Assembly: GCA_946527885.1 (NCBI GenBank)
Contig: CAMMYO010000005.1
Span: forward strand, 1 to 33,446
Length of the DNA stretch: 33,446 nucleotides
DNA from: an uncultured Candidatus Saccharibacteria bacterium
GTDB taxonomy: Bacteria; Patescibacteriota; Saccharimonadia; Saccharimonadales; Saccharimonadaceae
Direction: 5' to 3'
Under the pieces are notes generated by a model. The model saw only the letters and a list, made by a program, of their open reading frames with translations. It did no database searches and was not told the DNA's origin. Below, one piece after another: positions 1 to 33,446 of this stretch (within the stretch, counting starts at the first letter, position 1; the number at the start of each line of letters is the position of its first letter). The position numbers were made by a program, and so were the translations under genes.

Positions 1-1435
1 CAATCGTAAACAAGGCTCTCTTGTAGTTCAAATCGTATTCCGGGAAATATGCCAGCAAATATTCCGTCTCGTTACCTTTAAATATTTTCGCATTCGACAA
101 AATCGCAAAGTAAAAATCATACAGCGCGTCGCCCACCATTGGCATCGGGTCAATCACTCGAATCTTTCCGTCCTTCAGCAAAAAATTATGCGCGCCGAAA
201 TCACCGTGCATTATCTTTTGCGCCGGCACAACATCCTTCACTTGATACCAAGCCGCCATCACGCGCTCCTGCGATATCTCCGGAATTCGCAACGCCGCAT
301 ATTCAATCTCATCGAGCAAAAACTCGCCCCAACTCGGTTTTTCATGTTCCAAAAAGCCATAGCCATCGTGTGCATATTCCGCGTAGCTACTCACAATATC
401 TGCAATTTGCGCAATCGCTTCGCGCGAATCCAACACGCCATCCTTATAATGCTCACCTTCTATAAAATCAAAACACTCGTAGCGCAACTCGGCATCGCTG
501 CAAAGTAAAGCTTGAAACGCTTCATTAGTATTGTGTCGCAAAAAATCACCCTGCGTTCGCACCGTTTCTGTGTCCGTCATTTTCACCAGGTATCGCTCAT
601 TCGCGCTAAAAACAATCGAATCGGTCGCACCATCCGTATAGAAAACCAGCTGCTCTTTCGTCAAATCCACCCCAATTCTCGCCTTAATATCAGCAAGAAC
701 CAGCAAACGATCAATCAAATCCGCCACCGAGCCGACAACATGATCGTCCCGATATGCGCTACGCAGCTCATCGCGCATGTTACTCATGGCATATCCATCA
801 TATTGCCGTAACATTTCGACATCATTGCCGCCATCGCCAACTGCAAACACCTGTTCGTTTATGTCCCGAATTAGACGATCTAGTGCACGCTCTTTCCCGG
901 CGTCTCCGGACATGATATTGACCGCCGCGCAATGCTCGCCCTTCACGAATTTCGAAATTGGCCGAATGTTATGCGCGCCCAAAATCACATACTTATCACC
1001 AAAACGCTCTTTTATGCGATCGAGCGTCGACTCCATTATCTCGTTGTTTACCGCCCAAATCCGAATCTTGGTTGTCGGACCATCGATATCTGGAAACCCG
1101 CGGAAATTTCTGTCATAGGCGAACTCGAACTTATCGCTCTCCGGCAAAGTCAGCGCAAAATCGGTAATTTCGCGCTGCTCTTCTTCGGCAATCGTCATTT
1201 CGAATTTCATTTTGCCGGCTTCCAAACAAATCGCACCGTTATCGCCAATCAGATAATCAAAATAATCCCAGCAATTCGGCAAAATCTTTTCCAAGCCGCT
1301 TGGACTGCGCCCCGTAACTAGCGCAAAACGATTACCTCGCTCGCGCCAACGCCTAATCGCTTCAAGATTATGCTCAAAATCACCTTCGATATCGCTCCGA
1401 TATAGCGTACCGTCAAAATCACTGAACAGAACCAC
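1..1435 (-). CDS. HAD-family phosphatase fused to APH-like kinase (3' end outside window)
   Basis: The reverse-strand reading frame stays open from a GTG at 1435 to the window edge (478 codons), so the C-terminus is missing. The N-terminal ~225 residues are a type IIB (Cof-like) HAD phosphatase: motif I SDFDGT at residues 5-10, VTGR at about 40, and the metal-binding GDGGNDVEML motif near 200. The remainder is an aminoglycoside phosphotransferase/choline-kinase fold: an N-lobe Lys in YLVKM, the catalytic loop HGDFGAHNF and a following IDP (DFG-equivalent). GTG is chosen because the in-frame TGA lies only two codons upstream and a GAGGTGAA ribosome-binding site precedes it. It overlaps the upstream gene by 17 bases, so they are probably co-transcribed. 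The substrate is unknown; a small phosphorylated metabolite is only an inference. Confidence 0.85.
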   Translation of the reverse strand, partial: MVLFSDFDGTLYRSDIEGDFEHNLEAIRRWRERGNRFALVTGRSPSGLEKILPNCWDYFDYLIGDNGAICLEAGKMKFEMTIAEEEQREITDFALTLPESDKFEFAYDRNFRGFPDIDGPTTKIRIWAVNNEIMESTLDRIKERFGDKYVILGAHNIRPISKFVKGEHCAAVNIMSGDAGKERALDRLIRDINEQVFAVGDGGNDVEMLRQYDGYAMSNMRDELRSAYRDDHVVGSVADLIDRLLVLADIKARIGVDLTKEQLVFYTDGATDSIVFSANERYLVKMTDTETVRTQGDFLRHNTNEAFQALLCSDAELRYECFDFIEGEHYKDGVLDSREAIAQIADIVSSYAEYAHDGYGFLEHEKPSWGEFLLDEIEYAALRIPEISQERVMAAWYQVKDVVPAQKIMHGDFGAHNFLLKDGKIRVIDPMPMVGDALYDFYFAILSNAKIFKGNETEYLLAYFPEYDLNYKRALFTI

Positions 1436-2129
1436 GATGCTTCACCTCGTAGCACAATTGTACGTACGAATCATTTAGCGCATTGCACGCCGTGAGTTTT
1501 AATGGCCGAATCGCAGCCAGCTCTTCTGGTGAAGAAATCGCATCGCCGTCAACTAGCGTTGGCGTGTCACGACCACCTACCAATACTGGCGCAATTACAA
1601 TATTTACATAGTCGATCAAATCCTCACGCAAAAAGCGCCCATTCATACTGCCGCCAGATTGAATCGTTATTCTTTCGGCACCATATTTCTCGTGCACATC
1701 TCGCAACATCTGCGCCAAATCCAGCTCTTCGTACTGCAAGACTTCAATATTGTTATACTTTTCTTTGACGTTAAAAACTGGGTGCTCGGGATTCGTCGTC
1801 ACGACAATCAGGCGACCAACCCAACGTGACAAATAATCCAAGCCTGCTTCTGTCAGATGCGGCGCATTATCCATAATAACGAACGTTACTACATCAATTT
1901 TCTCTGGCGGCTCAGTTCGTTCATTGACGCCAATTTTCGCCATCACGCGACCGGTATTAAATGAAAACACGTCCGTGTTGCTTTCGATGTCATAATACTG
2001 CTGCAAGCCTTCGCGTAAACCTTCGATGTTCTTCCAATCTCTATCCACGTCGAGCGCATCAGAGTTTCCACTGTTGATTTTGCCGTCCAGCGATTCGAGC
2101 AAAAACAGCGTTGTAATTGGTCTATTCAT
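1419..2129 (-). CDS. RibD C-terminal-domain / dihydrofolate reductase-like protein
   Basis: This 236-residue protein resembles the RibD C-terminal reductase domain, which shares the DHFR fold. Visible family features are the N-terminal PITTLFLLESLDGKI strand and substrate loop, a central segment on detected or queried targets, and the TIQSGGSMNGRFL region matching the GG nucleotide-binding turn, followed by the VLVGGRDTPTL segment. Such proteins reduce pyrimidine or folate-like substrates with NAD(P)H, but no riboflavin or folate genes are nearby, so the substrate is open. The ATG sits one base after the stop of the upstream DUF5680-type gene, and its own end overlaps the HAD-APH gene, indicating one operon. 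It ends in TGA, supporting UGA as a true stop. Confidence 0.75.
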   Translation of the reverse strand: MNRPITTLFLLESLDGKINSGNSDALDVDRDWKNIEGLREGLQQYYDIESNTDVFSFNTGRVMAKIGVNERTEPPEKIDVVTFVIMDNAPHLTEAGLDYLSRWVGRLIVVTTNPEHPVFNVKEKYNNIEVLQYEELDLAQMLRDVHEKYGAERITIQSGGSMNGRFLREDLIDYVNIVIAPVLVGGRDTPTLVDGDAISSPEELAAIRPLKLTACNALNDSYVQLCYEVKHRGSVQ

Positions 2130-2130
2130 A

Positions 2131-2988
2131 TTATTCTATTATCCCGCCATTACAAATTAGTCGATAGATTAATTCGCCGTCTTTCGTGACTTTCTCTTCA
2201 CCGCGAAAACTTGCCAAGTCGCCTTCTGCTGCGAATTCGTAAACATAGCCGCCTCTTTCAAAATGACGCGGACCACGTACCGGCAAAACGTCTTTATCCT
2301 CGCCAACCATACTCAAAGCCGGTCGTAAAACTGCATCCATCGCCGCCTCCGACATATCTGGCCGTAAAGTTTCTCCGCGATAATTCATGCCCCATTTTGG
2401 TGCACCATCGCCGCAATATACGACTTCTTCACCCATAAAGCGCACACCACCAAAATATGTATCATGATAGGCTAATTTTTCTCCACGCATTTCAGTCGCA
2501 AAATGATAATCATTCGAGCCTTCGCGCGAAGATTGCACTTTCGCATCATCGCCACTCGCATAAGTCTGTTTCTTAGCTTCAACGAGAAATTCACCTAACA
2601 ATTGCAAGTCAAAACCTTCATAATTCGGCATTTGATGCGCCGGCAAACCAATGCTCGCAGCGTATTCCTGCATTTTCACATAATCATCGCGGCTCTTTCG
2701 ATTGATTTTGAAAATCTTATCTCGGAACACTACATAGTGCCAGTTGTCATTTTTAAAATCGCAATACCAGTTACCGCAATGCTCTATATCGATTGCGCTC
2801 GCAAGCCTCTGAGTTACTTCATCGATTGTTGCTTCGGGAACCTCAACCGTATCACAAGTCCACTTCTCTAGCCACGGAGTTTCATGCGCTTCTTCTACGA
2901 CTTCAATTTCCTGAATCAAAATCTTCAACCCGTCGAGCGCACTTTTATCAGCTAAACTCTCTTCAATAATGACGCCTTTATAATCCAT
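2131..2988 (-). CDS. Two-domain protein with C-terminal DUF5680-like domain
   Basis: A 285-residue cytosolic protein with two parts. Residues 1-110 form a small domain seen as a stand-alone protein in Firmicutes and CPR bacteria, with LEKWTCDTVEVPEA and NWYCDFKNDNWHYVVF motifs. Residues ~128-285 match the DUF5680 pattern: LLGEFLVEAKKQTYAS, a SSREGSNDYHF stretch, YHDTYFGGVRFMGEE and a WGMNYRGE block. No catalytic function is established for either. The ATG has an AAAGGAGAAG site 5-6 bases upstream and a TATAAT box beyond it. It heads the three-gene run toward the RibD-like and HAD-APH genes. I recognise the domain pattern from memory, so the family name is moderately certain. Confidence 0.7.
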   Translation of the reverse strand: MDYKGVIIEESLADKSALDGLKILIQEIEVVEEAHETPWLEKWTCDTVEVPEATIDEVTQRLASAIDIEHCGNWYCDFKNDNWHYVVFRDKIFKINRKSRDDYVKMQEYAASIGLPAHQMPNYEGFDLQLLGEFLVEAKKQTYASGDDAKVQSSREGSNDYHFATEMRGEKLAYHDTYFGGVRFMGEEVVYCGDGAPKWGMNYRGETLRPDMSEAAMDAVLRPALSMVGEDKDVLPVRGPRHFERGGYVYEFAAEGDLASFRGEEKVTKDGELIYRLICNGGIIE

Positions 2989-3005
2989 CGCTTCTCCTTT
3001 CTTTA

Positions 3006-3011
3006 ATTATA
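3006..3011 (-). promoter_or_regulatory. -10 box of the DUF5680/RibD-like/HAD-APH operon
   Basis: TATAAT on the minus strand lies 17 bases upstream of the ATG at 2988, followed by a good AAAGGAG site. No convincing -35 is seen. The promoter region overlaps the divergent promoter of tRNA-Ala. Confidence 0.5.
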
Positions 3012-3040
3012 CTAGATAATATGCTACAATACCTTCATTA

Positions 3041-3116
3041 GGGGTGTTAGCTCAGTTGGTAGAGCGATTGGTTCGCAATCAATAGGTCAGGAGTTCGAAT
3101 CTCCTACACTCCACCA
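3041..3116 (+). tRNA. tRNA-Ala(CGC)
   Basis: A full cloverleaf can be drawn: acceptor GGGGUGU with ACACUCC, D-arm GCUC/GAGC, anticodon stem AUUGG/UCAAU with loop UUCGCAA (anticodon CGC), T-arm AGGAG/CUCCU with UUCGAAU, discriminator A and an encoded CCA. The acceptor contains the G3:U70 wobble that defines alanine identity. An extended -10 (TGCTACAAT, 3022-3030) lies ten bases upstream. A GCAA-loop terminator follows at 3124. Confidence 0.95.
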
Positions 3117-3163
3117 TTCAAAGATGACCGCAAGGTCATATTTTTGTTACAGGAGATGAGAAC
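3098..3163 (+). repeat. 66-bp direct repeat, copy 1 (tRNA-Ala 3' end plus terminator)
   Basis: This copy runs from the T-loop of tRNA-Ala through its CCA, the downstream terminator hairpin and on to GATGAGAAC. It is repeated without a mismatch at 3265-3330. Confidence 0.9.
3124..3145 (+). terminator. Intrinsic terminator of tRNA-Ala
   Basis: ATGACC/GGTCAT stem with a GCAA tetraloop followed by ATTTTT. It is duplicated exactly at 3291-3312. Confidence 0.75.
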
Positions 3164-3177
3164 TCCTTGGAGTTCGA

Positions 3178-3264
3178 TAGTCGTAGAAGACGAGCGAAAT
3201 AGAAAATGCTTGCATTTTTATTTCCGAGACGACGCCCGACTATATTCTGAGCGCAGCGAAGAAT
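3178..3264. repeat. ~88-bp imperfect palindrome inserted in a duplicated tRNA fragment
   Basis: The segment starts with ATAGTCG-like sequence and ends its arms with CGACTAT, and has an inner arm pair GAAATAGAAAATGC / GCATTTTTATTTC. It is flanked on the left by GGAGTTCGA (3169-3177) and on the right by ATCTCC. These are the two halves of the tRNA-Ala T-arm found uninterrupted at 3090-3104, so it looks like an element sitting in the T-loop of a second, partial tRNA copy. No ORF is present. Confidence 0.7.
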
Positions 3265-3330
3265 AATCTCCTACACTCCACCATTCAAAGATGACCGCAA
3301 GGTCATATTTTTGTTACAGGAGATGAGAAC
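3265..3330 (+). repeat. 66-bp direct repeat, copy 2
   Basis: An exact copy of 3098-3163, including the last 19 bases of tRNA-Ala with CCA and the terminator hairpin (3291-3312). It cannot fold as a complete tRNA because the D and anticodon arms are absent. Confidence 0.9.
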
Positions 3331-3331
3331 A

Positions 3332-3359
3332 AAAAACGGCCACAAAAGTAGCCGTTTTT
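3332..3359. terminator. Bidirectional terminator between tRNA-Ala repeat and 3364 gene
   Basis: AAAAACGGC and GCCGTTTTT form a stem around a short loop, with A and T tracts on both sides. It can stop the minus-strand gene ending at 3364 and any read-through from the tRNA side. Confidence 0.8.
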
Positions 3360-3363
3360 ATCA

Positions 3364-3999
3364 TTATCGCTCAATACAATAGTACAAATTCCCACTAGAT
3401 TCGAAAGCTAAAATCATCTCGCGACTATCATTCTTCTCAGTAATACCCACCTCCGCATCAGATAGCTGCGTGCTACTCTCTTCGCCATCCAATACGAATT
3501 CATCGGTCGTAAAATCAAGACTATAATAATTAAAATCACCCGAAGCGTTCTGTTTCTTCAGATCAAGCGCTTCGTATGTGCCTTTGTAATGGTTCACATC
3601 TTCATTTCCATATTCACCAAAAACATAGCTACCGCCACGCGTTAGCTTTAGTGTCGCCTCAAAGCCATCCTCTGTTACTGGAGCGCCTTCGTAGTTATAG
3701 CAATCCCATGTACCCGCTACAATTGAGCTGACATCATCCTCTTCCGGTTCATCATCGATCGTTGGCAGCTCAAGATTAATCGAACTATCTGGCAATCTTC
3801 CGCTAGTATCCATATCATTAGTTAGCGAAACCACAAACATGGAAAAGAAGAAAATCCCACCAATAAATAGGAAAAAGATTGCTACGATTATAATAATTAC
3901 CACGATTAACGCAGTGTTTGATTTTTTCGCCGGCGCTGGCGCAGCGCCAGTGTTATTTACAGGCGCTTGTGTATAATTTGGATTTGGTTGTTCGTTCAT
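3364..3999 (-). CDS. Single-pass membrane-anchored protein, unknown function
   Basis: A 211-residue protein with a Pro/Asn/Gln/Ala-rich cytoplasmic N-terminus (residues 1-27), one very hydrophobic transmembrane segment (about 30-57, rich in Ile and Phe), an acidic linker (EPEEDD), and an exported C-terminal domain of about 120 residues. That domain starts SSIVAGTWDCYNYEG and has alternating beta-like strands, resembling small lipocalin-like or membrane-bound ligand-binding domains; I do not recognise a named family. No sorting signal is visible. It lies downstream of the pilin/sortase pair on the same strand and may belong to the same surface module. A weak ribosome-binding region precedes the ATG. 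Confidence 0.7.
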   Translation of the reverse strand: MNEQPNPNYTQAPVNNTGAAPAPAKKSNTALIVVIIIIVAIFFLFIGGIFFFSMFVVSLTNDMDTSGRLPDSSINLELPTIDDEPEEDDVSSIVAGTWDCYNYEGAPVTEDGFEATLKLTRGGSYVFGEYGNEDVNHYKGTYEALDLKKQNASGDFNYYSLDFTTDEFVLDGEESSTQLSDAEVGITEKNDSREMILAFESSGNLYYCIER

Positions 4000-4052
4000 T
4001 TTAGTTTTTTGTTTTTAAATGATATTACAACCAATATTTTAGCATAATCTCA

Positions 4053-4721
4053 TTAATTATCAAACAACACGCCGACTAGTATATCTCTCATCCTCCTTTC
4101 CTTCTTACTGCATGTCGACAAGATAATAACCTTCTCTTCTGGCGCCATTTCGCTTCTCCCTAGCGCACGCCAAAGCTCCGCCTTTCGCCCCTTCTTATAG
4201 TTCTGAGTATCATAAACCGCATCCGTATTGGCGTCCACCGTCGCATGAAAAATCCACCGAATTTCAAATGTCTCATTCCGCAACCATATTTTCCCTTTTC
4301 TATGCCCTTCCAGATAATCAAAATCTGCAAATTGGGCGAGCTCCGAGAACATCCACTCATTGCTCATACTATGTCCATATATCAACCAAACATCATCATC
4401 AAATTCGTGCCGCCAATCGAAAAATATACTTCCGGCACCCGAAAACTCCCCTTTATAATTTCGCGATAAAAACCAGCTATTATCCTTTCCTTGCATGACA
4501 GGATAGTCGATCATTGTGCCATCAATTTTCAGTCACGCCACCATCGCTTCATTTTCGTCGAATAATAACCCTAAGTCATCCACGTCCTTTACTGCGGGAA
4601 CATCTTCTTCGTGAATCGACTCAATCTCGATATCTTCATATAATCCACACAATGCCAGTATTAATAACGGCGCCATAAAACAGAAAGCCGCAATCTCGAC
4701 TACCCGATCAATCGCATTCAT
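4053..4721 (-). pseudogene. Class B sortase interrupted by an in-frame UGA
   Basis: One frame spans 222 residues with a single TGA at codon 63 (4533-4535). Before it lie an N-terminal transmembrane segment (residues ~8-27) and an acidic stalk ending NEAMVA. After it come LKIDGTMIDYPVMQ, the catalytic His in IYGHSM (H117), the catalytic Cys in ILSTC (C204) and the Arg in RRMRDILVG (R212), all typical of sortase B transpeptidases. The stop falls exactly where the family has a conserved Trp (pattern V-x-G-W-L-K-I-D-G-T). It is therefore a nonsense mutation (TGG to TGA), a sequencing or assembly error, or a read-through site. Nothing else is damaged. It follows the pilin gene, its probable substrate. 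Restart at the ATG at 4514 would give a soluble fragment lacking the anchor. Confidence 0.8.
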
Positions 4722-4754
4722 TTTCGCTACCTAAAAGCGCCCACCCAAACGCTC

Positions 4755-5867
4755 CTATTTTTGTTTAATCTTTTTGCCGGTCAATACAAGCCCAACGCAA
4801 GCCGCTCCGGCTACAGCCAAAAATGGTACCGCTCGCGAAGAAACGCCCGTTAAGACCGCCCCGTCCAATCCGCCATTATAATCGTGTCGGAGATTGGTTT
4901 CGTTTTGTGCCGCAAACCGCTCTTTTGTCGATTGATGTGCATTCGCCGACGGCACCGCCTGAATAGTCTTTTCTGACGACACTAAAGCAGTCGCTTCATC
5001 AACATAGCTAATATAATTTTCCTGATCATCCGAATCGATTGTATAGGTGATGCCAATCGGTAACTGTTTTACACCGTTCGCTATACCAATTGTCACCTCT
5101 TGTCCATGCTTCAAATAGACATAGTTATCATCTGCGCCCGCCACCAACTCGCTCGACGGCGCCAATGCCTCTCCGCCATATACAATCTCGTTGTCTTGGC
5201 CCGTTACGACAAATCGATCGCCATTAGCTGCGCCCGTTAAATTAATTTTGTATCGGAAATATTTATCCGGATCCGCCATATTGCCACTAACCGAGCTGCG
5301 TACCTTTATGTACGAAAAGTTCGCTCGTGTCACAAATACCGCCTCACTCATCTTTTCAGCCTCACCTTCCCTCATAATATAGCTCGGCATTGTTGCTACC
5401 AAATTCCCGGTCGGAACATTATTGTCATCCACTTCATTGCGCACATACACAAAAATATCGTATGTCGAATCTTTATCTGCCGGATAAGTCGTAGTGTCTG
5501 TCGTATTATGCTCTTTGAGCGTAAATCTATAGTCGCCCACTTTTGAAAAACTCAAATTTCCAAGATCTAAATACCCTACTAACTCCGCCTGATTGTTGTA
5601 TGGGGTTGCTGTATCAAAATCAATCTCATAAAAGGACGATAAGTTGCCTACTGGCGCCGGGTTATCGCTATTGGGTATGAGCTTATAACGCGCACCGACC
5701 ACTACTGGATTAGTCACATCTGTAATTATTTTCCTAATCGTTATATCTTGCGCACTCGACAAATTATCCCTAATCCTAGTAGCTTCGACCGCGAACACAT
5801 CTGCACTTTTCAAAGCCGCACTCAACATCAAAATACCAGCTATTCCAAAATATTTCCAAATTTTCAT
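4755..5867 (-). CDS. Isopeptide-domain (Spy0128/FctA-like) surface pilin
   Basis: A 370-residue secreted protein: signal peptide (residues 1-26, MKIWKYFGIAGILML start), a Spy0128/FctA-like pilin domain at about 44-145 with a candidate isopeptide Lys46 and Glu119 (RFTLKEH), a second beta domain at about 185-295 resembling DUF7601 pilin repeats, then a low-complexity linker. The C-terminus is a cell-wall-sorting-type tail: hydrophobic helix (346-363) and GKKIKQK. The usual LPxTG is replaced by something like VLTGV (339-342). The ATG at 5867 is chosen because a GAGGAGG site lies just upstream and a signal peptide follows; a longer frame starts at a GTG at 5909. It directly precedes the broken sortase gene. 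Confidence 0.75.
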   Translation of the reverse strand: MKIWKYFGIAGILMLSAALKSADVFAVEATRIRDNLSSAQDITIRKIITDVTNPVVVGARYKLIPNSDNPAPVGNLSSFYEIDFDTATPYNNQAELVGYLDLGNLSFSKVGDYRFTLKEHNTTDTTTYPADKDSTYDIFVYVRNEVDDNNVPTGNLVATMPSYIMREGEAEKMSEAVFVTRANFSYIKVRSSVSGNMADPDKYFRYKINLTGAANGDRFVVTGQDNEIVYGGEALAPSSELVAGADDNYVYLKHGQEVTIGIANGVKQLPIGITYTIDSDDQENYISYVDEATALVSSEKTIQAVPSANAHQSTKERFAAQNETNLRHDYNGGLDGAVLTGVSSRAVPFLAVAGAACVGLVLTGKKIKQK

Positions 5868-5905
5868 AACTCCTCCTCTTTTTATTTTTTGCGCACCCAA
5901 AAATA

Positions 5906-5926
5906 TCACGTCTTAAAACGTTGCAT
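5906..5926 (-). CDS. Possible six-codon upstream ORF (MQRFKT)
   Basis: An ATG at 5926 lies five bases after a strong AAAAGGAGG ribosome-binding site, and reads six codons to a TGA at 5906-5908. The TGA overlaps a GTG (GTGA) that is the first possible start of the downstream pilin frame. This could be a leader peptide or a translational-coupling device for the pilin. It is too short for any coding statistics. Confidence 0.3.
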   Translation of the reverse strand: MQRFKT

Positions 5927-6041
5927 TTCCGCCTCCTTTTCTTTACCTCTCTTCCAAAGCCGCGCGCTTTGTTCTTTTCATTTTACTTACCGACCAAAAA
6001 CGCTCAAGCATAAGTATTATGTCTATCTGTTGCGCCATCAA

Positions 6042-6068
6042 AAAATGTTGTGAATCTCACAACATTTT
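6042..6068 (-). terminator. Terminator of the glycosyltransferase operon
   Basis: A perfect 12-bp stem AAAATGTTGTGA/TCACAACATTTT with a 3-base loop. On the minus strand it is followed by a T-run. It overlaps the stop codon of the glycosyltransferase (6067-6069). Confidence 0.8.
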
Positions 6069-7689
6069 ATTTCTTTACTGATTTCTCTGTAACGTCAAAT
6101 TTTTCCATATAGCGACCAGTCGCCAAACGTGATTGCGCGTAAAACGCACACAATGACGAATAGACAATCGCATTAACCGGCGCGAGCACCCACTGCAACA
6201 ACATTAGAACATTCTTACTCTTTCGATAACGCTTCGGTCTTGGCGGCAACATCTTCATCGACAACATTACCGAAATCAACAAACCAATCGCTGCAACCGT
6301 CTGAATATAACTTACCACCATCGGCAAGTTATGCGACAGCAAATCGCGACTCTCCAAATGGAACCACAACGGCACCCAACCGCCAAAAGCAATAATCGGC
6401 GCAACCGCAGCAAGCGTCACGTGTCCATCGAGCAAGCGGATGAACTTTGGTAGCAACGAACTGAGTTTCATTTTGCGTTTCTTCGAAAACATATACGTCG
6501 CTACATAAGCCACATCGCTCGCGCCATAATCCCAACGACGCAGCTGCACCCACTGCGCCCTCAGAGTCTTAATCAAAGTGTCGCTCAAAACAGCATCCTG
6601 ATAAATCGCCGAACGAATCGGCAAAACTTCGTAATTACCATCAAAGTAGAACAAACTGCGCCAATACTGGTGACCATCTTCCACAATTGTGCGCACGCTC
6701 CAGAAATTCATTCCAATCAAAGCCTTCAACGGTTGCGAATGCGATGCAAAATTACGTAAAGTATGCGGGCGCATCGTACAAATCAAATTCCAAAACGAAT
6801 TCGTTGTCGCCACTACGCGAGTTACCGCCGGCGCATCCCAAATATTATTCGTAAACAACGAAACCGGCTGATAACTAAGATTCTGACGATCGTCGCGCAC
6901 GATAAACTCATATGCGACTTGACTAAAATAGCTCACATCCGGCCTATTATCGCTGTCTAGCGACGTTACAATCACATTTTCGACCGGGATCTTAAGCGAC
7001 TCAATATATTCTTGCAGACGACGCCCTGCATAAGTCAAGTTTGCACCTTTTCCTACAACCTCCCCCTTAATTCCGTCTGGGTGCTTCGAAAGCAAAAAGC
7101 CATAAAACTTTTTGCTGAATTTCTTTTCTAGCGCCTTCGCAACTTTCTCGCCCGCCTCGCCACCACGCTCTTCATAGGCAATTGTCACGATCATATGCTT
7201 CTTATCGAAAGAAGAATTAACTACGCTCTCTAGCGTAGGCTCCAAAACATCAAGGCTCTCATTGTAGAGCGTGATAATCACCGCATGATAAACATCGTCA
7301 ACCTTCGGATAATCCAACGTTTTTTCTTCGCTGAGTAACTTCAAATTCATCAAATGCTGATTGTAATTATATTCATCGCTTTTTTCGCCCGACAAACGCT
7401 CAAAACTTTGCTCCGGATTTTTCAAATCTTCTAGTCGCTGTTCCCAGTCAACCTTCGTTCCGGCCTTCACGGTCTTATAGCCCTGAACAGTTCGAACCGC
7501 AATGCCGACCGCTTTAACCAAATTCATAATCACAATTACGAGCAGATATAACGCACTCAAAGTCGAAGACGTCGCCGACAAAACCACCAAAAGTACTACC
7601 ATAGTCGTGCTAATCGCAAACGGTAGTATTTCAAAAAAGCGATAAAACTTCGTCCGCTTGCCTTGCGGCAGCTCTATGACTTTAGACAT
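6067..7689 (-). CDS. Membrane glycosyltransferase, family 2 (processive type)
   Basis: A 540-residue inner-membrane enzyme. Two N-terminal transmembrane helices (~22-65) are followed by a GT-A catalytic domain: AVIITLYNES strand (136-145), DSD metal/UDP-sugar motif (245-247), ED acid-base pair (337-338) and QLRRW (382-386), the QxxRW signature of BcsA/NodC-type processive synthases. About four helices follow from residue ~400 to ~520. It probably polymerises or adds sugars for a surface glycan, using nucleotide-sugar donors. The next upstream gene (a small membrane protein) ends one base before the ATG at 7689, so they form an operon and may form a complex. The sugar is not predictable from sequence alone. 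Confidence 0.85.
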   Translation of the reverse strand: MSKVIELPQGKRTKFYRFFEILPFAISTTMVVLLVVLSATSSTLSALYLLVIVIMNLVKAVGIAVRTVQGYKTVKAGTKVDWEQRLEDLKNPEQSFERLSGEKSDEYNYNQHLMNLKLLSEEKTLDYPKVDDVYHAVIITLYNESLDVLEPTLESVVNSSFDKKHMIVTIAYEERGGEAGEKVAKALEKKFSKKFYGFLLSKHPDGIKGEVVGKGANLTYAGRRLQEYIESLKIPVENVIVTSLDSDNRPDVSYFSQVAYEFIVRDDRQNLSYQPVSLFTNNIWDAPAVTRVVATTNSFWNLICTMRPHTLRNFASHSQPLKALIGMNFWSVRTIVEDGHQYWRSLFYFDGNYEVLPIRSAIYQDAVLSDTLIKTLRAQWVQLRRWDYGASDVAYVATYMFSKKRKMKLSSLLPKFIRLLDGHVTLAAVAPIIAFGGWVPLWFHLESRDLLSHNLPMVVSYIQTVAAIGLLISVMLSMKMLPPRPKRYRKSKNVLMLLQWVLAPVNAIVYSSLCAFYAQSRLATGRYMEKFDVTEKSVKK

Positions 7690-8055
7690 CTAGCCTTCCC
7701 CAATAATACTCAACAAAAAGCGTATCGCAATCACCGCGATCGCCATGCTAACCCCCAAAAACAGTCGAGCCATATCTTTGCCTCGGCGCGTATATAGCCG
7801 CGCGCTTAGCAAAATATGTCCAACGCCAAGTGTTAACGCAATAACAGAAAACGCAATTAAATAATACCAATCACTCTGTGAATATCCATTATTGATATCC
7901 GAATAGCGCGCCCACACCTTTGGCTTCGATGGATTCAGGTTCAAAAGCGGCAACAAAAACAAGAAAACCGAAAGTCCAAACTGCACAAACATCCAGCCGA
8001 ACAATCCGCGATCTTTCTTGAAAATCGTCTTAAAATCGTTAGCCAATTCTTTCAT
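7690..8055 (-). CDS. Small three-helix membrane protein upstream of glycosyltransferase
   Basis: A 121-residue protein with three predicted transmembrane segments (about 19-38, 60-83 and 93-115) and a charged N-terminus (KELANDFKTIFKKDRG). No family is recognised. It abuts the glycosyltransferase start with no gap, so translational coupling and a shared role in glycan synthesis are plausible. An extended -10 (TGGTAAAAT, 8067-8075) sits 11 bases upstream of the ATG, giving a 5' leader of only about four bases and no Shine-Dalgarno site. Confidence 0.65.
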   Translation of the reverse strand: MKELANDFKTIFKKDRGLFGWMFVQFGLSVFLFLLPLLNLNPSKPKVWARYSDINNGYSQSDWYYLIAFSVIALTLGVGHILLSARLYTRRGKDMARLFLGVSMAIAVIAIRFLLSIIGEG

Positions 8056-8066
8056 AGCTTTTTATT

Positions 8067-8075
8067 ATTTTACCA
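8067..8075 (-). promoter_or_regulatory. Extended -10 of the 7690/glycosyltransferase operon
   Basis: TGGTAAAAT on the minus strand, 11 bases before the ATG at 8055. Initiation about seven bases downstream leaves almost no leader. Confidence 0.5.
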
Positions 8076-8098
8076 TAAAAACGGCTTTTCTGAAAGTT

Positions 8099-8461
8099 TT
8101 AGCGCTTACGCTTGCTGATCTCCAGCTGCTTTACTCGCTCTTCTAACTCCAGAATACGCGCACGCTCATCCTTCATTGCGATTTTCCGCGCAATCGCCAC
8201 AGACAATACGCAAAAACCTATCATCATCACAATAATACCAAGCGCTATCAAAACCGACATATCGTAAACCGTGCTACGTACATCGCCTACAAAACCCGCC
8301 GGATCGTGTAAAATTCGCGCCGAATCAGCATTTGCTACATTAGCCACCTGCAATGCGCCGAATTCGCAGACGCTCGCACCGGACAAGATTACCGTAACAC
8401 TCAACAAAATGAAGACCCACGCCCATCGTAAGGCATTTCTCCCTTTCGCTTCTTTTACCAT
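8099..8461 (-). CDS. Two-helix membrane protein with C-terminal coiled coil
   Basis: A 120-residue protein with helices at about 14-33 and 69-91 and a C-terminal charged heptad stretch (ERARILELEERVKQLEISKRKR region) likely to form a cytoplasmic coiled coil. The function is unknown. Two ATGs are available, at 8467 and 8461. I choose 8461 because a TGATATAAT extended -10 ends seven bases before it, so transcription should begin on this ATG (leaderless); the earlier ATG would lie upstream of the predicted transcript start. Confidence 0.6.
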   Translation of the reverse strand: MVKEAKGRNALRWAWVFILLSVTVILSGASVCEFGALQVANVANADSARILHDPAGFVGDVRSTVYDMSVLIALGIIVMMIGFCVLSVAIARKIAMKDERARILELEERVKQLEISKRKR

Positions 8462-8467
8462 AATCAT

Positions 8468-8476
8468 ATTATATCA
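8468..8476 (-). promoter_or_regulatory. Extended -10, leaderless promoter of 8099-8461 gene
   Basis: TGATATAAT, then six bases, then ATG (8461-8459). A -10 normally fires about seven bases downstream, which is the A of this ATG. Confidence 0.65.
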
Positions 8477-8492
8477 TTTTTTTACGTCCAAG

Positions 8493-8516
8493 AAAAACCG
8501 CCCCCAATGGGAGCGG
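8493..8516 (-). terminator. Terminator of the NUDIX gene
   Basis: Minus-strand stem CCGCTCCC/GGGGGCGG with loop ATT, followed by TTTTT. It begins 16 bases after the NUDIX stop. Confidence 0.8.
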
Positions 8517-8531
8517 CAAAAGGTACTATGT

Positions 8532-9119
8532 CTAATCTTTATTGTTCTGTCTCCAGAGCATATAGGCCATCAATGCGTACAGTGAATGGCCCGACATAAA
8601 CAATTCTCCGAAGAACTTCTCACCCATAAGGATCTGCTCGCGCACGGAACTCAGAACGGTGTTTTCCGGAACCCAGAAGATTTTTGCATCAATCTGCTCC
8701 GATTCGTCGAGCGCCTGACTTCCCATGCCGTAAACATCCGCCATAGCCACGCCAAAGTTCTCATCGCCCTTCGACGGATCAAGAAGCGACGGTCCCTTCA
8801 CGAAAACATTGATATTGCGAATCAGCAACCCAGTCTCTTCCTGCGTCTCGCGTCTAGCCGCCTGCTCTTCCGTCTCGCCTTCCTCGAGAACGCCGGCCGG
8901 TATTTCATAGTAATACTGTCCGGTCGTCGAGCGGAACTGTCGAATCAGCGCAATTTTCCCCCCTTCGTTTCGCACGATTACAGCGACAGACGGCCTGCTT
9001 CTGACGATCATGTGACTCATAACGAGCTTGCCTTCGCTGTTCTCGTAGTCCACCCGGCATACTTTCATGCGCGGCGTTTCGCAAATCAGGCTTTCATTCG
9101 TCAGTCTAAAGTCTTCCAT
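8532..9119 (-). CDS. NUDIX hydrolase, ADP-ribose pyrophosphatase-like
   Basis: A 195-residue enzyme with a complete NUDIX box, G76-x5-E82-x7-R90-E91-x2-E94-E95-x-G97, preceded by VIVRNEGGKIALIRQFR and YYYEIPAG strands typical of ADP-ribose/nucleoside-diphosphate-sugar pyrophosphatases. It hydrolyses a nucleoside diphosphate linked to another moiety, using Mg2+. The substrate assignment rests on the R-Q-F-R and E-I-P-A-G context and is provisional. Its ATG has a GGGGGGTG ribosome-binding site, and an extended -10 (TGTTATAAT) at 9166-9174 gives a ~40-base leader. To the eye its codon use is richer in G+C than neighbouring genes. Confidence 0.88.
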   Translation of the reverse strand: MEDFRLTNESLICETPRMKVCRVDYENSEGKLVMSHMIVRSRPSVAVIVRNEGGKIALIRQFRSTTGQYYYEIPAGVLEEGETEEQAARRETQEETGLLIRNINVFVKGPSLLDPSKGDENFGVAMADVYGMGSQALDESEQIDAKIFWVPENTVLSSVREQILMGEKFFGELFMSGHSLYALMAYMLWRQNNKD

Positions 9120-9165
9120 TATTCACACCCCCCAACAAAGATATTTGGCTTAACTGACCACTGCT

Positions 9166-9174
9166 ATTATAACA
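9166..9174 (-). promoter_or_regulatory. Extended -10 of the NUDIX gene
   Basis: TGTTATAAT on the minus strand, about 46 bases upstream of the ATG at 9119, between the gene and tRNA-Thr. Confidence 0.55.
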
Positions 9175-9230
9175 TGTAACTAAGGAAAAGCAACAAAAAA
9201 CTCCATTCTTTCGAATCGAGTATTTTGGTT

Positions 9231-9306
9231 TGGAGCCGTTGACTGGGATCGAACCAGCGACCTGCTCGTTACGAATGAGCTGCTCTGCCAGCTGAGCTAC
9301 AACGGC
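9231..9306 (-). tRNA. tRNA-Thr(CGU)
   Basis: Cloverleaf on the minus strand: acceptor GCCGUUG/CAACGGC, D-arm GCUC/GAGC, anticodon loop UUCGUAA (anticodon CGU), T-arm GCUGG/CCAGU with UUCGAUC, discriminator U and encoded CCA. The last pair of the anticodon stem is an A-C mismatch. Confidence 0.93.
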
Positions 9307-9321
9307 ATTTCCAATAAAAGA

Positions 9322-9350
9322 ATTATATAACACCTTGCATTTTTTAACAA
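9322..9350 (-). promoter_or_regulatory. Promoter of tRNA-Thr
   Basis: TTGTTA (9345-9350) and TATAAT (9322-9327) with a 17-base spacer on the minus strand. Its -35 lies inside the spacer of the divergent tRNA-Asp promoter. Confidence 0.7.
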
Positions 9351-9363
9351 CATCCTGTATACT
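9335..9363 (+). promoter_or_regulatory. Promoter of tRNA-Asp
   Basis: TTGCAT (9335-9340) and TATACT (9358-9363) with a 17-base spacer. The start would fall about five bases before the tRNA. Confidence 0.7.
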
Positions 9364-9374
9364 TTAATCAATGC

Positions 9375-9451
9375 GGGCTCGTAGCTCAGTTGGTTAGAGC
9401 GCCTCCCTGTCACGGAGGAGGTCGCGCGTTCGAGTCGCGTCGGGCCCGCCA
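9375..9451 (+). tRNA. tRNA-Asp(GUC)
   Basis: Acceptor GGGCUCG/CGGGCCC, D-arm GCUC/GAGC, anticodon stem CCUCC/GGAGG with loop CUGUCAC (anticodon GUC), T-arm GCGCG/CGCGU with UUCGAGU, discriminator G and encoded CCA. The discriminator G73 agrees with aspartate identity. Confidence 0.95.
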
Positions 9452-9462
9452 TTAAAGAATTT

Positions 9463-9487
9463 CTCCTATCAAGGAGTTATTTTTTTG
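9463..9487 (+). terminator. Probable terminator after tRNA-Asp
   Basis: A short CTCC/GGAG hairpin followed by TTATTTTTTT. The stem is only four G-C-rich pairs, so confidence is moderate. Confidence 0.5.
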
Positions 9488-9507
9488 CCCAATTTCCCTA
9501 CTTAACC

Positions 9508-9536
9508 TTGACCGTAATCGATAAATATGATATAAT
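9508..9536 (+). promoter_or_regulatory. Promoter of the SpoU methyltransferase gene
   Basis: TTGACC (9508-9513), a 17-base spacer, and an extended -10 TGATATAAT ending at 9536. The ATG follows eight bases later, so the leader would be about two bases. Confidence 0.8.
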
Positions 9537-9544
9537 AGATAAAT

Positions 9545-10267
9545 ATGAAGCTTCCTCGTTACAAGCGCGATTCTCTTGTTTCCTATACTCTCGGCGCTAC
9601 TCTCACTTACGAATTGATCAAAACAGCACCCGAGCAAATTACTCGTATTTTTCTACGCCCAGACATCGAAATCGGCCATGATTTAAGCCGTATTATATCC
9701 GAAGCTAAACGCCTCAAACTCGACATCATCGAGTCACAAAAGCCGTTCAATGTTCTCAACGCAAAAGGCGATTGCCTCATGATTGCCGAATTCAACAAAC
9801 ATTCTAGCGAACTAAACCACCGAGAACCACACGTCGTCTTAGTTAATCCGTCGGATGCCGGCAATCTCGGCACTATCATGCGAAGCGCTGTCGCGTTTGG
9901 CTTCAAAAATATCGCAATCATCACCCCAGCCGTCGATTTTTACGCACCAAAAACAATCCGCGCATCTATGGGCGCGATTTTCCATCTAAATGTCCAAGAG
10001 TTCTCCTCTATCGATGAGTATCGCCAACAAAATCCTGAGCGGCCGCTCTATGCATTCATGCTCAATAGCACCGCCCAACACCTAGCCGAAGCCGCGCAGT
10101 CCGCGCCTGACAATTATTCACTCATATTCGGTAACGAAGCGGCAGGTCTTCCAGCTAATTATGCCGACTTCTGTCAGTCAGTCTTTATTCCGCAAAGCCA
10201 ATACGTCGATAGCCTCAATCTCTCGATTGCGACCAGTATCGCACTTTATAGTTTTCGACAAATCTAA
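9545..10267 (+). CDS. SpoU/TrmH-family RNA 2'-O-methyltransferase
   Basis: A 240-residue SPOUT enzyme carrying all three SpoU motifs: motif 1 NPSDAGNLGTIMRSA (101-115, with the catalytic Arg113), motif 2 LIFGNEAAGLP (193-203) and motif 3 VDSLNLSIATSIALY (221-235). These form the trefoil knot that binds S-adenosylmethionine and methylates ribose 2'-OH in rRNA or tRNA. The N-terminal ~90 residues look like the L30e-type substrate-binding domain of the rRNA-methylating branch (RlmB/TsnR-like), so an rRNA target is a little more likely. It is transcribed convergently with the foldase gene, with only six bases between stops and no terminator visible. Its transcript appears nearly leaderless. Confidence 0.9.
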   Translation: MKLPRYKRDSLVSYTLGATLTYELIKTAPEQITRIFLRPDIEIGHDLSRIISEAKRLKLDIIESQKPFNVLNAKGDCLMIAEFNKHSSELNHREPHVVLVNPSDAGNLGTIMRSAVAFGFKNIAIITPAVDFYAPKTIRASMGAIFHLNVQEFSSIDEYRQQNPERPLYAFMLNSTAQHLAEAAQSAPDNYSLIFGNEAAGLPANYADFCQSVFIPQSQYVDSLNLSIATSIALYSFRQI

Positions 10268-10273
10268 TTCGAA

Positions 10274-11365
10274 TCACTCTTCTGCCGAAGTATCGCCTTC
10301 GGTATTTTCTTCGCCACCATTCGTTTCGACGTCAGATTCTTCCGACTCTTCCCTGATCTCAATATATTCGGCAACTTTTCCTTCTTCGCGAATCTTCGCC
10401 ATCAGCTCATCAAACTCCGCAAAACGTACCCAAGCCGACGCATAGCCAACTTTACCGTCTTCTTTCCCGGTTAGCTTCACGACGTAATATCCATCACCAT
10501 TCGACGAAACAAACGGCTGAGATACATCGCCAATATTCTCAAGCTTCGACGCCACCATCGCGCGTCCACCATCAAGATTCGAAGTATCCACCAAACCATC
10601 CGTACTTTCCGCTACCGCTGCGCCGGTTGCAGTATAATCACTTACCGCCGCCGAAACATCACCACCATTCTCTTCAATCTTTGTACGAACATCAGCAACA
10701 ATGCGCTTCGCCTCGTTATCATATTCGACCGAGTACTTTTTCTTCGCTAATGAAAGCAAAATCAAACGCTTGTACTCATTAATCGACAAGCCGAAATTAT
10801 CTTTCACAATCCCGCGAAACGCTTCATCGCTACGACGCTCACCATTAATCGTTCTGTGATTTTCGATTACGTCATCAATCTCTTTATCGGAAACCGAAAT
10901 ACCATTCTCGTCCAGCTTCGCCAAAGCATAAGCATAATCCTCAGCCGAGCTCAAAGCCTGACGACGATAGTGGTTGCGCTGCTTTTCCGAATCTTCCGAA
11001 TCATCAAACGCACCCTGCTGATGCTCGATCGACGCGATGCTGCTCCGATAAAGCATCAAATAATCACTATATCGCACCGAAACGCCATCAACCTTTGCCA
11101 CCGGCAAGCCCAACACTTTCGTGAAACGGAAAGCCACCTCGCTCGTGCTCTGAGCCTTGTATAGTTCAGCCCAACCGACCACAACAAAAGCAATCAAAAC
11201 CGTAACGCAAATCACCAAAGTATTAATCACAACTCTGTGCTTCGCATACTGAAAAGGATACTTAAATTTCTTACCCTTAGCCAAAATCTCCTCTCGGCTT
11301 TCCTCGAGATTCGCTTGCGTGATAGTTTTTTTCTTTGCAGTTTTCTTTTTAAAACCAATTTTCAT
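10274..11365 (-). CDS. Membrane-anchored SurA/PrsA-like foldase
   Basis: A 363-residue protein: a Lys-rich cytoplasmic N-terminus (KKKTAKKK), one transmembrane helix (~47-66), then an exported region with a SurA N-domain pattern (YSDYLMLYRSS, charged helices to ~215) and a degenerate parvulin rotamase domain around residues 255-325 (DTSNLDGGRA, GDVSQPFVSSNGDGYYVVKL). It ends with an acidic Glu/Ser/Thr tail. Such proteins assist folding of secreted proteins. Residues normally lining the prolyl isomerase pocket are not all evident, so it may act only as a chaperone. It follows the PH-domain gene two bases after that stop, on the same transcript. Confidence 0.75.
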   Translation of the reverse strand: MKIGFKKKTAKKKTITQANLEESREEILAKGKKFKYPFQYAKHRVVINTLVICVTVLIAFVVVGWAELYKAQSTSEVAFRFTKVLGLPVAKVDGVSVRYSDYLMLYRSSIASIEHQQGAFDDSEDSEKQRNHYRRQALSSAEDYAYALAKLDENGISVSDKEIDDVIENHRTINGERRSDEAFRGIVKDNFGLSINEYKRLILLSLAKKKYSVEYDNEAKRIVADVRTKIEENGGDVSAAVSDYTATGAAVAESTDGLVDTSNLDGGRAMVASKLENIGDVSQPFVSSNGDGYYVVKLTGKEDGKVGYASAWVRFAEFDELMAKIREEGKVAEYIEIREESEESDVETNGGEENTEGDTSAEE

Positions 11366-11367
11366 AA

Positions 11368-11862
11368 CTATTCTTCTTCATATTGACGCAACTCATGCGC
11401 CGCATTCTGTAACTCATTATACACTGTTTCAGGATGACTCACCATGCTCATGACGAGATCACCCGCGCCCGTCTGCACCAAAATCGTTCCGTAATCAAGC
11501 ATCGCCCCAAACATACCAGGCACCCCAAACGATATGCTCTGAATTTTTTCCAAATCCAAATCCACTACCGTTTTCTTGAACAGTCCCTTTTGCCTCGTCT
11601 GACGCAAACGCTCAGTCGTGATCATATAAAAGCTAAAATACCAAAGCAGAACCGCATACGCATAGCCCAAAACCCCAATCAGCCCAAAAATTATCCAGAC
11701 AAAAGTCATCTGCGCGTCCTGTTTCCAGATCGCAAACGGCACCGCGCCGAATGCAATCATAAAAAGCATGAACAGAAAGCCTCTACGAGTCGTCGAAAAA
11801 TGACGCCGAAAGATATACAACACCTCCTCGCCAGTACGCTGCCCCTCAAAAGCTTTTTGCAT
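11368..11862 (-). CDS. Bacterial PH-domain (bPH2/YdbS-like) membrane protein
   Basis: A 164-residue protein with two transmembrane helices (about 27-45 and 52-76) followed by a bacterial PH-like domain: FYMITTERLRQTRQKGLFKKTVVDLDLEKIQSISFG is the family's hallmark order, then a beta-rich tail GTILVQTGAGDLVMSMV. The molecular role of such proteins is unclear. Two ATGs lie at 11868 and 11862. I choose 11862 because TGGTATAAT ends seven bases before it, placing the transcript start on this ATG. It is the first gene of a two-gene unit with the foldase. Confidence 0.8.
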   Translation of the reverse strand: MQKAFEGQRTGEEVLYIFRRHFSTTRRGFLFMLFMIAFGAVPFAIWKQDAQMTFVWIIFGLIGVLGYAYAVLLWYFSFYMITTERLRQTRQKGLFKKTVVDLDLEKIQSISFGVPGMFGAMLDYGTILVQTGAGDLVMSMVSHPETVYNELQNAAHELRQYEEE

Positions 11863-11868
11863 AAGCAT

Positions 11869-11877
11869 ATTATACCA
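11869..11877 (-). promoter_or_regulatory. Extended -10, leaderless promoter of PH-domain gene
   Basis: TGGTATAAT, six bases, ATG (11862-11860). No -35 at the usual distance is evident. Confidence 0.65.
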
Positions 11878-11899
11878 TAAAAATCAGACCACAAAAAAA

Positions 11900-11975
11900 T
11901 GGTGACCCGGGTGCGAGTCGAACGCGCAACCTTCTCCTTAGGACGGAGCCGCTCTATCCATTGAGCTACCGGGCC
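11900..11975 (-). tRNA. tRNA-Arg(CCU)
   Basis: Minus-strand cloverleaf: acceptor GGCCCGG/CCGGGUC, D-arm GCUC/GAGC, anticodon loop GUCCUAA (anticodon CCU), T-arm with UUCGACU, discriminator A and encoded CCA. The first pair of the anticodon stem is G-A. Confidence 0.93.
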
Positions 11976-11996
11976 AACTCACTATATTTTATCACA

Positions 11997-12737
11997 TCAC
12001 CTTCTCGGCAACGGCGTTTTGAACTGATAATTCTGCATTTCTTCGCTCCCGCCGGCCGCATCAGTACCAACCACGCGTTTGACCTTATAAAACATCTCGA
12101 CATTTTTATCGAAAAACATAAAATCAACATCACCATTCGCCATTGCCACACAATCCACTACTTGCGCCCTATCATCACCCGCCGATCGCCGCACGTTATC
12201 AATAGCATCATCGTGCTGAATCGTATTTCGCAAGTCCTGCGTATCGTAAGTCCCATAATAGCTAGTCAAATCTGGATGTGTATGACCAAAGCACATCACA
12301 GCACGACTGCCGTTTCCATTTGCCCGCACAATTGCATCCTTAAAATCTTGCACCAGTTGTGGATTGCGCGTAAAAACCAAGTTCGGATCACATTCCTGAG
12401 CACTCAATCCCGGAATATCATCAGGCGTCACCGTATAAAAACTATCAAATTTTACCGTATTCGACTCGCCATCCGTCGCGCCAATCATCACGAACGGCAA
12501 TTCTTTCTTTGCTTGCCGCGTATATTCCATCGCAACTTTGATATATTCTGTACAAGTCTGATCGAGCACTACTTCACCGTTCGGTAAACTCTGAATGCAC
12601 TCATGCGGCACCGGCGTCTGCCCGCCATAACCCATTTCTTCATAGCGCGCCACAATATCAGCGAAATCCCCATTCGCAAAAGCTCGACGCATCTGCGCCT
12701 CGAATGGATTATTTCCTAATCGCTCACCACTTCTCAT
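11997..12737 (-). CDS. JAMM/MPN-like putative metalloprotease
   Basis: A 246-residue protein with no signal peptide. It contains GHTHPDL at 151-157 and an Asp at 165, giving His152-x-His154-x10-Asp165, the zinc-binding pattern of JAMM/MPN deubiquitinase-like proteases. Glu79 (KKELPFVMIG) or Glu91 may be the general base. The usual Ser of the motif is Gly162 here. Bacterial relatives cleave small modifier or sulfur-carrier proteins, but no ubiquitin-like protein is nearby. The segment FVMIGATDGESNTVKFDSFY looks like the MPN core strand-turn-strand. The ATG follows TGTTATAAT by six bases (leaderless). The family call is moderate because the fold is inferred from motif spacing. Confidence 0.55.
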   Translation of the reverse strand: MRSGERLGNNPFEAQMRRAFANGDFADIVARYEEMGYGGQTPVPHECIQSLPNGEVVLDQTCTEYIKVAMEYTRQAKKELPFVMIGATDGESNTVKFDSFYTVTPDDIPGLSAQECDPNLVFTRNPQLVQDFKDAIVRANGNGSRAVMCFGHTHPDLTSYYGTYDTQDLRNTIQHDDAIDNVRRSAGDDRAQVVDCVAMANGDVDFMFFDKNVEMFYKVKRVVGTDAAGGSEEMQNYQFKTPLPRR

Positions 12738-12743
12738 GATTCG

Positions 12744-12752
12744 ATTATAACA
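12744..12752 (-). promoter_or_regulatory. Extended -10, leaderless promoter of JAMM-like gene
   Basis: TGTTATAAT, six bases, ATG at 12737. The T-tract of the upstream ndk terminator runs straight into this box. Confidence 0.65.
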
Positions 12753-12785
12753 AAAAAGAGCCCCGCCAATCGCAGAGGCTCTTTT
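12752..12785 (-). terminator. Terminator of ndk
   Basis: AAAAGAGCC/GGCTCTTTT stem with a long loop; minus-strand T-run at 12752-12757. It lies just after the ndk stop at 12799. Confidence 0.75.
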
Positions 12786-12798
12786 ACTAAAAGTTTAC

Positions 12799-13386
12799 TT
12801 AGCGCGTAAACTTTTCAGACAAAGTCTTGTAAATCTGGATTTCCTCAGGCTTGAACCAGTAGGCAACTTCCTGCTCTGCCTCTTCTGGATTGCCGGAAGC
12901 ATGAATCAAGTTCGCAACACCTTCGTTGCGCGCATCAGCATAACCAAAGCTAACGTGCGCATAGTCACCGCGAATCGTACCCATATCGGCAGCCATCGGC
13001 TCGGTCGAACCAACCATCTTGCGCACCACTGGAATCGCCTCTACACCTTCAAGCACCATCGCAATCACTGGACCGGAAGTCATAAAGTCAACCACGAGAT
13101 CAAAAGCCTTTTGACCGCGGCGCGAAATCATCTTCGAAATACCTTCGTAGTGCTGGTAGTAGTGATCCTTATCTGGGTTAACCATCTTTGTACCAACAAT
13201 CTTCAAACCGACGCGCTCAAAACGAGACAAAATCTCACCGACAATACCGCGCTGCACTGCATCCGGCTTGAAAATGATTAGCGTGCGCTGAATCAAATTG
13301 TTCGGATTGTTCGCCTTAGTAAAACCAATATTTGCGGCGGTTACCTCTGGTTTATTTGTCTCTGCTTTTGCTGCTTTTTCTGCCAT
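12799..13386 (-). CDS. ndk: Nucleoside diphosphate kinase
   Basis: This 195-residue enzyme transfers the gamma-phosphate from NTPs to NDPs through a phospho-His. Core motifs are TLIIFKPDAVQRGIVGEIL, the TIRGDYA segment and the active-site His in NLIHASGNPEEAE. The ATG at 13386 is chosen because AAAGGAGA lies upstream; a longer in-frame start at 13437 has no site. The protein is longer than the usual ~140-150 residues because of an Ala/Lys-rich N-terminal extension of about 40 residues that is probably disordered. It has its own extended -10 (TGATATATT, 13406-13414) and terminator, so it is a single-gene unit. Confidence 0.95.
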   Translation of the reverse strand: MAEKAAKAETNKPEVTAANIGFTKANNPNNLIQRTLIIFKPDAVQRGIVGEILSRFERVGLKIVGTKMVNPDKDHYYQHYEGISKMISRRGQKAFDLVVDFMTSGPVIAMVLEGVEAIPVVRKMVGSTEPMAADMGTIRGDYAHVSFGYADARNEGVANLIHASGNPEEAEQEVAYWFKPEEIQIYKTLSEKFTR

Positions 13387-13405
13387 CAAAAATCTCCTTT
13401 TTTTC

Positions 13406-13414
13406 AATATATCA
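13406..13414 (-). promoter_or_regulatory. Extended -10 of ndk
   Basis: TGATATATT on the minus strand, giving a leader of about 13 bases that contains the AAAGGAGA ribosome-binding site. Confidence 0.5.
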
Positions 13415-13442
13415 TAAAAAGCTCGCCTGGCAAGCAAAAGCG

Positions 13443-14366
13443 TTATTCACTAGTTTCGCTATGAAACTTCTCGTGAATCTCTTTCAAATGCGGATCCGTC
13501 ACGTGCGTATAAATCTGCGTCGTCGAAATATTCGAATGCCCCAACAATGACTGCACCGAACGCAAATCCGCCCCATTCATCAACAAATCCGTCGCAAATG
13601 AATGGCGCAAAGTATGCGGCGTCACATGCTTCGTAATTCCCGCTGCCCGCACATATTTATTAATAATCCGCTCGATACTCCGCGGCGTCAGCCTCCGATA
13701 ATCACCCGAAGTTCCTGCCGCTGGCTGATTCCGCGAATTGTTCAAAAACAGCGCCGGCAAAGAATCCCGCCGCTCATCCAAATAATCCTGCACCGCATCC
13801 GCCGCCGACTGCGTCACGAACACCGGCCTATCCTTCTGCCCTTTTCCGCGCACCATAAACTCGCGTCGTTCCAAGTTTACGCTATCTCGATTTAGCGCAA
13901 TCAGCTCTGAAACGCGCAAACCGGTCGAAAATAGCAACTCAAAAATCGCCCGATCGCGCAAACCAGTCTCCGTATCCATCGGAATTTCCGCCAAAATTCG
14001 GTCAATTTCATCCACATGCAAAAACGTCACTTGCGGCCGATGCGTTCGCGGCAATTCCACCAACACCGGATCCAGCGATTTTATCTCGCGCTTTGCCAAA
14101 TACTTCAAAAACCCGCGCAGAGCCACTAAATGAAAAGCCTGCGTCGTCACCGAAAGCCCCTTCTTTTGCGGCGTCTGATAGCGATTCAGCCACAGACGAT
14201 ACTTCCGCAGCCATTCCGGCGTAATATCTTCCGGCTTCGTCTCTTCGCCACTAAACTCTAGCGTTCGATACAAGCACAATTCATAGTTTCGCGCCGTATA
14301 ACGACTGCGCCCGTTTTCGACTTCTAGCGATTCCAAAAAATCGTTTATCAATTCACTCAAATACAT
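13443..14366 (-). CDS. Tyrosine recombinase, XerC/XerD-like
   Basis: A 307-residue site-specific recombinase. Residues 1-95 are a SAM-like core-binding domain. The catalytic domain has Arg151 (TGLRVSEL), Lys in GKGQKDR (175/178), His251 and Arg254 (HTLRHSF), His277 (LGHSNIS) and the nucleophile Tyr286 (QIYTHV). The size and lack of a nearby element fit a housekeeping Xer protein resolving chromosome dimers rather than a phage integrase. Its ATG overlaps the pilD stop by one base (TGATG), so it is translationally coupled to the prepilin peptidase, an unusual pairing. Confidence 0.9.
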   Translation of the reverse strand: MYLSELINDFLESLEVENGRSRYTARNYELCLYRTLEFSGEETKPEDITPEWLRKYRLWLNRYQTPQKKGLSVTTQAFHLVALRGFLKYLAKREIKSLDPVLVELPRTHRPQVTFLHVDEIDRILAEIPMDTETGLRDRAIFELLFSTGLRVSELIALNRDSVNLERREFMVRGKGQKDRPVFVTQSAADAVQDYLDERRDSLPALFLNNSRNQPAAGTSGDYRRLTPRSIERIINKYVRAAGITKHVTPHTLRHSFATDLLMNGADLRSVQSLLGHSNISTTQIYTHVTDPHLKEIHEKFHSETSE

Positions 14367-15169
14367 CAAAACCTAACCATTTCTAAAATTGGCATTTGCA
14401 AAAAGAAAACCAGCAAAAAGCCCACAATCAAAAACGGACCAAATGGAATTTTGAGCTTCTTTACCTTTTTCGAAGCCGCCACCGGCAGCATTACGACCGA
14501 ACCAATCAAATTCGATGCGAACAATGTAATCATCGCCAACCAAAAATTACCCAAAAACAATGCTAGTGGCAGACACAAAATCCAATCACCGCCACCGACC
14601 CAACGCTCGTTGCTCATTTTGTACATCAAGAAATAAAAACCAGGCAAAATCATCAATGCGCCAGCCAAGCTCAGCCAAATGTCGGTCGATACACCTTCGG
14701 CCGCCAATATGATCACCCGATAAATCACACCGACCGCCACCGAAGCCCACAGCAAATTCGTCGGCATTTCTTTCCACTTCGCATCATAAATGAACAAAAT
14801 CACGAAAATTGCCAACAGTAGAATAAGCAACGCAAACTTTACGCCTTCGATCAGTTCAATACTACCGGCGAAATCCAACCGACCAAACGGCCAAAACCAA
14901 TAACTCAACGCCACCAAAATAGCCATACCGATTTCCGCCAAAAACTCCGCCCAGCCAATCGGCTTGCGACATTTTCGGCACTTCCCGCCCAGCAACAGCC
15001 AGCTCAAAATCGGCACATTGTCATACCAGCGCAGTCTATACTTGCAATTCATGCAATGCGACCAGCGCGATTTGTCACCCTTCCGAATTCGCCAAACCTG
15101 GCAGCAGCCAAACGAACCGAGCATCGCTCCTGCCCAGAAAAACATAAACGTCGCAAAATAATTAATCAT
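14366..15169 (-). CDS. pilD: Prepilin peptidase, type IV
   Basis: This 267-residue polytopic aspartic protease cleaves prepilin leaders after Gly and N-methylates the new Phe. It has the cytoplasmic double Cys motif CMNC...CRKC (residues ~39-66), the first catalytic Asp in IYDAKW, and the second in a GGGD motif (usual GxGD). About seven hydrophobic segments are visible. The N-terminal GSFGCCQVWRIRKGD is the family's methylase domain. It is downstream of the three pilins. The ATG at 15169 is preceded by TGCTACAAT and six bases, predicting a separate leaderless transcript just after the last pilin stop. Confidence 0.92.
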   Translation of the reverse strand: MINYFATFMFFWAGAMLGSFGCCQVWRIRKGDKSRWSHCMNCKYRLRWYDNVPILSWLLLGGKCRKCRKPIGWAEFLAEIGMAILVALSYWFWPFGRLDFAGSIELIEGVKFALLILLLAIFVILFIYDAKWKEMPTNLLWASVAVGVIYRVIILAAEGVSTDIWLSLAGALMILPGFYFLMYKMSNERWVGGGDWILCLPLALFLGNFWLAMITLFASNLIGSVVMLPVAASKKVKKLKIPFGPFLIVGFLLVFFLQMPILEMVRF

Positions 15170-15175
15170 AAGTAA

Positions 15176-15184
15176 ATTGTAGCA
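15176..15184 (-). promoter_or_regulatory. Extended -10, leaderless promoter of pilD
   Basis: TGCTACAAT, six bases, ATG at 15169. It starts four bases beyond the stop of the pilin ending at 15188. Confidence 0.6.
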
Positions 15185-15187
15185 CGC

Positions 15188-15766
15188 TTAGTTATTACTA
15201 GCGCAAAGCACGGCATTATTTTCCGCCAAATATACTAAAGCATAGTTGCCATCACCTGCAGAATGCTGCACCGTTTCTTCATTGTCGCCGCACTTGCTCT
15301 GCACATAAATATTCACCACATTTTCCCCGTCCGCTTGCGCGCTCGAATCAGACAAGACATTCAACTCTTCGGAGGCAGAATAATCCACTGCCTTAATCCG
15401 AAAACGATACAGGCTACCATTCGGATCCGTGAAATACTTGCAACCTTCCTCGCTGTCGCAAGTTTCATTATCATCATTCATGCCATCATCGATGTATCTA
15501 TTCACGAACCCTGAACTCAATTCCCAAGTCGAGCCACCGCCATCCCAAGCCGGAATTTCACGCAAAGCATACGGATTCGTAGCGCCATTTCTCTTGCGAA
15601 ATTCTTCAAAGGCCGACAAAAAACGATTCAAGTCGGCTTTGCGCTCGGTATTTCTTTGCGCGCGTTGCAAAGCTGGCAAACCCAGAAAAACCATCAAAAA
15701 AATCAGACCAGCGATCGCCAAAACCAGCACTACTTCAATAATCGTAAAACCCTTACGCTTACTCAT
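15188..15766 (-). CDS. Type IV pilin-like protein (third of three)
   Basis: A 192-residue prepilin: a short basic leader MSKRKG, cleavage before Phe, then the class III helix FTIIEVVLVLAIAGLIFLMV with Glu5. The exported part has an alpha-1 extension (RNTERKADLNRFLSAFEEFRKRNG), a YFTDPNGSLYRF segment and a C-terminal Cys pair (about 25 residues apart) typical of a pilin D-loop disulfide. ATG 15766 is chosen because TATAAT ends seven bases upstream and the leader then has the normal length. It differs from its two neighbours in the globular part, so the three may be a major pilin plus minor pilins or alternative subunits. Confidence 0.88.
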   Translation of the reverse strand: MSKRKGFTIIEVVLVLAIAGLIFLMVFLGLPALQRAQRNTERKADLNRFLSAFEEFRKRNGATNPYALREIPAWDGGGSTWELSSGFVNRYIDDGMNDDNETCDSEEGCKYFTDPNGSLYRFRIKAVDYSASEELNVLSDSSAQADGENVVNIYVQSKCGDNEETVQHSAGDGNYALVYLAENNAVLCASNN

Positions 15767-15772
15767 ACTATC

Positions 15773-15778
15773 ATTATA
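15773..15778 (-). promoter_or_regulatory. -10, leaderless promoter of third pilin
   Basis: TATAAT, six bases, ATG at 15766. It directly follows the T-tract of the upstream pilin's terminator. Confidence 0.65.
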
Positions 15779-15782
15779 CACA

Positions 15783-15808
15783 AAAAACGAGCCCGAAGGC
15801 TCGTTTTT
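15783..15808 (-). terminator. Terminator of second pilin
   Basis: An 11-bp stem AAAAACGAGCC/GGCTCGTTTTT with a UUCG tetraloop on the minus-strand RNA, followed by T residues. Confidence 0.85.
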
Positions 15809-15823
15809 ACAATCAAGCAATTA

Positions 15824-16423
15824 CTAGTTACTGATACAGTAGAGAGAACCACCTTCCATCGTATAGAAGAATGCGGTATCACCTTCACCGTTGGTTGGAA
15901 CAACCGTACCTTCAGTGTCAGCGCAGCGAGCAAACTTAACGACATAGATGATGTTATTAACTGCAGTTGGGCGAGTAGTGCCGGCGGTATCGGTATCGGT
16001 ATCGGTACCGGCACTAAATACTTCAGCATTACCACCGGCACCAGCAGTCAAAGCAGTAGCATGAAGCATAGTGAAGCTGTATGGGTTACCGTTCGGATCG
16101 GAAAACTTACTGTTGTCGTTTGTACCGCCGCGAATATAGCGCTGAATATAGTTAGCAACCTCTCGATGCGTAGCATTGTTCTCGAGATTTGGGTCGTTAT
16201 CCGTATCAAAGGCCAAGAATGGGGTTTGATTACCGTTATTTGTACGATAGTTATTCATCTCGGTCATGAAGCGAGAAATATCGTTTTCGCGCTGAGTGTT
16301 GCGCTGGCTTCTCTGCAACGCTGGCAATGCGATGAATACCATCAAGAAGATAAGGCCGGCGATAGCAAGCACCAAGACGACCTCGATGATCGTAAAGCCT
16401 TTTTTGTTGTTATTTTTAACCAT
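15824..16423 (-). CDS. Type IV pilin-like protein (second of three, likely major pilin)
   Basis: A 199-residue prepilin with leader MVKNNNKKG and mature N-terminus FTIIEVVLVLAIAGLIFLMV. The globular part carries an RYIRGGTNDNSKFSDPNGNPYSF segment and a C-terminal Cys pair ending GGSLYCISN. A TDTDTDTAGT tract is encoded by hexamer repeats. Two ATGs are possible: 16432 is only one base from AGGAG, while 16423 has ten bases and gives a leader like its neighbours, so 16423 is preferred. It has the best promoter of the locus (TTGACA/TATAAT) and its own terminator, so it is probably the most expressed pilin. Confidence 0.87.
   Translation of the reverse strand: MVKNNNKKGFTIIEVVLVLAIAGLIFLMVFIALPALQRSQRNTQRENDISRFMTEMNNYRTNNGNQTPFLAFDTDNDPNLENNATHREVANYIQRYIRGGTNDNSKFSDPNGNPYSFTMLHATALTAGAGGNAEVFSAGTDTDTDTAGTTRPTAVNNIIYVVKFARCADTEGTVVPTNGEGDTAFFYTMEGGSLYCISN
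15986..16009 (-). repeat. Hexamer tandem repeat inside pilin gene
   Basis: Three GGTATC units plus GGTACC on the plus strand, in frame, encoding alternating Thr and Asp. The length could change by whole codons through slippage. Confidence 0.75.
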
Positions 16424-16466
16424 GTTTTCCATACTCCTATATTTTATTATGGTTATGTTATCTATT

Positions 16467-16494
16467 ATTATAAGCACTATTTCAGGATTGTCAA
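16467..16494 (-). promoter_or_regulatory. Strong promoter of second pilin
   Basis: TTGACA (16489-16494) and TATAAT (16467-16472) with a 16-base spacer on the minus strand. The -35 begins one base after the upstream terminator T-tract. Confidence 0.85.
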
Positions 16495-16496
16495 CA

Positions 16497-16522
16497 AAAA
16501 ATGCGCATTTTTGCGCATTTTT
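16497..16522 (-). terminator. Terminator of first pilin
   Basis: An 11-bp perfect stem AAAAATGCGCA/TGCGCATTTTT with loop TTTT, starting immediately after the stop at 16523. Confidence 0.85.
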
Positions 16523-17095
16523 CTAATGCGTATCGTAACACAACGTCGCCCCGCCCTGTTGTATATAGACGAAAGCGGTATCGGCCGGGCCATCACCAAC
16601 CATTAATTGCATATCGGAACCACCACAGATTGCATTTGCGAACACTAGAATTCTACGATTCGCAATATCATTATCGACGTCGCCCCTAATCTCGACTACA
16701 TCTCTCACGTTGCCTGTGAGCGCAGGACGAACATTTACGCCGTACGCACTACCACTAGGATCTGTAAAACCAGCACCGCAATGATTGAAATCCGCATGAA
16801 TTTCGCCTGAGGCCGCATGCGAATCATGGCTATGCTCGTCGCAATCTATATCAATATACTCATGGATAAAAGTGTCTACCGACGCTACATCTCTGAATGG
16901 ATTTCTATTGCCATTCGCAGCACGATACTTAATCGACTGTGCCGCAAAACGCTGCAAATCATTGCGTCGTTGAATTGTTCTCTGCTGCCTTTGCAACGCC
17001 GGCATTGCAACAAAGACCATTAGGAAGATAAGTCCAGCAATCGCCAAAACGAGCACCACCTCGATAATCGTAAAACCCTTTTTATTCTTTGCCAT
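16523..17095 (-). CDS. Type IV pilin-like protein (first of three)
   Basis: A 190-residue prepilin with leader MAKNKKG and mature FTIIEVVLVLAIAGLIFLMV, followed by RQQRTIQRRNDLQRFAAQ, a His-rich stretch (DEHSHDSHAASGEIH), FTDPSGSAYGV and a C-terminal Cys pair (CGGS...TLCYD). AAGGAGG precedes the ATG. It lies eight bases after the pilC stop and is co-transcribed with pilT and pilC. The His/Asp-rich insert is absent from the other two pilins and could bind metal, which is only an inference. Confidence 0.88.
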   Translation of the reverse strand: MAKNKKGFTIIEVVLVLAIAGLIFLMVFVAMPALQRQQRTIQRRNDLQRFAAQSIKYRAANGNRNPFRDVASVDTFIHEYIDIDCDEHSHDSHAASGEIHADFNHCGAGFTDPSGSAYGVNVRPALTGNVRDVVEIRGDVDNDIANRRILVFANAICGGSDMQLMVGDGPADTAFVYIQQGGATLCYDTH

Positions 17096-17103
17096 AATCC
17101 TCC

Positions 17104-18303
17104 TTAACCAATCGAGTTCACCAAAGAGTAGATTGGGAACAATACGCCGCCGACGAGCAAGCCAGCGATCAACGCCATCGCTACCATCATAATCGGCTCA
17201 ATCAAAGTCGAAATCGTTGCAACCTTCTCATCGAGCTCGTCTTCATAGACTTGCGCCGCCTTCGCTAACATTTCGTCCATCTTACCAGATTGCTCACCAA
17301 TCGCCGCCATCTGCGGTACGAGATCAAGGATGTAATCCTTATCTTTCAAAGCCACCGAAAGGCCTTTACCGCCTTGTACTTCGGTCGCCGCTTTCTCGAT
17401 TGAATCTTGCACAACTACGTTGTTCATTGCTTCGCCCGAAATGTGCATTGTATCAAGCACTGACACACCAGTCGAAAGCAAAATTGACGCCGTACGCGAG
17501 AAGCGTGCCATGTAAAGCGTACGCATCATACCATTAAACACTGGCACATTCAATTTAATAGTCGCAAAGGTTCGAATACCCGGCTCGGTCTTTCGATATT
17601 GCAAAATTGCACCAACCAAAATACCGACGATAATCAAACATAGCCACCAGAATGAGAAGATAAAGTCCTTGATGCCGACCAAAATCTTCGACAATACCGG
17701 CAATTCCTCGTGCAAATCATTATAGAGACTTTCGACATGCGGAACAACCTCGACCATCATGTAGATGAAGACCACGAAGATGACCGCGAACGTAATCATT
17801 GGGAAGATCATTGCACCCTTAATCTTGCTCATCATCTTGGCGTCTTTCTCTTCCTGCATCGCGATGCGCTTCAAGCTCTCATCGAGCGTACCAGAAACTT
17901 CACCCGCTTTAATCAAGGAGAGATAAACATTACTAAATACATCCGGATGCTTGCTGAATGCCTCGCCGACACTGCGACCAGCCTCGATATCGGCCGAAAT
18001 CGCATCAATCACCGCCTGCATTGGCTTCCTTGATGTTTGTTCGGAAACAGTTCTCAAAGATTGCGCAACCGGCAGACCGGCGCCAATCAAAGTTGCAAAC
18101 TGACGCGTAAACGTAATGCGATCCTTCGCCGTTACGCGGTCAATTTTATCCATGATGCCCGTGCCTTCTTCCCTCAAATTATCAGGAATATAACCTCGGT
18201 CCACCAACAATTTACCAGCCGCACGCTCACTTTCAGCCTGAATAACGCCTTTAATGACTTTTCCGGTGCCTTGTTCTTTAGCGCGATAGGTAAATCGTTT
18301 CAT
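17104..18303 (-). CDS. pilC: Type IV pilus platform protein
   Basis: A 399-residue inner-membrane protein with two T2SSF domains (about residues 66-190 and 268-390), three hydrophobic helices (~165-190, ~215-238, ~370-393), and typical motifs FTRQFATLIGAGLPVAQSL and FSRTASILLSTGVSVLDTM. It anchors the pilus assembly machinery and couples the motor ATPase to pilin extraction. Its ATG overlaps the pilT stop in ATGA (18300-18303), so translation is coupled. Confidence 0.95.
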   Translation of the reverse strand: MKRFTYRAKEQGTGKVIKGVIQAESERAAGKLLVDRGYIPDNLREEGTGIMDKIDRVTAKDRITFTRQFATLIGAGLPVAQSLRTVSEQTSRKPMQAVIDAISADIEAGRSVGEAFSKHPDVFSNVYLSLIKAGEVSGTLDESLKRIAMQEEKDAKMMSKIKGAMIFPMITFAVIFVVFIYMMVEVVPHVESLYNDLHEELPVLSKILVGIKDFIFSFWWLCLIIVGILVGAILQYRKTEPGIRTFATIKLNVPVFNGMMRTLYMARFSRTASILLSTGVSVLDTMHISGEAMNNVVVQDSIEKAATEVQGGKGLSVALKDKDYILDLVPQMAAIGEQSGKMDEMLAKAAQVYEDELDEKVATISTLIEPIMMVAMALIAGLLVGGVLFPIYSLVNSIG

Positions 18304-19412
18304 CCGCGTGCCAACCTTTCAAATTCTTGCAAATCAACTGCATATTCACGAGCGTTATCGTAAGTAATAATACCCTGCTGAATCATGCGTACCAAAGTGC
18401 GATCCATAGTCTGCATGCCCTGGTCTGCACTTGTCTGAATAATCGTATCAAGCTGGTGCGTCTTGCCTTCGCGAATCACCGAACGAACCGCCGGGTTTGC
18501 TACCAAGACCTCGGCCGCTACAACGCGACCACCGCCAATTGCCGGCACCAAACGCTGCGCACAAATACCCATCAAGATATTCGATAGCTGCGAGCGAATC
18601 TGTGGCTGCTGATGTGGCGGGAAGACATCGATCATACGGTCGATACTCTGGCCTGCTGAGTTCGTGTGCAATGTCGCGAACACAAGGTGACCAGTTTCCG
18701 CAATTGTAATTGCGGCAGAAATAGTTTCAAGATCGCGCATCTCACCAATGAGCACCACGTCCGGGTCCTCACGCAAGACGCTACGCAAAGCGGCAGAGAA
18801 TGAGTAAGTATCATAGTGAACCTCGCGCTGAACAACCACGCTACGAATCGATTTATGCGTAAACTCGATCGGGTCCTCAATCGTAATAATATGGCAAGCT
18901 TTCTCGCGGTTAATCTTATCAACCAAAGCCGCCAAAGTCGTCGACTTACCAGAACCAGTCGGACCAGTCACCAAAACCAAACCGCGCGGGAAATCCGCGA
19001 ACGATGTCACAATTGGTGGCATACCGAGTTCTGAAATCGACTGAATCTCATTCGGGATCAAACGGAAAGCACCCGCCAAATTACCCTTCTCATGGAAGGC
19101 GTTTACGCGGAAGCGACCCAAATCGCCAAACGAGAACGAATAGTCAAACTCTTTATCTTTGATTAAGATTTGTTTTTGATCTTCTTCCAAAGTCGAGAAT
19201 ACTAGGCGCTCAACCGTCGCTTCATCCAAGTTGTCATAACCTGGAATCGCGCGCAAAGCACCATCAATCCTCAAGATTGGCGGAAGACTAACTTGCAAGT
19301 GAAGGTCACTTGCCTTTGTCCTAACGCACTCCTCCAACAAGCTCTCAATGCGTACTTGGCTATTCTGGATAGCATTAGGAGTGCCCATATTTACCTGCCC
19401 ACTTTGTTCCAT
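18300..19412 (-). CDS. pilT: Type IV pilus retraction ATPase
   Basis: A 370-residue hexameric ATPase of the PilT type: N-terminal PAS-like domain (KASDLHLQVSLPPILRIDG), Walker A GPTGSGKST, Asp box ITIEDPIEF, Walker B VVLIGEMRD and His box GHLVFATLHTNSA. The C-terminal REGKTHQLDTIIQT and QTMD segments distinguish PilT from PilB. ATG 19412 is chosen over 19466 because TATAAT ends seven bases before it and the upstream extension is not conserved in style. No PilB is in the window, so the extension motor must be encoded elsewhere. Confidence 0.95.
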   Translation of the reverse strand: MEQSGQVNMGTPNAIQNSQVRIESLLEECVRTKASDLHLQVSLPPILRIDGALRAIPGYDNLDEATVERLVFSTLEEDQKQILIKDKEFDYSFSFGDLGRFRVNAFHEKGNLAGAFRLIPNEIQSISELGMPPIVTSFADFPRGLVLVTGPTGSGKSTTLAALVDKINREKACHIITIEDPIEFTHKSIRSVVVQREVHYDTYSFSAALRSVLREDPDVVLIGEMRDLETISAAITIAETGHLVFATLHTNSAGQSIDRMIDVFPPHQQPQIRSQLSNILMGICAQRLVPAIGGGRVVAAEVLVANPAVRSVIREGKTHQLDTIIQTSADQGMQTMDRTLVRMIQQGIITYDNAREYAVDLQEFERLARG

Positions 19413-19418
19413 ATCATC

Positions 19419-19447
19419 ATTATACTTGTGCTTTTTCAAAAGTACAA
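19419..19447 (-). promoter_or_regulatory. Leaderless promoter of pilT operon
   Basis: TTGTAC (19442-19447), a 17-base spacer, TATAAT (19419-19424), six bases, then the pilT ATG at 19412. Confidence 0.7.
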
Positions 19448-19473
19448 GAATCATTTCAGTCAACAATCACGAC

Positions 19474-19495
19474 AAAAAAGAGCCCATCAGGGCTC
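19474..19495 (-). terminator. Terminator of rpoD
   Basis: GAGCCC/GGGCTC stem with a four-base loop and a T6 run on the minus strand, 11 bases after the rpoD stop. Confidence 0.85.
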
Positions 19496-19505
19496 TTCCG
19501 AGAAT

Positions 19506-20480
19506 CTATCTCAAATATTCGTGTAATTTTTTCGTGTCCTTATTTTTGCGCAATTTCGCCAAAGCCTTTGCTTCAATCTGGCGAATACGTTCGCGCGTAA
19601 CTGAAAACTCCGCGCCAACTTCTTCGAGCGTATGGCTCTTACCGCCACCAATACCAAAGCGCATCTTGATGATTTTCTGCTCGCGATCGGTCAAAGTCTG
19701 CAAAATCGCCGCAATCTGCTCTTTCAAAAGCTGTGTCGTCGCCGAATCCTCTGGCGATACGCGATCTTCATCTTCAATGAAATCACCAAGCGAAGAATCA
19801 TCATCTTCGCCATCACGGCCAACCGACGCATCGAGCGACGCGATATCCTGCTTGATCTTCATCACGTACTCAATCTTGTCCGCATCCATACCCATCGCTT
19901 TCGCAATTTCTTCAGTCGATGGCTCGCGGTTCAATTCCTGCGTCAAACGGCGCTGCGTACGCAAAACTTTATTAATCGTCTCAACCATATGAACCGGAAT
20001 ACGAATCGTGCGCGCCTGATCCGCAATTGCACGCGTAATGGCCTGACGAATCCACCAAGTCGCATAAGTCGAAAACTTGAAGCCCTTATCCGGATCGAAC
20101 TTCTCAACCGCGCGCAACAAACCGGTATTACCTTCCTGAATCAAATCCAAGAAATCCAAACCGCGACCAGAATAACGCTTTGCAATCGAAACCACCAAGC
20201 GCATGTTCGACTCAGCCATTTTATCCTTGGCCTTTTTCTTCTCTTTTTCAGTACCGTGAATAATTTTCTGCGCCAATTCGAACTCTTCTTCGGTCGTCAA
20301 AAGCGGAATTTTACCGATTTCGCGCAAATATAGTTTTACCGAGTCATCCGCTACATCGTCGTAGTTTACGGAATCAAAATCGATAGCAAGATCCTCATCA
20401 TCGCCCTCTTCCATGTCGTCGAAATCTGGCTCGTCCATCATGTCATCAAGCATGCTCAAATCTTTATCGTCTTCGTCCAT
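19506..20480 (-). CDS. rpoD: Primary sigma factor (sigma-70)
   Basis: A 324-residue housekeeping sigma factor with a short acidic N-terminus in place of region 1.1, region 1.2 ([18 protein letters not shown]), region 2 ([31 protein letters not shown] for -10 melting), region 3 ([14 protein letters not shown]) and region 4 helix-turn-helix ([19 protein letters not shown]). The [12 protein letters not shown] segment keeps the His and Glu known in E. coli RpoD to contact the TG of extended -10 promoters, matching the many TGnTATAAT boxes here. It is near the minimum size for a primary sigma. GAGGAG precedes the ATG. dnaG lies upstream on the same strand. Confidence 0.96.
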
Positions 20481-20663
20481 ACAACTCCTCTAGCGAACAA
20501 AAGCTCCTGCCCGCCAATTAAAAAATATTTGTTTGTTTTGGAATTTTTTGTCAGATTTCATCTCGCCTGGATGGGCTAGTACAAAATAACGCCCGCTAAT
20601 CCAGCACATTAATCCAAAAATACCACAAAAATCAAGCCCCCGCAATATTTTTTCAATTTATTT
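20481..20663 (-). other. dnaG-rpoD intergenic region
   Basis: A 183-base gap, large for this window. It is AT-rich with T-runs and a CCCATCCAGGC segment. A clear terminator for dnaG or a clear -35/-10 for rpoD could not be assigned. Transcription of rpoD could come from here or from dnaG read-through. Confidence 0.5.
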
Positions 20664-22292
20664 TTACTTTTCTCGCAACATTTTGCTCAACTGCGCCATC
20701 AACTCCTGAATTTTTTCCTCATCATTCGCCGCTTCCGCCTCAGAAATCTTCGCTTCCAACTCGCGCCGCTCCAAATCACGTCGCTCGCGCTTTACTTTCA
20801 CCAATAATTCTTGCGCCTCGCGCTCCAAATCCGCCTGCGATAGCTGCGCATATCGTTCCTCAAATATCAAAGCCAACTCATCCTTGTTAAATTCCATCGG
20901 TTCAAAATCGTCAGTTTTGATTTTTCCGGACGCCGCCAAAGCCGCCAAGTTCTTCTCCGCCCGACTGACCGCCGGCGCCGCCTTACTAGCATCGAGATTC
21001 GGCTTCTTCAAACGCTTTGGCTCCGGCGCAGCAATCTTTTTCGCCCGAAAAGCTTCCAGTGAAATCCCTAAGCGCTCCGAAACAATCCGTTCGTACCGCT
21101 CGCGCAATACCGTGTCCGCCGGATCAATCTCATCGATCAAACGCTTCGCTTCATTGCAATACTCCTGAAAACCTCGCTCGGTCTTCAGATTATATTTCAC
21201 CTCATATTTTTCTAGCAACCACTCCAAAGCCGGTCGATAGTTTTCTGTCGCTTCTTGCCATAATTTCGGATCTTTCTGAATCAATTCATCCGCGTCTTTG
21301 CAACCGTGATAATCGTCAATCACCGACAGATAAATGCCAAACTTCGAAGCCATCGAAATCGCCCGCTCTGCCGCTCGAATACCCGCCTCATCACCATCGT
21401 AAGCCAAACGAATATCCTTCGTCATCCGCGCAAAACTCTTCAGATGATTTTCCGTCATCGCCGTGCCCGCCGTCGCCACCGCTTGGCAAACCCCAGCCTG
21501 ATGCGACGAAATCACGTCCATATTCCCCTCGACCACCACCACAAAATCCGACCGCCGAATCGCATCACGCGCCTGGCTCAAACCAAAAATATGTCGCCCT
21601 TTGTTATACAAAATTGTTTCCGGCGTATTCAAATATTTCGGCGCATTATCATCCTTTTCAATAATTCGTGCCGTAAAACCAATCACTTTCCCCGTTACAT
21701 CCATCAACGGCACCGTCATGCGACCCTTAAATAAATCTCCGCCAAACCGATTCGTCAGCCCGGCATCTTCCATCTCTTGCGCCGTATAGCCACGCTTTTT
21801 CAAAAAGTCTACCAGCGCTCGCCCTGACTTTGGCGCATAGCCAATCCGAAAATTCTCTACCGTCTTTTTATTCAAATTTCTCTGATAAAAAACATACTGC
21901 ATCACTGCCTTGTTTTTCGTCAAACAAAATTGAAAGTACTTCGTCGCCAACTCGAGCACATCGTACAATCTTTGCCTTCGTTGCGCCTGTTGCTTGTCAT
22001 CCTTACTATAACGGCGCAATTCCACACCCGCCTGCTGCGCCAACTTTTCCATCGCCTCGCGGAAAGTACAACCCTCCATCTCCATGATAAAGGTAAAAAT
22101 GTCACCGCCCTTGTTGCTCGAAAAATCATGCCAAATCCCCTTATCTGGCGATACCATAAAGCTCGGCGTCCTATCAGTCCCCCAAGGTGAATGCCCCTTC
22201 AAGCTCCGACCCGCACGCTTCAACTCAATATATTGGCCAATCACATCCTCAATGGCCAATCGCGCCCGAATCTCCTCTTTCGCATCCTCCAT
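20664..22292 (-). CDS. dnaG: DNA primase lacking zinc ligands
   Basis: A 542-residue replicative primase. The N-terminal domain aligns with the CHC2 zinc domain (SPWGTDRTPSF, GIWHDFSSNKGGD), but all four Cys/His ligands are changed: Ser35, Gly38, Asp56 and Ser59. The catalytic core has the primase fold (FRIGYAPKSG) and TOPRIM motifs EGNMD and DGDEAG. The C-terminal ~120 residues are Ala/Lys/Glu-rich and probably a helical helicase-binding region. ATG 22292 is chosen because TGTTATAAT ends seven bases before it; the longer start at 22343 lies upstream of that promoter. It is followed by rpoD, the classic gene order. Confidence 0.93.
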   Translation of the reverse strand: MEDAKEEIRARLAIEDVIGQYIELKRAGRSLKGHSPWGTDRTPSFMVSPDKGIWHDFSSNKGGDIFTFIMEMEGCTFREAMEKLAQQAGVELRRYSKDDKQQAQRRQRLYDVLELATKYFQFCLTKNKAVMQYVFYQRNLNKKTVENFRIGYAPKSGRALVDFLKKRGYTAQEMEDAGLTNRFGGDLFKGRMTVPLMDVTGKVIGFTARIIEKDDNAPKYLNTPETILYNKGRHIFGLSQARDAIRRSDFVVVVEGNMDVISSHQAGVCQAVATAGTAMTENHLKSFARMTKDIRLAYDGDEAGIRAAERAISMASKFGIYLSVIDDYHGCKDADELIQKDPKLWQEATENYRPALEWLLEKYEVKYNLKTERGFQEYCNEAKRLIDEIDPADTVLRERYERIVSERLGISLEAFRAKKIAAPEPKRLKKPNLDASKAAPAVSRAEKNLAALAASGKIKTDDFEPMEFNKDELALIFEERYAQLSQADLEREAQELLVKVKRERRDLERRELEAKISEAEAANDEEKIQELMAQLSKMLREK

Positions 22293-22298
22293 ACTCAA

Positions 22299-22307
22299 AT
22301 TATAACA
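22299..22307 (-). promoter_or_regulatory. Extended -10, leaderless promoter of dnaG
   Basis: TGTTATAAT, six bases, ATG at 22292. Confidence 0.65.
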
Positions 22308-22388
22308 CCTACGCAACCCTTTACCACCACTTCGATTACGCAATATTCAAGCAAAAAGTCAAGCATAATCGCAAAACTCACCGCATTA

Positions 22389-22397
22389 TGTTAAAAT
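22389..22397 (+). promoter_or_regulatory. Extended -10 of the 22407 gene
   Basis: TGTTAAAAT, nine bases, ATG. It predicts a leader of two or three bases. Confidence 0.5.
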
Positions 22398-22406
22398 AAA
22401 AACAAT

Positions 22407-23021
22407 ATGGATAATAAAGCTTATCTTGATCAAATCGCCGTCAAAGGCAAAAATGTCGAGAAAAAACCAATTCTTACTCCAGGCCTTCTCAAAATAATCG
22501 GGCTTGGTCTTCTCGTCATCGTCACTCTGCTCGCTCTTGTTGTCGTCGTTTCAAACGCCAACAAACGCGATTACGCATCGTACGAGTCACTCTATCTTCG
22601 TACGACCAAACTTGCCGACAAAAAGTCACCAATTCACACCTATACCGAAAAACTCAAATCATCCGAATTGCGCTCTTGGTCATCCCTTCTCAGCGCTTCG
22701 CTCGATCAACTCAATGCTGGTCTCGCTAGTCAGCTCAAAAACGAAGGCGCCGATGTCACGAATATCTCCGCCGAAGTCAAAACTAGCGAGAATGCGCTCT
22801 TCTCGAGCTACGAATCAGCCATCGAAGATGCCTACTTGAGCGGCATGCTCGACCGCACTTACGCTTACGAGACTTCCTATCAGATTTCGCTCATCATCTC
22901 CGCCGAAGAAGCTGTCATTAGTCAATCAACCGACGGGACCCTCAAAGGAACGCTCGAAAAAAGCATCGAGGATCTCGAAATTCTCGAAGAAAAATTCCTC
23001 GACTATAGCAACAAGCACTAA
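22407..23021 (+). CDS. Single-pass membrane protein, unknown
   Basis: A 204-residue protein with a cytoplasmic N-terminus (MDNKAYLDQIAVKGKN), one transmembrane helix (about 26-49) and an exported, mainly helical domain rich in Ser, Leu and Glu (YESLYLRTTKLADKKSP, SLEKSIEDLEILEEKFL). It has no Cys and no recognised family; the helical pattern suggests a four-helix or coiled structure. It is transcribed alone, divergently from dnaG, and ends at a strong bidirectional terminator. Confidence 0.7.
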   Translation: MDNKAYLDQIAVKGKNVEKKPILTPGLLKIIGLGLLVIVTLLALVVVVSNANKRDYASYESLYLRTTKLADKKSPIHTYTEKLKSSELRSWSSLLSASLDQLNAGLASQLKNEGADVTNISAEVKTSENALFSSYESAIEDAYLSGMLDRTYAYETSYQISLIISAEEAVISQSTDGTLKGTLEKSIEDLEILEEKFLDYSNKH

Positions 23022-23023
23022 TC

Positions 23024-23053
23024 AAAAAATCCCGGTCTAACCCGGGATTTTTT
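23024..23053. terminator. Bidirectional terminator
   Basis: A perfect 12-bp stem AAAAAATCCCGG/CCGGGATTTTTT with a six-base loop, between convergent genes ending at 23021 and 23060. Confidence 0.9.
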
Positions 23054-23059
23054 GTTGCC

Positions 23060-23386
23060 TTATTCTTCTGGCGCCGACATTTCGTAGCTATGGCGCACTA
23101 AATCTAGTACATCGGTCGCATCAAGCTGCCCAGTACATAGCAACTCGATACCACCGCGCCCGAGCACCAAGCTCTGCATCACGCTCTCGTAGCGTTCGCG
23201 CAAGGTCGCCCCCAGCTTCGCATCACAGCGCAAATTCAATCGAATCGGCGTAGCACCCTGGCTCATCACCAAGAAAATCCGCTCACCGCGACAAAAAATC
23301 CGCTGCTTTGTATCCGGCTCCACCTCGCGTTCCGTCACGCCTTCTAGTGCCGTTGCAAACTTTACGATATCATCTTCCGATACCAT
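23060..23386 (-). CDS. MmcQ/YjbR-family protein
   Basis: A 108-residue small protein of the MmcQ/YjbR fold: an N-terminal helix (SEDDIVKFATALEGVTE), a beta strand pair (RIFCRGERIFLVMSQ), LNLRCDAKLGATLRERY and a final amphipathic helix with VLDLVRHSYEM. Family members have a cyanobacterial-DNA-binding-like fold; the cellular role is unclear. ATG 23386 is chosen because AGAGGAGC lies upstream and the protein then has the family's usual length; the longer frame to 23536 is just the orn gene read in another frame. It overlaps the orn end by 25 bases. Confidence 0.8.
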   Translation of the reverse strand: MVSEDDIVKFATALEGVTEREVEPDTKQRIFCRGERIFLVMSQGATPIRLNLRCDAKLGATLRERYESVMQSLVLGRGGIELLCTGQLDATDVLDLVRHSYEMSAPEE

Positions 23387-23898
23387 TTCAGCTCCTCTAT
23401 ACTTCCGCGAATATCGTCTAGCGCGCGATGATTCTCTGGCTTTGCGAACTTTCGATGCAATGCATTCTCGAAATAAATCTTCCAAGCGCTCACATCGAGC
23501 ATTCTGTAATGTAAACGCGCATTCAACTCTGGCCATTCGCGTTCGATAAACTTTCTGTCTTGATGAATCGAATTTCCTGCCAGATACACATCTTCGTCGC
23601 CACAGTTTCGCTTGACGAATTCTAGCAACTCTTGCTCGACCTGTTTTGCCGGCAAGCCACTGGCATTTTGCGCCATCAACGCATCATAGGAAGCTTTATT
23701 CTTTTCCCAAAATTCGCCAACCATTCGCTCGCGCATCAGCTTTTCGCTCACCTTCACGACGCCGGTATAAGTCTCAAATTCCTCAAAATCCCAGTCCGTC
23801 GCAATCGCGGCCACTTCCAAAATCCGGTCTTTCTCCGGAGACAAACCTGTCATCTCCAGATCAATCCATAACAAGCTAGCAGTTTTCTTTTTTGTCAT
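23362..23898 (-). CDS. orn: Oligoribonuclease
   Basis: A 178-residue DEDDh exonuclease that degrades two- to five-nucleotide RNA fragments to mononucleotides. Motifs are WIDLEMTGL (Asp13, Glu15), GNSIHQDRKFI and HRALDDIRGSIEEL (His and Asp). Its start overlaps the mscL stop in TAATG, giving coupled translation mscL-orn-yjbR. The length is usual for the family. Confidence 0.95.
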   Translation of the reverse strand: MTKKKTASLLWIDLEMTGLSPEKDRILEVAAIATDWDFEEFETYTGVVKVSEKLMRERMVGEFWEKNKASYDALMAQNASGLPAKQVEQELLEFVKRNCGDEDVYLAGNSIHQDRKFIEREWPELNARLHYRMLDVSAWKIYFENALHRKFAKPENHRALDDIRGSIEELKWYRKMIS

Positions 23899-24263
23899 TA
23901 TTTTTTAACGTCAAGCTTCAATAGTTTGATTACGAGATAAATCACAAAGGCCAATACACAGAAATTAATCAAATCGTTGATAAACGCACCGAGCGCAATC
24001 ACTGCGCCAGTATTGCCGAGCGCAATCGTCACGCCGCGCAAACCCTCTGCCGAGCCAAGCAACAAACCTAGCGGTGGCATAAATACGTTATCAATCAACG
24101 AGTTGACCAACGCCCCAGCGTGCGTACCAAGCACCAAGCCAACCGCCAAACCGACAATATTCTGCTCCTTGATGAAGGTCATGAATCCACTCATGCCGCC
24201 CTTCAGTTTTGCTGCGCCAGCCTTCGCTGCGCCTTTTGCTTTTTCGCGATCGATTTTCGCCAT
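23898..24263 (-). CDS. mscL: Large-conductance mechanosensitive channel
   Basis: A 121-residue channel subunit. A Lys/Ala-rich N-terminal helix (residues 1-22) precedes TM1 (NIVGLAVGLVLGTHAGALVNSLIDN), a short periplasmic loop and TM2 (NFCVLAFVIYLVIKLL). The protein opens under membrane tension to release solutes on osmotic downshock. It is a little shorter than the typical ~136 residues, mainly at the C-terminal helix. It is first in the mscL-orn-yjbR operon with a good promoter at 24288-24316. Confidence 0.95.
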   Translation of the reverse strand: MAKIDREKAKGAAKAGAAKLKGGMSGFMTFIKEQNIVGLAVGLVLGTHAGALVNSLIDNVFMPPLGLLLGSAEGLRGVTIALGNTGAVIALGAFINDLINFCVLAFVIYLVIKLLKLDVKK

Positions 24264-24287
24264 ATTATTCTCCCTTTATTTGCCCTT

Positions 24288-24316
24288 ACTATACCATATT
24301 TGCATGCATTTGACAA
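24288..24316 (-). promoter_or_regulatory. Promoter of mscL operon
   Basis: TTGTCA (24311-24316), a 17-base spacer and TGGTATAGT, minus strand. The -35 shares bases with the -35 of the divergent gene. Confidence 0.75.
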
Positions 24317-24338
24317 AACACCTAAACAATGCTACAGT
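24310..24338 (+). promoter_or_regulatory. Promoter of 24384 gene
   Basis: TTGACA (24310-24315), a 17-base spacer and TGCTACAGT, plus strand. The leader would be about 39 bases with AAAGGGG before the ATG. Confidence 0.8.
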
Positions 24339-24383
24339 ATTTTCACTAACTCTTCTGACCCATACAGAAAGGGGTGTTCTTTA

Positions 24384-24935
24384 ATGACTATCGAGATGAC
24401 AAGCATCAACAAGTATGAGCCAATCAATCTCGATGCGATTGATAAGTTCTGGAAGCAGACAATGCGCTGCACTGGACCCGACGTTTTCCGAATTATGCAC
24501 TTTTCGACACCCGGAGATGCAACCCTCATTCAGTGGAGTCGTCTCCCGTGCAAAGGCGAGAAAGCCGTCCGCAAAGAGGACATTACGGTACCGCTCGCCG
24601 TTATCGACAAGGCCCTCAAGAAAAACGCCGCTAAGGCTCTCGAGCAGATCAGCAAACCGTTCCACTTCTACGAAATGGCCAGCAACAGATACGTCTTGGT
24701 CTACGCTCAAGCCAAGGACGGCATCATCGGCGCCGCTTGGTACAATGATGGCGACCGCCACAAGGCAAAAAGTCTTTGTTATTTTTTGCTTTACGCGCTC
24801 GGTGTCATCAATGTTAGCTACGACGACATCCTCTGGGACGCAACCTTCACTAGACTGCCATTCCGACGCCGCTTCGACCGCAACATCGCCGACGACATCC
24901 TGGAAGAATTCGACCTCATGCCGCCCCAGGACTAA
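24384..24935 (+). CDS. Unrecognised 183-aa protein (orphan cluster, gene 1)
   Basis: A soluble-looking 183-residue protein, mixed alpha/beta, with no signal or membrane segment. Notable stretches are FRIMHFSTPGDATLIQWS, KEDITVPLAVIDKALKK, a NRYVLVYAQAKDGIIGAAWYNDGDRHKAK segment and a basic FRRRFDR before an acidic end. I recognise no family. ATG 24384 is chosen for the AAAGGGG site and the strong promoter; the frame is open further upstream, but that part lies across the promoter. G+C looks higher and codon choice differs from the neighbouring operons, as for the next two genes. Confidence 0.75.
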   Translation: MTIEMTSINKYEPINLDAIDKFWKQTMRCTGPDVFRIMHFSTPGDATLIQWSRLPCKGEKAVRKEDITVPLAVIDKALKKNAAKALEQISKPFHFYEMASNRYVLVYAQAKDGIIGAAWYNDGDRHKAKSLCYFLLYALGVINVSYDDILWDATFTRLPFRRRFDRNIADDILEEFDLMPPQD

Positions 24936-24939
24936 GATC

Positions 24940-24970
24940 ATCCCCCGACATTGCTCGGGGGATTTTGCTA
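24940..24970 (+). terminator. Terminator of 24384 gene
   Basis: ATCCCCCGA/TCGGGGGAT stem with loop CATTGC, then TTTTGC. Confidence 0.85.
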
Positions 24971-24985
24971 TCTTTTTAAAACCAT

Positions 24986-25011
24986 AAAAAAGCCCCCACT
25001 ATTGCGGGGGC
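24986..25011 (-). terminator. Terminator of 25054 gene
   Basis: Minus-strand GCCCCC/GGGGGC stem followed by T6. Confidence 0.8.
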
Positions 25012-25053
25012 CCTGCGTGGTGGTGGATTACGAATGAATAGCGTCAAGAAACG

Positions 25054-25557
25054 TCAGGCCGCCGTGATGCCACTGAGATAATGCTTGGCAGCCACGTAGT
25101 CGCCGTTATCGATTGCCTTCTTCAGACGAGCAGCAAGCTCGAACTGGTACTCGTATAGAGCGAGAATCTGAAGAAGGCGTTCGCTGTTACAGTTAGCGAC
25201 CGCCAGCCGTATATCTGCACGAAACTGTGCGTAATCTCGCGCATCCGGGCCTTGATAGCGCCACTCGTGCGGCTCTTCCGCCATGAATTCCTCAACCTCG
25301 GCGATGATTTCGTCGGGAACTTCCTCTTCAATGTCCGCATAGCTGTCGAAATCGTCGTCGGGGTCTGCTTCTGCGCCCATGTACTCTTCTGGCATCTGTG
25401 CAGGCTCATCCAAGTATTCGTCGGGAACGAGATAGCAATGCAAGAATTCAGGAACAAGAGCGACATCGGTGACGGCATCAAAGCCATCCTCGGGCGTAAG
25501 ACCTTCAAGGCCATCCGCATAGAATTGGGGTTGGGGCTTCTTTTTTCTTCTTTTCAT
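25054..25557 (-). CDS. Unrecognised acidic 167-aa protein (orphan cluster, gene 2)
   Basis: A 167-residue protein in three parts: a very basic start (MKRRKKKPQPQF), a long acidic, probably disordered middle (residues ~50-97, many Asp/Glu with Pro), and a helical C-terminal domain (RADIRLAVANCNSERLLQILALYEYQFELAARLKKAI). No family is recognised and no membrane segment is present. A GGAGGT site lies eight bases before the ATG, behind a ~155-base structured leader. The opposite charge of head and middle suggests nucleic-acid or partner binding, which is speculation. Confidence 0.7.
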   Translation of the reverse strand: MKRRKKKPQPQFYADGLEGLTPEDGFDAVTDVALVPEFLHCYLVPDEYLDEPAQMPEEYMGAEADPDDDFDSYADIEEEVPDEIIAEVEEFMAEEPHEWRYQGPDARDYAQFRADIRLAVANCNSERLLQILALYEYQFELAARLKKAIDNGDYVAAKHYLSGITAA

Positions 25558-25719
25558 GATACGTACCTCCGAAATTTGGGCGTTTCGCCCATGATAAGAT
25601 GGGTAATTTTCGCTTGTCCGGAGAATTCACTCAGGACCAGCTTTTCCTCCCCTCAGAAAAAGCTGATCCCGAGCCGTAAATCCACTAAAAGTACTGCGAC
25701 TCTAGGAGCCACTACCTCC
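25558..25719 (-). promoter_or_regulatory. Structured 5' leader of 25054 gene
   Basis: Minus-strand leader containing a 14-bp hairpin (25634-25647 with 25656-25669) and, next to the ribosome-binding site, two mutually exclusive hairpins that share the same three C/G residues: GGGCG/CGCCC (25578-25590) and CCCAT/ATGGG (25588-25603). Two pairs of the large stem are G-U only if the RNA is read from the minus strand. Confidence 0.6.
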
Positions 25720-25747
25720 ACTATATCACAAACGGCGAAAAAGTCAA
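25720..25747 (-). promoter_or_regulatory. Promoter of 25054 gene
   Basis: TTGACT (25742-25747), a 16-base spacer and TGATATAGT, minus strand. Confidence 0.75.
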
Positions 25748-25795
25748 TGAATCCCTCCGTTTTAGGAGCTCGAAAAACATATTCTAAAATAATTC

Positions 25796-25824
25796 TTGAC
25801 AAACTGCAAATAAATCCGTATAAT
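25796..25824 (+). promoter_or_regulatory. Consensus promoter of 25950 gene
   Basis: TTGACA (25796-25801), a 17-base spacer and TATAAT (25819-25824): a perfect sigma-70 consensus. Start expected near 25831. Confidence 0.9.
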
Positions 25825-25830
25825 ATGTAT

Positions 25831-25949
25831 TGCTTTTAGCATTTGCACCTTATCAATGGAAAATTACCCGGAACCGGCGAAAGGTGCATTTACCTATTTT
25901 ACCGCGCCTCACAAAAGAGGCTCCGTCTCAAATTGAAAGGATTTGCCCT
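25831..25949 (+). promoter_or_regulatory. Structured 5' leader of 25950 gene
   Basis: A ~119-base leader with a hairpin TGCACCTT/AAGGTGCA (25844-25851 with 25881-25888) enclosing a CCGGAACCGG segment, and a second hairpin GCCTC/GAGGC (25906-25921), before an AAAGGA site. No known riboswitch was recognised. Confidence 0.5.
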
Positions 25950-26678
25950 ATGAACGAAATCATTATGCGCACGCCCCAGGATCCCAAGCTGCCCGCAATC
26001 CCCACCATTGACATCGTCGAACATGTACCGACCGCAATCGGCCGCCTGCTCGACGCCGACCACCTGTCCAAGCTGCTCGCCGCAGCTGTGAGCGCGACCT
26101 GCACTAATGACGAATCCGAGCCTCTCATCCAGAAAGTTTTCGAACTGGTCGAGCTCGCGCTTTCAACCACAGAAGACTGCGACGTCTGCGAAATCCGCAT
26201 GACGCTCAAAAAGCTCATTTCTGACATCGACATGCTGCCCGAACCCAACTACGACGTCAAGGTCACGCTGAATCCGCTCATCGATGACAATCCGCTCTGG
26301 TTGCTCGCAGCCTACTCCTACTTCCACGATTGCCGCAGCCAGCTGGGCGCTGACCGAGCGGACGACATCACGCTCACCCTGCTCAATGCCACCAAGGCGC
26401 ACGGCCTCATCTATGCCGATTTCGGCAGCAGCAACGAGAAAGACATCGAGATCTCTTCTTATTTGATCGAGGTTCTGTCGGAAGAAATCCTGACACTCAT
26501 CACGCGCATCGGCATCGCTGTTTCCGACCCCGACGACGAAACAAACAACATCTTCCTTGCCGGATACTATGGCAAAAGATGGAAAGAAACTTGGAAAAAC
26601 ATCGTTACAGAAGCCATTAACTCTGCTTCCGACAACGATTTCGGCAACCCGGACGACCCCGACAATCCCGACGAGTAA
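25950..26678 (+). CDS. Unrecognised acidic 242-aa protein (orphan cluster, gene 3)
   Basis: A 242-residue, strongly acidic, mostly helical protein without signal or membrane segments. Segments include TAIGRLLDADHLSKLLAAAV, EPLIQKVFELVELALS, LWLLAAYSYFHDCRSQLG and SSYLIEVLSEEILTLITRIG, and the end is a Pro/Asp/Asn-rich tail (NPDDPDNPDE). No family is recognised. ATG 25950 is chosen for the AAAGGA site; the frame is open upstream but lies in the structured leader. A perfect consensus promoter and strong terminator frame a single-gene unit that should be highly transcribed. Confidence 0.75.
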   Translation: MNEIIMRTPQDPKLPAIPTIDIVEHVPTAIGRLLDADHLSKLLAAAVSATCTNDESEPLIQKVFELVELALSTTEDCDVCEIRMTLKKLISDIDMLPEPNYDVKVTLNPLIDDNPLWLLAAYSYFHDCRSQLGADRADDITLTLLNATKAHGLIYADFGSSNEKDIEISSYLIEVLSEEILTLITRIGIAVSDPDDETNNIFLAGYYGKRWKETWKNIVTEAINSASDNDFGNPDDPDNPDE

Positions 26679-26689
26679 TTTTCCCAACA

Positions 26690-26713
26690 AAACCCGCGCT
26701 TCGGCGCGGGTTT
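26690..26713. terminator. Terminator of 25950 gene (UUCG loop)
   Basis: A 10-bp stem AAACCCGCGC/GCGCGGGTTT capped by TTCG, then CTTTT. It may also serve argS, whose stop is at 26717. Confidence 0.85.
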
Positions 26714-26716
26714 CTT

Positions 26717-28417
26717 TTACATCTTGCTTGGAATCTCAATCCCAAGCAAGCCTAGCGCATGCGATAGTACAAAATCAGCCTTCTCTACCAACCACAGACG
26801 CGCCGAGCGCTCCATATCATTCGCCTGCAAGATCGGCGTTTTTTCATAATAGCGATTCAGCGCCTGCGCCAATTCAAAACAATAACCCGCAATCCGATGC
26901 GCTTCAAGATTCTCGCCAACCGTCGCCACTAAATCTGGGAATTTCAGCAATAGGCGCAAGATGTCCTTCTCGCTCGCCCAATCGTAATCCGCAAAATCCA
27001 CTCGCTCAAAATCCGCATTTTTCTCCAAAATCCTGCGCAAACGCACGTCCGCATATTGGCAGAACGGACCAGAACAACCAGTCAGCGCAAAAATCTTATT
27101 CGGGTCATACAAAATACCCGTCTTGCGATCCGCCACGAAGTCACTATACTTAATCGCGCCTGTCGCAATCTTCGCGATATCCTCATCGCTCAAATCACTC
27201 GCGCCCGTCGATGCAAAGTTCGCCCGCACTCGCGCCTCGGCGTCATCCAACATCGCCTCGAGCAAAACTACACCCTTGCGGCTCGACATTTTCTCACGCT
27301 TGCCGTCCTCGGACACCTGATCAATCGTGCCGAACCAGATGTGAACGTTCTCGACGTCATAGCCAAGCTTCTTACCCATCGCAAAAAGCTGCTCAAAATA
27401 GAACTTCTGCTCTGCTCCCACGCAATAGATATTCTTGTCTGGATGCCATTCGCGCACGCGATAATCCATACAGGCCAAATCAGTCGTTGCATACAGCGCC
27501 GTACCATTACTTTTCAAAACCAAAATCGGCACATCGATACCGTATTCATCGAGACGGCAAATCACCGAGCCGTCATCATTCTGCTCAAACTTGCCCTCGG
27601 CAAGATATTTTTTCACGAGTTCCTTGCCAGGCTCCGCAAAGAAACTTTCACCCAACTCGTAATCTGTCGAGATACCAAGGCGCCTCATTACTTCGTGCGT
27701 ATGATCAAGCGAAATCTTCTTAAATGTTTCGGCGTATTTTACCGCCTCCGCATCTTTCGCCTCAAGCTTCTTTAGCCATTCCTGGACTTCGTCCGCCAAT
27801 TCATGCTTATCTTCAGCCGCCTCGTCCTTGAGCGCCTTCTTCATCTGGATATAAATCTCGCCCAAATCGTAAATCGTCACCTCATCGAGCGACTTACCAG
27901 AGCGCAAAAAGCCCAAAGTCCAAATACCGAACGGAGTACCCGTGTCGCCAAGATGGTTATCGGTAATCACCTTCCAACCATTCGCCTCGAGAATCTGCTT
28001 AGTAGCCCAACCCTGCGTACCTGGGCGCAAATGCCCTACCGAGTAAGGCTTTGCCATATTCGTACTCGGAAATTCCACGACCGCAACCTTACCTTCGCCA
28101 GATTTATTGCGACCGTAATCGTCCGACCAAGCCTCAGCTAGCTGTTTTTGCAGGCTCGTGCCCGAAATCTCTACATTGATAAAGCCCGGGCCAGCAATCG
28201 TAAAGACAAAACCATCGGAATCTTGACGCAGACGCTCGACAATCTCCTCCGCAATTTGACGCGGAGCCTTGCCAGCCTGTTTCGCAATACGCATCGCCGC
28301 ATTCGTCGAGTAGTCGCCCGGAATGTCCGCAGGAACATCCGCAAAATCGACTATCGCGCCGTCAATGGCGTAAAGCTCTTTGATAACTTCTGCGATTCGA
28401 TTCTTTAAGTTTTCCAT
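26717..28417 (-). CDS. argS: Arginyl-tRNA synthetase
   Basis: A 566-residue class I synthetase charging tRNA-Arg. It has an N-terminal Add-1-like domain (residues 1-100), the HIGH-equivalent motif in KPYSVGHLRPG (GHL at 128-130), the KMSKS-equivalent KMSSRKG near residue 380 and a C-terminal DALR anticodon-binding domain (FCQYADVRLRRILEK onward). The usual NPTGPLHVGHGR signature is altered to NMAKPYSVGHLR, as I would expect in a divergent CPR-type ArgRS. A TAAAAT box ends seven bases before the ATG, so it may be leaderless. Confidence 0.93.
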   Translation of the reverse strand: MENLKNRIAEVIKELYAIDGAIVDFADVPADIPGDYSTNAAMRIAKQAGKAPRQIAEEIVERLRQDSDGFVFTIAGPGFINVEISGTSLQKQLAEAWSDDYGRNKSGEGKVAVVEFPSTNMAKPYSVGHLRPGTQGWATKQILEANGWKVITDNHLGDTGTPFGIWTLGFLRSGKSLDEVTIYDLGEIYIQMKKALKDEAAEDKHELADEVQEWLKKLEAKDAEAVKYAETFKKISLDHTHEVMRRLGISTDYELGESFFAEPGKELVKKYLAEGKFEQNDDGSVICRLDEYGIDVPILVLKSNGTALYATTDLACMDYRVREWHPDKNIYCVGAEQKFYFEQLFAMGKKLGYDVENVHIWFGTIDQVSEDGKREKMSSRKGVVLLEAMLDDAEARVRANFASTGASDLSDEDIAKIATGAIKYSDFVADRKTGILYDPNKIFALTGCSGPFCQYADVRLRRILEKNADFERVDFADYDWASEKDILRLLLKFPDLVATVGENLEAHRIAGYCFELAQALNRYYEKTPILQANDMERSARLWLVEKADFVLSHALGLLGIEIPSKM

Positions 28418-28424
28418 ATCTTAT

Positions 28425-28430
28425 ATTTTA
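28425..28430 (-). promoter_or_regulatory. -10 of argS
   Basis: TAAAAT, seven bases, ATG at 28417. No clear -35 is seen. Confidence 0.5.
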
Positions 28431-28445
28431 CACTATTTTTCAAAA

Positions 28446-28516
28446 TTCTTGCACATCTCCCAAAATAGTTTATAATAGCGGCCACATGTCGCTCATTTTT
28501 CTTGCACATTTCCCAA
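28446..28516 (+). repeat. Direct repeat of an 18-base -35-like segment
   Basis: TTCTTGCACATNTCCCAA occurs at 28446-28463 and 28499-28516 with one mismatch. The first copy carries the -35 of a promoter; the second has no -10 at the proper distance. Confidence 0.7.
28449..28476 (+). promoter_or_regulatory. Upstream promoter in the argS-LURP gap
   Basis: TTGCAC (28449-28454), a 16-base spacer and TATAAT (28471-28476). The start would be near 28483, with no ORF downstream. Confidence 0.6.
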
Positions 28517-28537
28517 TGCGAGCTGTTGCGACACACC

Positions 28538-28565
28538 TTGCATTTTTGGCAAAATAATATATAAT
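28538..28565 (+). promoter_or_regulatory. Promoter of candidate ncRNA
   Basis: TTGCAT (28538-28543), a 16-base spacer and TATAAT (28560-28565). Start expected near 28572. Confidence 0.75.
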
Positions 28566-28571
28566 ACGCAT

Positions 28572-28830
28572 TGACAGTACAGGTGTAAGTTGAACTGCGC
28601 AAGCGGCATTATAAATGCCACCTCTGCGTCCCGCTTTTCTTCCGGGTGCGCGCCCATGATTTCATTCGGCGGCGCCGAGATACTGTCGTTCCTTTGCGAC
28701 CTGCGATACATGTTGCCGTGCGGGATTCCGCAATCTTCGATTGCCTCACTTTAGTGAGCCCATGGAATCCCTATAACTCAAGCACGGCACCTCCGCAAAA
28801 TACAGCCGGCCATTTCTGACCGGCTTTTTT
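28572..28830 (+). ncRNA. Candidate structured non-coding RNA, ~260 nt
   Basis: This gene-free stretch has its own promoter and terminator (AGCCGG/CCGGCT, T6 at 28804-28830) and no plausible ORF. It folds into clear nested helices near the 3' end: GCCGTGC/GCACGGC (28715-28721 with 28782-28788) encloses GGGATTCC/GGAATCCC (28722-28729 with 28764-28771), which encloses two hairpins, GCAATC/GATTGC (28730-28744) and CTCAC/GTGAG (28745-28758). Upstream are GGCATT/AATGCC (28605-28619), CCCG/CGGG with flanking GCG/CGC (28625-28651) and GTCG/CGAC (28685-28700). I compared it with tmRNA, RNase P, SRP and 6S RNA consensus features and saw no match. It is GC-richer than its surroundings, as structured RNAs in AT-leaning genomes often are. 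Confidence 0.7.
28804..28830 (+). terminator. Terminator of candidate ncRNA
   Basis: AGCCGG/CCGGCT stem with a ten-base loop, then T6. Confidence 0.85.
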
Positions 28831-28836
28831 ATGATC

Positions 28837-29331
28837 TTAATCTGAGTGACTGCCACTAGAGCCATCGTGGCACGCTGCATCTATCGCAATATTCACCAAC
28901 AGTGCTGGCAATTCCTCCGTTTCATCCACGATATCGAGAATATAGGTATCGCCCCAACTCAATAACTTTTTCTGTACATAGAACACAGTCTGACCGTTCG
29001 CCTCGCACCGATAACTCCAGCCAAACAAATCGCCTTCAACTTGCCAACCTCCATAATCGACTTCAAACTTCGGTTTCAAGAACGAAAACAGCCGCTTAAT
29101 GCGCCCTACTGACTGTCCATGTATGAAAATTTCATATTCCTGCAGCAGCACCAGCACCTTCTGCTTAATGTATCCAACTTCTTCATTTGTCGCCTTGTCG
29201 TAGATATGAATGCTCTTCCCCAGGCTAAACAAATCAGCTTTCACATAATATTTCGCCTGCATTTTCTCGTCATAAACGTCATAAGTATCCGACCAAGAAA
29301 ACACGCGCTGCTTAATCAGAAGTTGGCTCAT
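28837..29331 (-). CDS. LURP-one-related (LOR/YxjI) family protein
   Basis: A 164-residue beta-barrel-type protein of the LURP-one-related/Tubby-like family: LLIKQRVFSWSDTYDVYDE at the start, AKYYVKADLFSLGKSIHIYD, a VGYIKQKVLVLLQEYEIF strand set and VFYVQKKLLSWGDTYILDI at the end, an internal near-repeat of the first motif. The function of bacterial members is not settled; a membrane-associated sensor or phospholipid scramblase-like fold is known by homology. Its ATG overlaps the pyrG stop in ATGA, so it is coupled to pyrG. Confidence 0.8.
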   Translation of the reverse strand: MSQLLIKQRVFSWSDTYDVYDEKMQAKYYVKADLFSLGKSIHIYDKATNEEVGYIKQKVLVLLQEYEIFIHGQSVGRIKRLFSFLKPKFEVDYGGWQVEGDLFGWSYRCEANGQTVFYVQKKLLSWGDTYILDIVDETEELPALLVNIAIDAACHDGSSGSHSD

Positions 29332-30923
29332 TTTTTCGACGCCGCCTTTAGCAAACCGGCAAACATCGGATGCGCGCGATACGGACGACTACGATATTCT
29401 GGATGACCTTGCGTTGCTACGAAATAATCACAATTTGGCGCTTCAACAAACTCTACCAACGCGCCGTCTGGGCTTGTACCTGCAATTTCCAAACCGCCCG
29501 CGCGAATTTGCTCAGTAAACTCTTGATTTACTTCATAGCGATGGCGATGTCGTTCAATAACTTCCGTCGCGCCATAAATTTTCGCCAACTTCGTTCCTTT
29601 CTTCAGGACCGCAGGATAGTTACCCAAACGCATCGTACCGCCGGTGCTTTCCTTGCCTTGCTGGCCCTCCATGATGTAGACCACGTTCTTGCCTTCTTGC
29701 GCGCCGAACTCTTCCGAATTCGCACACTTTACGCCGCCACGACGTGCTGCTGCAATCACGGCTACTTGCATACCAAGACACAAACCAAGATACGGCTTAT
29801 TATGCTCCAAGCAGTACGCCGCTGCTGCAATCTTGCCTTCGACGCCACGAATGCCGAAGCCACCAGGCACCACAATGCCGTCAACATCAGCAAAATCCGC
29901 ATCCGTTGCTTCTTCAGCGTTTATCCAAACCGTCTTCAAATCAACGCCAGCTTCCCAAGCCGCCGCCTTTAGCGCCTCGGTCACCGAAAGATAAGTATCA
30001 GTGTTATCGACGTACTTCGCCACCATACCAATACGCACAGTTTTTGTCGGCTTCGACTCAATTCGCTTCACAAGCTTTTCCCACTGCGACATATCCGGAT
30101 CGCCATGATCAATAAAGCGCTCCAATGGCGCCAACACGCCACTCTTCACCGCATTCAACGGCACCTCATATACGCTTTTTGCGTCCGGCATCAAGACCAC
30201 CGCATCTTCGCGTACGCCACAGAAAGTCGCCAACTTCGAAGCAACATGCGGCGCTTTCACTAACTGATCAACATCCATGCGCGCAACAACCATATCTGGA
30301 ATAATGCCAAATTGACGCAAGTCGCGCAACGAATTCTGCGCCGGCTTCGTCTTAAACTCCTGCGAAGTCGATAGCCACGGCACGTAGCAAACATGCACAT
30401 AAAGACAATTTTCGCGACCAACCTTTGTCGGAAACTCACGCACTGCTTCGATAAAGTGTAAACCTTCGATATCACCAACCGTGCCGCCAATCTCGACAAT
30501 ATGCACATCTGACTCAAAATCACGTGCATTATCCAAGAAAGTTTGCTGCACCATATTCGTCACATGCGGCACCAGCTGCACGGTTTTGCCGCCAAATTTA
30601 CCCGAACGCTCCGCATCAATCAAAGTCTTGTAAAGCTTACCGGAAGTCCAAATCGAGTTGCCCGTCATTTCCTCATCGAGAAAACGCTCATAATGCCCCA
30701 AGTCCAAATCAGTCTCGGCGCCATCACGCGTCACGAAACATTCACCATGCTCGCGCGGATTCAATAAGCCAGCATCGACATTAAAATACGGGTCGCACTT
30801 CTGAATCGAAACCTTCAATCCCTTCGCCTTCAAAATTGCGCCCATACTAGCCGCCATAATCCCCTTTCCTACACCAGAAATTACGCCGCCTGTCACAAAG
30901 ATATATTTCGTTTTTGTTTTCAT
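29328..30923 (-). CDS. pyrG: CTP synthase
   Basis: This 531-residue enzyme aminates UTP to CTP with ATP and glutamine. The synthetase domain has the P-loop YIFVTGGVISGVGKGI and the DPYFNVDAGLLNP region. The C-terminal class I glutaminase domain has the nucleophile Cys in YLGLCLGMQ and the His/Glu of QGHPEYRSRP. ATG 30923 is chosen because GAGGAGG lies eight to nine bases upstream and the protein then starts as usual; a longer frame to 30953 runs through that site. It is translationally coupled to the LURP-one gene. Confidence 0.97.
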   Translation of the reverse strand: MKTKTKYIFVTGGVISGVGKGIMAASMGAILKAKGLKVSIQKCDPYFNVDAGLLNPREHGECFVTRDGAETDLDLGHYERFLDEEMTGNSIWTSGKLYKTLIDAERSGKFGGKTVQLVPHVTNMVQQTFLDNARDFESDVHIVEIGGTVGDIEGLHFIEAVREFPTKVGRENCLYVHVCYVPWLSTSQEFKTKPAQNSLRDLRQFGIIPDMVVARMDVDQLVKAPHVASKLATFCGVREDAVVLMPDAKSVYEVPLNAVKSGVLAPLERFIDHGDPDMSQWEKLVKRIESKPTKTVRIGMVAKYVDNTDTYLSVTEALKAAAWEAGVDLKTVWINAEEATDADFADVDGIVVPGGFGIRGVEGKIAAAAYCLEHNKPYLGLCLGMQVAVIAAARRGGVKCANSEEFGAQEGKNVVYIMEGQQGKESTGGTMRLGNYPAVLKKGTKLAKIYGATEVIERHRHRYEVNQEFTEQIRAGGLEIAGTSPDGALVEFVEAPNCDYFVATQGHPEYRSRPYRAHPMFAGLLKAASKK

Positions 30924-30927
30924 TTTC

Positions 30928-30963
30928 TGGGCACCTCCTCTTCTGCCCACCATATATATTATA
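30928..30963 (-). promoter_or_regulatory. pyrG promoter -10 and hairpin-presented ribosome-binding site
   Basis: TATAAT (30958-30963) precedes a short leader in which TGGGCA/TGCCCA (30928-30933 with 30944-30949) can pair, leaving the AGGAGG ribosome-binding site in the loop. Confidence 0.5.
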
Positions 30964-30991
30964 TTTTAAGCATAAAAAATAATCGCAGCCC

Positions 30992-31035
30992 GCGCAAGCA
31001 TTGACATTCCATATTTAGTGTCATAATACTTGCGC
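30992..31035 (-). repeat. Long inverted repeat upstream of pyrG
   Basis: GCGCAAGCATTGACA pairs with TGTCATAATACTTGCGC with one bulge. The single non-Watson-Crick pair becomes G-U in minus-strand RNA, so it is likely a terminator or leader structure after the 31061 gene. Confidence 0.6.
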
Positions 31036-31060
31036 AAACCGCTACATTTAGTGCTTATTA

Positions 31061-31435
31061 CTAAGCGCCAACTTTCTTTTTGTCTTTCGAACGCCCTACG
31101 AAGAACAGGATGATACCTGTTATAAAGCTAATTCCGCCCAAAATAATCGGGATTGCTGCGGCCCCAAGCAAGATAATAACTCCCCAGCCGCGTGGATCCT
31201 CTCCGTTACCATCCCACTTAGTAGTCGCCATAATCCAAGCGAATATCGCCGCAGTAACAAGCCCAGGCAGCAACCCAATAATTGTCAGGATAATGCCCGC
31301 AATCGTCATGCCACCCTTCTTCGGTTTACTCGTTGCTGTATTGTTCTGAGGCTGCGCCACGTTAGTATTGTTCTGAAGCTGCGTCACGTTATTTTCTAAC
31401 GGAGCCGCCTGTTCCATTCCGTTATTGCTTTCCAT
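31061..31435 (-). CDS. Small two-helix membrane protein
   Basis: A 124-residue protein. The N-terminal ~40 residues are Asn/Gln-rich with an internal repeat (TQLQNNTNVAQPQNNT) and probably disordered. Two hydrophobic segments follow (about 43-68 and 85-113), then a basic end RSKDKKK. It resembles short DUF4190-like or generic two-helix membrane proteins but cannot be placed. The ATG follows TGATAGAAT by six bases (leaderless) and the gene is divergent from the metallophosphoesterase. Confidence 0.65.
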   Translation of the reverse strand: MESNNGMEQAAPLENNVTQLQNNTNVAQPQNNTATSKPKKGGMTIAGIILTIIGLLPGLVTAAIFAWIMATTKWDGNGEDPRGWGVIILLGAAAIPIILGGISFITGIILFFVGRSKDKKKVGA

Positions 31436-31441
31436 ACTCTT

Positions 31442-31450
31442 ATTCTATCA
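31442..31450 (-). promoter_or_regulatory. Extended -10, leaderless promoter of 31061 gene
   Basis: TGATAGAAT, six bases, ATG at 31435. Confidence 0.6.
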
Positions 31451-31462
31451 GAGAAATTATTA

Positions 31463-31468
31463 TATAAT
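31463..31468 (+). promoter_or_regulatory. -10, leaderless promoter of metallophosphoesterase
   Basis: TATAAT, seven bases, ATG at 31476. The divergent leaderless box at 31442-31450 is only 12 bases away. Confidence 0.6.
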
Positions 31469-31475
31469 ATAAAAA

Positions 31476-32435
31476 ATGAAGCTCTTCTACGATATCCGTT
31501 ATCGCTGTTTTAATCGTCAATGCAAGAAGCCACTTTGCTTTTTCTTGCTCAGCGATATTCATTTTGCGCCAAAAGTTACGAGCGAAACACTCGACAATCT
31601 CATTGCAGCAGCCAAATCAAAACAACCGGACTACATTATTGTTCCGGGCGATCTCATCGACTATCTCGACATTATCGACGACAAATCCGAGCTAAAACGC
31701 TTCCTTTCTTGGTTCGAGCGCCTCGGTCGCATTGCGCCAACTCTTATTGGACTCGGCAATCACGATTTTTATCGCATCAACCACGATCGAAAACCAAAAT
31801 TCCTTGGTCGCTATCCATGGCTCATCGAATATCCAAATCATCTTATCGAGCAACTTAGCGCACTCGAAAATATCCACCTACTCAATAATTCCACCTATGA
31901 AGACGACCGCATTTACGTTTTCGGCTTTACGCAAACTCCCGAATATTTCAGCCTCGATAGCTCCGACGAGCCAACCATCCGCTCAAATATTGAAGATTGC
32001 GGCATTATGCTTCACGATTTACGCGAAATTCCAGCTGACAAACTTCACAATCTTCCGCCAAACAAGGTCAAACTCGCCCTCGCACACTCGCCGTTTTGTC
32101 TCTTCAACCAAGAAGTCGAAACTTTCTTTAGTGGTTTCGATTTCACAATCTCTGGCCACACTCACAATGGCGCCGTCCCGCCTATTATCAACGATTTCTG
32201 GCGTTCCGATCGCGGTCTCTCCGCACCAGGTAACGCAAAGATCTTTCCAGACCACGCCCGCGCCGGCCTTTTTGGCAAACACCTCATCTGTGGCGCCGTC
32301 ACAACTATCAGCACTTCCGCCCGCAAACTCAGCTTTCTCAATACCGCCTTCCCTATTAATATCGCCACACTCGAGCTCAGCAACAACATTGTTTATCAGC
32401 GCAAACCGAATATCAAACGCAAATATCACAACTAG
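31476..32435 (+). CDS. Calcineurin-like metallophosphoesterase
   Basis: A 319-residue enzyme with the full metal site: Asp27 and His29 (SDIHF), Asp59 (PGD), Asn95/His96/Asp97 (GNHD), His204 (AHS) and His228/His230 (GHTH). The basic, hydrophobic N-terminus (KLFYDIRYRCFNRQCKKPLCFFL) may attach it to the membrane. Relatives such as YkuE-type enzymes hydrolyse phosphodiesters or lipid-linked pyrophosphates; the substrate here is unknown. It is followed, eight bases after its stop, by an ATP-grasp gene. Confidence 0.88.
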   Translation: MKLFYDIRYRCFNRQCKKPLCFFLLSDIHFAPKVTSETLDNLIAAAKSKQPDYIIVPGDLIDYLDIIDDKSELKRFLSWFERLGRIAPTLIGLGNHDFYRINHDRKPKFLGRYPWLIEYPNHLIEQLSALENIHLLNNSTYEDDRIYVFGFTQTPEYFSLDSSDEPTIRSNIEDCGIMLHDLREIPADKLHNLPPNKVKLALAHSPFCLFNQEVETFFSGFDFTISGHTHNGAVPPIINDFWRSDRGLSAPGNAKIFPDHARAGLFGKHLICGAVTTISTSARKLSFLNTAFPINIATLELSNNIVYQRKPNIKRKYHN

Positions 32436-32443
32436 GAGCCACT

Positions 32444-33304
32444 ATGTCCAAAGTGCTATTCTTCATCAATAACCCCGCTAATCTCGACGATTTTCGCCAT
32501 CGTCTCGCAGCCGAGAATATCGAAACCACCGTCGCAGACTATACCGATCTCGAGCTCATCCTCGACACAGACAAATCTTCCATCAAGCTCGCCTCTACTG
32601 GCGCTGATTTGGCCGATTTTGACCTAATTATGAACATCAGCACCCCAGCACACAATCTCATGCACATTTTCAGCTCGATCGCCTGCTACTGTCGCAAAAA
32701 ATCCATCAAAATGATCGACAACTCCTTCACGAACACTTCCGGTAAGCTTTTTGAGATGTGGCGACTCTGGGAAAAAGATCTCTCCGTTCCAAAAACCGCC
32801 TACGGCAATCTCAATCACCTCTCGCGCTGCCTGATTGAATTTGGCGGCACCGGCATTCTCAAAATTACGCACGGCGCCAAAGGTCGCGAAAACTACCTCG
32901 TTCATTCCACCGAAGAACTCGCCGCCATTCTTGCTGGCAAAAATCCTTACGATTACATTTTGCAAAATTTCATCCCGAACAACGGCGACTATCGCATTGT
33001 AACCTTCGATTTCAAACCAAAACTCGGCATTTATCGCCAAGCTAGCGGCACCGACCACCGCAATAACACTTCGCTTGGCGCTCAAGCTAGCATCGTCGAG
33101 CCAGATTCCGAAGTTGCCAGCCTTGCCGCCAACGCCGCCGAAGCGCTCGACATCCGTTTTGCTGGCGTCGACATCATTACCGACAAAAACACCGGCGCCA
33201 ACTACGTGCTCGAAATCAATCGCACGCCGCAGTTCACGACCGGTTCGTTCTTGGATGAAAAATATGCCACCCTGCTCAGCTACTTGCGCAGCCTAAATAT
33301 CTAG
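32444..33304 (+). CDS. RimK-like ATP-grasp ligase
   Basis: A 286-residue protein: N-terminal Rossmann-like pre-ATP-grasp domain (KVLFFINNPANLDDFRHRL), then an ATP-grasp core with the Lys strand GTGILKITHGAKGREN, DYILQNFIPNNGDYRIVTF and the Mg-binding ending GVDIITDKN...VLEINRTPQF. Such enzymes ligate an amine to a carboxyl group via an acyl-phosphate; RimK-type members add Glu to proteins or cofactors. TAGGAG lies eight bases before the ATG. It is co-transcribed with the metallophosphoesterase. The partner substrates are not identifiable. Confidence 0.85.
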   Translation: MSKVLFFINNPANLDDFRHRLAAENIETTVADYTDLELILDTDKSSIKLASTGADLADFDLIMNISTPAHNLMHIFSSIACYCRKKSIKMIDNSFTNTSGKLFEMWRLWEKDLSVPKTAYGNLNHLSRCLIEFGGTGILKITHGAKGRENYLVHSTEELAAILAGKNPYDYILQNFIPNNGDYRIVTFDFKPKLGIYRQASGTDHRNNTSLGAQASIVEPDSEVASLAANAAEALDIRFAGVDIITDKNTGANYVLEINRTPQFTTGSFLDEKYATLLSYLRSLNI

Positions 33305-33446
33305 TCCACTCATCATATAGAGCACGTTGCGATGCTCTGCGCCATCTAGCGTATTTAATCGCGCCGCTTTGCGCGGGTCGGACACAAAATTCTCTTTGTT
33401 CTGGTCTGCCTCGGCGCGAATTTTTTCGCGCGTCTCCGCTTCATAG
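33293..33446 (-). CDS. C-terminal end of an unidentified protein (start outside window)
   Basis: A minus-strand frame is open from the window edge for 50 codons to a TAG at 33293-33295. It ends with a charged stretch YEAETREKIRAEADQNKE and then DGAEHRNVLYMMSGLDI. Too little is present to name a family. Its stop overlaps the convergent ATP-grasp gene end by 12 bases, which is in keeping with the compact genome. Confidence 0.55.
   Translation of the reverse strand, partial: YEAETREKIRAEADQNKENFVSDPRKAARLNTLDGAEHRNVLYMMSGLDI

Follow-up and report, generated by a model that had tools for sequence, protein, structure and literature searches.

In one genus of rumen Saccharibacteria, the codon UGA appears to hold two meanings within the same genome: from the sequences analysed here, it probably acts as a stop for the general proteome and as a tryptophan codon in a set of genes concerned mostly with competence, in which it would serve as a translational gate. 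As read here, the set comprises comEC, comFC, dprA, comM, the gene for a secreted LTD-domain protein, that for a UvrD-like helicase, and an operon that would encode a pilin and a class B sortase. We know of no earlier case of one genome splitting what a stop codon means by functional module. The sortase gene lies in the window, by which is meant the whole 33,446 nucleotide stretch analysed (the forward strand of contig CAMMYO010000005.1, from the assembly GCA_946527885.1 of an uncultured Candidatus Saccharibacteria bacterium).

A UGA codon within a class B sortase gene

The sortase gene occupies positions 4053 to 4721 on the reverse strand, and was assigned through matches to Pfam PF04203 and to SrtB sequences in the PDB. 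Its frame of 222 codons runs from an ATG at 4721 to a TAA at 4053, with a sole interruption, a TGA at codon 63 (4535-4533; context MVA[TGA]LKIDGT), which separates a 62-codon N-terminal part containing the membrane anchor from the catalytic part. The read-through frame scores 27.9 bits against the Pfam Sortase profile PF04203, for which the cut-off is 26.6, and has 15 relatives in the PDB, mostly named sortase B, of which 4y4q is the closest match (1.6e-24). The catalytic histidine and cysteine, in the motifs YGH (His117) and LSTC (Cys204), both align with 4y4q, and there is an N-terminal hydrophobic stretch too. The single interruption of the frame, as described in an initial sequence-only reading, is confirmed. 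Several arginines (ERRMR) are found 3' of the cysteine, in a part where the phmmer alignment is loose. The gene shares its sequence family and catalytic motifs with the class B sortases, but is unlike them in having an in-frame UGA at a conserved tryptophan.

The identity of this residue, also proposed in the sequence-only reading, is borne out by two comparisons. Solved SrtB enzymes have tryptophan at the position of the UGA, and the codon-63 column of 35 aligned sortases from the genus contains 30 tryptophans and five TGA codons (the window's included), such that all 30 sequences without TGA have tryptophan there. A search of the genus genomes for sortases found 13 genes with an in-frame TGA and none with an in-frame TAA or TAG. 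The sites vary: G017 and G037 have the same VA[TGA]L as the window, and G028 and G027 have TGA in the same column; another site, DD[TGA]xYN, corresponds to a tryptophan in G017, and further sites exist. The sortase of G035 is without TGA.

Directly upstream of the sortase (4755 to 5870, reverse strand) is the gene for a pilin-like secreted DUF7601 protein, with a signal peptide and a C-terminal membrane anchor followed by a basic tail. These features are consistent with a pilin, which in the sequence-only reading would be the sortase's substrate. The counterpart of this gene in G017 itself carries a TGA. From the comparisons between genomes, the UGA codon is evidently not peculiar to the sortase, being part of a mostly competence-related set in one genus.

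In-frame UGA codons across the genus

The survey covered 45 genomes of the genus, consisting of the 930-kb draft to which the window belongs (G000) and 44 others; among the named relatives are a Candidatus Saccharibacteria genome from sheep rumen (G017, JAFYAV010000001) and one from yak rumen. A genome-wide scan took frames spanning a stop from 703 kb of G000 and from 400 kb each of G017 and G035, and searched those of each genome against the genes of the other two and against G006 (764 kb). Unfiltered, this returned 681 stop-spanning matches, mainly antisense frames, which were cleared through use of a non-overlapping gene set and the G006 reference. Once antisense and upstream-extension artefacts had been removed, every interior stop judged real in G000, G017 and G035 was a TGA, and the genes containing them were comEC, comFC, comM, the LTD-domain secreted protein and the sortase. 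Read-through ORFs were also looked for without a reference; the output was too noisy for counts, but brought to light the pilin of G017 and, in G000, a UvrD-like helicase. The helicase frame (L111, contig C14 of G000, 4549-6933, reverse strand), named from its motifs, contains three in-frame TGA codons and is likely to be a further member of the UGA set. The 406 other homologous ORFs of G000 contain 1,241 aligned TGG codons and no interior TGA, against 12 TGG and four TGA in the flagged genes (Fisher 1.8e-8, a post hoc value because the flagged genes came from the same scan).

The same confinement is evident in gene-by-gene searches. In-frame TGA is present in 36 of the 39 ComFC matches from the genus, at one to three per gene (the exceptions being G006, G014 and G026), versus none of 121 from other genera of the family, two of which have TAG (Fisher 1e-32); in 19 of 42 genus matches of DprA, which the scan had not flagged, versus none of 42 of prfB (Fisher 3e-7); and in 15 of the 36 above-cut-off genus matches of ComM, versus none of 114 from other genera of the order (Fisher 3e-11), all of these values overstating independence because the species share ancestry. 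The core domain of ComEC has TGA in 11 of 45 genus matches. The DprA sites and most of those in ComFC are known by count, rather than by aligned residue. Neither TAA nor TAG occurs in the above-cut-off genus matches of ComFC, DprA, ComM or ComEC. Presence of the codon is patchy, with the dprA of G000 and the comEC and comM of G035 free of TGA, a pattern that would equally be expected of drift in a tolerant system. The differing positions among species show that TGA had several origins. Across the genomes compared, the UGA codon is confined to a functional gene set within one genus.

UGA codons at tryptophan positions

The sole column of ComM in which tryptophan is the majority residue is composed of 14 TGG and 12 TGA codons, the same TGA being kept in 12 species. 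A Codetta-like count took in 54 TGA cells from those alignment columns of ComM, ComEC and the sortase that are well occupied; tryptophan scored +128 bits and the next residue, valine, -40, a lead of about 168 bits. On the strength of these alignments, UGA very probably specifies tryptophan in the genes of the set. A selenoprotein was rejected as an explanation: the UGA columns favour tryptophan, and the score for cysteine is -157 bits. No UCA tRNA was among those read from an RF00005 search of the organism's own genome.

Constraint extends across the UGA codons. Between close pairs of ComM sequences, dN/dS is 0.06-0.16 upstream of the TGA and 0.066-0.11 downstream. Together with the tryptophan sites, this purifying selection past the TGA supports continued function, one of the options that the sequence-only reading had entertained. 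The aligned core of ComEC has up to four TGA codons in some genes, and the base following TGA follows no fixed context (C in 25 cases, A in 22, T in eight and G in four); from these two observations we infer that decoding, when it occurs, would be fairly efficient and trans-acting. A local RNA readthrough element was also considered and rejected, with nothing unusual in the RNA structure at the window's TGA (fold z 0.36) and no fixed base after the codon.

Termination and tRNA complement

Outside the UGA set, the genus uses the standard code. The RF2 gene, prfB, is above the cut-off in 42 of the 45 genomes, G000 included, with no in-frame stop in those 42; it is present as fragments in G001 and G027, and the search gave no match in the 73% complete G017. 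The SPF and GGQ motifs of RF2 are normal in six sequences. Typically, prfB carries an autoregulatory UGA frameshift; this seems to be absent from the genus, since nearly the whole model matches in one frame. UGA is the stop codon of 43 of 392 ORFs in G000 and 14 of 256 in G035, and seven of the 36 genes of the window end in TGA. A genome-wide code in which UGA specifies tryptophan (table 4) was rejected on the basis of the retained RF2, the use of UGA as a stop, and the absence of interior TGA against the 1,241 TGG codons.

The tRNA-Trp is ordinary in 31 genomes, having a CCA anticodon, G24 and a perfect 5 bp anticodon stem. This led to the rejection of both a Hirsh-type G24A tRNA-Trp and one with a 4 bp anticodon stem, a form that exists as a UGA decoder. 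A suppressor tRNA with a UCA anticodon was likewise rejected: none was detected by Infernal (RF00005 in the organism's own genome) or ARAGORN, nor by a cloverleaf scan whose control recovered 26 and 43 tRNAs, and a pattern search returned candidates near the rate of a reversed control, with zero in the 100% complete G033. Hence of the read-through by tRNA-Trp envisaged in the sequence-only reading, sense decoding of UGA is supported, but not the route through a UCA anticodon, as only CCA was found. With the tRNA-Trp ordinary and the RF2 motifs normal, these searches found no special decoder. Neither 16S nor 23S rRNA was found in the genus sequence examined. Two tRNA-Trp matches are of odd length, one of 90 nt at 82% in G001 (C4, 17947-18036) and one covering positions 24-76 only in G033 (C1, 208700-208752), perhaps reflecting an insertion or intron.

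Sequences upstream of the UGA-containing operons

The motif CTTATGCTT is found at 6006 to 6014 on the reverse strand, upstream of the pilin-sortase operon, and precedes comEC, the LTD gene and dprA in G000 as well, with comFC having the form CTTAAGCTT. The consensus, CTYAWGCTT, is located before four of the five UGA operons of G000 versus 16 of 695 genes, with a p of about 9e-7 that is post hoc, and genome-wide it is equally frequent in the antisense orientation. It is a possible promoter element of these operons. Shared regulation of the sortase operon with the competence genes is suggested by the motif, at that strength because of its post hoc definition and its equal frequency in antisense.

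Other instances of these sequences were observed. A conserved small protein of unassigned function (..GVMAAGD-YV..) has CTTATGCTT upstream in both G000 (C1, 16894-17307) and G006 (C3, 116870-117346), the same motif precedes dprA in both of these genomes, and CTCATGCTT is found upstream of recA in G006. Elsewhere in the window, an exact direct repeat of approximately 64 bp (3100-3163 and 3267-3330) starts with the 3' end of a tRNA-Ala(CGC) gene (3041-3116), placed as an attachment site would be. A tRNA-Ala(CGC) is also near sortases in G001, G003, G011 and G013.

Discussion

At the level of sequence, it can be established that UGA falls at tryptophan sites, that it does so within a limited gene set and a single genus, that purifying selection operates on both sides of it and that the standard code applies elsewhere. 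Under the explanation proposed here, full-length sortase and DNA-uptake proteins would be made only while UGA is decoded as tryptophan, which in the simplest case would involve tRNA-Trp(CCA) reading UGA when RF2 cannot compete; the codon would then constitute a translational gate on competence and the associated pilus sortase. We infer that this tRNA is the decoder, that decoding is conditional and that it has a regulatory function; the chances of the gate itself are about even.

The main rival is constant leakiness in rarely used genes. According to this explanation tRNA-Trp(CCA) would read UGA at all times, and changes from TGG to TGA would be near-neutral in rarely needed genes expressed at a low level, drifting in and out without regulation. 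It would account for the interchange of the two codons in ComM (14 to 12), for the differing positions among species and for UGA being the rarer stop in both G000 and G035. It fits less readily with the limitation of TGA to one functional module, the 406 other ORFs being devoid of it, or with comFC keeping at least one TGA in nearly every genome of the genus, and where one ComEC has several TGAs, their costs to expression would multiply. We consider it rather unlikely, though it carries the most weight of the alternatives. More improbable is a dedicated decoder that went unrecognised and is produced by competent cells alone, be it a divergent tRNA, an edited or modified tRNA-Trp, or a translation factor. 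Such a factor would provide the efficient decoding that several UGAs per gene call for and would explain their limitation to one module, but no UCA cloverleaf accompanied the 26 and 43 control tRNAs, and the pattern search was at background and gave zero in G033.

Stops within a frame usually signal a pseudogene, and the genus could be losing competence and the sortase; this is very improbable given that TAA and TAG are absent although TGG to TAG is as easy a change as TGG to TGA, that frames are intact with dN/dS of about 0.1 downstream, and that 12 species have the same ComM TGA. The comparison with siblings, in which TGA recurs at tryptophan sites, hence gives no indication of pseudogene decay, and a recent lesion, raised as an option by the sequence-only reading, is excluded by the many independent genomes with TGA at such sites. 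The same recurrence disposes of the sequencing error also raised there, and such error, or contamination by an organism that recodes UGA, has next to no likelihood: the genomes are mostly drafts in many contigs, but the assemblies are independent and from different samples, the sheep and yak rumen records share the ComM TGA, and the TGA genes of G000 are on long contigs among normal genes.

A translational gate formed by UGA would resemble the one formed by TTA in Streptomyces, where this rare codon is limited to genes of a functional set and is read by a dedicated tRNA-Leu(UAA), the product of bldA. There, the gating codon is a sense codon with its own tRNA; here, the proposed gate is a stop codon, and a dedicated tRNA was not found. 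Genome-wide reassignment of UGA from stop to tryptophan occurs in mycoplasmas, Zinderia and the Patescibacteriota family JAKLIH01, the last newly reported from the same phylum but another class, Minisyncoccia (PMC8629427, PMC13092985). These codes share the meaning UGA has here but apply it throughout the genome, whereas this genus has RF2, UGA stops, a tRNA-Trp(CCA) with a 5 bp stem, and the altered meaning in one module only. Another report describes widespread in-frame stops in prokaryotic genes that are under purifying selection, with reduced expression as their proposed effect (PMC7918605); the likeness lies in in-frame stops within selected genes, and the difference in its concern with such stops in general, rather than with a single codon and amino acid in one module of one genus. 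In a cultured Saccharibacterium, the role of comEC in transformation was tested by its deletion; the Com system described there shares ComEC, ComF(C) and DprA with the UGA set (PMC10633639), and the terms 'UGA' and 'stop codon' are both absent from the paper. The literature searched, which excluded bioRxiv preprints and most subscription journals, yielded no account of UGA in competence genes.

There is perhaps an even chance that a stop codon serves as the switch of an entire physiological programme, the genes for competence and the surface pilus being translated solely at times when the cell allows UGA to be decoded as tryptophan, with one codon having two meanings according to gene function and cell state. 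Standard annotation would miscall comEC, comFC, dprA, comM and the pilus sortases of this genus as pseudogenes or fragments, and competence would then be under-counted. If the proposed reading is true, this would be the first case known to us of a stop codon whose meaning is divided by functional module within one genome, opening to testing both the start of UGA reassignment while RF2 persists and the regulation of competence in Patescibacteria.
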